DNA of 64,000 nt from Spirochaetota bacterium. Lineage in GTDB: Bacteria > Spirochaetota > Spirochaetia > Treponematales > Treponemataceae. Shown here in pieces: positions 1 through 64,000 of this stretch (position 1 is the first letter of the stretch; each line of letters starts with the position of its first letter). Where the stretch lies: the NCBI GenBank assembly GCA_016285185.1, contig JAEEQG010000148.1, forward strand, positions 62,001 through 126,000. The letters run 5' to 3'. The notes beneath the pieces were generated by a model, which worked only from the letters and a program-made list of their open reading frames with translations, was not told where the DNA came from and did not search any database. The position numbers and the translations under genes are program-made.

Positions 1-64
1 CCTTTAGGACGGCAGTCCTAAAATCGACGGCTACCGACGTATCTCTGGTATCTTTATATAGCAT
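1..64 (-). CDS. thrC: Threonine synthase, N-terminal fragment (runs off the left edge)
   Basis: Only the first 21 codons are inside the window, read on the minus strand from an ATG at 64-62. They give MLYKDTRDTSVAVDFRTAVL, which fits the characteristic start of threonine synthases (MLY-x-S/T-TR, then V-x-F-x-x-A-x-L). Family role: PLP-dependent conversion of O-phosphohomoserine to threonine. The catalytic lysine lies outside the window. No Shine-Dalgarno sequence precedes the ATG, and the likely -10 hexamer ends only 6 bases before it, so the mRNA may be leaderless. It is divergent from the TPR gene at 199. The identification rests on a short N-terminus. Confidence 0.7.
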   Translation of the reverse strand, partial: MLYKDTRDTSVAVDFRTAVLK

Positions 65-70
65 TCCAGA

Positions 71-99
71 ATTATAGCGACTATTGTTTGTTTTAGCAA
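71..99 (-). promoter_or_regulatory. Promoter for threonine synthase, placed for a leaderless mRNA
   Basis: On the minus strand TTGCTA (99-94) and TATAAT (76-71) are separated by exactly 17 bases. The expected +1 falls at or next to the A of the ATG at 64. Confidence 0.55.
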
Positions 100-155
100 T
101 ACATACATTATGTTTACGCAGCTTGTACCGTATTACAAAGACTGAAAAAAATAAC

Positions 156-183
156 TTGATTTATTTGAAAAAAGCTTTATAAT
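156..183 (+). promoter_or_regulatory. Promoter for the TPR-rlmN operon
   Basis: TTGATT (156-161) and TATAAT (178-183) are separated by 16 bases. Transcription would start near 190, just at the AAGGA ribosome-binding site (188-192) of the ATG at 199, so any leader is short. Confidence 0.5.
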
Positions 184-198
184 TAATAAGGAAATAGT

Positions 199-543
199 AT
201 GGATGATGATTTAAAAAATAAATTCAAATCAAAACTAAATTGTGACGGATTTATAAAAGTAACCGAGAATCCTACAACTACATTGACTTCTGAACAAAAA
301 GCCCTGTTAAACAGAAAGGGGAATGTGTATTTTAACTCAGGGGACATAAACACAGCGCGCAGAATTTTCCTTGCAACAGGATATTCCGACGGCCTCTCCA
401 GAGTAGGTGATACATACCAGAAGCGCGGTGATGAATTGAATGCATTAAAATACTATATTCTTGCGCATAATAAGCACAAATCGGAACCGCTTCTTGAAAA
501 AGCAGCACAAATGATATCATTCTTACTAAACGAAGAGGAATAA
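199..543 (+). CDS. Small TPR-like protein
   Basis: 114 residues, soluble, with no signal peptide. Residues about 35-105 form two or three helix-turn-helix units of TPR type: NRKGNVYFNSGDINTARRIF, followed by GDTYQKRGDELNALKYYILA. The start is supported by AAGGA at 188-192. It is 5 bases upstream of a large TPR gene and shares its operon with rlmN. TPR units are protein-binding scaffolds; the partner is not visible from sequence. Function unknown. Confidence 0.75.
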   Translation: MDDDLKNKFKSKLNCDGFIKVTENPTTTLTSEQKALLNRKGNVYFNSGDINTARRIFLATGYSDGLSRVGDTYQKRGDELNALKYYILAHNKHKSEPLLEKAAQMISFLLNEEE

Positions 544-548
544 CAAAA

Positions 549-1700
549 ATGTCTGATTTATTTGATCAAATGACACCGCCGGATTTGATGCCAGAGATCC
601 CTGTGGCAGAAGAAGACCCAAAATTAAAGGAAATTTCTGAGCTTTCAAAACAAGGTTATGCTTTTCTTAAAGAAAATAATATAGACAAAGCAATAGATTC
701 ATTCAATAAAATCCTTATTATCGACGACAACAATAATTATGCGCTCGTTGGACTTGGAGATTCTGAACGCAAACAAAGACATTTTACAGAGGCTACTGAA
801 TATTATAATAAGTGTCTGCGCTATCATCCCGGCAACAATTATGCGCTGTTTGGTCTTGCGGATTGTTACAAGGCAATGAATCAGTATCACAAAGCTATCG
901 AGATTTGGGAAAGATATCTGGTACACGATGACAAGAATATTACGGTACTGACACGTGTCGCCGACGCTTATCGAAAAATACGTGACTTTAAAAAGTCAAA
1001 AAATCTTTATCTGCAGGTTCTTGATGTAGAAGAAGACAATGCATACGCCTTGATTGGTCTCGGACACCTTCACTATGATTTTAAAGAATATCGTGACGCT
1101 CTTTATTACTGGACCAAAATGTATGATTCAGGTAACGGTTCAATAGATATCCGTGTTCTTACTTCAATAGGTAACTGTTACCGCAAACTTAAAACCTTTG
1201 ATAAGGGAGTTCATTTCTTTTCACTCGCTCTTGATATGGAACCGAACAACTTTTATGCACTGTTCGGTATGGCGGACTGTTACAGAGGTCTTAACCAGCA
1301 CTCAAAATCAATCATTTATTGGAACAGAATTCTTGAAAACGATCCGGGTAACAAAGTAATACTTACAAGAGCCGGTGACGCATGCCGCAATATGGGCGAT
1401 TTTGATGCGGCTACAAGATATTATCAAAAGGCTCTGGACATTGAATTTGATATCTATGCCGTTTTGGGTCTTGCATTGATTAGCAAAGCTCAGGGTAATT
1501 TTGAAGAAGCTATTTCAAGCTTAAGCAAACTTATTCAGGGTGATCCTAAAAACTATCGTCTTTATATGGATTTGGCAGACTGTTATGTTAAGAACGGACA
1601 GAAAAAACAGGCGATTGAATCTTTGCAATCTTTCCAGCGATATGGGATCCGCTGTCAGATTTTAAACGATTATCTGGACAATCTGCTTCAGGAAAGATAA
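549..1700 (+). CDS. Multi-repeat TPR protein
   Basis: 383 residues made almost wholly of TPR units from about residue 25 to the end, roughly ten 34-residue repeats. Repeats carry the usual A-L-x-G-L-(A/G)-D-x-Y/x-R signature (NYALVGLGDSERK, NYALFGLADCYKA, FYALFGMADCYRG). There is no signal peptide or membrane segment, so it is probably a cytoplasmic scaffold. It sits 5 bases after the small TPR gene, and its TAA directly abuts the TTG start of rlmN, so the three are co-transcribed. The internal similarity between repeats is high, suggesting repeat duplication. Partner and role unknown. Confidence 0.85.
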   Translation: MSDLFDQMTPPDLMPEIPVAEEDPKLKEISELSKQGYAFLKENNIDKAIDSFNKILIIDDNNNYALVGLGDSERKQRHFTEATEYYNKCLRYHPGNNYALFGLADCYKAMNQYHKAIEIWERYLVHDDKNITVLTRVADAYRKIRDFKKSKNLYLQVLDVEEDNAYALIGLGHLHYDFKEYRDALYYWTKMYDSGNGSIDIRVLTSIGNCYRKLKTFDKGVHFFSLALDMEPNNFYALFGMADCYRGLNQHSKSIIYWNRILENDPGNKVILTRAGDACRNMGDFDAATRYYQKALDIEFDIYAVLGLALISKAQGNFEEAISSLSKLIQGDPKNYRLYMDLADCYVKNGQKKQAIESLQSFQRYGIRCQILNDYLDNLLQER

Positions 1701-2729
1701 TTGGATACAAAACCTGTATCACTGATTGGATACTTACCTGAAGAAATCTATTCTGAACTTGCTCTGGACAAGCCTTTCAGGGCAAGACAGATTTTTAAAT
1801 GGATATATGCCGGAGTTCAATCATTTTCAGAAATGACTGACTTGTCAAAGGATTTAAGAGCTCTCCTTGAACAAAAGGCCGTTCTTTATACCACAAAAAT
1901 AAAACAAAAACTCCAGGATCCTGACGGTACTATAAAATTACAAATTGAGTTGTCAGACGGCATTTTTATCGAAACCGTTCTTCTTGTTGATGCGGAAGAA
2001 AGAAAAACTGCATGTGTGTCGTGTCAGGCTGGCTGTGCGATGGCCTGCAAATTCTGCAAAACGGGAACGCTTGGTTTTTCGCGTAATCTTACAGCAGGCG
2101 AGATTATTGAACAATTTTTACATTTGGAACATATAGCAGGAAAACTCGACAACATCGTTTTTATGGGTATGGGTGAGCCTATGCTGAATCTTGATTCGAT
2201 ACGAAAAACAATAGCCGTTTTATCGGACAAAGCAGGGCGGAACCTTTCAAAAAGGCGTATAACACTTTCTACATCCGGTATTATTAAAGGCATTTATGAT
2301 CTTGCGGACAACGGGCCTGCATTGAGGCTGGCAGTATCTTTAACTACCGCAGATGAAAAACTGCGATGTGAACTTATGCCTGTAACAAATGCCAATCCTT
2401 TGCCGGAATTACGAAAAGCCATACAGTATTATACAGAGAAGACAGGTATCAGATGCACTTTAGAGGCAGCACTAATGCACAACACAAATACAGGTGAAAA
2501 CAGTGCAAAACAATTTATTGAGTTTGCTAAAGGACTGAATGTTCATTATAATCTCGTTCCATGGAACAAAGTTGAAAATCTGCCTTTTACAGAACCGACC
2601 TCCGCTGAAGTTAAAAAGCTCGTCAATATTTTGGAACATAACGGAATAAGTACAACTATCAGGACGAAACGTGGCGGCAAGATAGGCGGTGCATGCGGGC
2701 AGCTTGGAAAAGTTGATTTAAACGATTAG
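1701..2729 (+). CDS. rlmN: Dual-specificity 23S rRNA/tRNA (adenine C2)-methyltransferase RlmN
   Basis: Radical SAM enzyme that methylates C2 of A2503 in 23S rRNA and A37 of some tRNAs. The 4Fe-4S motif is C112-x3-C116-x2-C119, within GCAMACKFCKTG. The two extra conserved cysteines of the family are C105 and C332 (GGACGQLG near the C-terminus). A GMGEP segment follows at about residue 155. 342 residues is normal length. Translation starts at TTG directly after the TAA of the preceding gene; AGGAAAG inside the end of that gene is the ribosome-binding site. The 3' end overlaps the convergent zinc-ribbon gene by 4 bases. Confidence 0.95.
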   Translation: MDTKPVSLIGYLPEEIYSELALDKPFRARQIFKWIYAGVQSFSEMTDLSKDLRALLEQKAVLYTTKIKQKLQDPDGTIKLQIELSDGIFIETVLLVDAEERKTACVSCQAGCAMACKFCKTGTLGFSRNLTAGEIIEQFLHLEHIAGKLDNIVFMGMGEPMLNLDSIRKTIAVLSDKAGRNLSKRRITLSTSGIIKGIYDLADNGPALRLAVSLTTADEKLRCELMPVTNANPLPELRKAIQYYTEKTGIRCTLEAALMHNTNTGENSAKQFIEFAKGLNVHYNLVPWNKVENLPFTEPTSAEVKKLVNILEHNGISTTIRTKRGGKIGGACGQLGKVDLND

Positions 2730-3070
2730 ATATAGCGCAGTATAAACACAAATATAATTATTATAAGTGCGACTGCTGTGAGAATATAAATCCAGAGCGG
2801 AAGTGAATCACCTGAAGTATTGCGTTCTTTTTTGGGAAAAAATACTGAATTTGAACCTGCTCCGGAATCGGGAGTTCCTTTTTGGTCTTTATTGAATGCG
2901 TAGCCGCATTTGGGACAGCCATTCATGAATTTTTCGGAAGTTCCAGTGGTTCCACAGGCCGGGCACCTAACAGCCGCAAAGAATTTGCCGCATTTATTGC
3001 AGAAAATATCTTTTTGAGAAACTTCATTGCCGCAAAAATCACAAAAAAACTTAGGCTTCTTTTTTGACAT
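2726..3070 (-). CDS. Double zinc-ribbon protein with C-terminal membrane anchor
   Basis: 114 residues. The first half has four CxxC pairs, two zinc ribbons in tandem (FCDFCG, FCNKCG, RCPACG, GCPKCG). A polar linker follows, and residues about 91-112 are a single hydrophobic helix (LPLWIYILTAVALIIIIFVF) ending 2-3 residues before the stop, so it is a tail-anchored protein with the zinc domain in the cytoplasm. It lies 9 bases downstream of an FmdB-type gene on the same strand and converges on rlmN. Function unknown. Confidence 0.75.
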   Translation of the reverse strand: MSKKKPKFFCDFCGNEVSQKDIFCNKCGKFFAAVRCPACGTTGTSEKFMNGCPKCGYAFNKDQKGTPDSGAGSNSVFFPKKERNTSGDSLPLWIYILTAVALIIIIFVFILRYI

Positions 3071-3079
3071 AAAGACCTG

Positions 3080-3304
3080 TTATGAGCACTTTTTGCAGTT
3101 TGAACATGCAGAACTGCCTTCTGAAGATTTGGAATCATTTACATAAAATCCAGAGCCCTTAAAACTGATTCCGATACTGGCACTAAGCACCTTATGTACT
3201 TCATTGCCGCATTTGGGGCATTCTTTTATTGCCGGATCCGACATTTTTTGGAATACTTCAAAAGTATTTCCACATGAATCACATTTGTAATCATAGGTTG
3301 GCAT
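3080..3304 (-). CDS. FmdB-family zinc-ribbon regulatory protein
   Basis: 74 residues starting MPTYDYKCDSCGNTFEV, the standard start of the FmdB/CxxC_CxxC_SSSS family. C-D-S-C and C-P-K-C form the zinc ribbon, and the tail is serine- and cysteine-rich (SACSNCKKCS). A longer open frame begins at 3454, but the family start is the ATG at 3304. A consensus-like promoter at 3384-3412 would begin transcription downstream of most of that extension. The family is named after a putative regulator of amidase genes; the real function is not established. Confidence 0.85.
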   Translation of the reverse strand: MPTYDYKCDSCGNTFEVFQKMSDPAIKECPKCGNEVHKVLSASIGISFKGSGFYVNDSKSSEGSSACSNCKKCS

Positions 3305-3383
3305 ATCTATTTTCTCTTTATTGATTGTATATTTATTTAAACGGCAGTTTTTGTTTTTGTAATTAACAAATACCGTTGAAATA

Positions 3384-3412
3384 AATATAGAAAATATAAT
3401 GTTATATGTCAA
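3384..3412 (-). promoter_or_regulatory. Promoter for the two zinc-ribbon genes
   Basis: On the minus strand TTGACA (3412-3407), a 17-base spacer and TATATT (3389-3384). Transcription would begin near 3377, leaving a leader of about 70 bases before the ATG at 3304. Confidence 0.6.
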
Positions 3413-3439
3413 CAAATCTTCAAAAAATGTCATATCTAC

Positions 3440-3468
3440 TTGAGAAAAAATCAAATATAAAGTTATAT
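3440..3468 (+). promoter_or_regulatory. Promoter for ribonuclease Z, placed for a leaderless mRNA
   Basis: TTGAGA (3440-3445), a 17-base spacer and TTATAT (3463-3468). The expected +1 is at about 3475, one base before the ATG, and no Shine-Dalgarno sequence is present. Confidence 0.45.
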
Positions 3469-3475
3469 ATATACA

Positions 3476-4402
3476 ATGAATCTTGAAGCCTTTGTTCTTG
3501 GATGCGGTGGAATGATGCCGCTACCGTACAGACATCTTACATCAGTTCTTTTGCGCAGAGAGGGTGATTTATTCCTTTTTGACTGCGGTGAAGGTACACA
3601 GGTCTCATTAAGACGGTTGAATTTAAGATGGAAAAAAATCAACGCAGTTTTTATTTCACATACACATGCAGACCATATAACAGGACTCCCGGGACTTTTG
3701 ATGTTATCATCACAGGTGGATCGTGACGAACCATTATACATATACGGACCTCCCAAAACAGCAGAATATGTTGAAACCAGCAGAAAAGTACTTGACATGT
3801 ACATAAATTACCCTATTATTGTTAAAGAAATAACAGAACCCGGAATTGTTCATTCTGGTCCTGATTATTACATAAGGGCTTTCCCTCTTTATCACACAAA
3901 GACATGTGTTGGTTATACACTCGAAGAGCTTGATCGTCCCGGTGAATTTAACCCGGAAAAGGCAAAGGCTCTTAACGTACCGGTTGGTCCGCTTTGGTCA
4001 AAACTGCAAAATGGAGAAAGTGTTGAATCCGCTGATGGAAAAACAATAAACCCGGAGCAGGTACTTGGTGAAAAACGAAGCGGTCGCAAAGTTTCCTATG
4101 TAACAGATTCGTTGTACATGCCGTCAATAGCTGAAGAAGTTAAGGGCTCTGACCTGCTTTTTTGCGAAGGCATGTTTGAAAGTGGTCTTGAAGATACCGC
4201 AAGAGAAAAAAAACACATGACGGCCGTGCAGGCAGCAACAATTGCACGAGATGCGGATGTAAAAAAAATGGCTCTTATTCATTATAGTCCGCGTTATACG
4301 GATCAGGAACTAAAAATACTTTTGTCCGAAGCAAAAAATGTGTTTGCTGAAACAGTGCTTTCTAAAGACAGGATGATTTTTCCTGTTTTGTACAGAGACT
4401 GA
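3476..4402 (+). CDS. rnz: Ribonuclease Z (tRNA 3'-processing endonuclease)
   Basis: Metallo-beta-lactamase-fold nuclease that cuts pre-tRNA after the discriminator base. The HxHxDH motif is H62-x-H64-x-D66-H67 in SHTHADHITGLPGL. A further Asp in YVTDSLYMP (about residue 212) and a late His in LIHYSPRY are the expected metal ligands. 308 residues is normal for the short form. This matters here because the three tRNA genes in the window lack an encoded CCA, so 3' ends are expected to be made by RNase Z and the CCA-adding enzyme at 62230. It is 2 bases upstream of the ABC gene. No Shine-Dalgarno sequence is seen before the ATG. Confidence 0.92.
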   Translation: MNLEAFVLGCGGMMPLPYRHLTSVLLRREGDLFLFDCGEGTQVSLRRLNLRWKKINAVFISHTHADHITGLPGLLMLSSQVDRDEPLYIYGPPKTAEYVETSRKVLDMYINYPIIVKEITEPGIVHSGPDYYIRAFPLYHTKTCVGYTLEELDRPGEFNPEKAKALNVPVGPLWSKLQNGESVESADGKTINPEQVLGEKRSGRKVSYVTDSLYMPSIAEEVKGSDLLFCEGMFESGLEDTAREKKHMTAVQAATIARDADVKKMALIHYSPRYTDQELKILLSEAKNVFAETVLSKDRMIFPVLYRD

Positions 4403-4404
4403 TA

Positions 4405-5136
4405 ATGATAGAACTGCAAAATTTTACCAAATATTACGGGAAAACACTAGCTGCTGAAAGTATTTCCTTTAAGATTGAAGATAATCATATAGCATGTATT
4501 TTAGGTCGTAATGGAGCAGGAAAAACTACAATACTAAAAGCTGTCTGCGGTATTCATTACCCATCTTCAGGTGCTGTTATTGTAAACGGAATAGATGTTG
4601 AAAAAGACCCGGTGCAAATAAAACAGATTACCGGTTATGCTCCTGAAAACCCCGTCTTTTCGATGAATTATACGGTAAAGGAATATCTTAACACTGTTGT
4701 AAATCTGCGATGTCTTCAAAGACAGAAAAAAGCCAAAAAAGAACGTGTTTGTGAACTATTGGAACAGTTTTCACTTCTGGATGTAAAAGCAAAAAAAATA
4801 AGCGAACTTTCTAAAGGTTTTAAGCAGAGAACGATCCTTGCAGGTGCTCTTGCTGGCAATCCAAAAGTTCTGATTCTGGATGAGCCGACTTCTGGTCTTG
4901 ATCCTGTACAGGTACAAGAAAAAAGAGAGTTTTTAAAACAACTTTCACAAACGCGGACTATACTCATTTCCACACATAGTATGAGCGAAGCGGAAGTCTT
5001 ATGTTCGGATGTCTTTGTGATAAACAGCGGTCATCTTGTTGCTTCGGGAACCGCGGACAGCCTGAAAACTGATTACTGTTCGTCATCTCTGGAAGAAGCA
5101 TTCCTGAAAATTATAAATGAGGAAAAAGCTGAATGA
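4405..5136 (+). CDS. ABC transporter ATP-binding protein, GldA-like
   Basis: 243 residues. Walker A is GRNGAGKT at 34-41, the signature is LSKGF at 135-139, and Walker B is VLILDEPTSGLD from 155. It belongs to the ABC-2 exporter class, closest in layout to GldA. It overlaps the permease gene by 4 bases (ATGA), and permease, GldG-like and DUF4340 genes follow. In Bacteroidetes this set is linked to gliding motility; spirochaetes do not glide this way, so here it is more likely an envelope transporter of unknown substrate. Confidence 0.85.
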   Translation: MIELQNFTKYYGKTLAAESISFKIEDNHIACILGRNGAGKTTILKAVCGIHYPSSGAVIVNGIDVEKDPVQIKQITGYAPENPVFSMNYTVKEYLNTVVNLRCLQRQKKAKKERVCELLEQFSLLDVKAKKISELSKGFKQRTILAGALAGNPKVLILDEPTSGLDPVQVQEKREFLKQLSQTRTILISTHSMSEAEVLCSDVFVINSGHLVASGTADSLKTDYCSSSLEEAFLKIINEEKAE

Positions 5137-5852
5137 TAAGTATAAAAAGATTAGCTGCTTTTTTCAAAAATGAAATTTTCATTACGTTTACAAATACAGC
5201 AACATACATAGCAGCGTTACTATTCGTAATTGTTCCATCAGCATATTTTTTCTTTGCTTCGCATTTTTTTGTTATAGGTTCAGGTTCTGCCGATTTAAGG
5301 TTATTTTATCTTTTTTTGCCATATTTAAGCATTATTGTGATACCGGTTCTTACAATGAATAGTTGGCTTGCAGATTCTGACAGTGTTTTTCAGCTACCGT
5401 TTTCTACTGAAGAAATTGTAGTTGCAAAATGGTTAGCCTCTGTAACGCTTATCCTTTTAATGCAGATTTTACTTTTGACAGTTCCGTTAACAGTAAACTT
5501 TTTTGGTTTTGTTGATGCAGGACAAGTATTTGTTTCAAATATTATGCTGTTTTTGTTTTTTTGTTCGGTTTGTGCAATGGGGCAGCTGGTTTCGCTTATA
5601 ATGCGTAATAATGTCGCTTCGGCAATGATAACAGCAGTTTTTTTGGCGCTTACAAATTTGATTCATTTACTGCCTGTACAGGCAGGTTTGTCATCAAAAA
5701 CAGGCTCTTTAATCAACTATTTCTCTTTTGCATGGCATTTTGATTCGGCTTCAAAAGGAATACTGGATTCAAGAGATATAATTTTTTATCTTTTACAAAC
5801 AGCTGTCTTTTTGTTTATAAGTGTCGCTCTGATAGAAAAACGGAAAAAATAA
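5133..5852 (+). CDS. ABC-2 type permease, GldF-like
   Basis: 239 residues, very hydrophobic, with six predicted membrane helices starting at about residues 19, 60, 98, 131, 160 and 216. The segment FQLPFSTEEIVVAKWL between helices 2 and 3 fits the conserved loop of ABC-2/GldF permeases (PxxxxEIVxGK). The start overlaps the ATPase stop by 4 bases, and the GldG-like gene follows after 1 base. It forms the membrane channel of the exporter with the ATPase at 4405. Confidence 0.8.
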   Translation: MISIKRLAAFFKNEIFITFTNTATYIAALLFVIVPSAYFFFASHFFVIGSGSADLRLFYLFLPYLSIIVIPVLTMNSWLADSDSVFQLPFSTEEIVVAKWLASVTLILLMQILLLTVPLTVNFFGFVDAGQVFVSNIMLFLFFCSVCAMGQLVSLIMRNNVASAMITAVFLALTNLIHLLPVQAGLSSKTGSLINYFSFAWHFDSASKGILDSRDIIFYLLQTAVFLFISVALIEKRKK

Positions 5853-5853
5853 T

Positions 5854-7374
5854 ATGAAAAAGAAGCTTATAACTATTTTATATATAGTCATTATTTTGTT
5901 GCTGGCGGCTGATTCATGTCTGTTTTATACAAAAAAGGATTTTTCCCGTGATAAAACTTTTTCATTGTCTGATGTCACACTTAAAATACTTGAGCTCGCG
6001 GATGAAAAAATACAGATAACATATTATGTTTCTGATTCCCTTAAAACTATGTACCCGTCGGTTAAAGATATAAAAGAATTTTTGAAAATATATTCAGCGG
6101 CATCAAAGAATGTTTATATGGTTGTAAAAGATCCTCAAAAGAACGGTATGAGTGAAATGCTGAATTCTTTGGGGATTTATCCGCAGCAGATACAAACGAC
6201 CGAAAATAACAAAACTTCTTTTTCTGAGGTCTTTTCTGCAATTACGATTGAATATAAAGGCAATACGGAAGTTATTCCTTTTGTATTGTCTACAATGTCA
6301 CTTGAATATGATATTGACAGCCGATTAAAGTATTTGATAACACGAATTCCTCGTCAAGCCGCGTTGCTTTGTGCCAACGGTCTTTCTCTTGATACAGATT
6401 ACAAATATCTAATTCCATGGCTCGAAAGTTCTGGATTTGTTTGTACACAGATCACTGCGGATGATCTGCCGTTTATGAGCAGACAAATTCCCCTGATTGT
6501 AATCGGTTCGTCTATTTTAACATCAAATGAAGTTATGAACATCGAAAACTTTGTTATGAGCGGTGGAAATACAGCTTTTTGCGTTAGTTCCAATGATGTT
6601 GAAATTTATACTGACTGGAGTGTTGCTCCGGTAAAAAACAAATCATTACTTGAATTGCTTGATTTTTGGGGTGTAAAGATTTGCCCTGAAATGCTCCTTG
6701 ATATATCAAACTACAGAATTACAATGCAGACCCCGGATGGTTCACAGATTCACAACGAATATATTAATTATCCGTTTTGGATTGTTTCACAATATAGTGG
6801 TATCAACCATGAACATCCCGTAACGGTTGGATATTCAGGCTTGGAATTTTATTGGCCGTCACCACTTGAGCTTTTTGAAAGTGATACAGTAAGTATAAAA
6901 CCAATTTTCAATACAAGTCAGGGTGCCTGGCTGCTGAAAAAAACACAGGATGGTTTTGATACAAATCCTTTCTCCGTTCACATCCCTGATGAAGCAACAA
7001 AAGGTACATACACAATTGCCGCAGTTCTCGAAGGAAAAGTCAGCGGGTTTTACAATACAGGAAAAAGTCAGGATGTTAGGATTTTTGTAGCAGGTGATCA
7101 GTATTTTATTTCAAACACGATTGAATACACGAATAGTCCGCACAACCAGGACTTTTTTACAAATGTGATGTTGTGGCTTTCCAAGGAAGATTCTTTGCTT
7201 TCAATAAGAGGTAAAGGAATGAGCAGCTCACAGCTTGTAAAGATTACTGATGAACAACAATTCATACGGCAAAAAAAACTGACCGTAGCAGTTTGTTTTG
7301 TCGTGTTGCCGCTTTTAGTTGTTATCATTTTTATGATCATGGTTTTATTACGAAAGAGAATTAACAATGAGTGA
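5854..7374 (+). CDS. GldG-like auxiliary component of the ABC transporter
   Basis: 506 residues. An N-terminal membrane helix (about 5-22) is followed by a large extracytoplasmic region and a C-terminal helix (about 476-498) with a basic end (LLRKRINNE). The early segment KTFSLSDVTLKIL is the typical GldG/intraflagellar transport 52-like opening. The downstream gene overlaps its end by 8 bases. Family proteins flank the channel in the periplasm; substrate and role are unknown. Confidence 0.78.
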   Translation: MKKKLITILYIVIILLLAADSCLFYTKKDFSRDKTFSLSDVTLKILELADEKIQITYYVSDSLKTMYPSVKDIKEFLKIYSAASKNVYMVVKDPQKNGMSEMLNSLGIYPQQIQTTENNKTSFSEVFSAITIEYKGNTEVIPFVLSTMSLEYDIDSRLKYLITRIPRQAALLCANGLSLDTDYKYLIPWLESSGFVCTQITADDLPFMSRQIPLIVIGSSILTSNEVMNIENFVMSGGNTAFCVSSNDVEIYTDWSVAPVKNKSLLELLDFWGVKICPEMLLDISNYRITMQTPDGSQIHNEYINYPFWIVSQYSGINHEHPVTVGYSGLEFYWPSPLELFESDTVSIKPIFNTSQGAWLLKKTQDGFDTNPFSVHIPDEATKGTYTIAAVLEGKVSGFYNTGKSQDVRIFVAGDQYFISNTIEYTNSPHNQDFFTNVMLWLSKEDSLLSIRGKGMSSSQLVKITDEQQFIRQKKLTVAVCFVVLPLLVVIIFMIMVLLRKRINNE

Positions 7375-8236
7375 TACAAAAAAACTTGTAATATTATCTG
7401 TTATTACCGTTTTTCTTGCAGCTTGTTTTATTGTCGGAATATCAAAATCAAATTCCTCATACGGAATGCGGGCAATAAAAACAGTTCTGATAAATCCAAA
7501 GTATATAGAATCAATTGGTAAAATAAGTATTTCAAATAATTCAGATTCAGTTGAATTATTCAAACAAAAAGGTAACTGGTACTGCAAATCAGACAAAATA
7601 AAGGCCTTTTTGAACACAAACCTGTTACAGGAGCTTATGCTGCTTTTTACCCGGCAAAGGACAGTTTATTATATTTCAAACAATGTAAAGTCTTGGGAAA
7701 ACTATGGTGTTAATACTGAAAATGCCAATAAAATAACATTTTACGATGAAAATGATAATCCAATACAAACTTTATATTTTGGCTTTTCGGGTTTTGATGC
7801 AATGAATATCTATTTTAGAACTGAAAAAACAAATACTGTTTATCTTACACAAGATGAGTTTTATTCAATTCTGAATACAAATATTGCTTTTTGGGCTGAC
7901 ATGCAGATTCTCCCTGAGTATGTTTTTTCTTTACAAAATGACAATGTCCTTAGAATAATAATTGACGGGAAAAGACTGGATAATGAAAAAATTGATACTT
8001 ATATAAAAAGACTAGTTTCTTTGAGATTATCAACCTTAAAAGAAAAAATTGATACTTATGGTACTGACCCCGAAAAAACTGTCATTATAGAAACCACAGA
8101 AAAAAAACTAATCCTTTATTTTTATCGTAAAAATGATGCGTTTTTGCTTGATATCGATGCAGGACCAGATAATTATTCAAAATATAGCGGGGAAATCTCA
8201 AGATGGACAATGAACACCATTGAAAGTCTTGAATAA
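7367..8236 (+). CDS. DUF4340 domain protein, periplasmic partner of the GldG-like transporter
   Basis: 289 residues with one N-terminal membrane helix (about 7-24) and a soluble extracytoplasmic part of repeated beta-rich units (VELFKQKGNWYCKSDKI, then YGVNTENANKITFYDEN), typical of DUF4340. In many bacteria DUF4340 genes directly follow gldF/gldG, as here. It overlaps the previous gene by 8 bases and is the last gene of the operon; smc has its own promoter downstream. Molecular function unknown. Confidence 0.75.
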   Translation: MSDTKKLVILSVITVFLAACFIVGISKSNSSYGMRAIKTVLINPKYIESIGKISISNNSDSVELFKQKGNWYCKSDKIKAFLNTNLLQELMLLFTRQRTVYYISNNVKSWENYGVNTENANKITFYDENDNPIQTLYFGFSGFDAMNIYFRTEKTNTVYLTQDEFYSILNTNIAFWADMQILPEYVFSLQNDNVLRIIIDGKRLDNEKIDTYIKRLVSLRLSTLKEKIDTYGTDPEKTVIIETTEKKLILYFYRKNDAFLLDIDAGPDNYSKYSGEISRWTMNTIESLE

Positions 8237-8262
8237 ACAAAACCAGCATTTCTAACCGGTAG

Positions 8263-8291
8263 TTGTAAGAAAATCTAAAAGCCTATATAAT
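8263..8291 (+). promoter_or_regulatory. Promoter for smc
   Basis: TTGTAA (8263-8268), a 17-base spacer and TATAAT (8286-8291). The start point near 8298 leaves about a dozen bases holding the AGGA ribosome-binding site before the GTG at 8310. Confidence 0.6.
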
Positions 8292-8309
8292 TTATATTGA
8301 GGATAAGTA

Positions 8310-11216
8310 GTGTTTTTAAAGTATCTTGACATATTCGGTTTTAAATCCTTTGCAGACCGTACACATATAGAATTTGCAGATGGTATTACGGCTCTTTTGG
8401 GACCGAATGGATGTGGAAAAAGTAATGTTGTCGATGCCATAAAATGGGTATTGGGCGAACAAGCTGCAAAAACCATGCGTGCCGATAAAATGGAAGATGT
8501 AATTTTTAACGGCACTGAAAAACGTCCCGCACTAGGTGTCGCGGAAGTAACACTGACTATTTCAAATGAAAAAAATCTGCTGCCTCTGGATGTAAGTGAA
8601 ATCACAATAAAACGACGTCTGTACCGTTCAGGTGAGAGTGAATACTATATAAACAACATACCAGCCAAATTAAAGGATGTCCGTGAACTTTTCTGGGATA
8701 CGGGAGTAGGTAAGGCTGCTTATTCTGTAATGGAACAGGGAAAAATTGATCAGGTACTTTCATCAAAACCCGAAGACCGTAGGTACCTTTTTGAAGAAGC
8801 AGCCGGAATTACCAGATTCAAGGTAAAAAGGGCAGAAGCTGAGAGGAAACTTGAAAAAACTGAAGAAAACATGAAGCAGCTTGACGGTATCCTGGGAGAA
8901 GTTTCACATTCATATGAAACATTGAAAATTCAAGCTGAAAAAACAATAAAATACCGCGACTTAAAAGAAAAGATATTCAATTTTGAACTTGATATTCAAC
9001 TTTTGAAATTAAAAAACTTTAATCAGGATTATTCACGGAAAAAAGAAGAACTTGAAAGTATCGGGAACAAACGTACTCAAATAAAAGAAGAAATTGACCA
9101 AATTAATCTGATTCTCACTGAAAACATGGATAAAGTTAATGAAATGCAGAAAATCATTAGCGAAATGGAAAAAGAGATGGTCAGTATTGCTATTGAGAAG
9201 CAGAATAAAGACAAGCTTTCAAAGGTACTTGTTCAAAACCAGAATGAAATACAAGCAAAAGTTCAGCTCTTGGAAAGCAGAAAAGCGGGTATAGAAGAAA
9301 AGATTGAATCACTGCAGGAAGATATTGATGAAAAAGAATCTGATATAAGAACTTTTGTAAAGCGTATTGCGGATATAGAAGAAAATATTAAATCGTTTGA
9401 AGATAATATAACTGTTGCCGGAAACAAAATAACAGAAAATGATTTAAAAGCCGCTGAGTATGAAGAACAAATAAAAAAAATAGTTTCGCAACGTTCAGAT
9501 TTGGAAAAAGATTTGGAATCCATAACGGAAGATATTGTTACAGAATTGGATTCTAAATTGAAGGATGCCGGTTATTCTTCTACTGCTCATACAAAGGCAA
9601 TGGATGATGTGGCTGAAATACTGAAAAAATTGAATGTGCTTGTTTCCGGCAGAAAAAACATTTTTACCGATTTTACAAAAGTATCAACGCATTCTGAAGA
9701 AGAAAGTAAAAAAATTACCCAAACAGCACTTACAGCTTTTGTGGATATAGAAAAGCTGTTGAATGATTTGAAAGATGCCGTTGAGACACTAGAAAATAGC
9801 TCACCTGCATTTATTGATGATTTTCTTTCTCCAGAAGGTATTATTACACAAAAAAGAAAGATTGACGAACGGATTCAACAGAATAAACAATCAGAATTTG
9901 AGAAAAAACAGGATATTGATGGCTTAAAAACTGCTAACACCGGTCTGACAAAGAAAATTGAAGAATATCGTCAAACTTTGGAAAACCTCAGACTGAATCA
10001 TGTACAGATGAAAACACAAAAAGAAGCTGCTGAATCAGAAGCAAAGATGATTCACCGCGATATTTCTAATCAGCAGGCGGCTCTCCATGATTTGGAAAAT
10101 GAGCTTTTTGAAGAAAATAAACGTCTTGATGAGGTCTCTCAGCAAGTTATTGATATTGAAGGTGAAATATCAGAACTTGATTATAAGGGAAATAAGATTG
10201 CATCAGAATTGACAAGAATTGAAAATGAATGCAAGGATAAAAGCTCTGATTTGACGGAAAAACAACAGACATTAAAAGATAAAAACATTGAAGCTTCAAA
10301 AATACAGTCACAGTATGAACAGTGTGCACTTGCCGTTGCAACATCTGAAACTGAAATAAGAAACCTTAAAGATAATTTTATTGAAACACATTCCCGTGAT
10401 TTGATGGAATTTGAAGAAAGGATGTTTACGATAACAACTTCAACTCTTGAGCTTAAAGAGTCCTTGTCTGAAGCAAAACAACAACTTAAGGATCTGGGAA
10501 GTGTAAACCTTATGGCTCCTGAGGAATTCAACGAAACAAAAGAAAGATATGATTTTCTCAATAATCAATTGCAGGATTTACAGAAGGCAAAGGATGATTT
10601 GCAACGCATTACTGATGAAATACGAGCTGAAGCTACAGAGTTATTCTTAAAGACATATAATCAGATTAAAAAGAATTTTCACAATATGTTCAGGCGCCTT
10701 TTTGGTGGTGGGCGAGCAGAATTACATCTTGTTGATCCGCAAAATGTGCTTGAATCCGGTATTGATATCTTTGCACAGCCACCGGGTAAAAAACTTGAAA
10801 GTATTGCACTGCTTTCCGGTGGTGAAAAAACAATGACTGCAGTTGCACTGTTGTTTGCTACATATATGGTGCGTCCGTCACCATTCTGCCTTTTGGATGA
10901 GATTGATGCGGCTCTTGATGAACAGAATGTTTTCAGGTTTGTAAACACGTTAAGGGAATTTGCAAACGTAAGCCAATATATTGTTATAACTCATAATAAA
11001 AAAACTGTTACCGGTGCAAGTACACTTTTAGGTATTACTATGGAGGAATCAGGAATTACAAAAGCCGTTACAATCAAATTGGAAAACGAAAACGGTTCTG
11101 TTTCTGTTGTAACGGTACCAGAAGAAGAATTTCAGGAAGAAGATGTTGCTCCTGAAGAAAATGTATATATTCCGCCGCGTCCGCCGAAAAGAAATCATGA
11201 GGTTGTTACAGAATGA
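8310..11216 (+). CDS. smc: Chromosome segregation ATPase SMC, short and without a recognisable hinge
   Basis: 968 residues, against roughly 1150-1200 for most bacterial SMC. The N-terminal head has Walker A GPNGCGKS at 31-38, the coiled coil starts near 165, and the C-terminal head has LLSGGEKT at about 832-839 and Walker B LLDEIDAALDE at about 858. Translation starts at GTG, with AGGA 6 bases upstream. Residues about 400-515, where the glycine-rich globular hinge should be, are instead a predicted helical stretch (from ITEDIVTELDSKLKDAG to FIDDFLSPEGI) with no hinge motif that I can recognise. SMC compacts and segregates chromosomes with ScpA/ScpB, which are not in this window. The 3' end overlaps the next gene by 4 bases. 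Confidence 0.93.
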   Translation: MFLKYLDIFGFKSFADRTHIEFADGITALLGPNGCGKSNVVDAIKWVLGEQAAKTMRADKMEDVIFNGTEKRPALGVAEVTLTISNEKNLLPLDVSEITIKRRLYRSGESEYYINNIPAKLKDVRELFWDTGVGKAAYSVMEQGKIDQVLSSKPEDRRYLFEEAAGITRFKVKRAEAERKLEKTEENMKQLDGILGEVSHSYETLKIQAEKTIKYRDLKEKIFNFELDIQLLKLKNFNQDYSRKKEELESIGNKRTQIKEEIDQINLILTENMDKVNEMQKIISEMEKEMVSIAIEKQNKDKLSKVLVQNQNEIQAKVQLLESRKAGIEEKIESLQEDIDEKESDIRTFVKRIADIEENIKSFEDNITVAGNKITENDLKAAEYEEQIKKIVSQRSDLEKDLESITEDIVTELDSKLKDAGYSSTAHTKAMDDVAEILKKLNVLVSGRKNIFTDFTKVSTHSEEESKKITQTALTAFVDIEKLLNDLKDAVETLENSSPAFIDDFLSPEGIITQKRKIDERIQQNKQSEFEKKQDIDGLKTANTGLTKKIEEYRQTLENLRLNHVQMKTQKEAAESEAKMIHRDISNQQAALHDLENELFEENKRLDEVSQQVIDIEGEISELDYKGNKIASELTRIENECKDKSSDLTEKQQTLKDKNIEASKIQSQYEQCALAVATSETEIRNLKDNFIETHSRDLMEFEERMFTITTSTLELKESLSEAKQQLKDLGSVNLMAPEEFNETKERYDFLNNQLQDLQKAKDDLQRITDEIRAEATELFLKTYNQIKKNFHNMFRRLFGGGRAELHLVDPQNVLESGIDIFAQPPGKKLESIALLSGGEKTMTAVALLFATYMVRPSPFCLLDEIDAALDEQNVFRFVNTLREFANVSQYIVITHNKKTVTGASTLLGITMEESGITKAVTIKLENENGSVSVVTVPEEEFQEEDVAPEENVYIPPRPPKRNHEVVTE

Positions 11217-11593
11217 TTAATGTTAAAGAAATAATAAAAAAACTCAAGGAAATTTTTTCAACTGAAAATATTGTCAATGCTGCAAGAAATTTTTATGTAA
11301 TGATTTCTGCCTTTGTTATACTTGTTGTACTTTTATTGATATTAATCTTTTCTCATGGATCCGGCAAATCATCAAAAAAGTCTGTATTGCCGACAGCTAC
11401 TTTAAGGGATGATTTAATTTTACCTGATGAACCCGGAATAAAACAGGAATTTCAGTATTATCATTTACAAAAAACAAAATGGAATGATGAAGATGCAGAA
11501 AAATGGTTTGTAAAGCCAAATTCGCAAATGATGGAAGAACTGTCTACTTCGAATGATAAATTAATCTCTGATGTTCTGGAGGCTGTGCCATGA
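11213..11593 (+). CDS. Small single-pass membrane protein
   Basis: 126 residues. One membrane helix at about 27-46 (FYVMISAFVILVVLLLILIF) is followed by a polar, acidic region of about 75 residues, probably extracytoplasmic. It overlaps both smc (ATGA) and the following lipoprotein gene by 4 bases, so all three are translationally coupled. I do not recognise a family. Confidence 0.7.
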   Translation: MINVKEIIKKLKEIFSTENIVNAARNFYVMISAFVILVVLLLILIFSHGSGKSSKKSVLPTATLRDDLILPDEPGIKQEFQYYHLQKTKWNDEDAEKWFVKPNSQMMEELSTSNDKLISDVLEAVP

Positions 11594-13161
11594 AAAAAAT
11601 ATCATATTATGTTGTTTTAACTGTTATTTTCTTTACATTTTCTGCTTGTAAAACAGGTGATATAAATATGCCGAAACCTTCAAAAAGTTCTTCCTCTTCG
11701 GCAAAACTTGAACAATTAGAAGAATTTCCAGAAAATGATACAATTCACACAATTGAAGAAAATATAGAAAAACAGTCTGAATCTCAGACCCTTACTGAAG
11801 AAGATAAAATAAAAAATACTACGACAGAAGACATCCCGGATGAAACAACGCTTGTAATAAATGAACCTGTAAATGAAGATGAAAAAGAGGTATTTGAAAG
11901 TGTTAGTATTGCGGAACCGGAAACAACAGCAAAGACGGTTCATATTCCTGAAGTAGAAAAGAATGAAACACCAGGGAAAATATCGTCTAAACCAAAAACA
12001 GAAACAATCTCTATAAGTGATAAAAAAGTAGAAACAACACAAAAAACTGAAACAAAACCTACTCTTAAACAGGAAACACAACAACAAAAAATCGATACAA
12101 CACCACAATCTACTACAACAGTAAATAAATCCAAATCAAATGCTACAGAAAAGAAAACAGAACCTGCAGCTAAAAACGAAAAAAAACAAGAAGAAGACTC
12201 TAAAATTAGTGAACCGTCTGTAAAAATCAATGAAGAAATAAAACCTGTTGAAAAAAAAGAGAATACAAAAGATTTGAATATTATTCCGTCAAGGACTATA
12301 GAGATCGGACTTAATCAGTATCTTGATGTTTTTTATCCTGGAGCAGGATGGGTTTATCTAGGTGAACAGGATGAAAGTGTATCATTACTCAGTTTTTTTG
12401 ACAGAAATCTCGATGAAAATGACACAAAGTTTATTTTAAGGGCAAAAAAGCCTGGAGTAGCAATACTACATTTTTACAAGCAGGATTTATTAACTGACAC
12501 ATATATCGATGATTATCTAAAAGTTATCGTTAACAAAGAAAAATACAAAGGTAAAGAACATTCTGTTGCACCTTCATATGCGGAAATCGTTCCCCCAAAC
12601 CAGCAAAAATACATTGCTATGGCAGAATCAGCCCAGAATGATATGAACTTTATACCACCTGCTGACAATGAAATAGTTGAATCATTACCTTCTATAACAC
12701 AAAATGAACCTGTAATCAATTTACAAGATCAACCTGTTGTTTTGCAACGTGATGAATCAGATTTAAAAGAGGGGGATAAGCGGGCAACATCAACTATTAT
12801 CAAGGATGATACAACACAGATTGCTTCTACTCAAATATCCGGCTCTGATAAAGCGTCTGAAAAAAATGATTATACAGCTGATGAATTACTTGCTCTTGCA
12901 AAAAAAGCAAGAGACGAAAAACGTTATAATGATTCTCTGAATTTACTAAATTCATTTTTTGAAAAAGCAGTTAATTCTTTAGATGAAGGATGGTTTCTAA
13001 AAGGTCAGTTGTATGAAGAAAATGATACAGATTTTAAAAACATAAGGACATCATTGGAATCATACCAAATATTGGTAGATCGTTATCCTTCAAGCCGTTT
13101 ATGGAAGGCTGCAAATGAAAGGATAAACTACATCAACCGTTTTTATTTCAAAATCCGCTGA
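11590..13161 (+). CDS. Lipoprotein with a low-complexity stalk and C-terminal TPR domain
   Basis: 523 residues. The signal peptide ends in the lipobox FSAC (Cys19), so it is a lipid-anchored envelope protein. Residues about 25-235 are low complexity, rich in Lys, Glu, Thr and Ser, and probably an extended stalk. Residues about 235-330 form a beta-rich domain (FYPGAGWVYLGEQDE, DTKFILRAKKPGVAILHFY) that resembles small domains of pseudopilin or secretin partners. Residues about 430-520 are TPR-like (DELLALAKKARDEKRYNDSL). It is the last gene before the terminator at 13169. Its transcriptional link to smc is odd for an envelope protein. Confidence 0.72.
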   Translation: MKKISYYVVLTVIFFTFSACKTGDINMPKPSKSSSSSAKLEQLEEFPENDTIHTIEENIEKQSESQTLTEEDKIKNTTTEDIPDETTLVINEPVNEDEKEVFESVSIAEPETTAKTVHIPEVEKNETPGKISSKPKTETISISDKKVETTQKTETKPTLKQETQQQKIDTTPQSTTTVNKSKSNATEKKTEPAAKNEKKQEEDSKISEPSVKINEEIKPVEKKENTKDLNIIPSRTIEIGLNQYLDVFYPGAGWVYLGEQDESVSLLSFFDRNLDENDTKFILRAKKPGVAILHFYKQDLLTDTYIDDYLKVIVNKEKYKGKEHSVAPSYAEIVPPNQQKYIAMAESAQNDMNFIPPADNEIVESLPSITQNEPVINLQDQPVVLQRDESDLKEGDKRATSTIIKDDTTQIASTQISGSDKASEKNDYTADELLALAKKARDEKRYNDSLNLLNSFFEKAVNSLDEGWFLKGQLYEENDTDFKNIRTSLESYQILVDRYPSSRLWKAANERINYINRFYFKIR

Positions 13162-13168
13162 TAAATAT

Positions 13169-13205
13169 AAAAAAAAGTCCGTCCTGAAGGGACAGACTTT
13201 TTTTT
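13169..13205. terminator. Bidirectional intrinsic terminator
   Basis: An A-run, then AAGTC-C-GTCC, loop TGAAG, GGAC-A-GACTT and a T-run, with one internal C/A mismatch. It lies between the convergent lipoprotein gene and the RsbW-like gene and can end transcripts from both sides. Confidence 0.8.
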
Positions 13206-13217
13206 GTTTATATAACT

Positions 13218-13766
13218 TTATTCTCCGTCTATTACAACACCGTGACGCTTCTGCTGGAATTTTTTAAGCATTGCTACGCCGTTTCTTTTGTCATTATAGA
13301 TAAATCCACCATTCCAGTATTCGAGAGCTGCAAACAGTGCGTTACCACCGTCATGGTCATCACTTTTCTGTGTTCTAAAAGAAACATAAGAGGAAAGTTC
13401 TTCAAAATTCTGAGTGTGAAGACAATCAAGACGTCTTTTATTGAATTCGTTCCATTTCTCCAAATCTTTAAATCCTTCACCTTCATCTTCAACAATAAGA
13501 TGTGCATGTGTCGGGCTGAATGAATACCATACTTTTACTTTTTTATTGATGTCGCAGTTATTTCCGTGTTTTACACCGTTTTTAATAACTTCGCTTATCT
13601 GCTGTTCGAGAAGATTTATCTCCTTGATTTCCAATGGAGCTGACTGAACAATAAGCAATGTAAAATAACGAATCTGCCTGAAGTCAGACGGGAATTCCTT
13701 GTACAACATGTTGGATTTATCAAAGAGTGGATTACTTCCGTCTGCTATTAATTCCTTTTGAGCCAT
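13218..13766 (-). CDS. RsbW/SpoIIAB-like ATP-binding kinase (anti-sigma factor type)
   Basis: 182 residues with a GHKL ATPase fold. The N box is EVIKNGVKHGN (E59, N63), the G1 box is VEDEGEGF (D94, G96, G98), and GGNALFAAL later is the G2-like loop. There is no histidine-kinase phosphoacceptor domain, which fits HATPase_c_2 serine kinases that phosphorylate a STAS antagonist. GAGGAA precedes the ATG. It lies downstream of an STAS gene and a PP2C phosphatase gene. Its binding target could be a sigma factor or another protein; none is adjacent. Confidence 0.82.
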   Translation of the reverse strand: MAQKELIADGSNPLFDKSNMLYKEFPSDFRQIRYFTLLIVQSAPLEIKEINLLEQQISEVIKNGVKHGNNCDINKKVKVWYSFSPTHAHLIVEDEGEGFKDLEKWNEFNKRRLDCLHTQNFEELSSYVSFRTQKSDDHDGGNALFAALEYWNGGFIYNDKRNGVAMLKKFQQKRHGVVIDGE

Positions 13767-13786
13767 TCAATTCCTCTTTTTGTTTT

Positions 13787-14128
13787 TTAATTTTCTGTTA
13801 CCTGCAACAAAGCTTCTTCAACGCTATTAGCGATAGGGAAGTATCCCATTAGTTTTGTCAGTTCGATAACCTTTTTTACAGAACCATGGATATTGGCAAT
13901 TGAAAGCTTAAGATTCATTTTCTTTACTGTTGAACAGATATAAATCAAGGCTCCAATACCGGATGAATCGATATAATCTACTTGCTCAAGATTAATAATA
14001 AAATATTGAACACTTTTCTCCAACATTTTCATTACCAATTCTTTTAACTTATAGGAATTATACAAATCCATTTCACCGTTTACATCTATGATATAAACAT
14101 CTCCATTTTTTCTGATTTTTAATTCCAT
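13787..14128 (-). CDS. STAS-domain anti-sigma factor antagonist (RsbV/SpoIIAA-like)
   Basis: 113 residues, a single STAS domain. The phosphorylation loop DSSGIGAL starts at D54; by comparison with SpoIIAA the phosphoserine is S56. AGGAG lies 7 bases before the ATG. The dephosphorylated form would bind the RsbW-like kinase encoded 20 bases downstream, and the PP2C encoded upstream would reactivate it. Confidence 0.9.
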   Translation of the reverse strand: MELKIRKNGDVYIIDVNGEMDLYNSYKLKELVMKMLEKSVQYFIINLEQVDYIDSSGIGALIYICSTVKKMNLKLSIANIHGSVKKVIELTKLMGYFPIANSVEEALLQVTEN

Positions 14129-14173
14129 TTATTTACTCCTAAAAAATTATAACCATTCTTAATTAGTCAGGTT

Positions 14174-14205
14174 TTCTATACAAACAGCAACGCAGATGTA
14201 TAGAA
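14174..14205 (-). other. Inverted repeat between the PP2C and STAS genes
   Basis: Perfect 8-base arms TTCTATAC (14174-14181) and GTATAGAA (14198-14205) around a 16-base loop. There is no T-run on the minus strand, so it is unlikely to be a full terminator. It may moderate read-through or stabilise mRNA between the phosphatase gene and the STAS gene. Confidence 0.3.
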
Positions 14206-14207
14206 TT

Positions 14208-15848
14208 TTACTCTATCTTTATAAGTATAAGTGTCTGATCATCATGTTGGTTTGTAGATCCACAGAATTCCTTAAGATTTTTCTTAATCTTTGTAGAAAT
14301 ATCCTGCGCTTTTGATGAAGCATTATCTAAAACCAGTTTTTTGATGCTTTCAACTCCATATTGCCGACTTTCAGAATTTATGGACTCAACAAGTCCGTCT
14401 GTATATAATATCACAATATCACCAGAATTAACAGCAAATTCTTTATGTGTATATTCAGTTAATTTGTCAACACCTATAGGATCTGCAAAAACTGTAACAT
14501 TTTCAATCTCTTTTGTATCATTGTGAAACAAAAGAACTGGAGAGTTACCGGCAGAAGCGATTTCTATTTTCTTTTCAATCGGATTGTAATTAACAAGACT
14601 TAAACTTGCAAAATGATCAATATTAATTTTTCCGGTAATGCCTCTGTTTGCCCAAGTTAGAATTGTTCCGGCATCTTTTGTTGTATTTACAATAAGTTGT
14701 AGTATTGCCCGAAGCATGACCATAACCAAAAGAGAATTCATACCCTTGCCAGCGACATCACCCAATACAAATGAAATACGATCTTTTCGACATGGAATAA
14801 TATCAAAATAATCACCGCATACACCTTCTACACCATTAAAGAAGAAGCCGAAATTTGCACCCGGTATAGTATGTGTATTTTTTGGTTGCATTGTTTTTTG
14901 CAACTTACAGGCGATTGTTGATTCCTGTATCAATTCTCTGTGTTCAATTATTTCCTGATAAGAAAATATGTTCTGAATCGCGGCTGATGCAAAATCTGTA
15001 AGGAGTTGGGCTTTTGCAAATTCCTGTTCTGTAAAAACAGGTGTTTCGGGCTTGCGGGCAAGTGAAAGTACACCAATAACTGTATCTTTTACAAGCATTG
15101 GTATGAATATGTATGAACCGCATTTAAGGAATTCTTCCGGTTCATTCTGAAAAATACGAGAGTCTGATATCGGATCAGTAATAAGTTCAGCCTTTCCTGA
15201 TGATGCTGTGATTCCGAAAATTGTCTCATTGAGAGGAAACTGTGCAAAACGGAAGTTTGCTTCAACCCTTGCAATTTTGTGAGGAAGATTGGAATCCAGC
15301 TTGTAAGGAGGTGGAAAAGTCCCTTGCAGGTTTTTGACAGAAATTAAATCTTCGAATTCATCAATCAAAAGGATTGCGCCACCATCAGCAGCTGTTTCTT
15401 TAATAACTGATCCGTTTATCTTTTCTAATAACTGTAACAGACCTTCTTTTTCATTGAAACAATTTGATAAAGAAACCATGAAATCTTTGGCAGATTCAAG
15501 TAGTTGTGTTGATACTATTTCTGAGACAGGGTCTGATTGAGAGGTTTCCTCAGAATCAGAAACAACTGTATCTTGTCCCGGTTCCTCTTCATCATTATCA
15601 GAAAACTCTGCTTCTTTTGAGTTTTGAATAGGTATAAGCAAAATTAAAGCTATAAAAAGAAATAATGATAGTAATCCTGTATTATGTAGAACCAGTGAAC
15701 AGATAAGACCTGTGAGCAAAACAAAAAGAAAAAGAATTTTTAATACGGAATTTTTTTTGTTTTTTATAGTTAAAATTGCCAATATTATAATGACAATGAA
15801 GCACAAAACAATCGGTATATATGAAAAATTATCAAATATAGCTAACAA
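14208..15848 (-). CDS. Membrane-anchored GAF-PP2C (SpoIIE/RsbU-type) serine phosphatase
   Basis: 546 residues. Three membrane helices lie within residues 1-75, followed by an acidic linker (SDNDEEEPGQD), a GAF domain at about 115-270 and a PPM/SpoIIE phosphatase domain at about 305-545. Metal-binding acids are present in GDYFD, GDVAGKG, YTDG and HDDQT, so it should be active. It would dephosphorylate the STAS protein and thereby release the target of the RsbW-like kinase, with the GAF or membrane part as sensor. The start is read as TTG at 15848, with only a weak ribosome-binding site (GAG), so the true start may differ by some residues. Confidence 0.85.
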   Translation of the reverse strand: MLAIFDNFSYIPIVLCFIVIIILAILTIKNKKNSVLKILFLFVLLTGLICSLVLHNTGLLSLFLFIALILLIPIQNSKEAEFSDNDEEEPGQDTVVSDSEETSQSDPVSEIVSTQLLESAKDFMVSLSNCFNEKEGLLQLLEKINGSVIKETAADGGAILLIDEFEDLISVKNLQGTFPPPYKLDSNLPHKIARVEANFRFAQFPLNETIFGITASSGKAELITDPISDSRIFQNEPEEFLKCGSYIFIPMLVKDTVIGVLSLARKPETPVFTEQEFAKAQLLTDFASAAIQNIFSYQEIIEHRELIQESTIACKLQKTMQPKNTHTIPGANFGFFFNGVEGVCGDYFDIIPCRKDRISFVLGDVAGKGMNSLLVMVMLRAILQLIVNTTKDAGTILTWANRGITGKINIDHFASLSLVNYNPIEKKIEIASAGNSPVLLFHNDTKEIENVTVFADPIGVDKLTEYTHKEFAVNSGDIVILYTDGLVESINSESRQYGVESIKKLVLDNASSKAQDISTKIKKNLKEFCGSTNQHDDQTLILIKIE

Positions 15849-15959
15849 ATTTTATCTCGCTTCGCAGTAGGAAAGTTTTTTTTAACTGCAGTGTTTTTTA
15901 TGGGCTTCAAAACATAAGTACCCATACTTTATTAATTCTAACACCGATATTTTCTGCCG

Positions 15960-16859
15960 TCAAGAATTTGATTTTTTCTTTTTGAAAAAAACATTGAAAA
16001 AACTAATCCCAAATTGCTTTTTAAACCCCTGGGCAACATCATCCAGCTGAATATCATTTCCGAATTTGTTTTTTAATTCATCCCAATACTTTATTAACCA
16101 TACATAAAGATCACATGGAGTGCGGTTTTTGAATTTTCTGAGTATATGATGTTTCTTAATAACGGAGATAACGGGAAGATATACATTTTCATACCAGGAA
16201 AGAATTGCATCGTGCATGGAGATTTCTTCTGTTTGATTTTCATTTATAAAGTATTTATGTGTCAGAATATGATTGTATATTACATCGTATTGACCGACTG
16301 CTGAAAAATCGAGTTTCCAGAAATCAGTTATGTCACCAAAGGATGTTTCCATATAGAAAACCCTTTTTTCATATTCAATAACTGCTTTTAGAATTTGAGA
16401 CTTTGTCATTCCGGGTTTAAGTTTTATTTCACTCTTTAGACTTACAACCTCAGCATCAATACAAATAACTCCTTTTGAACGTGCTACGGAAACTCTGTGA
16501 TTGCCATCACGAACAAAATAAATTCCACCAATTTCATAAAGAGAAATCGGTGGAAGAATGACATCTGTCAAATGAGCTTCATCAATTTTTTCCCATCGGT
16601 TTTTCAAGTGCATGCTTTTTGGGAAAAAATGATTATCAAAATCCTGATAACGTCCTTCACTTCCAACTATTGCATCAACAGGAACAGCCATCATTCCGAG
16701 ATAAACTTCATTTTTGGGTTTAAGAAGTGTTTTTATATCATTGAAAGACAGGAGATGGGATTCTTCCTGATTTACAAAATGTTGAATCTCGTTAAAAAGT
16801 GCTTTATTATGAGCCTTTGTAAAGTCTTCTTCTGTTTGTGTTTTTAATGAATAATTCAT
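15960..16859 (-). CDS. ParB-nuclease-fold-like protein of unknown function
   Basis: 299 residues from the ATG at 16859, preceded by AAGGAAA; a longer open frame to 16922 would overlap the neighbouring gene. Residues about 70-155 carry a ParB/sulfiredoxin-like pattern: VPVDAIVGSEGRYQDFD, then ISLYEIGGIYFVRDGNHRVSVARSKG, where DGNHR matches the G-x-x-R loop of ParB-fold domains. The C-terminal half is helical and ends in a lysine-rich tail (FFKKKKSNS). It is 11 bases downstream of a metallophosphoesterase gene. The DNA-binding HTH of true ParB is not evident, so this is not called a partition protein. Confidence 0.6.
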   Translation of the reverse strand: MNYSLKTQTEEDFTKAHNKALFNEIQHFVNQEESHLLSFNDIKTLLKPKNEVYLGMMAVPVDAIVGSEGRYQDFDNHFFPKSMHLKNRWEKIDEAHLTDVILPPISLYEIGGIYFVRDGNHRVSVARSKGVICIDAEVVSLKSEIKLKPGMTKSQILKAVIEYEKRVFYMETSFGDITDFWKLDFSAVGQYDVIYNHILTHKYFINENQTEEISMHDAILSWYENVYLPVISVIKKHHILRKFKNRTPCDLYVWLIKYWDELKNKFGNDIQLDDVAQGFKKQFGISFFNVFFKKKKSNS

Positions 16860-16870
16860 ATTTTTCCTTT

Positions 16871-17530
16871 TCAGTCCGTCTGTAGTATATAATGGCTGAA
16901 AGCATTTATTATTGTAGTGCATTCGTGTTTTGAAACACGAATATCCTGAATATCATACAAATGAATATGTCCATGAATCATATATTTTGGTTTAAACTTT
17001 GATATGAACCAATTAAAGGAATTAAATCCTCTGTGACAAGGGTCTGCTCTGTCATGGATTCCTGCCGGCGGTGAATGAGTCAGAAATATATCGAGATATC
17101 TTCCATATTTGATTCTATTAAATATTAAACGTGGAACCATTTTGAGCAGTTTAAAAAACATTTGTCTGTCTGTATATTGATTAAGTCCTTTGTTATACAA
17201 AATGGAGCCGGATGCTCCTGCTATAAGCAGATTGCCTTCGCGCATAACTTTAAAACCCGCATATTTGGCACCGTGATCAAAAGCATATTCAGCTATTGAA
17301 AGGGGAGTGCTGTTTGGTGATGCATATTTGTGATAATACGAAAATTCCTGAAGGTTATGATTTCCAAAGACAAAATATGTTGGTTTGTTTAATGTTGAAA
17401 CAATAAAATCTACGTATTCCATTGGCAAATCCCCTGCGCAGAGTACCAAATCAATATCTTTAAAACGCTCCTTTGCGGTATTACTGTAAACCAGAGGGTC
17501 AAGCTGATCGGAAACGCAGAGAATTTTCAT
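16871..17530 (-). CDS. Metallophosphoesterase (calcineurin-like)
   Basis: 219 residues. Motifs in order: SDQLDP at 7-12 (the usual D-x-H has Leu in place of His), AGDLP at about 32-36, FGNHN at about 54-58, LTHSPP at about 150 and HGHIH at about 186. All motifs except the first His are intact. Known subfamilies vary at this site, so activity is still likely. Substrate unknown. It lies between a ParB-like gene and a TPR gene in the same direction. Confidence 0.8.
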   Translation of the reverse strand: MKILCVSDQLDPLVYSNTAKERFKDIDLVLCAGDLPMEYVDFIVSTLNKPTYFVFGNHNLQEFSYYHKYASPNSTPLSIAEYAFDHGAKYAGFKVMREGNLLIAGASGSILYNKGLNQYTDRQMFFKLLKMVPRLIFNRIKYGRYLDIFLTHSPPAGIHDRADPCHRGFNSFNWFISKFKPKYMIHGHIHLYDIQDIRVSKHECTTIINAFSHYILQTD

Positions 17531-17571
17531 TTTTTTAGTAAGCCCATTTGAGGTGTTTTTTATCTTTAGGA

Positions 17572-18921
17572 TTAAATAATCTGTTCAAGTTTTTCTCCTG
17601 TATATAAATCAAACGGTCTTGTTTCTGCAAAAGTTTCTGCGGAAGATGTAAATCCGCCTGTTGAACAAATTATGCACTTTGAAAAATTGTTTTTATGCAT
17701 ATATTCTACATAACGTCGCAAAAGTTTTTCTTCAACCGGTCCGTTTTCTCTAAAAAAGCAAACCAGATACTGTTGGGTTCTTGCACCTACCCAGTTTTCG
17801 CTGCCGCTGAGAACTGCCCTCAGAAGGCAACCTGGTGTTTCGGGTAATACTTCTTTGGCATCCAAATTGAATGCTTTTTTTGCAATATTTTTGCAAAGCA
17901 TAGAAAATTCCTGCGGTGAGCTGGTAAGATAATCTTTCATAGAGTCGTTTGTCTGAAAATCCTTGTATTGCTGTAGTTTTGAACCTACATCCTTGAAATT
18001 TCTCTTGGTAGCTTGTATTTTTTTCCACTGTTCAATAGCTTCGTCAAAACGATGCAACTGCTCATAGCATTGCGCAAGAAAATAACGTGCATATATAGTT
18101 TCAGGTGAAGAAAGACTACCCGGAGTTTTTATTGCCCGTTCAAATTCAATGAGTGCTTTATCATATGAACTTACGGCCATATAGCATGTGCCTCTTTCAA
18201 TAAGTGTCCTCTGTTTATATTCAGGGTCACGAAGAGCTTTTTCAAAAACCTGTACTGCAGATGAATAGTTTTTTTGTTCTTTAAGAATTTTACCCAGATA
18301 GTAGTAGGAAGAATTAATTTCGGGTTTAATCGATATTGCAAGGTCAATTTCGCGTTTTGCTTCTGCGAGCTGTTTATTACGTAAATAAATTAGAGACAAT
18401 GCTGCATGTGCTTTTGCATGTTTTGGTGCTATTTTAATTGCCTTTTGAAAATAATTGAATGCCTGGTCTGTTTTTCCGGAATTATCGAACAGTGTGCCGA
18501 CTTTGTAATAGTTGTCAGGATTGTCCGGTTCTATTTTGGTTAAAAGTATGTACTCTTTCAGAGCTTCATCATTTTGGTTGAATTTTGTATAAAGAGTGGC
18601 AATCTCTTTTCGAAAATTGGTTTCAGAAAGTGTTTTTCCATAGATAGCAGTTCTGTCTACTATTTTATATTCTGAAAGTGCAAGACTGTGTTGTTCATTT
18701 TCTAAATAGGCTTTTCCAAGATAGTAATGTGCCAGATAATCATTGTCATTCGTTTCTGTAAGTTTTTTCCCCATTTTTATTGCGGCAGTTACTTTTCCCT
18801 GCTTGATTAGCCGTTGTATTTCTTCAGCACGTTGAGGTTTTGCAATTGTTTTAAGTATAACAATTAATAATCCTACTGCAAGTAAACCGATAACAAGAAT
18901 CGCAATTGTTGTAATACTCAA
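17572..18921 (-). CDS. Membrane-anchored TPR protein with a degenerate Mrr-like C-terminal domain
   Basis: 449 residues. One N-terminal membrane helix (about 5-25) is followed by about seven TPR units (about 30-325). The last 110 residues (about 340-449) resemble the Mrr/restriction-endonuclease-like fold: LRAVLSGSENWVGA, then KCIICSTGGFTSSAETFAE and LYTGEKLEQII, matching the closing part of Mrr domains. The catalytic D...QxK residues are not recognisable (LVCFFRENG stands where QxK is expected), so nuclease activity is doubtful. Start is TTG, with GGGGG a few bases upstream. Role unknown; it may be a membrane scaffold. Confidence 0.7.
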   Translation of the reverse strand: MSITTIAILVIGLLAVGLLIVILKTIAKPQRAEEIQRLIKQGKVTAAIKMGKKLTETNDNDYLAHYYLGKAYLENEQHSLALSEYKIVDRTAIYGKTLSETNFRKEIATLYTKFNQNDEALKEYILLTKIEPDNPDNYYKVGTLFDNSGKTDQAFNYFQKAIKIAPKHAKAHAALSLIYLRNKQLAEAKREIDLAISIKPEINSSYYYLGKILKEQKNYSSAVQVFEKALRDPEYKQRTLIERGTCYMAVSSYDKALIEFERAIKTPGSLSSPETIYARYFLAQCYEQLHRFDEAIEQWKKIQATKRNFKDVGSKLQQYKDFQTNDSMKDYLTSSPQEFSMLCKNIAKKAFNLDAKEVLPETPGCLLRAVLSGSENWVGARTQQYLVCFFRENGPVEEKLLRRYVEYMHKNNFSKCIICSTGGFTSSAETFAETRPFDLYTGEKLEQII

Positions 18922-19029
18922 GAAGAAGCCCCCGATATTAAATTAATGTTCTTTTGTAACTTAATTGAACAACCAGCCTTTTTATAATATAGTTGAAGTA
19001 TATAATACTTTTTGACAACAGGAGGTTTT

Positions 19030-19584
19030 ATGAAAAAGAACATAAAAATTACTCTCTTACTCATTATATACGGTATTTGTGTATTATTTCAATCTTTTTC
19101 AAGCGATTTGTATGATACTGCTGTTTCTGTTTTTCAAGAAAACCGGCCGGCCGAAGCTCAGATACTTTTGGAAAAATTGATTGCGGAAGAAGGTGATGAT
19201 CCTGCTGTTTATAATTATTTAGGCATAACATATTATCAACAGGGAAAGGTTAAAGAAGCACTTGATGCTTTTGTAAAAGGCGCAGAAATACCATTTTCAA
19301 ATAAATCTTTATTATATTTTAATGCTGGAAATGCTGCGTACACTCTTAAAGATTATAAAATGGCAGAAAAATACTTTTCCATGTCAATAGATTTTGATGA
19401 TACTTATTCAGCTGCATTCTTAAATCGTGCAAATACCAGAATAAATCTTAGTAAGCTTAAAGAAGCTCTTTCTGATTACAAAAAATATCTTGAACTTGAA
19501 CCGGATTCCAAGCAGAAAGATGTAATTGAGAATCTGTTAATTGCAATTTCAGAAAAACTCTCAATCTCCGAAGCAACGGAATAA
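19030..19584 (+). CDS. Secreted TPR protein
   Basis: 184 residues from the ATG at 19030, chosen because GGAGGT (19021-19026) fits it; the in-frame codon at 19012 lies before that site. A signal peptide covers about residues 1-25 (ITLLLIIYGICVLFQSFS). Three TPR units follow (PAVYNYLGITYYQQGKVKEA, LLYFNAGNAAYTLKDYKMA, AAFLNRANTRINLSKLKEA). It is probably periplasmic. It is first in a run of three envelope genes (to 21215). Function unknown. Confidence 0.8.
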   Translation: MKKNIKITLLLIIYGICVLFQSFSSDLYDTAVSVFQENRPAEAQILLEKLIAEEGDDPAVYNYLGITYYQQGKVKEALDAFVKGAEIPFSNKSLLYFNAGNAAYTLKDYKMAEKYFSMSIDFDDTYSAAFLNRANTRINLSKLKEALSDYKKYLELEPDSKQKDVIENLLIAISEKLSISEATE

Positions 19585-19657
19585 TTTGCAAGAATATGGA
19601 GAAATCTGTGGAACAAAAAAGCAGTATCATAAATAAAAAATACAGGTGGTTCAAGTT

Positions 19658-20272
19658 TTGAAAAAAGTTCTGATTTTTATTGTTGTTGCAGGAATTGTTG
19701 CAGGAGGAATATACTTTTACCCGTCGCTGTTGGATTATCAGAAAGCAAAGATAGAATCATTACAAACAGAAATTTCTGTACTTAAAGAGGAAATAATTCC
19801 TATCCGTTTTAAAATCACAGAAAAAACAGACGCTACAGTTAGTGTTGATATTCGTTTTTACAATGCCGGCGGTAAAGAAGTTGCAGCACGTAATCTGAAT
19901 ATGAACGGAACAGAGCTGACTTTTGATTTTAGAGTCGTTAAACTTAAAAACAACAAAAATTCTGATACCTATTTGTTTTTCCCCGAAAAAGTATTTACCG
20001 ACCGAATTCCGCCGACAGACGGCAGGATTATATCAGGAGAGTATAACAACAATAATTTCCCTGCTATTTATGAAGACGGGGGGCTTTCCGATAACGACAG
20101 AAGTGTTGTAAGCGACCTGTACAATGTAATACTCAATAATGAACCTGTAATAATTGAACATTTTGGCAGTGCCGTACATGATTTAAAGACTATAAATGAA
20201 CTTAAAACTGGTTTTGTTTACAAAATTGCATGCCATCAATCATCCGGCGGTGTAGAGATAGAGCGCGATTAA
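19658..20272 (+). CDS. Membrane-anchored protein, paralogue of the 20292 gene product
   Basis: 204 residues from TTG at 19658. AGGTGG (19644-19649) is the ribosome-binding site, and the in-frame GTG at 19646 lies inside it. One N-terminal helix (about 3-19) is followed by a coiled stretch and a beta-rich domain (residues about 45-155). The domain shares its pattern with the next gene: G-x-E-V-x-x-x-N-L-x-x-N-G-x-E, then F-P-E-x-V-F-T-D-x-I-P, then N-F-P-A-I-Y. No known family recognised. Confidence 0.7.
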   Translation: MKKVLIFIVVAGIVAGGIYFYPSLLDYQKAKIESLQTEISVLKEEIIPIRFKITEKTDATVSVDIRFYNAGGKEVAARNLNMNGTELTFDFRVVKLKNNKNSDTYLFFPEKVFTDRIPPTDGRIISGEYNNNNFPAIYEDGGLSDNDRSVVSDLYNVILNNEPVIIEHFGSAVHDLKTINELKTGFVYKIACHQSSGGVEIERD

Positions 20273-20291
20273 TTTTTTTAGGATCAAAACA

Positions 20292-21215
20292 ATGCAATCT
20301 TTATTTAAAACTATAACTCTTCAAAAATATATTAAACCTCTTTCAGAATTATTAAAAGATATCCTTCAGTTTTGCAGCGATTTTCTTATACCTGTAATTA
20401 TAGTGCTAGTTGTATACTTTTTGGGATATGCTATATTTTATACACTAAAAGAAAATAAAAAGAACAAGAATGAACTGCTTGCAGAGAATAGAAATACTTT
20501 TTTGGTTTTTCTTATAGGGATTGGCAAAGCTCTTATAAAGTTTTTTACTTGTTTACCCAAAATTTTTGTTACTGTAGTTCTTTTATTTGGTCTTAATCTT
20601 ATTTTGTCAATTACCGACGAAGTAAACGAGTTTATAAATAATGAGAAAAAAATAAACGAACTTTCAGCTGTTGTAAAAAACCTTTCACGTAGTGATACTA
20701 TTGCAAGTTTTACAGTAAATGAAAAACGTGTATTCAAGAATCAAAAGAAAGAATTAATTGTTACTTTTAAAATATTGTCTCCTGATGGGGATGTAGTATC
20801 AAGCCAAAATCTGACTATAAACGGTGAAGAAATTTGGGTTGATTTTGTGAATTTGAATTTTGAATATTCCATGATAGAGAGTGGAAAAACAACTAATATC
20901 GCATATCCTTACAGGGTTTATTCAGAAAATCTGGCTTCTTCAGATGCAATACCCCTGACCTGTGTTTTCAATGAGAAAAATATTCCGGTATTGTACCTGC
21001 TAAAAGATTCAGATATTTATGGAATTTCACCGGACGATTATTTTAAAAGACTTCAGGAGCTTTTTAAGATAGTACAAAATCCTGATGCTTGCAAAGAAAT
21101 GGGTATAAGAAGTTTTCAAGGAAATGCACTGCATGTAAAACCTGAAAAAAATGACACATATACCATTAGAGTTGAAGGTAATGGCGGCTTAAGTCTTCAC
21201 AAAGAGCTTTTTTAA
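20292..21215 (+). CDS. Membrane protein, paralogue of the 19658 gene product
   Basis: 307 residues. Two membrane helices (about 30-53 and 82-106) are followed by the same beta-rich domain as the preceding gene at about 140-250 (DGDVVSSQNLTINGEEIWVDF, YPYRVYSENLASSDAIPLTC, NIPVLYLL). The shared block suggests tandem duplication followed by addition of a membrane region. It is 19 bases downstream of its paralogue, and AGGAT lies before the ATG. Function unknown. Confidence 0.7.
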   Translation: MQSLFKTITLQKYIKPLSELLKDILQFCSDFLIPVIIVLVVYFLGYAIFYTLKENKKNKNELLAENRNTFLVFLIGIGKALIKFFTCLPKIFVTVVLLFGLNLILSITDEVNEFINNEKKINELSAVVKNLSRSDTIASFTVNEKRVFKNQKKELIVTFKILSPDGDVVSSQNLTINGEEIWVDFVNLNFEYSMIESGKTTNIAYPYRVYSENLASSDAIPLTCVFNEKNIPVLYLLKDSDIYGISPDDYFKRLQELFKIVQNPDACKEMGIRSFQGNALHVKPEKNDTYTIRVEGNGGLSLHKELF

Positions 21216-21220
21216 ACAGA

Positions 21221-21823
21221 TTAATTCTTTTCAAGTACTAAAAGCCAGTTATCAGAATGATTCTCAAAAACGTAAAATATTAAATCTTCTTTTTCAAGTG
21301 GCTGAACTGCTTTTACCACATTTTTTGAAGAATACCTGATTTCTTCAACCTGACTGTTCTGTCTTGCCGGAATAAAAACATAGTTGAAATAATCTTTAAG
21401 ATTCCGTATTTTAATGCCTTTTACCGGAAGTCTTGTTGCAACATTCGCAAGGTTTACAGGATCACTCCAGTATTCTTTGGATTCAGGTGTGAGATAATCG
21501 AGCCAGCTTTGGTAATCTTTGTTTTTGATTATCTTGTTAAGTTCGGAGATTACTTGAAGGATATCTTTTTTTGTCTGTTTGAATTCATCAAAAGTAACAG
21601 TTACACCTTTAAGTTCTTCAATTGATCTTTCATATTCAGATTTAGAGAACCTGTTATTTTCTATCTGCTTTTCCAGGTTTTCTTGTTTTTCAGGTTTTTC
21701 TGATATTGTTATTTGTTCTTCTGAAGTGTTTTTTACATCAGGAGTTGCCTCTGTATTTTTTGTTGATGTACAGGAAAGAAAAAAGAATACGGTTGTGATA
21801 ACGAGTATAAGGGCTTTTTTCAT
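21221..21823 (-). CDS. Putative lipoprotein
   Basis: 200 residues. The signal peptide MKKALILVITTVFFFLSC ends in a lipobox with Cys18. A short acidic low-complexity stretch (about 20-60) is followed by a mixed domain with SWLDYLTPESKEYWSDP. This resembles the treponemal lipoproteins with a conserved W-L-x-x-L-x-x-x-Y region, but I cannot name the family with confidence. It converges on the 20292 gene, separated by 5 bases. Confidence 0.7.
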   Translation of the reverse strand: MKKALILVITTVFFFLSCTSTKNTEATPDVKNTSEEQITISEKPEKQENLEKQIENNRFSKSEYERSIEELKGVTVTFDEFKQTKKDILQVISELNKIIKNKDYQSWLDYLTPESKEYWSDPVNLANVATRLPVKGIKIRNLKDYFNYVFIPARQNSQVEEIRYSSKNVVKAVQPLEKEDLIFYVFENHSDNWLLVLEKN

Positions 21824-21960
21824 ATTAAACTCCTTAAAAAATATTCTGAATAATAATAACTGTTGGACAAGTTAAAGTCAAATACAATTTCCCATTTTTT
21901 TATAATTTTGTTATATAAATACAATTGAGTAAATGCAAGTTTTTTTATAGTATATAAAAT

Positions 21961-22446
21961 ATGGTAACAGCAGTATTTCCGGGATCATTTGATCCGCCCA
22001 CATATGGACATCTGAATGTAATCGAAAGAGCAAAAAACATGTTTGATCAGATCCATGTTGTAATTGCAGTAAATAATTCCAAAAATTATTTATTTTCCGA
22101 AAACGAACGTCTTGAGATGTTCAAACAGCTTATTAAAGACTGGAAAAATGTTTCTGTACATCTATGTGATACACTGATTGTAGATTATGCAAAAAAAAAT
22201 AATGCTTCTGTTCTTGTGCGCGGTGTTAGAAATATGAATGATTTTTCATATGAATTTGACTTGTCAATAATGAATAAAAGTTTATGTCCTGATATAGAAA
22301 CTATCTTTATTCCGACAGAACCAAAGTACTTTGTTCTAAAATCAAGTGCTATAAAGGAACTAGCTTCCTTTGGAGGTGATACTTCATCTATGGTACCTCC
22401 AATTGTGGAAGAAGCCCTAAGAAAGAAATTCTTCGTGACAAAATAA
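21961..22446 (+). CDS. coaD: Phosphopantetheine adenylyltransferase
   Basis: 161 residues, normal length. It transfers AMP to 4'-phosphopantetheine in coenzyme A synthesis. The nucleotidyltransferase motif is [16 protein letters not shown] (T/H-x-G-H type), and the later ISS-like motif is KSSAIKELA. The window also encodes CoaX at 25180, another CoA enzyme, and acyl carrier protein at 22777, whose arm comes from CoA. No Shine-Dalgarno sequence is seen. TTGAGT (21925-21930) and TATAGT (21946-21951) upstream, with a short 15-base spacer, would start transcription about 3 bases before the ATG. Confidence 0.95.
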
Positions 22447-22466
22447 CATTTTTTGTAATTTTTAAC

Positions 22467-22494
22467 TTGACAAAAAAAAATATTTTGTTATAAT
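22467..22494 (+). promoter_or_regulatory. Strong promoter for rpmF-acpP
   Basis: Consensus TTGACA (22467-22472), a 16-base spacer and consensus TATAAT (22489-22494). The leader of about 70 bases ends in a GAGG ribosome-binding site before rpmF. Confidence 0.75.
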
Positions 22495-22573
22495 TGGTAT
22501 TGCATTGACAGGGTAAGGGATTTGTTGTATGTTAACTTGGTCAAAATATCAAATTATATAGAAGAGGTTATAT

Positions 22574-22759
22574 ATGGCAGTACCTAGAGCGAAAACATCT
22601 AAAGCTCGTACTAAAAGAAGACAGGGAATTAATATGCGTTTAGCAACTCCTAATCTTGTTGCCTGCGGTAATTGCGGCAATTTAGTTATGCAGCACCGTG
22701 TTTGTCCTAAATGTGGATTTTACCACGGAAGACAAGTAATCGCACCTGAGAGCAATTAG
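22574..22759 (+). CDS. rpmF: 50S ribosomal protein L32
   Basis: 61 residues beginning MAVPRAKTSKARTKRRQG, the typical L32 start. The zinc ribbon is C-G-N-C then C-P-K-C, so this is the zinc-binding form of L32. The ribosome-binding site is GAGG at 22564-22567. It is followed after 17 bases by acpP, the usual rpmF-fatty-acid linkage, although plsX and fabH are absent here. Confidence 0.96.
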   Translation: MAVPRAKTSKARTKRRQGINMRLATPNLVACGNCGNLVMQHRVCPKCGFYHGRQVIAPESN

Positions 22760-22776
22760 TTTTACAGGAGATTATT

Positions 22777-23016
22777 ATGGATGAATTGTTTGAAAAAATG
22801 AAAAAGCTTATTGCAGACAAATTGGAAGTAAGCGAAGACAAAATTACTCCGGAAGCTTCTTTTCGTCAGGATTTAGGAGCAGATAGTCTGGACACTTACG
22901 AACTTGTTTATGCAATTGAAGAAGAACTTGGAGTAAGTGTTCCTGATGAAAAAGCAGCTGAATTTGAAACTGTAGGGAATGCTTACGATTTCATAAAAGC
23001 AGAACTTTCAAAATAA
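22777..23016 (+). CDS. acpP: Acyl carrier protein
   Basis: 79 residues, acidic. The DSL motif GADSLD carries the phosphopantetheine site at Ser37. It carries acyl chains in fatty-acid synthesis. AGGAG precedes the ATG. It is co-transcribed with rpmF and ended by the terminator at 23038. rnc follows, as in many bacteria. Confidence 0.97.
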   Translation: MDELFEKMKKLIADKLEVSEDKITPEASFRQDLGADSLDTYELVYAIEEELGVSVPDEKAAEFETVGNAYDFIKAELSK

Positions 23017-23037
23017 GTAATTCAATTCTATGTTTTA

Positions 23038-23071
23038 GGGGATAGCTTTATAGCTGTCCCCGAATTTTTTT
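23038..23071 (+). terminator. Terminator after acpP
   Basis: Stem GGGGA-T-AGCT, loop TTAT, AGCT-G-TCCCC, followed by GAA and seven T. It would separate rpmF-acpP from rnc, although rnc begins only 18 bases later, so some read-through is probable. Confidence 0.75.
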
Positions 23072-23088
23072 AAACTAAAAGGTTTATT

Positions 23089-23826
23089 TTGTTTTTAAAA
23101 AAAGATTATTCAAAAAGCAGGAAAGAACTTTTGTCATCATTTCAGAAGACTGCAGAAATTCGTTTCAAAAAAACAGATTTATTGGAGTTGGCATTTCATC
23201 ATCGTTCATACTCAAATGAGCATAACAGCAATTCCAAAGCTTATGCAAACAATGAAAGATTGGAGTTTTTAGGAGATGCCGTTCTGGGAATGGTAACTGC
23301 CTCATATCTGTATGAATCTATGGCAGAAAAGAAAGAAGGGGATCTAGCAAAAATAAAAGCAGTTGTAGTTTCAGAGCCTGTATTATCCGAGATTGCGCTC
23401 AAATTGCATATTGATGAATGTCTTGTACTAGGTAAGGGAGAGGAATTATCTGGTGGTCGAGAAAAAAAAGCGATACTTGCAGATGCAATGGAAGCTGTTA
23501 TTGGGGCTCTTTACTTGGATTCGGGGTACAAGGTTGCAGAAAAATTTGTTCTAAGTATCATTGTCCCTGAAATAGAAAATGTACTGAATAACAAAAGCAT
23601 TCGAGACTATAAAACTCTTTTGCAGGAATATTTTCAAAAAAAATATAAGCAATGTCCCGTTTATACACTTGAGAAAAAATCTGGACCTGAACATGATAAA
23701 ACTTTCTGGGTTTCAGTCAATCTGAACAACAATATTTTCGGTCCTGCTAAAGGGAAAAACAAAAAAGAAGCGGAACAGGCAGTTGCAAAGCTGGCATGGG
23801 AACAAATAAACGAACAAGAAAAATGA
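23089..23826 (+). CDS. rnc: Ribonuclease III
   Basis: 245 residues. Double-stranded RNA endonuclease that processes rRNA precursors. The signature NERLEFLGDAVLG is at about 61-73; catalytic acids include those in this motif and in LADAMEAVIGALYLD. A double-stranded RNA-binding domain covers about 165-240 (DYKTLLQEYFQKK ... AEQAVAKLAWE). Translation starts at TTG, with AAAGG six bases upstream. The gene sits just after the acpP terminator with no clear promoter of its own. Confidence 0.95.
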   Translation: MFLKKDYSKSRKELLSSFQKTAEIRFKKTDLLELAFHHRSYSNEHNSNSKAYANNERLEFLGDAVLGMVTASYLYESMAEKKEGDLAKIKAVVVSEPVLSEIALKLHIDECLVLGKGEELSGGREKKAILADAMEAVIGALYLDSGYKVAEKFVLSIIVPEIENVLNNKSIRDYKTLLQEYFQKKYKQCPVYTLEKKSGPEHDKTFWVSVNLNNNIFGPAKGKNKKEAEQAVAKLAWEQINEQEK

Positions 23827-23831
23827 AACCA

Positions 23832-25133
23832 TCAATTTATTATTTTTTCAACAGCTTCTTGAATTGTTAAGTTTTCGGTTTGTTCTCTAGTTTTAAGATT
23901 TTTAAGAGTTAAACTATTCTTTTCAAAATCTTCCTGCTTTATTAGAATCCCATATTGGATTCCCTTTTTTTCAGCATAAGTGTATTGCTGTGCAATCTTT
24001 TTGCAATCAGGGAATACTTCGCAATCAACACCCGCTTTTCTGAGCTTATCGGCTGTTTTCAAATAATACGGCATAAGTGCATTGTCCAGACAGAAAATGA
24101 TTGTATCAACAAAGCTTTTCTTTTCATTTGTAATTCCAAGCTCTTCAAGTCCTGCTATAAGCCTGTCCAATCCGATTGAAGAACCAACTCCGGGGATTTT
24201 GTCTTTCATATACAATCCCGCAAGGTTATCATAGCGTCCGCCTGAACAAACAGAACCTATTGACGGAAGATCATTAAGGAAAGTTTCGTAAACAACACCT
24301 GTATAATAATCCAAGCCTCTTGTTATGGATGGATCCAGTACAAATGCTTCTTCAGTACCAGTTTCATGCATAAAGCGGTGAATTTCACGAATTCTTTCGG
24401 TGTCTTCAGCTTTGCCACCTGCCATTTCTTCAATAAGGGAAAGGGTAGAGTCAAAAGAATCAGAACCTTTTATGTATTCAAGAATTTTTTTTGCTTTTTG
24501 AGTATCTCCAGCAATCTCAACCAATAATGTCTCAGTTTTTTCTTCACCGATTTTTGCAAGTTTATCAACTGTTCGAAGAATTTCTTCGCTTTTTTCCTTA
24601 AGACCGATTTTTGCAAGAAAACGGTTGAATATTCCCCTGTGGTTTATTTTAATTGTAACACCGTTTACACCGATAGCTTCGAGAGCTGTCTTCATTAGAA
24701 GTAGAATTTCAAAATCACTTGCAGCACTATCTGAGCCAACAGAATCAAAATCGCACTGGACAAATTCTCTGTATCTTCCTGCTTGAGGTTTTTCTCCACG
24801 CCATACTTTAGCAATATGATAACGTTTGAACGGAAATGCAAGCTCATCTTTGTGTTCTGCAACAAAACGTGCGAAAGGCACTGTTAGATCAAAACGAAGA
24901 GCAACATCACGGCCCCCATTGTCAGTAAAACGAAAAATTTGTTTTTCTGTTTCTCCTTCACTTTTTCGCAAAAGAATATCTGTATATTCCAAAACAGGCG
25001 TATCAATCGGGACAAAGCCAAACGAACGGAAAATTTTTGTAAGCTTTTCAATTAAAAGAGCACGCTGTATTTCAGCTTCCGGCAAAAAATCACGGAAGCC
25101 TTTTAGTACTTTAGGTTGAATAAGATTATCCAT
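23832..25133 (-). CDS. hisS: Histidyl-tRNA synthetase
   Basis: 433 residues, class II synthetase. Motif 1 lies around residues 45-75, motif 2 is KVWRGEKPQAGRYREFVQCD at about 107-126, histidine-specific segments are RGLDYYTG and SGGRYDNLAG, and the motif 3 segment is GSSIGLDRL. The anticodon-binding domain is at the C-terminus. It converges on rnc with a 5-base gap. It is divergent from coaX, and no good ribosome-binding site is seen before the ATG. Confidence 0.96.
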   Translation of the reverse strand: MDNLIQPKVLKGFRDFLPEAEIQRALLIEKLTKIFRSFGFVPIDTPVLEYTDILLRKSEGETEKQIFRFTDNGGRDVALRFDLTVPFARFVAEHKDELAFPFKRYHIAKVWRGEKPQAGRYREFVQCDFDSVGSDSAASDFEILLLMKTALEAIGVNGVTIKINHRGIFNRFLAKIGLKEKSEEILRTVDKLAKIGEEKTETLLVEIAGDTQKAKKILEYIKGSDSFDSTLSLIEEMAGGKAEDTERIREIHRFMHETGTEEAFVLDPSITRGLDYYTGVVYETFLNDLPSIGSVCSGGRYDNLAGLYMKDKIPGVGSSIGLDRLIAGLEELGITNEKKSFVDTIIFCLDNALMPYYLKTADKLRKAGVDCEVFPDCKKIAQQYTYAEKKGIQYGILIKQEDFEKNSLTLKNLKTREQTENLTIQEAVEKIIN

Positions 25134-25179
25134 AGCGTTATACTAATACAAATATTGTTTAATTGCAATGAGGTTTAAA

Positions 25180-25992
25180 ATGCTTTTTGCAGCCGATATC
25201 GGCAACACGAATGTTGTTATTGCTTTGTTTCATCAAGATGAAATCGTACATGAGTGGAGAATGAGCAGTGATCCCAAAAGAACAGCGGATGAGTATATTT
25301 CAATACTTTTATCTTTGTTCCGTGACGCTGGAGTAAGCTTGTCTGCAATAGATTCAGCAGTGCTAAGTACTGTTGTTCCGCTGCTATTAGGTCCTTTCAT
25401 CCGTGTTATCGAGAGGATAAGCGGCAAAAAACCGATTGTTGTAAATTCGGACATATATCATATTCTCCCGGTAAAAATTCCTGAATCGGCTGTGCATGAA
25501 ATTGGAACGGACCTTGTATGTAACGCTGTTGAGGCTTATTGTAGATATAAAAAAGCCTGTATTGTAGTGGATTTTGGTACAGCCCTAACATTTACTGCTA
25601 TTAATGGAAAAGGTCAGATTGAGGGTGTAGCAATAACACCAGGCCTGGGAACAGCAGTAAATGCTCTTTTTGCAAATACCGCACAGTTACCATCTGTTCC
25701 ATTGGCAACTCCGCCTTCAAGCCTTGGAACAAACACAATACATTCAATTCAAGCCGGTATAGTATTAGGATATAAAGGTCTTGTGGAATCACTTATTCAA
25801 CAGATGAAAAAAGATATGGCTAATAAAACGGGAATTAAAACTTCTGATATAACAGTTATTGCAACAGGTGGTCTGAATAGTGTTTTGAAACCAGTAACTT
25901 CAGTTTTAAAAGAAGTGGATAAACAACTAACGTTAAAAGGCCTAAAACGTATAGCTGATATTGTTCAAAAAAATAATAAAAAAACAATATAG
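25180..25992 (+). CDS. coaX: Type III pantothenate kinase
   Basis: 270 residues from the ATG at 25180; GAGGT (25170-25174) is its ribosome-binding site and overlaps an earlier in-frame ATG at 25168. ASKHA fold: DIGNTN at about 6-11 is the phosphate-binding loop, GTDLVCNAVEAY and VVDFGTALTFTAI follow. It catalyses the first step of CoA synthesis and is not feedback-inhibited by CoA in studied homologues. CoaD is encoded 3 kb upstream. Confidence 0.93.
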   Translation: MLFAADIGNTNVVIALFHQDEIVHEWRMSSDPKRTADEYISILLSLFRDAGVSLSAIDSAVLSTVVPLLLGPFIRVIERISGKKPIVVNSDIYHILPVKIPESAVHEIGTDLVCNAVEAYCRYKKACIVVDFGTALTFTAINGKGQIEGVAITPGLGTAVNALFANTAQLPSVPLATPPSSLGTNTIHSIQAGIVLGYKGLVESLIQQMKKDMANKTGIKTSDITVIATGGLNSVLKPVTSVLKEVDKQLTLKGLKRIADIVQKNNKKTI

Positions 25993-25995
25993 TAC

Positions 25996-26022
25996 TTGAC
26001 TAAATATTTTTTTTACTATAGT
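25996..26022 (+). promoter_or_regulatory. Possible promoter of the tRNA-Thr/tRNA-Tyr unit
   Basis: TTGACT (25996-26001) and TATAGT (26017-26022), with a short 15-base spacer. The predicted start near 26029 is about 12 bases before the tRNA-Thr gene. Confidence 0.45.
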
Positions 26023-26040
26023 TTATTTAACGTTCGTTAT

Positions 26041-26114
26041 GCCAACTTAGCTCAGCTGGCCAGAGCACGTGATTTGTAATCTCGGGGTCTAGGGTTCGAA
26101 TCCCTAAGTTGGCT
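26041..26114 (+). tRNA. tRNA-Thr (anticodon TGT)
   Basis: Acceptor arms GCCAACT and AGTTGGC pair fully, with discriminator T. The D arm is GCTC...GAGC, the anticodon loop is TTTGTAA (anticodon TGT, reading ACA), and the T arm is AGGGTTCGAATCCCT. The anticodon stem CGTGA/TCTCG contains one T-T mismatch. CCA is not encoded. Confidence 0.93.
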
Positions 26115-26122
26115 GGCATTCT

Positions 26123-26204
26123 GGGGAGATTCCCGAGCGGTCAAAGGGGGCAGACTGTAAATCTGTTGGTTCCGCCTTCGAAGGTTCGAATCCTTCTCTC
26201 CCCA
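26123..26204 (+). tRNA. tRNA-Tyr (anticodon GTA)
   Basis: Acceptor arms GGGGAGA and TCTCCCC with discriminator A. The anticodon loop is CTGTAAA (GTA). It has a long variable arm, as expected for class II tRNA-Tyr, and the T arm is AAGGTTCGAATCCTT. CCA is not encoded. It lies 8 bases after tRNA-Thr and is followed directly by a terminator. Confidence 0.95.
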
Positions 26205-26238
26205 AACCTTGTAAGAGTTGCTTACAAGGTTTTTTTTT
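26205..26238 (+). terminator. Terminator after the two tRNA genes
   Basis: Perfect 11-base stem AACCTTGTAAG / CTTACAAGGTT around loop AGTTG, followed by T residues to 26238. It starts at the base after the tRNA-Tyr discriminator. Confidence 0.9.
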
Positions 26239-26253
26239 GCTATTAAAGGTTTT

Positions 26254-26706
26254 ATGACAAACTCAGAGTTTTTTTTCAAAAACGGATTATATTTTTCATG
26301 TCAACAGTGTTCCAATTGTTGCAGACTGGAACCTGGTTATGTTTATTTGTCACAAAATGATTTGACAAAACTACTTGATTGGTTTAGTTTAGAAAAGGAC
26401 GCTTTTATTGCAAAATTTTGCAGATGGACACCATATTATGACGGTTCTGAAGTTTTAACTCTTAAAGAGAAAAAGAATTATGACTGTATTTTCTGGGATA
26501 ATGGTTGTACGGTCTATCCAGTTCGTCCTCTTCAATGTATGACTTTCCCTTTCTGGGATTATGTTATCAATGATGCAAACAGTTGGAAGGAGTGTTCTAA
26601 AGATTGTCCCGGAATTAATAAAGGAACATTTCATAGTCCGAATGAAATTGCAGAGAAAGCTTTTCTGACCAGAAGAAATATACCAGTCAAGCGCAACCAA
26701 TATTAG
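26254..26706 (+). CDS. YkgJ-family cysteine cluster protein
   Basis: 150 residues from the ATG at 26254, with AAAGG just upstream; a longer frame from 26218 would start inside the terminator. The cysteine cluster is C-x2-C-x2-CC in FSCQQCSNCCRLEPG (residues about 16-26), followed by CIFWDNGCTVYPVRPLQC and later CPG. This is the YkgJ/CxxCxxCC family, thought to chelate zinc or iron. No biochemical function is established. It is 10 bases upstream of the MBL-fold gene. Confidence 0.82.
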   Translation: MTNSEFFFKNGLYFSCQQCSNCCRLEPGYVYLSQNDLTKLLDWFSLEKDAFIAKFCRWTPYYDGSEVLTLKEKKNYDCIFWDNGCTVYPVRPLQCMTFPFWDYVINDANSWKECSKDCPGINKGTFHSPNEIAEKAFLTRRNIPVKRNQY

Positions 26707-26716
26707 GGGAGTGAAC

Positions 26717-27658
26717 ATGCGGGTTCATTTTTGGGGTGTAAGAGGTTCAATTCCTACACCATTAACACCTTTACAGTATAAGAACAGAATTGCGGCTATT
26801 ATTCAGCGTATAACTCCTAAGGATTTGGAATCCGAAGACACCCGTGAAAAATTCATAAATGACTTACCTGTATGGCTAAAATCCACTATAGGTGGCAACA
26901 GTTCATGCGTAGAATTAGTTACAGATGATAATCATTTTTTTGTATTTGATGGCGGTAGTGGATTGCGAGAACTGAACAAAGAATTAGCCGGTATTGAAGC
27001 TCCTGTTATTCATATGTTTTTTTCGCATTTCCATTGGGATCATATCCAGGGCATTCCTTTCTTTGAAAACATTTATAACAAAAAGGCAACATTACATATA
27101 TATTCTCCATGGCCTTCACAGAGAAAGATTCTTGCCAGACAAATGTCGTTTCCGTATTTCCCTGCAAAATGGGAAGATACCAATTCTCCTAAGATTATTT
27201 ATCATACATTAAAAAATAACAAACCAATAACAATTGGTGATTGTGAAATTTCTTGCAACAAGATGTATCATCCAGGAAATTCATATTCATATACGGTTAA
27301 GGAAAATGGGAAAAAATTCTGCTATGCAACAGATGTAGAATTGTCTGCAGTAACATGGCAGGAAGCACAGAAAAATAAAGAATTTTTTAAAAATACAGAT
27401 TTTATGATTCTCGATGCACAATATACTGTTGAAGAATTAAGCGAAAAGCCTAACTGGGGACATTCGTCGTTCTGTCACTGTGTTGATATGGCTGTTGAGT
27501 GGGGAATCAAAAAACTATATCTTTTCCATCATGAACCAAGATATGATGATAAAAAAATATATACCATCCTGCAGACAGCACAATGGTATGCTGATTCAAT
27601 AAAGGCAAAAGATTTGGAAATCTTTGTTGCAACGGAGGAAACCGATATTCTTATATAA
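26717..27658 (+). CDS. MBL-fold metal-dependent hydrolase
   Basis: 313 residues from the ATG at 26717, with AGGGGAG at 26705-26711 as ribosome-binding site. The start MRVHFWGVRGSIPTP is typical of a phosphodiesterase/hydrolase subgroup of the metallo-beta-lactamase fold. The metal motif is HFHWDHIQGIPFF (H-x-H-x-D-H), followed by the later ligands MYHPGNSYSY, ATDVE and LFHHEPRYDD. Substrate unknown; related proteins include cyclic-nucleotide phosphodiesterases. Confidence 0.82.
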   Translation: MRVHFWGVRGSIPTPLTPLQYKNRIAAIIQRITPKDLESEDTREKFINDLPVWLKSTIGGNSSCVELVTDDNHFFVFDGGSGLRELNKELAGIEAPVIHMFFSHFHWDHIQGIPFFENIYNKKATLHIYSPWPSQRKILARQMSFPYFPAKWEDTNSPKIIYHTLKNNKPITIGDCEISCNKMYHPGNSYSYTVKENGKKFCYATDVELSAVTWQEAQKNKEFFKNTDFMILDAQYTVEELSEKPNWGHSSFCHCVDMAVEWGIKKLYLFHHEPRYDDKKIYTILQTAQWYADSIKAKDLEIFVATEETDILI

Positions 27659-27677
27659 ATAAGAATATCATTCTTAT
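27644..27677 (+). promoter_or_regulatory. Competing hairpins upstream of the mltG region
   Basis: GATATTCTTAT (27644-27654) and ATAAGAATATC (27659-27669) form a perfect 11-base stem with loop ATAA. The second arm can instead pair with ATTCTTAT (27670-27677), giving an 8-base stem with loop ATC that ends at the base before the ATG at 27678. The two structures exclude each other. This is direct sequence structure; a regulatory role is inference. Confidence 0.45.
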
Positions 27678-27866
27678 ATGATTGAAAAAGGATTTTCTTA
27701 TACTTTTTCTGTTGAGGAAGCAAAGGATATCGCTCTTTTTATGCGAAAATTTGAGAATTCCATACCTGATTCTTTGAATAATTTTACAGAAACAATCGAA
27801 TCGCACCTATATAGTTCTATGAGTATTGATGAGGCGGAAGAGTTTTTTCATGGGAAAAATATTTAA
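27678..27866 (+). CDS. Small hypothetical protein upstream of mltG
   Basis: 62 residues, acidic: begins MIEKGFSYTFSVEEAKDIAL and ends EEFFHGKNI. There is no signal peptide or membrane helix. It overlaps the mltG start by 17 bases in another frame, consistent with translational coupling. There is no Shine-Dalgarno sequence; a hairpin ends directly before the ATG. No family recognised. It may be real and co-expressed with mltG, but the evidence is only position and coding look. Confidence 0.5.
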   Translation: MIEKGFSYTFSVEEAKDIALFMRKFENSIPDSLNNFTETIESHLYSSMSIDEAEEFFHGKNI

Positions 27867-28887
27867 GTTCTTTGTCATTATTCTACTGATTGTGATGCTT
27901 TTAGGAGCTTGCACTGTTATAGCCGCATTCTTTTACTTGCAAACGCCACTTACACAGAATAACACTGATTTTGAAAATTATATTTTAAAAATTCCGTCTG
28001 GACGAACAGTAAAACAGGTTGCAGAAGAATTAGTTGATAACAGAATAATCAGATCGAAGGAAATTTTTTACTTAAAAGCAAAACTCCAAAATTTTAAAAT
28101 GAAAGCAGGACGCTACGAAGTTTCTAGTAAAATGTCGGTGGATGAAATATTCGGATTATTGGAATCCGGAAGACAAGTCCATATTACGGTAAGCATTCCT
28201 GAAGGTCTCACTGTTTCGCAAATTGCGAAATTACTTGAAGAATCGGATGTTATCCTGTCCTCAGAAAAATTTATTGAAGAAGCCCAAAATCCTGATTTTC
28301 TTTCTGAATACAAGATTCCGGCAAATAATGCAGAAGGTTATCTTTTTCCAGACACTTATTATTTCAATCCTGCCATGGATGAAAGAGACGTACTTCATCG
28401 ACTCGCAGACAATTTTTTCAAAAAACTAGACGAACTTGAAATTCCATCAGAAAATCCAAAAACACTTTTTGAGATGGTTACGCTGGCATCAATAGTTGAA
28501 AGAGAATACCGCCGGCCAGAAGAAGCACCACTTATTGCCAGTGTTTTTCTTAACAGATTAAAATACAACATCGGTTTGGAATCTTGTGCAACAATTGTAT
28601 ACATAATAACTGAAGAAAAGGGTAGACCTCATCCGGAAAAAATAAGTTATGAGGATCTAAAAATTGACAGTAGATATAATACTTACAAATGGGCAGGACT
28701 ACCTCCCGGTCCTATCTCAAATCCTGGTGCAGTTGCACTGAAAGCAGTTGCAAATCCTGCAAAGACAAATTATTTTTATTTTAGGGTTGCAGATTCTGCC
28801 GCTGGTACTCATCATTTCTCCTCATCTCTTGAGGAACATGCCACTGCAGGCAGAAATTTGAGTGTAAAAAAATCAGCAGGACACTAA
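27850..28887 (+). CDS. mltG: Endolytic murein transglycosylase MltG (YceG-like)
   Basis: 345 residues from the ATG at 27850, with GGAAGAG upstream; a frame from 27826 adds eight unlikely residues. An N-terminal membrane helix (about 5-27) is followed by a LysM-like region with IPSGRTVKQVAEEL and the YceG catalytic domain. The catalytic Glu is in NAEGYLFPDTYYF, and LASIVEREY and AGLPPGPISNPG are the other conserved blocks. It cuts nascent glycan strands at the inner membrane. dnaG starts at the next base after its stop. Confidence 0.93.
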   Translation: MGKIFKFFVIILLIVMLLGACTVIAAFFYLQTPLTQNNTDFENYILKIPSGRTVKQVAEELVDNRIIRSKEIFYLKAKLQNFKMKAGRYEVSSKMSVDEIFGLLESGRQVHITVSIPEGLTVSQIAKLLEESDVILSSEKFIEEAQNPDFLSEYKIPANNAEGYLFPDTYYFNPAMDERDVLHRLADNFFKKLDELEIPSENPKTLFEMVTLASIVEREYRRPEEAPLIASVFLNRLKYNIGLESCATIVYIITEEKGRPHPEKISYEDLKIDSRYNTYKWAGLPPGPISNPGAVALKAVANPAKTNYFYFRVADSAAGTHHFSSSLEEHATAGRNLSVKKSAGH

Positions 28888-30714
28888 ATGCCTAAAATAT
28901 CATCACAAACAATTGATGAAGTAAATTCTCAGACAGATATAGTTTCTCTAATTAGCGAATATGTACATTTGCAAAAGAGAGGTTCTGATTATTGGGGTTG
29001 TTGTCCATTTCACAATGAAAAGACACCGTCTTTTTCTGTATCACCTGATAAAAAAATATATTATTGTTTTGGTTGTTTAAAAGGTGGGTCAGTAATAAGT
29101 TTTTACAAGGAAATTGAAAAAGTATCTTTTTATGATGCTGTTCATGCATTGGCGAAACGTACTGGAATTCAAATTATTTATGATGGAAATGTAAAAGAGA
29201 ACAAAGAAGAAGAACAACAATACAAGTATAAAAAAGATCTGCTCGAATTATACAAAAAGGTTGCAGGAATGTTTAATTATTTTCTCGTTTCAACAGAAAT
29301 GGGGAAAAAAGCACTTGACTACATTAAAAACCGAGGAGTAACAGAACAGATAATAAACGAATTTCAGTTAGGTTATTCTCCTTCAGACAGATATTGGTTA
29401 AAAAAATTTCTGCTAGAGAAAAATTATTCTGCAGAATTTCTTGAAAACAGCGGATTGTTTTCTAAGAATTATAATAATGTATCCTTTTTTTCCGACAGGC
29501 TAATGTTCCCGATTTGTAATAGGAATGGAGAAGTTATTGCTTTTGGCGGTAGGATTCTTACTGATCAAAAACCAAAATATCTTAATACAGGTGATTTGCC
29601 TCAATATAAAAAAGGTGAAACATTATATGCTTTTCATCTTGCTAAAGAAGCAATCCGAAGAACAGAATCAGTCATTTTTTGTGAAGGCTACATGGATGTA
29701 ATTGCATATCATCAAGCAGGAATTTGTCAGGCTGTTGCTCCTTTAGGGACTGCTCTTACAGAAAATCAGGTTTCAACCATAAAACCGCTGGTAAAAACGG
29801 TTTATCTCTCATTTGACGGTGATTCTGCAGGTATGAATGCAACATATAAAGCTATACTTCTTTGCAGGAAAGCCGATCTTTCCGTCAAAATAATTGACAT
29901 AAATTCCTTTTTTCAGAATTCTTCGCAAAAACCAAAAGATCCTGCTGATATTTTATTAAATTTTGGTGCTCAAACCTTGACAGATATAATAAATAACAGT
30001 ATATTTGATTGCGATTTTTTATTGAATAAACTGGCAAAAATGTATCCTGTTGAAACTTCAGAAGGGAAAACCCAAGCAGCACTTGACTTCTTCCCATATA
30101 TTGATGCATTGCAGTCAGCAATTCAAAAAGAATCTTGTTTTGAGCTGCTTGCACAGACTTTCGGATTAAATCTGACTGCTGTAAAATCGGATTTTGAAAA
30201 CCGTGATGCAGCTCGAAAAAGAGCAGAAATTGGAGCGAAAAAATCTTTAAACAATATACAAACTCAAGATATTATTAAAAAAAATGCAGAGCTACGGGCG
30301 GTACTTGCAGTAGTTGCGCATATGGATTCTTTTCCTGAAATGCGTTCATTACTTTCTCCCGATGATTTTGAAGAGCCTCTGGCAAAAGAGTTGTATTTTA
30401 TTCTTGAAGAGTGTTTCCGTGAAGAAGCTGCAAGCTATGATTCGATTCTTTCAAAATGTGAAGATGAAAGACTGAAAAAACTGGTTACAGAAACAATCGT
30501 TTCAAAGGAATTTGAAATTAATTCTGAAAAAACCATAGAAGACAGTATTAATTTATTAAAAAAAAGAAGTCTTGAAAGAAAGCGAACACGGTTAATTAAC
30601 AAAATAAGATTGTGGAAAGGTTCCACATTGGAGGATTTTCAGGAACTGCAAAAAATGCAATCCGAAAAAATCTCAATTGATAATGAACTAGAGAAGAAGG
30701 ACACTAAAGAATGA
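28888..30714 (+). CDS. dnaG: DNA primase
   Basis: 608 residues. The CHC2 zinc finger uses C39, H42, C60 and C63 ([12 protein letters not shown] ... YYCFGC). The catalytic core and Toprim domain follow: [22 protein letters not shown], and the acidic motif SFDGDSAG. The C-terminal helicase-binding part (about 450-608) is helical. It makes RNA primers for replication. It sits directly between mltG and rpoD, overlapping rpoD by 4 bases, which is the old dnaG-rpoD macromolecular-synthesis linkage. Confidence 0.96.
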
Positions 30715-32465
30715 GTATGGATCAAAAATTTGCTCCTTTAGTTGAAAAACTTATTGAACACGGCAAGAATAAAAAAGTTATAACCATCGATGAAATAAAT
30801 GAAATGCTTCCACCGGAAATCACAAATTCCGACAATATGGATGAAGTTTTTGCTCTTTTAGAAAAAAATTCAATTCAAATTGCAGAAGTTGAAGATGACG
30901 AGATCCTAAAAGATGATGATGCTGATTTATCGATAACAGATGAAAACTACAAGAAAAAACTTGTAAACAGCGATAAAGATGCTTCAAATGTTGATGATCC
31001 GATTAGATTGTATTTAAAAGATATTGGCAAAGAACATCTTTTAACAGCAGAACAGGAAGTTGAGCTTTCAAAAAAAATGGAAGCTGGAGAAAACATTATA
31101 AAAGATGTAATTCGCAATTCCGGTATGATTATTCCTGAGTTTTATGCAATAGCACAAAAAGCTTTCACAAAAATAGATCCTCATGAATCCGGCAAGCCAA
31201 GAAAAGAAATAAATGAGGAAATGGCAGAAAAAAGACGGCTTAAGACACACTACAGTGAAGCATTAAAACAGATTCTACCCGAAATCAAACAATATATTGC
31301 ATTGAAAAAGCATCTTTTTGAAAAGGATCCGAACAGTAATTTATTTGAAGATGAAACTTTAATGGAATTAAGAAATAAAATTCTTCCTGTTTTACAGAGT
31401 GTGGATATACAGTCAGAAGAAATTGAACATTTTTCGGATAAATTTATAGAGGCAACGAAGAAAATAAAAGAATACCGCCACCGTCAGGAAAAAAAGGAAA
31501 AAGAACTGCGTATTTCAGATTATGCAGAACTGCGTGCACTTGGAAAAAGAGTTGCTCTAAAATCCGAAAGGGCAAAACTTGAAGAAGAACTTGGCATTCC
31601 TTCAGATGATATCCGAGAAATTTATACACAGATTCAAAAGATTGACAGAAAGCTCCGAAGGTTAGAATATGATTTTGAAAATAACATAGATGAAATTTTG
31701 CAAATGGCAAGAGAGATTCAACGAGGTCGTATAATGATGAAAAGAGCAAAAGATCGCCTGATAAATGCGAATCTTCGTCTTGTTGTTTCAATTGCAAAAA
31801 AATATACAAACAGGGGGCTGCATTTCTTTGATCTTGTTCAGGAAGGTAATATAGGTCTTATAAAAGCTGTCGAAAAATTTGAATACCGAAAAGGATACAA
31901 ATTTTCTACATATGCAACATGGTGGATCCGTCAGGCTATAACACGTTCAATTTCTGATCAAGCAAGAACAATCCGAGTACCAGTCCATATGATTGAGCAA
32001 ATAAATAAAGTGGTTCGTGAATCGCGTCAGCTTATGCAACGTCTTGGAAGAGAACCAACTGATGAAGAGATTGCCGAACAACTAGGTTGGAACATTCCGA
32101 GAGTTAAGCAGGTTAAAAATGTTGCACGAGAACCGATTTCACTTGAAACACCAATAGGTGAAGAGGAAGATTCAATACTTGGCGATTTTATAGAGGACAA
32201 AGAAGTTGAAAATCCTGCAACAAAAACTGCTTTTACACTATTACAGGAACAACTTCAGGAAGTTCTAGAAACATTACCATCACGAGAACAAGAGGTGCTT
32301 AAAATGCGTTTTGGTCTTGATGATGGTTATTCTCTAACACTTGAAGAAGTCGGTCTTTACTTTAATGTTACACGAGAACGTATTAGACAGATAGAAGCAA
32401 AAGCACTTCGAAGACTCCGACACCCCCGTAGAGCAAACGGGCTTAGAGAATATCTGGATAATTAA
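30711..32465 (+). CDS. rpoD: Primary sigma factor RpoD
   Basis: 584 residues. Region 1.1 is at about 5-62, region 1.2 starts near residue 95 ([12 protein letters not shown]), and a non-conserved region lies at about 130-320. Region 2 contains [20 protein letters not shown] and [20 protein letters not shown]. Region 3 is followed by region 4.2 [19 protein letters not shown] near the end. The -35/-10 hexamers seen across this window fit recognition by this factor. ATGA overlap with dnaG. Confidence 0.97.
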
Positions 32466-32475
32466 TATCGTTGAC

Positions 32476-32505
32476 TAGACAATTTGAGCATAAATTTTGT
32501 ATATT
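32476..32505 (+). promoter_or_regulatory. Promoter for the zinc-ribbon coiled-coil gene
   Basis: TAGACA (32476-32481), an 18-base spacer and TATATT (32500-32505). The start near 32512 leaves about 20 bases, ending in AGAGAGG before the ATG at 32533. Confidence 0.45.
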
Positions 32506-32532
32506 AAATCTACTTAATAGAGAGGTTTTATT

Positions 32533-33405
32533 ATGGAGATGACTGAAATATTTGATAAACTAAAAGAACTTCAGGAAATTCTTAAATCTAAATATGAAAT
32601 TGAGAAGGAAATTGTAGACGCTCCAAAACAATTAACTTCTCAAGAAGAATTATTAGCCCGTCTTCAGACAGAATTTATTGAAAAAAATGAAAAATATGAA
32701 GAAAAACGTACAAGAATCCTTGCTTTGAAAACTGAGCTTGCTGAAACGGAATCAAAAAGAGAAAATAGCGAAAAAGCTATGGATAATATAACTACTCACC
32801 GCGAATATGAAATTCTTGAAAAAGAAATCAAAGATGCAACAGATGCAGAACAGAGATTACGGAAGGACCTCCAAAAAGAAGAAAAAGACTTTGCAGATTT
32901 AGATGAAAACCTTAAACATGATGAGCAATTTATCGAACAGCAAAAAAACGAGCTCCAGACACGCAAGGAACAGATGGAACAGGAAATTAATTCTTATCGC
33001 CAACAACTTGATGATTTAAAGAATCAGGAAGATAAGATTACACCTGGTATAGATCCCGAAACAATTTTCAAATTTGAAAGGATTATAAAAAGTAAACATC
33101 TTGGTATAGTTTCTGTTAAAGGTAATGTCTGTGATGGTTGCCATATGATTCTACCAGCACAATTTGCCAATGATGTTCATGCTGGCGAAAAAATAATGTT
33201 TTGTCCATACTGTAGTCGTATTCTTGTATATGAACCGAATGAAAACGGTGAAAGTGAATTCTTTAGAATGGAAGACACCGGAAGTCTGATTGATGATGAT
33301 GATGAATCATCTTTTGATTCATCAGATGATGGTTTTGGCGGTAATGATTATGATGATGAGGACAATGGACGCCATACGAGGGATGATTATAACGATTTTG
33401 AGTAG
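32533..33405 (+). CDS. Coiled-coil protein with C4 zinc ribbon and acidic tail
   Basis: 290 residues. Residues about 1-180 are a long antiparallel coiled coil. Residues about 195-235 are a C4 zinc ribbon (VCDGCHMILP then MFCPYCSRILVY). The last 45 residues are extremely acidic (DDDDESSFDSSDDGFGG and beyond). This is the family sometimes called CT398/C4-type zinc ribbon; related proteins bind sigma factors or flagellar parts, but its role here is not known. It lies between rpoD and rnpB. The acidic tail looks specific to this lineage. Confidence 0.8.
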   Translation: MEMTEIFDKLKELQEILKSKYEIEKEIVDAPKQLTSQEELLARLQTEFIEKNEKYEEKRTRILALKTELAETESKRENSEKAMDNITTHREYEILEKEIKDATDAEQRLRKDLQKEEKDFADLDENLKHDEQFIEQQKNELQTRKEQMEQEINSYRQQLDDLKNQEDKITPGIDPETIFKFERIIKSKHLGIVSVKGNVCDGCHMILPAQFANDVHAGEKIMFCPYCSRILVYEPNENGESEFFRMEDTGSLIDDDDESSFDSSDDGFGGNDYDDEDNGRHTRDDYNDFE

Positions 33406-33413
33406 TAATTAAT

Positions 33414-33782
33414 GCAGAAGAGATTCGGTCGCTGATATTTTTTTTATCAGAGGAAAGTCCGGGCTCCTTCGGAAAAGATGCCAGTTAATAACTGGGAATT
33501 AAAGCAGAAATGTTTTGATTACAGACAGCGCAACAGAAAGTATACAGCCATTAAAAATGGTTATGGTGAAATGGTGGAGTAAGAGCCCACCTTATAAGTG
33601 GTAACACTTATTGAACGGCAAGCCTCATCTGGAGCAAAGTTAAATTATAACTATATATGTTCCGATATAAAGTTATGGGTAAACTGCTGGAGACAAAGTG
33701 TAAATTTTGTCCAAGATAGATGACCGGATGAGAACTTTGTTCTCATGACAGAACTCGGCTTATTGTCTCTTCTGCTTTTTTT
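33414..33782 (+). ncRNA. rnpB: RNase P RNA (type A)
   Basis: Catalytic RNA that removes tRNA 5' leaders. The P1 helix is a perfect 10-base pairing of GCAGAAGAGA (33414-33423) with TCTCTTCTGC (33766-33775). The universal core is clear: GAGGAAAGTCCGGGCTCC (P4 5' side) near 33451 and ACAGAACTCGGCTTA (P4 3' side) near 33748. AGATAGATGACCG (33714-33726) is a further conserved block. The T-run 33776-33782 directly after P1 probably acts as terminator. It ends 11 bases before the next coding gene. Confidence 0.96.
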
Positions 33783-33793
33783 GGATTTAATTT

Positions 33794-34762
33794 ATGAAAA
33801 AAAGACGTTATGATAGTTATTCAATGGTGATAACCGGTGAAAGAAAGAAAAAACTCATTAAGAACTTTATAATAATTACTGTTTTTATTTTAGTTTTCTT
33901 TGTTATCGGTATATTGCTACGTTATTATTTCTTAAAAAGAGAATCCAATCGTTCAATGTCAATTGAAAAATTGCAAGAATACTGGAGTCTTCAGCAATAT
34001 GAAGATGTTTATGATTTGTCAGACAAATTGATTGAACAAAAACCCATGTTTTCTGCTGCCAGAATGTATCACGGTTATGCTGCTTATTATCTTGCAATAG
34101 AACAAACTGAAATTTCAAAAGCATTAAATTATATTGATGAATGTATAAATTCTCTTAGAATAGTTCTCCTAAATAATAAAAAAAAGGCAGAATCACAAAT
34201 TAATTATATTCTTGCAAAAGCATACTTCCAAAAAAATGTATTTTCGTCTTATAATTATTATGCAAATTTAGTAATACGGTATTTTGAGACAGCACAAAAA
34301 AATGGCTTTTTTGCACCTGATATACCGGAGTTTTTAGGGCAGGCATATTCTCAACTCGGAATGGCAGAGGAAAGCATTGCTGCTTTTACAGAAGCACTTT
34401 CCATAAGAGAATCTGAATCACTTTTAAAAGCTATCGGTGAACAATATTATTTGATAGGTGATTATTCAAACGCAAAACCATATATGGTTAGAATAATACA
34501 AAACAGCAAAGATGATGTTCTTGTACAAGAAAGCCGTAATTTACTTGGAAAGATATATATTGATGAGAATAATTTTACTGAAGCTAAAAAAGAATTCGAA
34601 CAGATTTTGCAGAAAAATGAAAATTATGCTGACGCATATTATGGTCTTGGTATAATATATGAAAAACAGGGTGATATGATAAAAGCCCGCTCTGAATGGC
34701 GAAAAGCTCTAAGAGTGCAATCAACTCATTCTGGTGCAATACAAAAACTGAGTAATAATTAG
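33794..34762 (+). CDS. Membrane-anchored TPR protein upstream of mreB
   Basis: 322 residues. One N-terminal helix (about 24-43; LIKNFIIITVFILVFFVIGI) is followed by about six TPR units to the end (PEFLGQAYSQLGMAEESIAA, ADAYYGLGIIYEKQGDMIKA). The polarity (basic N-terminus) suggests the TPRs are outside the cytoplasmic membrane. It is 12 bases before mreB in the rod-shape operon, so a role in wall synthesis or assembly is plausible but inferred from position only. Confidence 0.8.
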   Translation: MKKRRYDSYSMVITGERKKKLIKNFIIITVFILVFFVIGILLRYYFLKRESNRSMSIEKLQEYWSLQQYEDVYDLSDKLIEQKPMFSAARMYHGYAAYYLAIEQTEISKALNYIDECINSLRIVLLNNKKKAESQINYILAKAYFQKNVFSSYNYYANLVIRYFETAQKNGFFAPDIPEFLGQAYSQLGMAEESIAAFTEALSIRESESLLKAIGEQYYLIGDYSNAKPYMVRIIQNSKDDVLVQESRNLLGKIYIDENNFTEAKKEFEQILQKNENYADAYYGLGIIYEKQGDMIKARSEWRKALRVQSTHSGAIQKLSNN

Positions 34763-34774
34763 GGGGACTTTTTA

Positions 34775-35809
34775 ATGGGTTTATTTGATGGTTTTACAGC
34801 CGATATTGGTGTTGATTTAGGTACATGTAATACACTTATTTACGTAAAAGGGAAGGGTATTGTTATAAATGAACCTTCTGTTGTTGCTGTTGAACGAGGT
34901 ACAAAAACAGTTGTTGCTGTTGGTGAAAATGCAAAAAGAATGCTTTGGAAAACACCAGACAATATAACTGCTATACGACCTTTAAAAGATGGTGTTATAG
35001 CCGATATGGATACAACAGAAAAAATGATAAAATTCTTTATTTCAAAAATAATCCCCAGACATAGAATTTTTAAACCCAACATGAAAATTGGAATACCATC
35101 CTGTATTACAGAAGTTGAACGTCGAGCTGTAATAGAATCAGCTCTTAAAGCAGGTGCAAGAAATGTACAAGTTATTCAGGAATCATTAGCAGCTGCAATT
35201 GGTGCAAAAATTCCAATTAATGAACCCGCTGGACACATGGTTTGCGATATTGGAGGCGGTACAACTGAGGTATCTGTTATTTCTTTAAGCGGTATGGTAG
35301 TTTCAAATGCTATCCGGGTAGGTGGCGATAAATTTGATGAAGCGATAATACGATACATTCAAGATACTCACAATCTTATTATTGGACCACAGATGGCTGA
35401 AAGAATTAAAATTGAAATAGGAAGTGCTGTCCCTGAAAAAATTATGGAAAAAATGGAGATAAAAGGTACCGACAAAACAACAGGTTTACCACGAAGGCTC
35501 CCTATTGATGCAACTGATGTTCGCCAGGCAATGAATGAACCCATAAATCAGATTGTAAGTGAAATTAAGCGCACTCTTGGCGAAACTCCACCTGAACTTT
35601 CTGCAGACATTATGGAAAGAGGTATTGTTATGACTGGAGGAGGTTCTCTACTAAGAGATTTTCCTAAACTTATATCAAAAGAAACCGGTGTTCCTGTTAT
35701 TCTTGCAGAAGATCCATTGTCATGTGTTGCCATCGGTGCTGGATTATCTTTTGAACTTGACAGAGACACCTCAGCAGATAGAAGTATATATGACAGCCTA
35801 AACAGTTAA
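34775..35809 (+). CDS. mreB: Rod-shape determining actin homologue MreB
   Basis: 344 residues. Actin-fold motifs: phosphate 1 DIGVDLGTCNTLIYVKGKG (about 7-25), phosphate 2 MVCDIGGGTTEVSVISL (about 154-170), adenosine MTGGGSLL (about 287-294). It forms ATP-dependent filaments under the membrane that guide wall synthesis. AGGGGGA lies upstream of the ATG. mreC follows after 6 bases. Confidence 0.97.
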   Translation: MGLFDGFTADIGVDLGTCNTLIYVKGKGIVINEPSVVAVERGTKTVVAVGENAKRMLWKTPDNITAIRPLKDGVIADMDTTEKMIKFFISKIIPRHRIFKPNMKIGIPSCITEVERRAVIESALKAGARNVQVIQESLAAAIGAKIPINEPAGHMVCDIGGGTTEVSVISLSGMVVSNAIRVGGDKFDEAIIRYIQDTHNLIIGPQMAERIKIEIGSAVPEKIMEKMEIKGTDKTTGLPRRLPIDATDVRQAMNEPINQIVSEIKRTLGETPPELSADIMERGIVMTGGGSLLRDFPKLISKETGVPVILAEDPLSCVAIGAGLSFELDRDTSADRSIYDSLNS

Positions 35810-35815
35810 ACTTTT

Positions 35816-36670
35816 ATGAAAAATCAAATAATAACCGTTTGGTTAAAATTGCCCGTTTTTCTCCTCATTTTTTTCATATTAGTATCAGGTGTTATTCTCG
35901 GGTTATCAACAGGTGGATTCATAATTGATTTTAAGCAAGTTGGTTTTTCAGCGATTTCTTCTGTTCAACAAGGAGTTCATGCTGTAACTTCTACTGTATC
36001 AGGTACATTTTCTGCTTTGCATGATTTGAAAGAGTTGCAAAAAGAATATGAAATCTTAACTGAAAAGCTTAAAGATTATGAGTATCTTCAACGTAACAAT
36101 GCTGAAATCCGACAGGAAAACAACCGTCTGCGAGAACAGCTCGGTCTTTCAGAATCTTTAAATACAAAAAATTATCCTGCCTACATAATTGCACGTGATC
36201 CAAACTCCACATATTCTTCTATAACAATTAATAAAGGAACTAGAGCAGGCATTAAAAAAAATATGCCTGTAATTGCTATTCAACATGGGATTGTTGGACT
36301 TGTTGGCAAAGTTATAGAAGTAGGACTTAATACAAGTAAAATAATGCCTGTTTATGATTATCATTCTAATGTTTCTGCATGTATTCAAAAAACAAGAGAT
36401 ATAGGTCTTATTTCGGGTAATGGAACAGAAGAACAAAAATTATCTTTAAAATATATAAAAAAGCAAATATTTGATGAACTTCAGTATGGTGATATTGTTG
36501 TCACATCAGGTGAAAACGGTAATTATCCAAAAGAAATAATGATTGGCAGTATAAGCAATATTGAATTTCTTGATTATGATTCTTCCCTTGATATAGAAAT
36601 TGTACCAGTCATCGATTTTGCAAGATTGGAATCGGTAATAGTAATGGATATGAAGGAATTAAATGATTAA
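35816..36670 (+). CDS. mreC: Rod-shape determining protein MreC
   Basis: 284 residues. An N-terminal membrane helix (about 13-33) is followed by a coiled coil (about 62-108; LKELQKEYEILTEKLKDYEYL) and two beta-barrel units with the typical VIAIQHGIVGLVGKV and GDIVVTSGENGNYPKEIMIG. A periplasmic scaffold linking MreB and PBP2. Its end overlaps mreD by 8 bases. Confidence 0.94.
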   Translation: MKNQIITVWLKLPVFLLIFFILVSGVILGLSTGGFIIDFKQVGFSAISSVQQGVHAVTSTVSGTFSALHDLKELQKEYEILTEKLKDYEYLQRNNAEIRQENNRLREQLGLSESLNTKNYPAYIIARDPNSTYSSITINKGTRAGIKKNMPVIAIQHGIVGLVGKVIEVGLNTSKIMPVYDYHSNVSACIQKTRDIGLISGNGTEEQKLSLKYIKKQIFDELQYGDIVVTSGENGNYPKEIMIGSISNIEFLDYDSSLDIEIVPVIDFARLESVIVMDMKELND

Positions 36671-37184
36671 GTCTACTTTATGGTCACTATTGTTTTCATT
36701 TTGTTTTCTTATAATTGAAACTGCAATATTGTCAAATATCGTTTTTCTACCTGTTGTTCCGGATTTAGTTCTATTGTGTCTAATATATATTTCGTTTTAT
36801 AACGGATGTTCTGCCGGAGAAATCCATGGATTTTTCACTGGTTTTCTTGTTGATTTCCTTTCAGCTGCTCCTTTAGGTTTGAATTCTTTACTTAGAACTA
36901 TAATTGGATTTTTAACCGGTCTTTTACGAAATATGTTCAATATTGACAAAATATTTTTCCCTGCAATTCTTGGAGTCGTTGGAACTTTCCTTAAAGCATT
37001 ACTTCTGTTAATTTTATCTTTCTTCTTCGGTGATTCTGTATTACCATACAGACTTACAGAATCTTATTTTTGGATTGAATTGTGTATGAATACAGTTCTT
37101 TCTCCACTGATGTTTGCTTTTTTGAATCTTTTTTCAAACCTGTTGTTGTTTTCACAGGAGTCTCCGACCTATGTACAGCAATAG
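36663..37184 (+). CDS. mreD: Rod-shape determining membrane protein MreD
   Basis: 173 residues, five to six membrane helices. PVVPDLVLLCLIY and FFTGFLVDFLSAAPLGLNSL fit the conserved MreD blocks. It overlaps mreC by 8 bases and mrdA by 14 bases, which supports tight coupling of the operon. Confidence 0.9.
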   Translation: MIKSTLWSLLFSFCFLIIETAILSNIVFLPVVPDLVLLCLIYISFYNGCSAGEIHGFFTGFLVDFLSAAPLGLNSLLRTIIGFLTGLLRNMFNIDKIFFPAILGVVGTFLKALLLLILSFFFGDSVLPYRLTESYFWIELCMNTVLSPLMFAFLNLFSNLLLFSQESPTYVQQ

Positions 37185-39048
37185 TTTTTATAACAACCAA
37201 AATGATGAAACTCATGATAAGCAGCGAAAAGTATTTTTTTTAGCTTTAATTATTTTTATCATAATGGTTATATATATATTGCGTCTATTTTCTATGCAGA
37301 TTTTTGCCGGATCAGAATATCGCAACCAATCGGTAAAAATATCACGGAAAACTAGAATCATTCCCGCAGAGCGTGGAGAGATATATGACCGTAATTCTTT
37401 TCCTCTTGTTTCAAATACTGAGTCTTTTGCAATTGATATAACCCCCGGAGAGATACCTCCTGAAAAATTTGACAGTGTTATTTCGAGACTAGCAAATTAT
37501 CTTGAAATACCAAAACAAACCATTGACGAAAAATTACCTAAAAATATCAGAAAATCTTATACTACAATCGAGATAAAATCCAATATCCCATTTTCTACCG
37601 TCTCGCAAATAGCAGAAAATTCTTATGATTTACCAGGAGTTACTTGGAGATCAAAACCGATACGTAATTATAACATTACAGGTTCAATGTCTCATATTCT
37701 AGGCTATGTAGGAAATATTACAAAAGATGAACTAAAACTTCTCTATAACAAGGGTTATTCAAATACAAGTATAATCGGAAAAGATGGTATTGAAAAACAA
37801 TATGATAGTTTATTACAAGGTGTTTCAGGTTCAGAGACAAGAATTGTCGATGCAAAGGGAAGATATATGAATGAAGAACCTGAGATTCAGGAACCAGAAA
37901 AAGGAAAGAACTTAGTTTTAACTATTGATTTTTCAATTCAGGAACTTGCCGAGAAAGCACTTGGAGAACGAAATGGTTCTGCAATTGTTCTAAAACCATC
38001 AACTGGTGAAATACTTGCAATGGTATCTTATCCTTATTATGACCTTAATATTTTCACAAATTCTGATACTTTAGGCAGTGAATACAAAAAACTGACGGAA
38101 GATCCAAAAAAACCTCTTTTGAATCGTGCTATAAATGCAACATATCCACCAGCCTCAACATTTAAAGTTATTATGTCAACAGCCGCTTATGCTGAAAATA
38201 TAATACCGCCTACTAAAAAAATTGAATGTAAAGGCGAACTTGATTATGGTGATAGAATCTGGCACTGCCATATCGGTAAGCCTGGACATGGATATCTGGA
38301 TTTACAAAATGCACTTGCTCAATCTTGTAATATTTTTTATTGGACCCTTGGTCGCGATTATCTACATGAAGATACAATTTCATCTTATGCAAGACAGTTT
38401 GGATATGGACAACCACTTGGAATTGATTTACAAACTTCTACTTCTTCATCAGGATATGTTCCTGATCCGATTATTCACGAAAGACGTCATAGAAGAAAAT
38501 GGGTAGGAGGTGATACGATGAATATGTCAATCGGACAAAGTGATACGCTCGTTACGCCTCTACATGTTGCCGATATGATGGCTATGGTTGTGAACAAAGG
38601 TACAATTTACAAACCACATATTTTAAAACAAATAAGAAATACAGAATCTGTAACTGATATTCAAAGAGAAATTCTTTGGCAGATGGATATACCCAATTCT
38701 GTATGGGAACAAGTTCAAACAGATTTACGTTATACTATTACAAATGGAACAGCACAATTTCCTCTTAGGAATAAGATAGTACAAATTGCCGGAAAAACAG
38801 GAACTGCAGAAATGGGTTTTTCAGACAGATGGCATTCATGGTTTGTTGCTTATGCTCCTTTTGACGCATCTGCTGAAGATGCCATAGTAGTTGTTGTTTC
38901 TGTAGAAGCTACTAATATCTGGGAATGGTGGGCTCCTTATGCTTCTAACATAATTTTTCAAGGATACTTTGCAAAACAAACTTATGAAGAAGCCGTTGAC
39001 GCATTGGGATTTAAATATCTTATGAAACCAACAGGAAGACAAGAATGA
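37171..39048 (+). CDS. mrdA: Penicillin-binding protein 2 (elongation transpeptidase)
   Basis: 625 residues. An N-terminal membrane helix (about 22-42) is followed by a dimerisation/pedestal domain (ISRKTRIIPAERGEIYDRN) and a transpeptidase domain with S329-T-F-K332 (nucleophile Ser329), S385-C-N387 and K542-T-G. It crosslinks peptidoglycan during elongation with RodA, whose gene overlaps its end by 4 bases. Confidence 0.96.
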   Translation: MYSNSFYNNQNDETHDKQRKVFFLALIIFIIMVIYILRLFSMQIFAGSEYRNQSVKISRKTRIIPAERGEIYDRNSFPLVSNTESFAIDITPGEIPPEKFDSVISRLANYLEIPKQTIDEKLPKNIRKSYTTIEIKSNIPFSTVSQIAENSYDLPGVTWRSKPIRNYNITGSMSHILGYVGNITKDELKLLYNKGYSNTSIIGKDGIEKQYDSLLQGVSGSETRIVDAKGRYMNEEPEIQEPEKGKNLVLTIDFSIQELAEKALGERNGSAIVLKPSTGEILAMVSYPYYDLNIFTNSDTLGSEYKKLTEDPKKPLLNRAINATYPPASTFKVIMSTAAYAENIIPPTKKIECKGELDYGDRIWHCHIGKPGHGYLDLQNALAQSCNIFYWTLGRDYLHEDTISSYARQFGYGQPLGIDLQTSTSSSGYVPDPIIHERRHRRKWVGGDTMNMSIGQSDTLVTPLHVADMMAMVVNKGTIYKPHILKQIRNTESVTDIQREILWQMDIPNSVWEQVQTDLRYTITNGTAQFPLRNKIVQIAGKTGTAEMGFSDRWHSWFVAYAPFDASAEDAIVVVVSVEATNIWEWWAPYASNIIFQGYFAKQTYEEAVDALGFKYLMKPTGRQE

Positions 39049-40361
39049 GATTAAAATGGCATTTTTTGAACTTTTTTGATTATTTTCTATTATTTTCAGT
39101 ACTTATTCTTGTTGTTATAGGTATATTGTTTATATATTCATCAGGTATTAATTCCTCAGGAGAACTTGTTTCGAATGAATATTCAAAACAGATTTTTTTT
39201 GCTGTAACAGGTCTTGTTATAATGATTGTTATAACTTTTCTTGATTATAGAAAATTTAGACAATGGTCTCTATTTTTATACATATCAATAATTATTCTGC
39301 TTATTTATACCAGACTTGCAGGAAAATTTGTGAACGGCGCATACAGTTGGCTCGGTATCGGAGATTTTGGAATTCAACCTTCAGAATTTGGTAAAATTAT
39401 ATTCATTTTGTTTTTGGCACATTATCTTGAGTCATCAATAAAGCAAAGTGATTTAAAACGCTTTATATACGCAGGTATAATTTTGTGTATCCCTATGGGA
39501 CTTATATTGATACAACCAGACTTAGGAACTGCAAGTGTTTACTTTCCTGTCTTTATCGTTATGTGTTATATGGCAGGCCTCCCTAAAAGATATCTTCTTA
39601 TGATTGTTTCAGGAGGTTTTCTTGTTATTTTGTTCTGTATTCTGCCGGTATGGTCTGATAGAATATATCAGAAAACTATTCCTTTATTAAAAGTATTTAC
39701 GGATTCAAAACTCAGATTACTTGTAATTATTGCTTTTTCATTCATTTGTTTAATCGGAATTGTGGGTTATATAGTTTTTAAACGCCAATATTATTATTGG
39801 ATAACCTTTGTATTCGGAATTTTAACTTTTGCACTAGTGGTTTCTGTTGCAGCAGGAAAGGTACTTAAACCATATCAGATTATGAGGCTTATTGTATTTC
39901 TAAATCCAAATGTAGATCCACAAGGAGCTGGTTGGAATATTATTCAGTCAAAGATTGCGATAGGTGCGGGTGGCATATTTGGACAAGGATTTTTGAAAGG
40001 GACACAGAGTCACTACAGATTTTTACCACAACAAAGTACAGACTTTATTTTTAGTATTTTATCAGAAGAATGGGGCTTTATTGGATGCTTTATAGTTTTT
40101 ATCCTTTTCGGATTGATACTACTTCGTGGAATAATAATTGTAAGACATACAAACAATGCCTTTTCATGTTATGTCTCAAGTGGAATTATATGTATGATTT
40201 TTTTTCATTTCGTTGTTAACATCGGCATGGTAATGGGTATAATGCCTATAACAGGGATTCCGCTTCTTTTTCTTTCTTATGGAGGGTCTTCTTTGTGGAC
40301 AGCTATGGCATCAATAGGTTTTCTTATGAGTATTAATTCGCGAAGAATGGAATTCAATTAA
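39045..40361 (+). CDS. rodA: SEDS glycosyltransferase RodA
   Basis: 438 residues, about ten membrane helices. SEDS motifs include VNGAYSWLGIGDFGIQPSE, RFLPQQSTDFIFSILSEEWGF and MPITGIPLLFLSYGGSS. It polymerises lipid II with PBP2. The length exceeds the usual ~370-410; the extra residues lie around 200-265, where two further hydrophobic segments are seen (LRLLVIIAFSFICLIGIVGY, YYYWITFVFGILTFALV). Last gene of the rod operon. Confidence 0.95.
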   Translation: MRLKWHFLNFFDYFLLFSVLILVVIGILFIYSSGINSSGELVSNEYSKQIFFAVTGLVIMIVITFLDYRKFRQWSLFLYISIIILLIYTRLAGKFVNGAYSWLGIGDFGIQPSEFGKIIFILFLAHYLESSIKQSDLKRFIYAGIILCIPMGLILIQPDLGTASVYFPVFIVMCYMAGLPKRYLLMIVSGGFLVILFCILPVWSDRIYQKTIPLLKVFTDSKLRLLVIIAFSFICLIGIVGYIVFKRQYYYWITFVFGILTFALVVSVAAGKVLKPYQIMRLIVFLNPNVDPQGAGWNIIQSKIAIGAGGIFGQGFLKGTQSHYRFLPQQSTDFIFSILSEEWGFIGCFIVFILFGLILLRGIIIVRHTNNAFSCYVSSGIICMIFFHFVVNIGMVMGIMPITGIPLLFLSYGGSSLWTAMASIGFLMSINSRRMEFN

Positions 40362-40374
40362 CCATATGAAAGAA

Positions 40375-40932
40375 TTATAAAAAAATGATTCCAAAAACAG
40401 CTCCTACCAATACAATAATGATTGGTGAAGTTTTAATAGTAAAAAGAATAATTAGTGCTGTTATATAAAAAAGAACTCTGGAAACTGAGAATATATCAGA
40501 GAAAGAACCGGTTGTAAAAGCATTTAAATTAATCACGGATATAGCGAAAACCTGCCATGCGGCAACTGCAATTAGACCTGTAGAAACAGGTTTAACACAC
40601 GAAAAAACTGTTTTTACAAGTGGTTTATCTTGATATTTTTCAAAGTATTTTGCAATTATTATAATAATTATTAGAGATGGCAAAACTGTGGAAAACGTTA
40701 CAAGACAGCCTCCCAAAATTCCAAACAGTTCACATCCAATATATGTTGCCATGTTTAAACCAATTGGTCCAGGCGTTGATTCTGAAACAGCTACCATGTT
40801 ATAGAATTTTTCTGCACTTAAAAGTCCACCTTCAACTATCGGCTGATACATAAGTGTTATAGCAACCTGACCACCACCGATTGTAAAAAGCCCAATTAAA
40901 AAAAAAGTATAACAAAGCTGCCATAAAGTCAT
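40375..40932 (-). CDS. Chromate transporter (CHR) family half-protein, second subunit
   Basis: 185 residues, about five to six membrane helices. It starts MTLWQLCYTFFLIGLFTIGGGQVAI; the G-G-G near residue 20 and SESTPGPIGLNMATYIG are CHR signatures. The ATG overlaps the stop of the partner gene by 4 bases. Paired short CHR proteins are common and probably act as a heterodimer. Despite the name, the true substrate in an anaerobe is uncertain. Confidence 0.88.
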   Translation of the reverse strand: MTLWQLCYTFFLIGLFTIGGGQVAITLMYQPIVEGGLLSAEKFYNMVAVSESTPGPIGLNMATYIGCELFGILGGCLVTFSTVLPSLIIIIIIAKYFEKYQDKPLVKTVFSCVKPVSTGLIAVAAWQVFAISVINLNAFTTGSFSDIFSVSRVLFYITALIILFTIKTSPIIIVLVGAVFGIIFL

Positions 40933-41504
40933 TTTTTTAATCCTTTTATTTTTTCAGTAACAAAAAAAACAATTATACCTATTGCTATTGCAGAAATAAT
41001 GATAAAAGATGTATTTATTTTTAAAAACACTACACATGCAAATGCCAGAGCAAATAACGAGAAAGTAAAAAATGATTTAAATATGATTTTGAATAATCCT
41101 ATGACTACCTTTGTAAGAAGAGCTGCAACTGCAATATTAATACCGTCTAAAGCCTTTTTTATCCATTCAATATCATTAAAATTTGAAAAACATATCGCAA
41201 TAAGCGTTATTATCAGTATTGATGGGAAAACAACACCTAATGTTGAAATACAAGCTCCGGCAATTCCAAGTTGATTATAACCTATAAATGTTGCGACATT
41301 AACAGCTATAATGCCTGGAGTTGATTGTCCTATAGCAAAATAATCTAATAAGGTTTCTTTGTCTACCCATTTTTTATTAATAACAAGTTCTTTTTCTAAG
41401 TTCGGCAGCATTGCAAGACCACCACCAAATGTAAAAATACCAATCTTAAAGAAAACACAAAATAAATCTACCAATGCTGTAAAGTTGAAATATTTTATTC
41501 TCAT
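40929..41504 (-). CDS. Chromate transporter (CHR) family half-protein, first subunit
   Basis: 191 residues, five to six membrane helices. CHR signatures: FKIGIFTFGGGLAMLPNLE (about 17-35) and IGQSTPGIIAVNVATFIGY. It ends in a lysine-rich tail. 5 bases downstream of the ABC-F gene and overlapping its partner by 4 bases, so the four minus-strand genes from 44733 to 40375 could be one transcript. Confidence 0.88.
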   Translation of the reverse strand: MRIKYFNFTALVDLFCVFFKIGIFTFGGGLAMLPNLEKELVINKKWVDKETLLDYFAIGQSTPGIIAVNVATFIGYNQLGIAGACISTLGVVFPSILIITLIAICFSNFNDIEWIKKALDGINIAVAALLTKVVIGLFKIIFKSFFTFSLFALAFACVVFLKINTSFIIISAIAIGIIVFFVTEKIKGLKK

Positions 41505-41509
41505 AATAA

Positions 41510-43147
41510 TTAAAAACGAATTTTACGATCAAAACCCTTGTAGAATTCAGCTCTTTGTTTTTTGATTTCTTCATCCACAAGATAATCATCAAAGTCCATC
41601 ATTCTGTCTATCACTCCAGAAGGTGTTATTTCTATTATGCGAGTTGCAATTGAACTAATAAATTCATGGTCATGGCTATTGAATAAAACGATTCCAGGAA
41701 ATTCTGCCAGAGCACGGTTTAAACTTTCGATTGCTTCCAAATCAAGATGATTCGTTGGTTCGTCCATAATAAGAACGTTGGCACCACTGAGCATCATTTT
41801 TGCCAGCATACAGCGAACTTTTTCACCACCAGAAAGAACTTTTACAGGTTTTAATGATTCATCACCTGAAAAAAGCATTCTACCTAAAAAACCTCTTACA
41901 TAGGCTTCATCTTGTTCCTTTGAAAACTGACGCAACCAATCAGTAATGTTCAAATCATTATTAAAAAATGATGAATTATCCAGCCCAAGATAAGAGTATG
42001 AAATCGTCTGCCCCCAATATACATCGCCTGAATCAGGTTTTATCGTATTTGAAATGATATCAAAAAAAGCTGATTTTGATTTATGTTCTATTCCAACAAA
42101 TGCAATTTTTTCACCTTTATTGACAGTAAGCGAGAAATCCTTAAGAAGTTGTATTCCCTCATTTGAATAATTAATTTTTTCAACTCTAAGAATATTATTA
42201 CCAGGTTCTCTGTCGGGCTTAAAATTTACATATGGAAATTTTCTGCTTGTTACCTGTAACTCTTCAAGGGCAAGTTTATCATATACTTTTTTGCGGCTTG
42301 TTGCCTGTTTACTTTTTGCAGCGTTTGAAGCAAACCGAAGAATAAACTCACGCAGATCTTTCATTTTTTCTTCTCTTTTTTTTGCCTGATCTTTTGCTTG
42401 ACGTTGCATTATCTGACTCATTTCATACCAAAAATCATAATTGCCACTGAAAAGTGTTATTTTCCCAAAATCAATATCACATACATAAGTACAGACAGCG
42501 TTTAAAAAATGTCTATCGTGGCTTACAACAATTACTGTATTTGGAAAATCCATTAAAAAATCTTCCAACCAATTTATAGATTCCAGATCCAACCCATTTG
42601 TAGGTTCGTCTAAAAGAAGGATTTCTGGTTCACCAAACAAAGCCTGTGCAAGTAAAACCCTTACTTTCTGGCTTTCATCAAGCTCATTCATCATTCTATC
42701 ATGGTATTCTTCATCAAGTCCAAGACCTGACAACATTTGCTCTATCTGGTTTTCAGCCTCCCAACCACCGAGTTCAGAAAATTCGCTCTCAAGTTCACTT
42801 GCTTTTATACCATCTTCTTCTGTAAAATCTGCCTTTTCATATATACTTTCACGTTCTTTCAGGCATTTGTACAGTTTTGGATATCCCATCAAAACAGTAT
42901 CCTTTACGGAATATTCTTCGTAAGCAAAGTGATCCTGTTTTAGAACCGCCATACGTTCACCTTGTGTTATTGTAATTTGTCCCGAATCATATTCCAATTC
43001 ACCGGAAAGAAGTTTAAGGAAGGTCGATTTTCCTGCGCCGTTTGCGCCGATTATTCCATAGCAATTACCATGAGTAAATTTCAAATTTACATCTTTAAAA
43101 AGAGGTTTTTCGCTGAATTTTAAACTTACATCGCTTACTGTAATCAT
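41510..43147 (-). CDS. ABC-F family ATPase (YbiT-like)
   Basis: 545 residues, two ABC domains, no membrane segments. First Walker A GANGAGKS (about 35-42), then LLLDEPTNGLD; second signature LSGGEKVRC and Walker B LIMDEPTNHLD. The linker between the domains (about 235-300; AKDQAKKREEKMKDLREF) is the P-site tRNA interaction motif region. ABC-F proteins act on the ribosome. GNYDFWYEMS and the short C-terminus (KGFDRKIRF) fit YbiT better than EttA or Uup. It is 2 bases after the DEAD-box helicase gene. Confidence 0.88.
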   Translation of the reverse strand: MITVSDVSLKFSEKPLFKDVNLKFTHGNCYGIIGANGAGKSTFLKLLSGELEYDSGQITITQGERMAVLKQDHFAYEEYSVKDTVLMGYPKLYKCLKERESIYEKADFTEEDGIKASELESEFSELGGWEAENQIEQMLSGLGLDEEYHDRMMNELDESQKVRVLLAQALFGEPEILLLDEPTNGLDLESINWLEDFLMDFPNTVIVVSHDRHFLNAVCTYVCDIDFGKITLFSGNYDFWYEMSQIMQRQAKDQAKKREEKMKDLREFILRFASNAAKSKQATSRKKVYDKLALEELQVTSRKFPYVNFKPDREPGNNILRVEKINYSNEGIQLLKDFSLTVNKGEKIAFVGIEHKSKSAFFDIISNTIKPDSGDVYWGQTISYSYLGLDNSSFFNNDLNITDWLRQFSKEQDEAYVRGFLGRMLFSGDESLKPVKVLSGGEKVRCMLAKMMLSGANVLIMDEPTNHLDLEAIESLNRALAEFPGIVLFNSHDHEFISSIATRIIEITPSGVIDRMMDFDDYLVDEEIKKQRAEFYKGFDRKIRF

Positions 43148-43149
43148 TT

Positions 43150-44733
43150 TTATTTTCCTTTACCTGAAAAGAGAGCTTTTATTCTGCTAAATAATGTGGC
43201 TTTAGTTGTTTGCGTAATTTGTGGTTTTGAATAATCATTACACTTTTTATACGTATGTTTATTTGCATGTTTATTGTTTGAATGATTGTTTTTGTCGGTA
43301 ATTCTTTTTTTATTGTTTTCAGGCTTTCTTGATGATGGTTTTATATCTGTATTGTATTTTTGTCTATAAAGAACCATTCTCTCTTCAAAGGACATATTAT
43401 ACATATTCTGGAACTCTTCCGTCGGATGTTTTTTATGTTTAACAGTTTTTCTGCCACTATCGTATTCTCTATGTTCTGATTTATTGTTCCGATATTTTGA
43501 GGCATGATTATTCTGGTTTCTTGTATATCTTCTTCTTAGATTGCCTCTGTCATCTTCAAAATGATTTTCTGTTTTGATATAAATTCCAGCACTTTTGTCT
43601 TCTTCAAGCATGGATTCATCGACAACAGTCGCAGGAATAGACATTTCGATGTAACGTTCTATTGCAGGTAAATCATATACATCCTGCTCACTGCAAAAAG
43701 TGATAGCTTTCCCACTTTTACCTGCACGAGCGGTTCTTCCAATTCTATGAACATAGTTTTCAGCTTCATTTGGTATATCATAGTTTATTACCATTGCAAG
43801 ATTTTCAACATCAATGCCTCTTGCCGCAACATCAGTCGCCAAAAGGCATTTAAGCTTTCCATCTTTAAAAGCATTGATAATTTTGAGTCTCTTGGGCTGG
43901 GGCAGGTCGCCGATGATGTATTCACATTTTATTTCATTCAACTGTAATCTTTTAGCAATTATCTCACACATTCGTTTTGTATTACAGAAAATAATTACAC
44001 TTTCAGGGGCTTCTTTTTTTAATATTCCAAGTAAAAGTCTAATTTTACTTTCACTTGAAACGTGAAGGAGTAACTGATCAATTTCAGAAACTGTAATATT
44101 TTCTGACTCAATTGTTATTTCTTTTGCATTTTCTGTATATTCCCATGCAAGATTTTTAACATAAGTATTAAGTGTCGCACTGAACAGCATCGTCTTTCGT
44201 CTTGTTGTGTCAGGTATTTCTTTTATAAGAGTGCGTAATTCTGGATAAAATCCCATATCAAACATTCTATCAGCTTCATCAACAACAAGAAATCTTAGGT
44301 TTGATAGATCTAAATGTCCACTTTTTATTAAATCGATAATACGTCCTGGAGTTCCTATGATTATATCAATACCTTTTTTAAGTTTTTCTAATTGTTTTTC
44401 ATACCCAACGCCGCCATAAAAACTGCCAGCTATTAATTCGGTATATTTTCCAAGTGCTTTTGCTTCTTCTTCAACTTGAACCGCCAGTTCTCTTGTTGGT
44501 ACAAGAATAAGTACTTTTTTACCAATAAGTTCTGATTTTGTAAGCAATTGTTGATATATACAAATTAAATATGCGGCAGTTTTTCCAGTTCCAGTCTGAG
44601 ACTGGACATACAAATCTTCATTTTCAAACGCTTCAGATAATATTCTATCCTGAACCGGTGTACAAACAAAATAACCTGTTTCAGTAATACCTTTTAAAAG
44701 GGTTTTGTCCAAATTTAAATCTGTAAAATTCAT
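43150..44733 (-). CDS. DEAD-box RNA helicase with a basic C-terminal tail
   Basis: 527 residues. Q motif near FVCTPVQ (about 23-29), motif I SQTGTGKT (about 45-52), DEAD box VVDEADRM (about 149-156), SAT in LFSATL, motif VI HRIGRTARAG. Residues about 400-527 are a disordered tail rich in Lys, Asn, His and Arg, probably RNA binding. RhlE/DeaD group; function in ribosome assembly or RNA decay is likely but not specific from sequence. The start lies about 130 bases from the twin dyads at 44862, which may sit in its upstream region too. Confidence 0.9.
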   Translation of the reverse strand: MNFTDLNLDKTLLKGITETGYFVCTPVQDRILSEAFENEDLYVQSQTGTGKTAAYLICIYQQLLTKSELIGKKVLILVPTRELAVQVEEEAKALGKYTELIAGSFYGGVGYEKQLEKLKKGIDIIIGTPGRIIDLIKSGHLDLSNLRFLVVDEADRMFDMGFYPELRTLIKEIPDTTRRKTMLFSATLNTYVKNLAWEYTENAKEITIESENITVSEIDQLLLHVSSESKIRLLLGILKKEAPESVIIFCNTKRMCEIIAKRLQLNEIKCEYIIGDLPQPKRLKIINAFKDGKLKCLLATDVAARGIDVENLAMVINYDIPNEAENYVHRIGRTARAGKSGKAITFCSEQDVYDLPAIERYIEMSIPATVVDESMLEEDKSAGIYIKTENHFEDDRGNLRRRYTRNQNNHASKYRNNKSEHREYDSGRKTVKHKKHPTEEFQNMYNMSFEERMVLYRQKYNTDIKPSSRKPENNKKRITDKNNHSNNKHANKHTYKKCNDYSKPQITQTTKATLFSRIKALFSGKGK

Positions 44734-44861
44734 AATTACTCTTCTGCATAAAAAAGCACTGAAGCTTTTTCCGTTTAATGTATTTTGTAAACATATAATA
44801 GCGTTTTTTACTAAAAATGAAAAGGACTGAACTGTAAGTTATAAAAAAAAGAAAATTATCA

Positions 44862-44893
44862 ATTTTATTTAAAATGTCTATTTTATTTAAAAT
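44862..44893. repeat. Twin dyad element upstream of the candidate small RNA
   Basis: ATTTTATTTAAAAT occurs at 44862-44875 and again at 44880-44893, an 18-base period. Each copy is a perfect 6-2-6 inverted repeat (ATTTTA-TT-TAAAAT). The second ends 5 bases before the -35 hexamer at 44899. The layout suggests a repressor or activator operator; the regulator is unknown. Confidence 0.5.
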
Positions 44894-44898
44894 AATAC

Positions 44899-44927
44899 TT
44901 GACATTTTGGACATTTTTAACTATATT
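44899..44927 (+). promoter_or_regulatory. Promoter of the candidate small RNA
   Basis: Consensus TTGACA (44899-44904), a 17-base spacer and TATATT (44922-44927). No plus-strand gene follows for 2.6 kb, so it must serve an untranslated RNA or be unused. Confidence 0.6.
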
Positions 44928-44933
44928 AAGATT

Positions 44934-45016
44934 CAGAGCTTGCATAGACACTCTCTCCTTCTGTGTAAGTTATTTTGTAGTCTTGAGATTCTCTCCCTCA
45001 AGACTACTTTTCTTTT
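44934..45016 (+). ncRNA. Candidate small RNA, about 83 nt
   Basis: It begins about 7 bases after the -10 at 44922-44927 and ends at a perfect 11-base intrinsic terminator: GTAGTCTTGAG (44977-44987), loop ATTCTCTCC, CTCAAGACTAC (44997-45007), then TTTTCTTTT. Upstream, ACAC/GTGT form a short stem (about 44947-44965) around loop TCTCTCCTTCT. Both loops hold TCTCC; the first holds CTCTCCTT, complementary to a strong Shine-Dalgarno (AAGGAGAG). The 3' end overlaps the stop of the minus-strand ABC gene at 45015. No reading frame of note and no known RNA family recognised. Existence is inferred from promoter plus terminator. Confidence 0.55.
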
Positions 45017-45734
45017 AAACACCATAGAGTATTTTGACAATTTCTTTTTCAGTTTTTTTATTGTTTATTTCGTTTTTGTTTTTATCCAGATAAATATTAA
45101 GAGAATTCTCATTTTTTTTGTGTTGTAAAATAACGATTCGATCGGCTAATAACAAAGCTTCATTTATGTCATGCGTAACTAGAAGAACTGTCCTTGGTTC
45201 ATTTTGCAACATTGATTTAAAAAGAGAGAACAGCTGTTCTTTCAAAGCTATGTCCTGTGAGTGAAATGCCTCATCAATAAGCAGAATTGGGGCAGGGTAA
45301 CCAAATGCTCGTGCAAGAGCACACCTTTGTTTTTCACCGCCAGACAACTCGTTAGGAAGAGCATTTTTTCGTTCAAGAAGATTGCACAGCGACAAATAGT
45401 ATTCGGATCTTTTTATGGCTTCAGCCTTTGAAAACAGTTTTTCAAGTGGCAACATACAGTTTTGCAGAACATTTGCCCACGGTAGAAGCCTTGGTTCCTG
45501 AAAGAGATATGAGATTGAAGCTTTCGTTTCAGTTTCAGCACATTTTATTGTCCCTGACTGATATGGCAACAAACCCACGATTGAATCCAGCATGGAAGTT
45601 TTTCCTGTTCCCGATGGAGCAAGAAGGGCTGTTGTCTTGTTTTTTTCGAAACTTATTGAAAAATTTCTGAACAGTTCTTTTTTCCCTCTGGTCAACGAAA
45701 AGTTTTTGATTTCTATTCCTATATCTTTATTCAT
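45015..45734 (-). CDS. ABC transporter ATP-binding protein, SsuB/TauB-like
   Basis: 239 residues. Walker A APSGTGKT at 39-46, Q-loop SYLFQEPRLLPW, signature LSGGEKQRC (about 138-146), Walker B ILLIDEAFHSQD. The family energises uptake of nitrate, sulfonate, taurine or thiamine precursors; the W after the Q-loop is typical. It overlaps the permease gene by 4 bases. Its 3' end is antisense to the terminator of the candidate small RNA. Confidence 0.88.
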   Translation of the reverse strand: MNKDIGIEIKNFSLTRGKKELFRNFSISFEKNKTTALLAPSGTGKTSMLDSIVGLLPYQSGTIKCAETETKASISYLFQEPRLLPWANVLQNCMLPLEKLFSKAEAIKRSEYYLSLCNLLERKNALPNELSGGEKQRCALARAFGYPAPILLIDEAFHSQDIALKEQLFSLFKSMLQNEPRTVLLVTHDINEALLLADRIVILQHKKNENSLNIYLDKNKNEINNKKTEKEIVKILYGV

Positions 45735-46492
45735 TTATCACTTGTCTCATCAGGGGAAAACTTGTTTTTTAACAGCCATATTAAACAAGAAAAGAGTTTT
45801 TCAAAAAAATAACTAAAAAATACAACAATGCCTGTAATTGCAAAAACATCGGTTGTTTCAATATGAACTTTTGCTAATTGCAGCAGAGAACCCACCGCAT
45901 TTTTAGGCAGGCTCAATATTTCTCCGGCGATAACAACTTTCCAAGTGAGACCGAGTGAAGTTATAGCACCTGCCGCAAAATACGGTAACATCGATGGAAT
46001 ATAGAACCATCTCAGTTTTTGAAACGCTGTAAAATTATATGTAACCGTCATTTGTAGTAGTTTTTTATCCGAATTCCTTATACCGGATGAAATCGCAGTT
46101 GTCATCACAGGAAGCGACATCAACACAGAAACAAAAATAGGAACCTTTGATGACGTAAACCAGAATAAGGCCAACAGAATAAAGGAAACAACCGGTGTTA
46201 CCTTTATCATATTCATTGTCAATGAAAAAAAGATATCAATTGTTGGAAAGATTCCGCACAGTAAGCCTAAAAATAATGACAAAAGTATAGAAACAACAAA
46301 TGACGAAAGACAGCGCAACATTGTTACTGTCATATGTGACCAAAATACAGACGATTTAGTAAGCTCGAACATCCTTAAAATAACTTTGTGAGGATAAGGA
46401 GCTATGATAGGTGAATTTACATATAAAGACAGCATATACCAAAATAAAATAAGCGTTATAAATGATATTACCGTATATACCGTCTTTTTCAT
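45731..46492 (-). CDS. ABC transporter permease, SsuC/TauC-like
   Basis: 253 residues, six membrane helices. The conserved cytoplasmic EAA-type loop is AAGAITSLGLTWKVVIAGEI (about 170-189), typical of the nitrate/sulfonate/taurine permease group. 12 bases after the substrate-binding gene and overlapping the ATPase gene by 4 bases. Confidence 0.87.
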   Translation of the reverse strand: MKKTVYTVISFITLILFWYMLSLYVNSPIIAPYPHKVILRMFELTKSSVFWSHMTVTMLRCLSSFVVSILLSLFLGLLCGIFPTIDIFFSLTMNMIKVTPVVSFILLALFWFTSSKVPIFVSVLMSLPVMTTAISSGIRNSDKKLLQMTVTYNFTAFQKLRWFYIPSMLPYFAAGAITSLGLTWKVVIAGEILSLPKNAVGSLLQLAKVHIETTDVFAITGIVVFFSYFFEKLFSCLIWLLKNKFSPDETSDK

Positions 46493-46504
46493 TTGATCGA
46501 GTAA

Positions 46505-47500
46505 TTACTTAAAATAAAAGTTTTCTGTAGGAAGTTTGTTTCCCACTGATTCAGGCGCATAATCTCTGAAAACCTTCAACAGTTCTTCCACAGCAGGTTT
46601 TGCCTCTTTTGCAGGGATATATGCAAAGGAACAGTTGGGAATTGCTTTAGAAGCTATATCTTTTTTCAGCCCCAATGTGTGCTCTTCAACCATCTCGCCG
46701 GCTTTTTCAGGATATGCCAATGTCCACTCTATGGATTTGCGGCACTCTTCAAGAAAAAGTCTGGTAATATCAGTATATTTTTTTGCGAAGTTCGCATTAA
46801 TAACAATCGTTGTCATTGGATAATCGTCCGAAGAATCAGCCATTTCTGCCCAAGCATTCGTTAAATTGATACATTTTTTAACGCCTCCTGACGATTTTTG
46901 AACCGCTACAGTCGCAAACGGTTCTGGAACAACAGCATATTTCACCTTATCTGAAATAACAGCAGCAGGGAGTTCCGACGCAGGAATTGAAAAATCAAGA
47001 ATGACAGAATTGCTGTCTTTTTCATTCATGCTTATTCCACTTTTTTTCAGCAGGTATCTGAAAACATATTCAGGAGTCGAACCAACACCTGCAACGTAAA
47101 CAGTTTTTCCTTTTAAGTCTTTAAGAGTTTTAACTGTATCATCCTTTGAAATAATTTTAAGCATACCAAAGCCTGTTACAGCACCCATTACAATAGAATT
47201 CGGAGAAGTGTTATAAACTTTTGCAGCAACATTCGGCGGTAGGATTCCAATATCGATTTCGTTCTTTATAAGGCGCGGTAACATAACATCAGGCGAAGCA
47301 CAAACTTCGTATTCAACAGGGACACCGTCAAGTTCCGTAAAATGCTCAAACATGCCTGCAAAGCACATCCCGCTAGGCCCGTTCAAAACCGCGAAACGTA
47401 GTGATTCGGGTATTTGTTTCTTTTCTTTTATAGGTCTTGCAATAACTGAAAAAGAAAAAGCCAAAAATATTAAAGCAGTACATACAATCTTATTTTTCAT
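46505..47500 (-). CDS. Periplasmic substrate-binding protein, NMT1/SsuA-like
   Basis: 331 residues. Signal peptide about 1-21 (TALIFLAFSFSVIARP) without a lipobox, so a free periplasmic protein. The mature part has the NMT1/THI5-like fold: LRFAVLNGPSGMCFAGMFE, EIDIGILPPNVAAKVY, LKDLKGKTVYVAGVGSTPEYVFRYLL, KYAVVPEPFA. Substrate not decidable: sulfonates, taurine, thiamine precursors and others use this fold. No thiamine-pyrophosphate riboswitch precedes it; a promoter lies almost on the ATG, and no Shine-Dalgarno sequence is seen. Confidence 0.85.
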   Translation of the reverse strand: MKNKIVCTALIFLAFSFSVIARPIKEKKQIPESLRFAVLNGPSGMCFAGMFEHFTELDGVPVEYEVCASPDVMLPRLIKNEIDIGILPPNVAAKVYNTSPNSIVMGAVTGFGMLKIISKDDTVKTLKDLKGKTVYVAGVGSTPEYVFRYLLKKSGISMNEKDSNSVILDFSIPASELPAAVISDKVKYAVVPEPFATVAVQKSSGGVKKCINLTNAWAEMADSSDDYPMTTIVINANFAKKYTDITRLFLEECRKSIEWTLAYPEKAGEMVEEHTLGLKKDIASKAIPNCSFAYIPAKEAKPAVEELLKVFRDYAPESVGNKLPTENFYFK

Positions 47501-47509
47501 AATGAAATA

Positions 47510-47538
47510 ATGATAACAGGCATTTTACTTTTGTGCAA
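47510..47538 (-). promoter_or_regulatory. Promoter of the uptake operon, placed for a leaderless mRNA
   Basis: On the minus strand TTGCAC (47538-47533), a 17-base spacer and TATCAT (47515-47510). The expected start at about 47503 is 3 bases before the ATG at 47500. Confidence 0.45.
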
Positions 47539-47560
47539 TAAACCCTTACAAAAGCCCGTA

Positions 47561-47589
47561 TTGACAATTTTTTTTATTTTATGTATATT
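47561..47589 (+). promoter_or_regulatory. Promoter of tRNA-Glu
   Basis: TTGACA (47561-47566), a 17-base spacer and TATATT (47584-47589). The start is near 47596, about 19 bases before the tRNA. Confidence 0.6.
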
Positions 47590-47614
47590 CACCATGTTGT
47601 TTGTTAACAATCGT

Positions 47615-47686
47615 GTCTCCTTCGTCTAGTGGTTAGGACATCGGGTTTTCATCCCGACAACAGGGGTTCAATTCCCCTAGGAGATG
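47615..47686 (+). tRNA. tRNA-Glu (anticodon TTC)
   Basis: Acceptor arms GTCTCCT and AGGAGAT (one G-T pair) with discriminator G. The anticodon stem and loop are TCGGG-TTTTCAT-CCCGA (TTC), and the T arm is AGGGGTTCAATTCCCCT. CCA is not encoded. It reads GAA/GAG. Confidence 0.95.
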
Positions 47687-47713
47687 AAAGTATTTCTTTT
47701 GTTGTGGTTGAGA

Positions 47714-47749
47714 AGGGCTGAGACATTTTGTTTTCAGCCCTATTTTTTT
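47714..47749 (+). terminator. Terminator after tRNA-Glu
   Basis: AGGGCTGA (47714-47721) pairs with TCAGCCCT (47734-47741) around a 12-base loop, followed by A and seven T. Confidence 0.8.
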
Positions 47750-47767
47750 ATCTTACTTTGAGGTTTC

Positions 47768-50203
47768 ATGAATTCAGAAAAAAAACTGATATCATCTGTG
47801 TGCAAAGAATATGCGGACGCAATAGCTGAATCCGGTGGTAATGAAGTTTTTGCAATTGGTTTTTGCAATGAAGATGGAATTGTTGATGTAATAAAGATTT
47901 GCGCGAACGGTCACCAAACAGCAGTTCCTGTTACCAGAGAAATATATAACGGTTGCTCAGTTCTTATGCACAATCATCCATCAGGAAACCTTGAACCTTC
48001 CGACAACGACCTTCTCATTGCAGAACAGGCTGCAGAAAACGCACAGGGCTTTTATATTGTAAATAACACTGTTACAAAAGTATATTGCGTTGTAGAACCT
48101 ATTTTACCGTTAAAAATTATACCTTTGTGCGAAGACGAAATAGCATCATTTCTTTCTACAGGCGGAACACTTGATGCAATTTCTGATCAGTTTGAAGAAC
48201 GACCAGAACAAATTGCACTTACTAAAGCTGTTGCAGCTGCTTTTAACAAATCCGTCACTGGTGTTTTTGAAGCAGGAACTGGCGTAGGAAAATCATTTGC
48301 GTATTTACTTCCTTCCGTGCTTTGGTCTCTGCAGAATAAAGAACGGGTTGTTATTTCAACCGGTACAATAAACCTGCAACAACAGCTTATTGAAAAGGAT
48401 ATTCCGCTAATACGAAAAATAACCGGAAAAGATTTTAAGGCAATTCTGCTGAAAGGCAGGCAAAATTATATTTGCCGTAGGCGATTTGAAAATACTGTTA
48501 ATGAACGCGATATGTTTGAAGATGACTCCGAACAGCTCGATTCCATAATTGCTTGGAACAAAACCACAAGAACAGGTTCGCGTTCTGATCTGCCGTTCAA
48601 TCCGTCTGAAAGCCTGTGGTCAAAGATAAACAGCGAATCGGACGCATGTATGGGAATACGCTGTCCTTATCATGAAGCATGCTACGTAATGAAAGTTCGG
48701 AAAGAGGCGAGTGATTCAAATATAATCATCGTTAATCACCATTTGCTTTTTGCAGACATTGAGATGAGAATGTGTGGTTCGGGTTATGAAGATACGGCGG
48801 TTCTTCCTCCTTTCCGGCGGATTGTCTTTGACGAAGCACACGGGATGGAAAACGCAGCGACAAGTTTCTTTTCTGAACAAGTGTCATATTTCAAACTTCA
48901 AAAACAACTGAATATTCTGTATCGAACAAAAAAAGCCGCTGTTTCAGGTCATTTGTTTACATTGGATACAATATCTTCTGGTAAAAGTTATATAAATGAT
49001 ATTATCAGCATAATTGAAGCAATAAAGGAAACTTTCCAGAAATTGGAACAAACAGCTCTCTTGCTTCTTGATAATGGATTCACATGGCGCTTAAATGAAA
49101 GTTCTGCGGCCGCATCCGCAAATTTGTTTTCATCCTTGTCAGAAGCACATGTAAACATTATAAAACTTACATCTTTAGTCAGAAAAATGATTGAAGAAAT
49201 TCCTGAAAAAGATACTGAACTTCCTGCTGTTTGGGAAACGAAAAAAGTACTTGCAAGACTTGAAAACATGGGTATTCTGTGCAAGAACTTTACAGAATGG
49301 CAAGAAAAACCGGAAACAGTCTTTTGGATAAGAAAAGCCAAATTTAACGGTAAAAATGGAATCTCAACGACAGCTGTTTTAACCGCAACACCACTTAATA
49401 TAGCTGACAAAATGCAGGCAGGGCTTTTTGAGCCAATAGATACTGTAATCTGTACATCAGCTACCCTTACAACAGGAAATAGTTTTTTGTTCTGGGAAAA
49501 GCGCACAGGTCTTGAGTTTTTAGACAAAGAAAAAATATCGACAGGAATTTTTCCATCACCATATCAGTATGAAAAAAACGTGCTTCTTGCGGTTCCATCT
49601 GATATACCCTTGCCAGATAACGATTTATTCCAAAGTGCAATAGAAGACGCAATCATAAAACTTATTGAATCAGCAGGCGGCAGGACACTCGTTTTGTTTA
49701 CATCTTTTGATTCTCTGTCATCAGCACATAATTATGCTGCAAGTAGACTGATACCGCTGGGAATAAACATTATGAAGCAAGGTGATGATGACCGCTTTCG
49801 TCTTTTAGAAAGCTTTAAAAATGATATTTCAAGTGTTTTATTTGCAACAGATTCTTTCTGGCAAGGGGTTGATGTTCCCGGTGATGCGCTGTCCCAAGTA
49901 ATAATTGTAAAACTGCCTTTTAGTGTTCCATCAGACCCAGTTTTTGCCGCACGTTCTGAAGCTCTTGAAAAACAAGGGCGAAATCCATTTATGGAATTGA
50001 GCGTCCCTGAGGCTGTGATAAAATTCAGACAGGGATTCGGAAGGCTCATCCGTAAGAGTGATGATACAGGTGTAGTTGTTGTTTTGGATAGAAGAATTTA
50101 TGAAAAAAAATATGGCTCTTTATTTCTTAACAGTATTCCTAAAACAAAGCGTATGTATTCGCCGTTAAAGGAAATAACAGACAAAATCGAAAGATTCTTG
50201 TAA
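47768..50203 (+). CDS. DinG-family helicase with an N-terminal RadC-like JAB domain
   Basis: 811 residues. Residues 1-115 match the JAB/MPN metallo fold of RadC: H68-x-H70-P-S72-G, then P-S-x-x-D81, with E26 as the likely upstream Glu, so the zinc site looks complete. From about residue 140 it is an XPD/DinG superfamily 2 helicase: Walker A AGTGVGKS (about 168-175), four cysteines for a 4Fe-4S cluster (YIC, DAC, IRC, EAC, about 235-300), DEAH at about 353-356, and late motifs FATDSFWQGVDVPGD and RQGFGRLIR. The DnaQ exonuclease domain found in Gram-positive DinG is absent and the JAB domain takes its place. Likely unwinds R-loops, G4 or damaged DNA. GAGGT precedes the ATG. Confidence 0.88.
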   Translation: MNSEKKLISSVCKEYADAIAESGGNEVFAIGFCNEDGIVDVIKICANGHQTAVPVTREIYNGCSVLMHNHPSGNLEPSDNDLLIAEQAAENAQGFYIVNNTVTKVYCVVEPILPLKIIPLCEDEIASFLSTGGTLDAISDQFEERPEQIALTKAVAAAFNKSVTGVFEAGTGVGKSFAYLLPSVLWSLQNKERVVISTGTINLQQQLIEKDIPLIRKITGKDFKAILLKGRQNYICRRRFENTVNERDMFEDDSEQLDSIIAWNKTTRTGSRSDLPFNPSESLWSKINSESDACMGIRCPYHEACYVMKVRKEASDSNIIIVNHHLLFADIEMRMCGSGYEDTAVLPPFRRIVFDEAHGMENAATSFFSEQVSYFKLQKQLNILYRTKKAAVSGHLFTLDTISSGKSYINDIISIIEAIKETFQKLEQTALLLLDNGFTWRLNESSAAASANLFSSLSEAHVNIIKLTSLVRKMIEEIPEKDTELPAVWETKKVLARLENMGILCKNFTEWQEKPETVFWIRKAKFNGKNGISTTAVLTATPLNIADKMQAGLFEPIDTVICTSATLTTGNSFLFWEKRTGLEFLDKEKISTGIFPSPYQYEKNVLLAVPSDIPLPDNDLFQSAIEDAIIKLIESAGGRTLVLFTSFDSLSSAHNYAASRLIPLGINIMKQGDDDRFRLLESFKNDISSVLFATDSFWQGVDVPGDALSQVIIVKLPFSVPSDPVFAARSEALEKQGRNPFMELSVPEAVIKFRQGFGRLIRKSDDTGVVVVLDRRIYEKKYGSLFLNSIPKTKRMYSPLKEITDKIERFL

Positions 50204-50210
50204 AAACTAT

Positions 50211-50241
50211 AAAAAAACCGGCATCAGATTAGATGCCGGTT
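50211..50241 (-). terminator. Terminator of the 56-residue zinc-ribbon gene
   Basis: Perfect 10-base stem AACCGGCATC (50216-50225) / GATGCCGGTT (50232-50241) with a 6-base loop. Read on the minus strand it is followed by a run of T (plus-strand A 50211-50217). On the plus strand it has no T-run but could still help stop dinG transcripts. Confidence 0.8.
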
Positions 50242-50261
50242 CCTATATCAATAAAAAAATC

Positions 50262-50432
50262 TTATTTGAAGTCTTTTGGACGACGTTCAACACGTTTGCA
50301 TTTCTGACATTCTGCCACATTCTTAAGTTTTCCGCTTTCAAACAATGTCTTCATAACTACTTCGCCACCACATGAACAGAAAAATTTATGTGTTGCTACC
50401 GTAGTACGAGAGTTTTTACTTGCTCCTGCCAT
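50262..50432 (-). CDS. 56-residue zinc-ribbon protein
   Basis: Read on the minus strand from the ATG at 50432 to TAA at 50264-50262. It begins MAGASKNSRTTVATHKFF, has C19-x-C21 and C42-x2-C45 (FCSCGGE, ECQKCK), and ends RRPKDFK. Strong GGAGG lies 7 bases before the ATG, a promoter lies at 50468-50494, and its own terminator follows. It is basic and sized like a ribosomal or nucleic-acid-binding protein; it superficially resembles zinc forms of L33 but is not a clear match. Function unknown. The independent promoter and terminator argue that it is a real, well-expressed gene. Confidence 0.75.
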   Translation of the reverse strand: MAGASKNSRTTVATHKFFCSCGGEVVMKTLFESGKLKNVAECQKCKRVERRPKDFK

Positions 50433-50467
50433 GAATAGCCTCCAGTTTTGTATAAAGATTATAAAAC

Positions 50468-50494
50468 ATTATAGTAAATATCATCTTATGTCAA
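50468..50494 (-). promoter_or_regulatory. Promoter of the 56-residue protein gene
   Basis: On the minus strand TTGACA (50494-50489), a 15-base spacer and TATAAT (50473-50468). The spacer is short, but both hexamers are consensus. Confidence 0.5.
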
Positions 50495-50661
50495 GAGCAG
50501 GGGACCTGGTTGCTCTGTCAAATCAAAAACATCATAATTACTGTATATTTTTTTAATAAAAATATAATAGTTTTTAAATTTATTTATAACATATTCGAAA
50601 ATATATTGTATATTTTTGATACTATTCGCTTTACAAAAATAATTAACAGGTGGTGTCAACT

Positions 50662-51825
50662 TTGTTCAAGAGAGAAGATTATGTCAGCGACAGCGATTGG
50701 CAACGTTTTTTAGAATTTTCAAAAGATTTGGAAACTCCTAATATTGTAATTAACCTGAATACAGTTAAAAGCAATTATATTAAGCTTAGGGATTCGTTTC
50801 CGTTTGCTTCAATTTATTATGCAATAAAAGCCAATCCAGGCGAACCTGTTTTAAAACTGTTGGCTGATTTAGGTTCAAATTTTGATGTTGCCTCAAGATA
50901 CGAGCTTGATCTTATCCTTAAACTTGGAATTTCACCTGACAGGCTTTCATATGGTAATACAATAAAAAAACCGCGTGATATTGCATATTTCTATCAGCAA
51001 GGTGTTCGGCTCTTTGCAACCGACAGCAAGGACGATTTAAAAGCGATTGCTGAAAATGCACCTGGTTCAAAGATTTATATGCGAATTTTAGTTGAAAATT
51101 CAACAACCGCAGACTGGCCGCTTTCTCGCAAATTCGGCTGCCATCCTGATATGGCATACGATTTGCTTGTTATGGCACGGGATTTTGGACTTACACCATA
51201 TGGTATCAGCTTTCACGTAGGAAGTCAGCAGCGTGATATTGGACAGTGGAATGATGCCATTGCAAAGACTAAATATCTTTTCAACTCACTTGAAGAAGAA
51301 GAAGGCATTAAACTTTCTATGATTAATATGGGAGGTGGATTTCCTGCAAGCTATATTGATCCTACAAATGATCTTTCAGAATATGCTTCGGAAATAACAC
51401 GATATATTCAAGAAGATTTTGGTGATGATATACCAGAAATAGTTCTTGAACCAGGGAGATCCCTTGTTGGTGATAGTGGAATTTTAACTAGTGAAGTTAT
51501 CCTTACGTCACGCAAAAATAATACTGCTCTTGCAAGATGGGTATACATTGATGCCGGTAAATTTAACGGACTTATAGAAACACTCGATGAATCTATAAAA
51601 TATCCTGTTGTTACAAACAAAGATGGTGATAAGGAAGGCTCTGTAATTATCGCAGGCCCAACTTGTGACAGCGCTGATATAATGTACGAAGATAAAAAAT
51701 ATAAACTTCCATTATCATTAAAAACAGGTGATAGGCTATATTGGTTGACAACAGGAGCTTATACATCCACATATGCATCAGTTGCTTTCAATGGTTTTCC
51801 ACCATTAAAAACTTACTATATGTAA
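50662..51825 (+). CDS. Ornithine/lysine-type PLP decarboxylase (fold III)
   Basis: 387 residues from TTG at 50662, with AGGTGG (50648-50653) 8 bases upstream; an in-frame GTG at 50650 overlaps that site. Alanine-racemase-like fold: YYAIKANP (about 52-59) carries the PLP lysine, then SFHVGSQ, MGGGFPASY and EPGRSLVGDSG. The C-terminal GPTCDSADIM holds the cysteine of the ornithine decarboxylase active site. It resembles eukaryotic-type ornithine decarboxylases and bacterial ornithine/lysine decarboxylases; putrescine or cadaverine is the expected product. Monocistronic. Confidence 0.88.
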   Translation: MFKREDYVSDSDWQRFLEFSKDLETPNIVINLNTVKSNYIKLRDSFPFASIYYAIKANPGEPVLKLLADLGSNFDVASRYELDLILKLGISPDRLSYGNTIKKPRDIAYFYQQGVRLFATDSKDDLKAIAENAPGSKIYMRILVENSTTADWPLSRKFGCHPDMAYDLLVMARDFGLTPYGISFHVGSQQRDIGQWNDAIAKTKYLFNSLEEEEGIKLSMINMGGGFPASYIDPTNDLSEYASEITRYIQEDFGDDIPEIVLEPGRSLVGDSGILTSEVILTSRKNNTALARWVYIDAGKFNGLIETLDESIKYPVVTNKDGDKEGSVIIAGPTCDSADIMYEDKKYKLPLSLKTGDRLYWLTTGAYTSTYASVAFNGFPPLKTYYM

Positions 51826-51932
51826 AATTTGTAAATGTATAATATGAATCAGTTAGATTTCTTATAATGTATATTCTGTCTACCTCAACACATATATATA
51901 TTTTATTTTAATTATACTGTATACTAAAATTC

Positions 51933-52832
51933 ATGGATGAATTATTTGAATACAGTGATAGTTTAAATGAACCTTTTCAAGCTTTTTCCGGCGGATGGGA
52001 ATTTACAAAACCTCATTGGCACTATTTTACTGAAATGATTTATCTTGTAAAAGGAATCCTTTCTGTAGAAGTAGATGGAAAACAATTTATAATGAATCCC
52101 GGTGATATGATAATATTTCACCCCAAACAAATTCACTCTTTCCATGACGTATCAGATAAAAGCATCAAATCATCACCATTATTATTTTATGGTATTAAAT
52201 TTGATTGTATGATCCTTTCAAATACAACCCCTGGTTCTCCCAAACTTCCAAAACTTTTGGATAATGCGTCAGATGCAGAAAATGCATCCAACCTTCTTTT
52301 TGCAAAAGATCTTCGCTTTAATCCTGTTAAAATGTATTTTGAATATTGTATTTGGGAAACTACTCACAAGCAGTTTGGTTATGATATCAAAGTTGCCTCA
52401 ATGATTGGATTAATAATTACAGAAGTCATTCGTATCTGGCTAAGACACGGTTTTACATTTACATCAAAAAATAATTTTGACAGATTTACAAATAAAGATT
52501 TTTCTGTACTTGAATACATAGATTTACATTCTTCCGAAAATATAAACATAGAAGAATTAGCTTCCAAATGTGGAATGTGTTATTCAAATTTTGCAAAACA
52601 ATTTAAAGCTCAATACGGTAAAACATGTAAAGAATATATAGAATTTGTGAGAATTTGCAAGGCTGATACACTTCTTCTCTATACAGACAGAACACTTGAC
52701 TATATTAGCCAGGAAACAGGTTTTACAGACTCAAGCCATTTTATTCGCACATATAAAAAAATACGAGGAATAACACCAAAACAACGAAGAATTTTACAAA
52801 TGGATGATGAAGTTCAAATGCATGATTTTTAA
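51933..52832 (+). CDS. AraC-family transcriptional regulator with cupin sensor domain
   Basis: 299 residues. An N-terminal cupin (about 15-90; HWHYFTEMIYLVKGILSVEVDGKQFIMNPGDMIIFHPKQIH) is the effector-binding part. The C-terminal AraC double HTH (about 200-292) has INIEELASKCGMCYSNFAKQF and LDYISQETGFTDSSHFIRTYKK. GITPKQRR closes the domain as expected. It lies alone between the decarboxylase and the LoaP operon, so either may be its target. TATACT (51920-51925) ends 7 bases before the ATG without a convincing -35 or ribosome-binding site. Confidence 0.88.
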   Translation: MDELFEYSDSLNEPFQAFSGGWEFTKPHWHYFTEMIYLVKGILSVEVDGKQFIMNPGDMIIFHPKQIHSFHDVSDKSIKSSPLLFYGIKFDCMILSNTTPGSPKLPKLLDNASDAENASNLLFAKDLRFNPVKMYFEYCIWETTHKQFGYDIKVASMIGLIITEVIRIWLRHGFTFTSKNNFDRFTNKDFSVLEYIDLHSSENINIEELASKCGMCYSNFAKQFKAQYGKTCKEYIEFVRICKADTLLLYTDRTLDYISQETGFTDSSHFIRTYKKIRGITPKQRRILQMDDEVQMHDF

Positions 52833-52861
52833 TTGAAATCTGTCATATATTATGTTATTAT
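52833..52861 (+). promoter_or_regulatory. Promoter of the LoaP-like operon
   Basis: TTGAAA (52833-52838), a 17-base spacer and TATTAT (52856-52861). The start at about 52868 is 3 bases before the ATG, so the operon mRNA is probably leaderless. Confidence 0.5.
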
Positions 52862-52870
52862 GTACGGCAA

Positions 52871-53395
52871 ATGAAGTATTATGCAGTTCAGGTAAAAACA
52901 AATCAAGAAGACAAATATATTGACAAAGTAACAAATAAACTTTCAGGCAGACTGGACAAACAGCATTTTATTTTCCCAAGAAGACGGCTTGAAATTCGAA
53001 AAGCTGGTAAAAAAACAATGCAACTTCTTCCACTTTTTCCAGGCTACATTTTTCTTGAAACAGAAGTAATTGACAATGATCTTTTTATGATAATGCGAAA
53101 AACAGCAGGTTTTTATCGTTTTCTAAAGAGTAATCAAGATATTACAGAATTACGTGACAAAGATCTCACAACCCTACGTCATTTTATTCAATTTGGCGAA
53201 ATTGCAGAACCATCCAAAGTTCATTTTGATGAAAATGACAGAATAGTTGTTGATTCAGGACCATTACAGGGACTTGAAGGAAAAATAGTAAAAGTTGACA
53301 GACGAAAAGGACGTGCTAAAATTCAACTTGATTTATATACAGAAAATTTTCTTCTCGATTTGGGCTTTGAAGTAATTTCGAAAGGAAATATCTAA
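52871..53395 (+). CDS. NusG paralogue, LoaP/RfaH-like antiterminator
   Basis: 174 residues. NGN domain at about 1-110: MKYYAVQVKTNQEDKYI at the start, then LLPLFPGYIFLETEV (the conserved L-F-P-G-Y-x-F). KOW domain at about 118-165: DRIVVDSGPLQGLEGKIVKVDRRKGRAKI. As first gene of a polysaccharide-type operon it fits specialised NusG proteins that stop early termination in long surface-polymer operons; LoaP is the form known from Firmicutes and spirochaetes. A housekeeping NusG normally lies beside secE and rplK, which are not here. Antitermination is inference from context. Confidence 0.8.
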   Translation: MKYYAVQVKTNQEDKYIDKVTNKLSGRLDKQHFIFPRRRLEIRKAGKKTMQLLPLFPGYIFLETEVIDNDLFMIMRKTAGFYRFLKSNQDITELRDKDLTTLRHFIQFGEIAEPSKVHFDENDRIVVDSGPLQGLEGKIVKVDRRKGRAKIQLDLYTENFLLDLGFEVISKGNI

Positions 53396-53409
53396 AAACA
53401 GGAATTACA

Positions 53410-54885
53410 ATGACTTACAAGAATGATATTCATGTATATATAATTGGTGCGGGGTTTGCCGGACAGATGATTGCCGATGACTTTCGCAAAAAAAAGATAT
53501 TCGGGCGCGTAACGGCTTTTTTGGATGATGATTCAACACTTATTGGCACACAAATAGATGGAATTCCTGTTTACGGCCCTATTAATATGGCCTCAATTCT
53601 TAAACATGGAACTTATGACGAAGCCGTTATTGCCATGCCAAGTGCCCCTACAGAAAGAATTCGCGAAGTTTATCACATTCTGTCTGAAGCCGGTTTTTCA
53701 AAAATCAAGATACTTCCAAGTGTTTCACAGATTGTAGAAGGTAAAGCTCACCTTGTCCAGGCAAGAGAAATAAACCCTCAGGACCTGCTGGGAAGAACAC
53801 CTATAACAATTTCACTCAAAGAAACACTATCCTACTTACGAGGAAAGCGTGTTCTTGTTACAGGTGCCGGAGGTTCAATCGGTTCGGAGCTTGCGCGCCA
53901 GCTACTTTCTGGTGGTGCTGAAAGACTATATCTGTTCGGACATGGAGAAAATTCAATCTACAATATAGACAAGGAGCTGCGAATACTACAATCAGAGGGT
54001 GTCGGTGAAAAAGCCACTATTGTCCCAGTTATAGGTGATTTGAAAAATGCAGACTACCTTAACTGGTTGTTGCCACAAATGCACATTGATGTAATTTTTC
54101 ACTGTGCAGCCTACAAACACGTTCCACTTATGGAAGAAAACCCTGTCGCTGTAATAGAAAACAATGTTTTTGGAACGGAAAACATACTGAAGGCCGCGCT
54201 TGATTCAAACGTAAAGCGTTTTGTCCTTATTTCAACTGATAAAGCTGTTGAACCAGTTTCCGTTTATGGCGTTTCAAAAATGCTTTGCGAAAAATTGGTT
54301 CTTTCTACTGCTAAAAAAGCGAAAAATAATCAATCCTTTATGTTTGTAAGGTTCGGAAACGTTCTCGGTTAAAGAGGTTCAATTCTGCCACTTTTTATGG
54401 AGCAGATAAAAACAGGTGGTCCTGTAACAGTAACAGACCCTGAAATGAAACGTTATTTTATGACAATTCCCGAAGCATGTTCCCTTGTATTAAAAACAGG
54501 TGGTGTAGGCAAAAACGGCTTTTCTTATCTGCTTGATATGGGAGAACCAATTCGCATAGTTGATATAGCAGAACAAATTATCAAATTTTCAGGTTTTGAA
54601 CCACACAAAGATATTGAAATTAAGTTTATCGGTCCACGAAAAGGAGAACGACTTGACGAACCATTGTGGACGGCGGAAGAAAACCCTCAAGAAACGGAAT
54701 ACCCTAAAATTTTACAACTTAAATCTATTGAGTTCGAAGAGAAAAAACTTCAAGATTTGCTGCAAATATTAAAGCCTGTATGTTTCTGTAATTCCATGAA
54801 TTCCAACCTGTTCCGTAACAAAGAATATTTGCTGAACAAGCTTACAGAATTAATTCCCTCATATAATGGAGCAATAAATGGATAA
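53410..54885 (+). pseudogene. Nucleotide-sugar 4,6-dehydratase (CapD/PglF type), split by an in-frame stop
   Basis: Two parts in one frame: 53410-54372 (320 codons) and 54373-54885. The TAA at 54370-54372 falls inside the conserved GNVLGSRGS, in place of Ser, which TCA would encode by one base change. Residues 1-130 are a Rossmann-like domain (IGAGFAGQMIADDF) without the four membrane helices of WbpM. From about 145 comes the SDR core: VTGAGGSIGSEL, FHCAAYKHVPLMEENP, STDKAVEPVSVYGVSK. The second part carries DPEMKRYFMTIPEA and GPRKGERLDE, so only one codon is wrong. Product expected: a UDP-4-keto-6-deoxy-sugar. A 320-residue truncated form would lack much of the substrate site. A sequencing error or recent mutation is possible. 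Confidence 0.85.
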
Positions 54886-56041
54886 GGTGAATTTTTCAGT
54901 AGCATCCATAGGAAAAGAAGAAGAAGATGCGGTTATAAGAGTTTTACGTTCTGGCTGGCTTACAACTGGAAAAGAAACATTTGCCTTTGAAAAGGAATTT
55001 GCAGAAAAAATCGGTGCTGCACACACTCTTGCCGTTAACAGCGCCACATCAGGACTTATGCTAGCTTACGATGCCTGTGGAATCCGTGAAAACACAAAAA
55101 TTCTTACAACACCCTACACTTTTGCTTCTACTGCACTTGCGGCAAGACATCTTGGTGCGCACATTGAATATGCGGATATTGAAAAAGATTCTTATAATAT
55201 AGATCCTGAAAAAATCGAAGAAAAGCTTTCCGCGGATACGAAAAAACAAATAAAAGCTATAGTTCCTGTCCATATAGCGGGAAATGTCTGCAAAATGGAC
55301 GAAATAAACACGATTGCAAAAAAATATAATGTATATGTTGTTGAAGACGCAGCCCATGCATTTCCTTCAAAGACAAATAATGGATACGCTGGAACGCTTG
55401 GGGATGCTGGAGTATTCTCTTTTTACGCAACAAAAACAATTACAACTGCTGAAGGCGGAATGATTGCAACAAACAACGAGTCTTTTGCAAAACGTATGCA
55501 GATTATGCGGCTGCATGGAATAGACCGCCCTGTGTGGGATCGATATTCCTCCGACAAAGCTTCATGGGAATATGATGTTGTTGACAGCGGTTGGAAATGT
55601 AATCTGCCTGATGTTCTTTCTGCAATAGGACGAGAACAGTTGAAAAAAGCTGATTTATTTTACAAAAAAAGAAAACATATTATAAATATGTATAATAAAT
55701 CATACAGTAATTATGATTTTTTGCAATTACCCCCGAATAGCTGTGGTAATGCATGGCATTTGTATCTTCTTAGACTGAATACGAATCATCTTTCTATAAC
55801 AAGAAAAGAATTCGGCAACATATTGCAAAAAAAAGGCATTTGTATTTCAATGCATTTTATTCCACATTTTCATATGACATATTTCAAAAATCTTTACAAT
55901 CTTTCCCCTGCTGATTTCCCTAATTCAGAAGACAACTTTCAACGTACACTCACCTTACCTCTTTGGCCGGATATGACGGAGGAAATTACACAACATGTAA
56001 TAGATACCGTAATCGAAACAGGAAAAGATCATTATGTCTGA
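54878..56041 (+). CDS. DegT/DnrJ/EryC1/StrS aminotransferase
   Basis: 387 residues. PLP-dependent sugar aminotransferase: STVASIG-like start (SVASIGKEEEDAVIRVLRSG), VNSATSGLMLAYDA, VEDAAHAF, and the PLP lysine K186 in FYATKTITTAEGG. With the dehydratase it would make a UDP-4-amino-4,6-dideoxy sugar (PglF-PglE type), a precursor for glycan or glycoprotein. GGAG precedes the ATG. The start overlaps the dehydratase end by 8 bases and its own end overlaps the molybdo-subunit gene by 8 bases. Confidence 0.92.
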   Translation: MDKVNFSVASIGKEEEDAVIRVLRSGWLTTGKETFAFEKEFAEKIGAAHTLAVNSATSGLMLAYDACGIRENTKILTTPYTFASTALAARHLGAHIEYADIEKDSYNIDPEKIEEKLSADTKKQIKAIVPVHIAGNVCKMDEINTIAKKYNVYVVEDAAHAFPSKTNNGYAGTLGDAGVFSFYATKTITTAEGGMIATNNESFAKRMQIMRLHGIDRPVWDRYSSDKASWEYDVVDSGWKCNLPDVLSAIGREQLKKADLFYKKRKHIINMYNKSYSNYDFLQLPPNSCGNAWHLYLLRLNTNHLSITRKEFGNILQKKGICISMHFIPHFHMTYFKNLYNLSPADFPNSEDNFQRTLTLPLWPDMTEEITQHVIDTVIETGKDHYV

Positions 56042-58100
56042 TGTTGTAAAAAAAACTCGAAAGCGTTCTAGATACTCAAATCCCGTTGAGCTTGCAAATA
56101 CCTCATACAGCGACATAAATCTTCCCGACATGCTTTATGCCGTTCTTATACGAAGTCCTGTTCAGTGCGGTAAAATAATTTCTGTAGATTTTTCTGAAGC
56201 ACTACCTGAAAACATATCTTTTTTTACAGGAAAAGATATACCTAAAGAAACAACTATTACCGTAAATAACATTAAAATTCCTATTTTTGCATCTGAAGAA
56301 GTTTCTTATTTAGGACAGCCTATCGGAATTCTGGTCGGTCCCGATGAAGAAGAACTAGTGAATATCAGTCAGAGAATTTGTATAAGTGCGGATTTTGATT
56401 TCCCTGAAGAATTTTCGGAAACATTTTCCGACAAGCAAATTCTTGCACATAAAACAGTTACATTCGGCGAACCGGACAAATATTTGATGGATTCACAAAA
56501 TGCCGTTGAAAATACTTTTTTATCTAAAATCAACTCCATAAACGAAGAAAATAACGGTGTTATTGTTCATTATTCAAACAAAAAATTGAATATTTATACA
56601 AACACCAGATGGCTAAGCTATATGCGAGAAACACTTTCCAAAGTTTCTGGTATAAATGAAAGTGACATAATCATACGAAAGACAAACGCAGTAAAAAGCA
56701 ATCTGAATGATATATGGATCAACAGCCTGACAGCTGCACAAGTTACTGCTGCGGCGCTGAAGCTTAAAAAGCCGATTAAACTCGTCTACACACCAGATGA
56801 GCAGGAACAGTACATCCGTCGTGAAAATCCTGCCATTATAAGAAACCGCACGGCGATCGACGAAAATAATAACATAACAGCGATGGATATTTCCATTCTT
56901 GTTGACGCAGGTGCATTCAATCCTTTTATTCAATACCTACTCGAAAAATTTGTAATAACAGCAAGTGGTGTGTATCGAATTCCGAACATAAAAATATCAG
57001 CGTTCGCACTCAGAACGAACTACACACCCCTAAATCCATCATTTTCATGGGGAGATTCGCAGGCATTTTTCGCCGTAGAAAATCAAATAAACCGTATTAT
57101 TACTGAATTTAAACGGGATTTTTTGGACTTCAGATACAAAAATTTACTGGCGAATGAAAAAAGCGACTTTTATATTTCCCACGAAAATATCTGTATAAAA
57201 AAAGTAATTGATTCTGTAATAAAAAAAAGTGATTTTTTACGCAGAAATACATCATACAACCTTATAAAGGCTGACAATTCCGACATAGGTACTTATCACG
57301 CCCTACGCGGAATCGGACTTGCAGCCGCTTATGAGGGTAACGGATTTCTACTTCCTGATGTAATCCGAAGTAAGTATTCACTTGAACTCACACTGGAAAC
57401 AGACGGTACACTTACTGTAAAAAAATATATACCATCTAAAACACTTAAAAATATTTGGCTTAAAATCATAAAAGACAATCTTGATCTTTCCGAAAATCAG
57501 ATCAAATTCGACATAGAAAGCTGTATTCAGGATAGTGATGAACCCGATGTTCTTGAAAACAATATCAGTATATTAACGCAACTTTTAAAAAAATGCTGCA
57601 CAACTCTGCAACATTCCAGATTCAGGCAGGCATTACCTATAACAGTCAAAAAAACATACAAGCTGATGCAAAAATCACTTTGGGATAACGTTAAATTCAC
57701 AGGGCAACCCTTCTATTCAACCACTTGGGGTGCGGCAGTGGCAGAAATTGAAATCAGTCTTGTTACATATAAAGCTGAATTAAGAAACCTTTATGTAGCC
57801 CTTGATTGTGGAGAAGTATTAGACGAAAAAAATGCAGCAAATTCTCTCAAAGTTTCGGTATGTCAGCTTATTTCATCATTTTCCGACATTATTTCATTGA
57901 ATAATATCAGTCCTGAAATTTATTTTTTGCCGTCATCAGAAAACCCGAAAGGAATCGGTGAAATAATCAATCACATTATTCCAGCCGCAATCACATCTGC
58001 AATTTCGCAAGCAGCAGGTAAACCGTTGACATCCATACCATTGGAACCAGACACAATTTTTAATATGGTAATAAATAAGAAGGAAACAAAGCTGCAATGA
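56034..58100 (+). CDS. Divergent xanthine dehydrogenase-like molybdopterin subunit
   Basis: 688 residues, shorter than the usual ~750-800. N-terminal part: LPDMLYAVLIRSPVQCGKI and VSYLGQPIGILVG fit the a/b hammerhead domain. Molybdopterin domains follow: VDAGAF...TASGVYRIPN at about 290-320, and a late GIGE (about 643) that matches the family active-site Glu loop. Other signature loops (QG-x-G and the substrate-side Arg region) are hard to find, and the central part (about 420-560) is divergent. It may bind a molybdenum cofactor, but activity is uncertain. Overlaps both neighbours, so it is coupled to the sugar aminotransferase. Confidence 0.75.
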   Translation: MSDVVKKTRKRSRYSNPVELANTSYSDINLPDMLYAVLIRSPVQCGKIISVDFSEALPENISFFTGKDIPKETTITVNNIKIPIFASEEVSYLGQPIGILVGPDEEELVNISQRICISADFDFPEEFSETFSDKQILAHKTVTFGEPDKYLMDSQNAVENTFLSKINSINEENNGVIVHYSNKKLNIYTNTRWLSYMRETLSKVSGINESDIIIRKTNAVKSNLNDIWINSLTAAQVTAAALKLKKPIKLVYTPDEQEQYIRRENPAIIRNRTAIDENNNITAMDISILVDAGAFNPFIQYLLEKFVITASGVYRIPNIKISAFALRTNYTPLNPSFSWGDSQAFFAVENQINRIITEFKRDFLDFRYKNLLANEKSDFYISHENICIKKVIDSVIKKSDFLRRNTSYNLIKADNSDIGTYHALRGIGLAAAYEGNGFLLPDVIRSKYSLELTLETDGTLTVKKYIPSKTLKNIWLKIIKDNLDLSENQIKFDIESCIQDSDEPDVLENNISILTQLLKKCCTTLQHSRFRQALPITVKKTYKLMQKSLWDNVKFTGQPFYSTTWGAAVAEIEISLVTYKAELRNLYVALDCGEVLDEKNAANSLKVSVCQLISSFSDIISLNNISPEIYFLPSSENPKGIGEIINHIIPAAITSAISQAAGKPLTSIPLEPDTIFNMVINKKETKLQ

Positions 58101-58600
58101 TACGATTTATACTCAACGGACAACAAATAGAAATCACAAGTTCACCGAACCAGCGGCTTATAAAAGTCCTTAGAAATGAACTGAATCTTTGCAAAACTAA
58201 ATTTCGCTGCGGAAACGGCAGATGCGGATCATGTACAATTTTACTGAATAAAAAGCCCGTTCCTGCCTGCATTATTCCTGTATACACGGTACAGGACTGT
58301 GAAATTACAACAATGGAAGCATTCGTAAAAACACCGGAATATGAAGATATAAAATCGGCCTTCGAATTTACTGGTGCTACTCCTTGTGGATTCTGTGATT
58401 CCGACAAATACCTCGGGACAAGTATTTTTATTGATACAAATGCTTATTATTTTTCCAGCCGTGAAGATTCAAAAAAACTTTTACAAAAACTTGAAGAGTT
58501 TTATAAATCCACATTCTGTAAGTGTATCGAAAAAAACACATTCTTAAAAAGTATTATCATTGCTGCAAAAAAAAGGCAGGAACGATTGCATGGAAAATAA
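58097..58600 (+). CDS. Xanthine dehydrogenase-like 2Fe-2S subunit, derived second cluster
   Basis: 167 residues. The plant-ferredoxin-type cluster is intact: C-x4-C-x2-C...C in FRCGNGRCGSCTILLNKKPVPAC (positions about 38-60). The second cluster keeps C-G-F-C and C-K-C, but the usual TPG after the first pair is DSD and the usual R-C-T-G-Y is K-C-I-E-K. The electron-transfer role can be kept; the changes point to a separate subfamily. ATGA overlap with the molybdopterin-subunit gene. Confidence 0.82.
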   Translation: MIRFILNGQQIEITSSPNQRLIKVLRNELNLCKTKFRCGNGRCGSCTILLNKKPVPACIIPVYTVQDCEITTMEAFVKTPEYEDIKSAFEFTGATPCGFCDSDKYLGTSIFIDTNAYYFSSREDSKKLLQKLEEFYKSTFCKCIEKNTFLKSIIIAAKKRQERLHGK

Positions 58601-59426
58601 TCAATTCAAGGTTTATCATGCCAAAACTATTTCCGATATTCTCTATCACCTGAGAAACGTCAACAATGTTTCAATAACGGCTGGCTGTACGGGTATTATG
58701 TACAAGAAAAACCCTGAATTTTTGACATACCCCGATTCAATTCTGAATATCCGCAATGTAGAAGAACTATCACATATAAACAAAACAGAACGTTTTATAG
58801 AATTCGGTTCGTGTGTAACTTTTTCCCAAATTCAAGGCATCGAGTCCAAGCACAGGCTTTCGGTACTTCAAGATGCAATCAGAGACATAGGAACACCAAG
58901 CGTAAGAAATATCGCAACACTCGGAGGGAATCTATGTCTTCGAAATTACAAAATGACAGCATTTGCACCACTTCTTGCACTTGATGCAAAACTGGAATTT
59001 CGAAACATAAACGACATACAAATAATCTCAATAAAGCATTTTCACGAAGTTCCGACGGGCAGTTTCCTTTCAAAAATCCGAATTCCAGTTGAAGATTGGG
59101 ATATTGCGATTTTCAGAAGACTTGGTCCATTGTATGAAGTTAATGATTTTTCTGCAGGATTTGTGTTCCTCGCAAACACGCAGAAAGACATTTTGTCTGA
59201 TTTACGGATAAGTTTCTGCTTCAAACATGCTTTTCGTTCAAAAGAACTTGAAAATCTTCTTATAGGCAATAAGCTTCCATTATCCGAAAAAGCTGTGCAG
59301 TCTTTCATCGAAAAAACTTCCTCCAATTTTGATGACTATATGCAGAATAATAAAATTGAGTGCAGTACAATTCATAAAAAACAATTTATAAATCTTTTGG
59401 AAGCTTCGTTAGAAAAACTCACCTAG
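58590..59426 (+). CDS. Xanthine dehydrogenase-like FAD-binding subunit
   Basis: 278 residues from the ATG at 58590, with AGGAACG upstream; an earlier in-frame start at 58560 adds ten unlikely residues. FAD-binding PCMH fold: SITAGCTGIMYKKNP stands where the family has AGGTDL, the second FAD motif is IRDIGTPSVRNIATLGGNL, and KIRIPVEDWD and FRRLGP lie in the CO-dehydrogenase flavoprotein C-terminal part. Last gene of the operon; its stop overlaps the convergent queA by 4 bases. Confidence 0.82.
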   Translation: MENNQFKVYHAKTISDILYHLRNVNNVSITAGCTGIMYKKNPEFLTYPDSILNIRNVEELSHINKTERFIEFGSCVTFSQIQGIESKHRLSVLQDAIRDIGTPSVRNIATLGGNLCLRNYKMTAFAPLLALDAKLEFRNINDIQIISIKHFHEVPTGSFLSKIRIPVEDWDIAIFRRLGPLYEVNDFSAGFVFLANTQKDILSDLRISFCFKHAFRSKELENLLIGNKLPLSEKAVQSFIEKTSSNFDDYMQNNKIECSTIHKKQFINLLEASLEKLT

Positions 59427-60490
59427 CTAATCAGCATAGCGTCACCATAAGAGAAAAAACGGTATTTTTCATTTATCGCCTGTTTATAGGCGTTAAAAAT
59501 ATGTTCCTTACCTGCAAAGGCTGATACCAGCATTAACAGCGTGGATTCGGGTGTATGAAAATTCGTAAAAAGAGCGTCAGCTACTTTAAACTGATAACCA
59601 GGATAAATGAAGATTGAAGTAGATTGATGTCCAGTATGCAATTTTCCATCTTTCCAAGCTGATTCAAGAGTTCGCATAGAAGTTGTTCCGACTGTGAGCA
59701 CAGGACGATGTTCAGCTTTGGCCTTTTCTATTACAGCAGCTGTTCCCGGAGAAATGTAAAAGAATTCTTTGTGCATGTGATGATCTTCTATGTTTTCACT
59801 GCGAACAGGCAGAAAAGTGCCAAGACCTACGTGTAACGTGATATAAACTATTTCAATGCCTTTTTTTTCCAATTTTTCCAGCATTTGTTTCGTAAAATGA
59901 AGACCTGCTGTGGGGGCAGCAGCAGAACCGGTTTCTTTTGCATAAATAGTCTGATAACGTTCTGAGTCAGAATCGGCATCTTTGCGTTTTATATAAGGTG
60001 GCAACGGAATATGACCGTTTTTTTCAAACCAGTTTTCATCAATAATTCTGTCAAATTTCAGTGTTCGAAATTCGGAACCAGCATCTTCGACATTTTCAAT
60101 AATCGTCCCGATAGTTCCATCAGAAAACTTATATTGTTTTCCAGGTTTTTGCCGTCTCGCGTTTTTTGTCATTGCTTTCCAAATGGACTTATCATCCTCT
60201 TGCTTTGGGAGTTCCTTCAAAAACAAAAATTCGTTTTCTTTTTTCGAGTGTACAGCTAAATCCGTATTTTCAACAGGGGAAGCGTATACACGTGAGCGAC
60301 GTACCCTCGAGTTATTAAAAACCATCACAGTGCCAGCAGGAATCAGATCCGGCAAATCATCCATAAAAAACGATTCTGTTTTACCGCTGATTTTATCGAG
60401 ATGCATCAGCCTGTCATTTCCACGTTCTCCGCACGGATACTGGGCAACTAATTCTTCCGGTAAATCAAAATAAAAGTCTTTGGTTCTCAT
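59423..60490 (-). CDS. queA: S-adenosylmethionine:tRNA ribosyltransferase-isomerase
   Basis: 355 residues. It makes epoxyqueuosine in tRNA. Conserved blocks: [22 protein letters not shown] near the start, [23 protein letters not shown] (about 190-199), [18 protein letters not shown]-like [19 protein letters not shown] near 310. It overlaps the ruvB end by 26 bases; GGAAGG upstream is the likely ribosome-binding site. Confidence 0.95.
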
Positions 60491-61514
60491 TCAGAGTTTT
60501 ACCTTCCAGTCCCAAGTGTTTGTATGCTTTTTCAGTTACCATTCTGCCCCTCGGAGTGCGCTGTAATAATCCGCACTGAATAAGATAAGGTTCATAATAA
60601 TCTTCCAGTGTGTCCATAGATTCACCAATACTGATAGCAAGAGTTTCTGCACCTACAGGACCGCCACCGAAATTCTTTATTATTGAAAGCAAAATTTCCC
60701 TGTCATAGAGTTCCAACCCCATGGAATCAATCTGAAGCTTATTCAAACCTGTTTTTACGGTGCTCAGCCTTATAATGCCGCTTTTATCGCCATAAATCTG
60801 TGCAAAATCCCTCATTCGGCGTAAAACCCTATTCGCCACACGTGGCGTTCCACGAGAACATTCCGCTATTAAAAGCGCCGCATCATCTTCAATCATTACG
60901 TTTAAAAGTTTTGCTGAACGTTTTATTATCTGCTTAAGTTCTTCTTTGTCATAAAAGGCAAATCTCTGAACAATACCAAATCGGCTTATCAAAGGGCTGG
61001 AAACCATTCCAGCTTTTGTCGTTGCACCAACCAGAGTAAATTTTGGTATAGGAATCCGCACGGTTCGTGCAGTTGGCCCCTGCCCTATAATCCAGTCAAG
61101 TTCATAATCTTCCATGGCAATATATAGCATTTCTTCTATTGCCGGTTTAAGACGGTGAATTTCATCTATAAAGAAGACTGTCCTTTCAGTTATAGTAGAA
61201 AGGATTCCAGCCAAATCCTTTGGTTTTTCCAATGCAGGCGCAGAAGTTACTTTAAAATCAACACCAAGTTCCCTTGCGGTAATCTGAGCAAGTGTTGTTT
61301 TTCCAAGACCGGGAGGACCAATTAAAAAAAGATGATCAAGCGCCTCTCCGCGCTTTTTGGCAGCTTCAATGAACACAGAGAGATTTTCTTTTACAAGGGT
61401 TTGTCCCAAAAACTCATTGAGGTTCTGAGGACGCAAACCGACTTCGTGTTCATCATCAACAGCGGGAATATCTGCTCTCACTAAAAATCTGTCATCAGAA
61501 AAAGCGTTCTCCAT
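60465..61514 (-). CDS. ruvB: Holliday junction helicase RuvB
   Basis: 349 residues. AAA+ motor for branch migration: [12 protein letters not shown] (about 27-38), Walker A GPPGLGKT (about 63-70), Walker [10 protein letters not shown], sensor VGATTKAGM, arginine-finger region SRFGIVQRF, and a C-terminal winged helix ending [17 protein letters not shown]. It is 1 base after ruvA, overlapping queA downstream. Confidence 0.97.
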
Positions 61515-61515
61515 A

Positions 61516-62136
61516 TTAGTTTGCCAGCTCCACTATAGCCTGTCTGAAGATTCTATCTTCCTGTTCTTTTTTCGTCAAACCGGCATCCATGTTTTGTGTA
61601 AGTTTTTCAACCAGCTCTTCGACAGTATGTTTTTCGTAGCCCATATTTACAAGCGCAAGGACAACATCCTGCCATGGCGAATTTATTTTTTTACGAACAA
61701 CTGCGACACTGTCATCCGACAAAGTAAGCTTACCTTTTAAAGCAAGCAACATTTTTTGTGCAGTTTTTTTTCCAACACCTGGTATTTTTTCAAGCTGGGA
61801 TAAATCGCCGTCATCCAGTACAGCAGCAAGTTGTCTCGCATTTACATTTGAGAGAATCTTTACAGCGGCTTTTGGTCCTACACCTTCAACTTTTATCAAA
61901 TCAAGAAAAACAGCCCTTTCATCCTCACTTGCAAAACCAAATAACTTCATTGCATCTTCGTGATGATAAGTCCAAGTAAAGACTCTTGCCGTTTCGCCCA
62001 AAGCCGGCAGCATATTTACGGAAGAATCCGGCATCTGTATGTTCCATTCAATAAAACCGGACTCACGTTCCCCCGTCTGAATGAGTACCTGTTGGGGAAA
62101 TTTTCCGCTTATAACACCGCAAATACTGTTAAACAT
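61516..62136 (-). CDS. ruvA: Holliday junction DNA-binding protein RuvA
   Basis: 206 residues. OB fold at about 1-65, two helix-hairpin-helix units ([16 protein letters not shown] at about 80-95 and [16 protein letters not shown] at about 115-130), and a C-terminal RuvB-binding domain ([20 protein letters not shown]). First gene of ruvA-ruvB-queA. No ribosome-binding site; TATAAT ends 6 bases before the ATG. Confidence 0.95.
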
Positions 62137-62142
62137 ATTTTA

Positions 62143-62171
62143 ATTATAGCTGATTAGTGGTTGAAAGTCTA
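62143..62171 (-). promoter_or_regulatory. Promoter of ruvA-ruvB-queA, placed for a leaderless mRNA
   Basis: On the minus strand TAGACT (62171-62166), a 17-base spacer and TATAAT (62148-62143). The expected +1 is at the ATG of ruvA (62136). No LexA-type operator was seen here. Confidence 0.5.
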
Positions 62172-62189
62172 TTGTGGAATAATACCGCT

Positions 62190-62219
62190 TTGCTTGAAAA
62201 TTTTCACATATCTTATTAT
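62190..62219 (+). promoter_or_regulatory. Promoter of cca, placed for a leaderless mRNA
   Basis: TTGCTT (62190-62195), an 18-base spacer and TATTAT (62214-62219). The start near 62226 is 4 bases before the ATG; no Shine-Dalgarno sequence. Confidence 0.45.
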
Positions 62220-62229
62220 GCTTTAAGAC

Positions 62230-63597
62230 ATGATAAAAATTCCAATTCCGACTGTTCTTCAGAAAATGCAGAACATTTTTTCCTCTGAAGGTTATGAAGC
62301 CTATTTAGTCGGTGGAGCAGTACGGGATTTTATTATGGGTCAAAAAGCCGCAGACTTTGATGTTACTACTAACGCGACACCGCAACAGGTCCTAAGTCTT
62401 TTTCATCACGTAATTCCAACAGGTATAGAACATGGAACAGTTACTGTCATGCTAATGAACACAGCAATAGAAGTTACTACCTATAGAACTGAAAACACAT
62501 ATACCGACGGGCGGCATCCTGATAAAATCGCTTACGCCGCAACCATAGAAGAAGATCTTTCTCGGCGAGACTTTACGATGAATGCAATTGCAGCGGATTT
62601 AAAAACAGGATTTTTGACCGATCCGTTCAATGGGCAGAAAGACATAAAAGATAAAATTATAAGAACTGTAGGTACTCCTAAAGAAAGGTTTTCTGAAGAC
62701 GGATTGCGTCCGGTAAGAGCGGTACGTTTTGCTTCTCAGCTCGGTTTTGATATTGAAACAGAAACTCTGGAAGCAATTCCCGTCTCACTTGAAACAGTTA
62801 AAAAAGTTGCCGTTGAACGTTTTCAGGAAGAATTTAAAAAAATTCTGAAAAGTCCTGTGCCGTCAAAAGGTTTTCACTTACTGGAAAAAACAGGATTAAT
62901 GAAAATATTTCTACCAGACCTGTTGTTTTGCAGGGGCTGTCTGCAAAAAGGTTTTCATTCCTATGACGTTCTGGATCATCTTTACTATACAGCGGACGGA
63001 GCTCCAGAGGACAATCTCGATGTAAGGCTCGCAGCATTATTCCACGACGTAGGGAAACCGGCTGTCCGTGCACAAAAACCTTCAGGCGAATACACATTTT
63101 ATCAGCACGAAAAAAAATCAGCGGAAATATGCGAAACAATACTGAATCGGCTGCGCTTTCCTAAAAGTACAGTAACTACCGTTTCACATCTTGTAAGAAA
63201 CCATATGTTCTTTTATGAAGACAACTGGACGGATGCCGCTGTAAGACGTTTTCTTGTGAGAATCGGTTACAGGGAAAATCCAGCAGTGCTGGAAAATCTT
63301 TTTTTATTACGTAGAGCTGATATTTACGGCATGAGCAGGCAAATTCCACCACCGGAACTACTCATTCCGTTCCAGAGACGGATAGAAAAGATTCTGCTAG
63401 CTCAAAACGCCCTCAGTGTAAAAGACCTTGCTGTCAACGGTAGAATGCTTATTGAAAGTGGGATACCTACCGGTAAACACATGGGAATCATTTTGAAAGA
63501 ACTTTTGGAAACCGTTATTGAAGATCCGTCTGCAAACACAAAAGAAAGGCTTATGCTTGTTGCCGGTAATATTTATCAAAAGCTTTCCTCCCGATAA
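62230..63597 (+). CDS. cca: CCA tRNA nucleotidyltransferase with HD domain
   Basis: 455 residues. Class II nucleotidyltransferase head: LVGGAVRDFIMG at about 26-37 and the catalytic acids D42-F-D44 in ADFDVTTNA, then RRDFTMNAIA (about 116-125) and GLRPVRAVRFA. A HD domain follows (AALFHDVGKPA, about 260-270). It adds CCA to tRNA 3' ends, which is needed because the tRNA genes here lack it; a poly(A) polymerase is the alternative, but the presence of the HD domain and the genomic context favour CCA addition. Confidence 0.92.
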   Translation: MIKIPIPTVLQKMQNIFSSEGYEAYLVGGAVRDFIMGQKAADFDVTTNATPQQVLSLFHHVIPTGIEHGTVTVMLMNTAIEVTTYRTENTYTDGRHPDKIAYAATIEEDLSRRDFTMNAIAADLKTGFLTDPFNGQKDIKDKIIRTVGTPKERFSEDGLRPVRAVRFASQLGFDIETETLEAIPVSLETVKKVAVERFQEEFKKILKSPVPSKGFHLLEKTGLMKIFLPDLLFCRGCLQKGFHSYDVLDHLYYTADGAPEDNLDVRLAALFHDVGKPAVRAQKPSGEYTFYQHEKKSAEICETILNRLRFPKSTVTTVSHLVRNHMFFYEDNWTDAAVRRFLVRIGYRENPAVLENLFLLRRADIYGMSRQIPPPELLIPFQRRIEKILLAQNALSVKDLAVNGRMLIESGIPTGKHMGIILKELLETVIEDPSANTKERLMLVAGNIYQKLSSR

Positions 63598-63610
63598 GAA
63601 TAACGCAATC

Positions 63611-63639
63611 TTTACTTTACAATTGTATTTGTGTAAAAT
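63611..63639 (+). promoter_or_regulatory. Promoter of the glycosyltransferase gene
   Basis: TTTACT (63611-63616), a 17-base spacer and TAAAAT (63634-63639). The ATG at 63646 begins 6 bases after the -10. Confidence 0.4.
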
Positions 63640-63645
63640 GGGAAT

Positions 63646-64000
63646 ATGACTATTGCACTTTTTTCTGACAGCTATTTACCTACAAAATCAGGCATAGTAA
63701 CAGTTGTGGTACAGCTTCGAGAGCAACTTATCGCATTGGGTCATAGAGTTATTCTTGTTACAGTTGAAACGACTGATGAATATGCTACCGACGATCCGGA
63801 CATTTACCGCGTACATTCTGTACCTTTAGGTCTCGGAACAGACCAGTTTCTCGGGATTCCTGTCATGCATCCTCTTATAAATTATCTCAAGTCCTGCAAC
63901 ATTGACATCATCCATTGTCATACCGAATTCGGTGTTGCAAAAGCTGGTCTTAGGGCAGCACGCATTTTAAAAATTCCGGCAATATGTACAACCCATACTA
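63646..64000 (+). CDS. Glycosyltransferase family 4, N-terminal fragment
   Basis: The first 118 codons before the right edge. ALFSDSYLPTKSGIVTVVVQL at the N-terminus is the GT4 opening (FxDxYxPxxxGv), followed by LGHRVILVTVE and DIIHCHTEFGVAKAGL with IPAICTTHT, typical of GT-B diacylglycerol or phosphatidylinositol glycosyltransferases. The nucleotide-sugar site is outside the window. It probably acts on a membrane glycolipid. Confidence 0.85.
   Translation, partial: MTIALFSDSYLPTKSGIVTVVVQLREQLIALGHRVILVTVETTDEYATDDPDIYRVHSVPLGLGTDQFLGIPVMHPLINYLKSCNIDIIHCHTEFGVAKAGLRAARILKIPAICTTHT

Follow-up and report, generated by a model that had tools for sequence, protein, structure and literature searches.

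The window analysed here, a stretch of 64,000 nucleotides from a spirochaete of the family Treponemataceae, carries on its forward strand, at 44899–45016, what is very probably a real small RNA gene, as judged from its sequence. The preferred reading, to which a probability of roughly 0.55 can be given, is that the product is a lineage-specific, independently transcribed RNA of about 80 nt that would act in trans and independently of Hfq, its two redundant loops blocking ribosome binding sites. The original prediction, an independent small RNA gene with loops complementary to the Shine–Dalgarno (SD) sequence, is well supported by the rarity of the promoter–terminator unit, by the fold and by the occurrence of UCUCUCC on two different stems, and further by an RNA of like design that is separately conserved in Treponemataceae.

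Promoter, terminator and fold of the predicted RNA

The locus opens with a sigma-70-type promoter, TTGACA-N17-TATATT (44899–44927, forward strand), with TTGACA at 44899–44904, a 17-nt spacer and TATATT at 44922–44927, which matches at 11 of 12 positions and is present just as it had been described. The same hexamers with the same spacing, again with 11 of 12 matches, are found at the tRNA gene at 47615 which, as had also been stated, is the next forward-strand gene downstream; the lack of any such gene before it indicates that the terminator serves the window RNA alone. The transcript is predicted to begin at 44935, 7–8 nt past the −10 box, and to end in the U run at 45016, and its length of about 80–83 nt agrees with the ~83 nt proposed earlier. 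A tandem pair of GACATTTT (44901–44908 and 44910–44917) spans the −35 region, and the inverted form of this sequence, AAAATGTC, lies at 44871–44878; these repeats (44871–44917) are a possible operator of the promoter.

The RNA is predicted to fold into two hairpins with a minimum free energy of −28.9 kcal/mol, as compared with −13.2 ± 2.8 kcal/mol in 200 dinucleotide shuffles, none of which was as stable (z = −5.7), and the fold ranks fourth among the non-overlapping 85-nt windows of the 64 kb after correction for G+C content. Hairpin 1 (44937–44971) has a 12-bp stem (44937–44948 paired with 44960–44971) that includes three G-U pairs, with pair probabilities mostly at or above 0.98, and the loop CACUCUCUCCU (44949–44959), which is unpaired with a probability of at least 0.94. 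This stem replaces the one first drawn, ACAC paired with GTGT around the loop TCTCTCCTTCT, for which the pairing probability is 0.00. Hairpin 2 (44977–45007) is the intrinsic terminator, and here the perfect 11-base stem (44977–44987 paired with 44997–45007) and the T-rich tail, TTTTCTTTT (45008–45016), were found as claimed, with the loop AUUCUCUCC at 44988–44996. Both loops contain UCUCUCC, unpaired with a probability of at least 0.94, and the two stems differ; a 7-mer common to both loops arises in 2.3% of loop shuffles, a p-value that is modest and post hoc. The three G-U pairs of hairpin 1 indicate that it is the forward strand that folds; they become A·C on the reverse strand, where hairpin 1 is not predicted. 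CsrA-type GGA loops in a 3′ untranslated region of the neighbouring ABC operon, a structure of the reverse strand, were considered and rejected for the same reason.

How unusual such a unit is was measured in 502,632 bases of stretches of the same genome, scanned on both strands for promoters with 10 or more of 12 matches that are followed, after little predicted coding sequence, by a T-tailed stem of 9 bp or longer. Only two non-coding units were found, those of the tRNA at 47615 and of the window RNA. When 44734–45030 was dinucleotide-shuffled 3000 times, a promoter with at least 11 of 12 matches appeared in 0.7% of the shuffles and a T-tailed stem of 9 bp or longer also in 0.7%, and the promoter followed by the terminator in none. 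The earlier statement that there is no open frame between the two has to be modified, since a forward-strand frame is open through the RNA (an 84-aa ORF at 44874–45128); coding is nevertheless unlikely, because this ORF has its ATG ahead of the promoter and no ATG is present in the transcript. The promoter, the terminator, the fold, the redundant loops and the orphan position can all be read from the DNA itself, and a promoter and an intrinsic terminator of its own without a coding frame are, at this level, what is looked for in an independent small RNA gene.

Searches for homologues and a conserved hairpin RNA

To the left of the locus lie, on the reverse strand, the genes for a DEAD-box helicase (43150–44733) and an ABC-F-like ATPase, and to the right, on the same strand, an ABC uptake operon with an NMT1-like binding protein, a permease and an ATPase. 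No homologue of the window RNA was found by BLASTN in 59 related genomes, nor by the covariance search that had been suggested, which was carried out with a single-sequence model in 40 genomes, and with homologues lacking in both searches of relatives the locus is without covariation. Rfam, searched at the gathering score and at lax thresholds, gave no real match, the best weak matches being at chance level, and there was no match in plasmid, phage and IMG/VR collections. The genomes compared are distant, as same-genus helicase orthologues are only 62–70% identical; in the same-genus genomes, the helicase gene lies apart from the ABC operon, and neither the region upstream of the helicase nor the one downstream of the operon contains anything resembling the window RNA. 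The only close sibling (G007, 77% complete), which has 89% DNA identity to this genome over 2.9 kb (at L266/L267), yielded no match when searched for the window RNA, for the binding-protein (SBP) gene or for the helicase orthologue. Weak tandem matches in another genome, G002 (L106 and L114), were rejected as homologues, since they are an unrelated TTAAGATATTTT repeat array; dense imperfect AAGGCTTAAGATATTTT repeats in G002:C148 (L176, about 2150–2450) gave false tandem matches of the window RNA model.

The extended promoter pattern was found, among 274 genomes searched, only in this genome and in G017, plus one match in G201, and the strongest outside BLASTN match to the locus, in G017, covers the promoter only. 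Behind that promoter there is a second orphan unit, in which a short leader precedes a terminator hairpin whose loop is UUUUUCUCCUCCUUU. The G017-type RNA does have homologues (members L246–L274, e.g., L246:1501–1564 and L267:1501–1560), and this conserved Treponemataceae anti-SD RNA is absent from Rfam 15. Its architecture consists of a TTGACA-17 promoter, the leader AGCAGCAA and a terminator hairpin with a near-invariant loop, in which UCCUCCUUU is constant in almost every member. When 11 members were used to build a covariance model, it gave matches throughout the Treponemataceae, the strong ones spanning many genera; 120 of 145 genomes have a match, which is an upper bound because some of the weak matches (E above about 0.01) are chance terminators, and true members score 44–85 bits. 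When 31 members were aligned, 93.4% of the stem cells paired and 10 of the 11 stem pairs changed on both sides in a compensatory manner, as opposed to 6.0 in column shuffles, with none of 500 such shuffles reaching any of the observed covariation measures.

Most members of the family have a promoter of the TTGACA-17-TATAAT type, and most are divergent from a phosphorylase-superfamily gene with a protein start resembling MTA/SAH nucleosidase, which we take it to be on the basis of this start and general knowledge, not of a specific model. An AATGCGA box is located just upstream of the −35 element in many members (e.g., L247, L248, L249 and L253), mostly those beside this gene, and in several it is part of an inverted repeat like CGCAnnnAATGCG; judging by its sequence and placement, the box is a candidate regulator site. 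This genome has a family member of its own (C112:7327–7386 of G000, L267), which scores 69.7 bits with family model R3 and sits between a dihydroorotate-dehydrogenase-like gene and a DJ-1/ThiJ-like gene; the nucleosidase gene of this genome is on another contig and has no family RNA.

One alternative, which we consider rather unlikely, is that the window RNA is a diverged paralogue or a co-regulated partner of the conserved family and not an independent invention. The two have in common a TTGACA-N17-TATAAT-like promoter, with the same −35/−10 elements and 17-nt spacer, an orphan terminator hairpin and a CU-rich loop with CUCC in it. In its start region, TATATTAAGATTCA, the window RNA is identical at 13 of 14 positions to this genome's family member, TATATTAAGAATCA (L267), and among 643 TATATT sites in the genome sample only that of the window RNA matches 7 of 8 positions of that member's octamer. 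This likeness, which was noticed post hoc, is a hint, not a proof, of common origin or co-regulation. Hairpin 2 is also the best match to family model R3 within 44700–45200, weak as it is at 11 bits, but family model R2 gave only 10.3 bits (E 6.8) for the whole window, which is below significance, so that by profile the window RNA is not a member. Furthermore, it has two hairpins where the family has one, its leader is CAGAGCUUGCAUAGA and not AGCAGCAA, the AATGCGA box is missing upstream, and its neighbours are the ABC transporter operon and the DEAD-box helicase instead of the MTA/SAH-nucleosidase gene.

Position relative to the ABC uptake operon

The original prediction had also allowed for an antisense RNA limiting the 3′ end of the ABC operon. 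The overlap on which this was based exists, but it comprises only 1–3 nt, as the 3′ end of the RNA just reaches the stop codon of the ATPase gene (45015–45017, reverse strand). A cis-antisense RNA at this position would be fully complementary to a reverse-strand mRNA that reads past the stop codon, and would trim, destabilise or terminate that mRNA, or else mask the ribosome binding site of a 20-codon ORF (AAGGAGAGAGTGTCTATG...). Such an arrangement would be in line with the RNA abutting the ATPase stop codon, with the lack of any strong terminator listed on the reverse strand from 45015 to 44733, and with the presence of AAGGAGAGAG opposite loop 1, followed 5 nt later by an ATG. The ORF itself (MQALNLNIVKNVQNVKYYFK, 44884–44960 on the reverse strand, opposite hairpin 1) is only putative and has no known features, an SD-like site is to be expected opposite an anti-SD loop, and a nearby ATG is common in AT-rich DNA. 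With the overlap with coding sequence confined to the stop codon, with nothing like the RNA downstream of the ABC operon in the same-genus genomes examined, and with a strong discrete terminator and a duplicated loop motif that a cis mechanism does not need, the antisense proposal did not hold up well and is improbable. In the upstream region of the helicase, also on the reverse strand (44744–44797), there is a sub-threshold Rfam match to STnc420 (24.7 bits against a cut-off of 70, E 0.015), which includes an AAAAGC/GCTTTT hairpin.

Proposed mode of action and possible targets

In the trans-acting mechanism that we favour, the two hairpins would display two copies of the pairing motif UCUCUCC in rigid, fully unpaired loops, and these would pair with the purine-rich ribosome binding sites (A/G-GGAGAGA, core GGAG) of several mRNAs. 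Pairing would prevent the entry of the ribosome, either loop would be enough, Hfq would not be needed, and hairpin 2 would serve also as the terminator. Transcription of the RNA, its pairing with SD regions, the resulting repression and the existence of targets are all presumed in this scheme. Loop 1 is complementary to AGGAGAGAGUG and loop 2 to GGAGAGAAU, both of which contain the SD core GGAG; UCUCUCC is found in both loops. Full pairing of loop 1 with its 14-nt complement is predicted at −24 kcal/mol, and sampled SD-type sites give about −9 to −12. Hfq was not found in 13 genomes, this one included, which is consistent with an Hfq-independent mode like that of NfeR1 and LhrC (see below).

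In the genome sample, GGAG precedes the start of 135 of 438 predicted genes, and GGAGAG is present in only 4 of the 438 upstream regions. The extended complement AGGAGAG before an ATG (AGGAGAGN{2,9}ATG) is not enriched, with 15 occurrences against 14 in the reversed control, and this counts against a large dedicated regulon. Exact AAGGAGAGAG sites, of which there are four in the genome, were rejected as targets, as none is at a convincing gene start. AGGAGAG near true-looking starts provides unranked candidate leads, namely an iron-dependent-repressor-type regulator (L284), a short-chain dehydrogenase (L285) and an HU-HIG/DUF4469 protein (L279). The trans-repressor of translation put forward originally fits the LhrC and NfeR1 precedents, but no target was found for it and its extended complement is not enriched. 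A chance promoter followed by a terminator, for instance in a decayed gene or a mobile-element remnant, and yielding an unimportant short transcript, would account for the lack of detected conservation, the AT-rich spacer and the lack of target enrichment, but it is hardly probable in view of how rare the unit is, both in shuffled sequence and in 0.5 Mb of this genome, the intact 12- and 11-bp stems, the repeated loop motif and the plasmid and phage collections without a match.

Comparison with known systems and significance

On the best reading of these comparisons, the window RNA would belong to an already known kind of regulator, the redundant anti-SD-loop RNAs. The NfeR1/alpha-r14 (cuckoo) RNAs of the alphaproteobacteria have several hairpins whose stems vary greatly and whose loops all present one and the same anti-SD motif, and they are Hfq-independent (PMC10746234, PMC7143759). 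The window RNA resembles them in its redundant anti-SD loops on differing stems and its sigma70-type promoter, whereas NfeR1 has three hairpins with CCUCCUCCC as opposed to two with UCUCUCC, stems from a different phylum, and has no sequence homology to the window RNA by Rfam search. LhrC1-5 of Listeria pair with SD regions through redundant CU-rich motifs, which are located in a stem-loop, in a linker and in the terminator loop, and Hfq is dispensable for lapB (PMC4132741). The window RNA, too, repeats a CU-rich motif complementary to the SD sequence in separate unpaired regions, one of them the terminator loop. The differences are that LhrC is multicopy, 111–114 nt long, uses CUCCC/UCCC and has a third, single-stranded motif, and that the window RNA was found in one copy, is ~80 nt long and uses UCUCUCC. 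From the Treponemataceae anti-SD hairpin RNA, with its single hairpin, loop UCCUCCUUU and leader AGCAGCAA, the window RNA differs by having two hairpins and a score of 10–11 bits against the family model. ctRNA_pND324 (RF00238), a plasmid copy-control antisense RNA, was rejected; it has two hairpins and a pyrimidine loop as well, but its weak match to 44945–45017 (19.3 bits, with a gathering score of 45; E 3.5) is at chance level.

Only 6 distinct small RNAs were annotated for spirochaetes in a 2022 survey, in which T. pallidum was listed among the bacteria without any (PMC9029176). In a phylum with few described small RNAs, the locus provides a concrete candidate that can be tested, and the way in which it is predicted to act is simple. 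It is conceivable, as a tentative extension, that many Treponemataceae run an Hfq-free riboregulatory layer based on terminator-hairpin RNAs with anti-SD loops, in which the conserved RNA, usually nucleosidase-linked, and lineage-specific RNAs such as the two-loop window RNA, with a common start-region design, would compete for or divide the same ribosome binding sites. If the window RNA were confirmed, the redundant anti-SD-loop strategy of the Firmicutes and alphaproteobacteria would be seen to work also in spirochaetes that apparently lack Hfq. The companion family, which is conserved, covarying and new to Rfam 15, and whose loop mimics the anti-SD sequence, is arguably a more important result than the window RNA itself.
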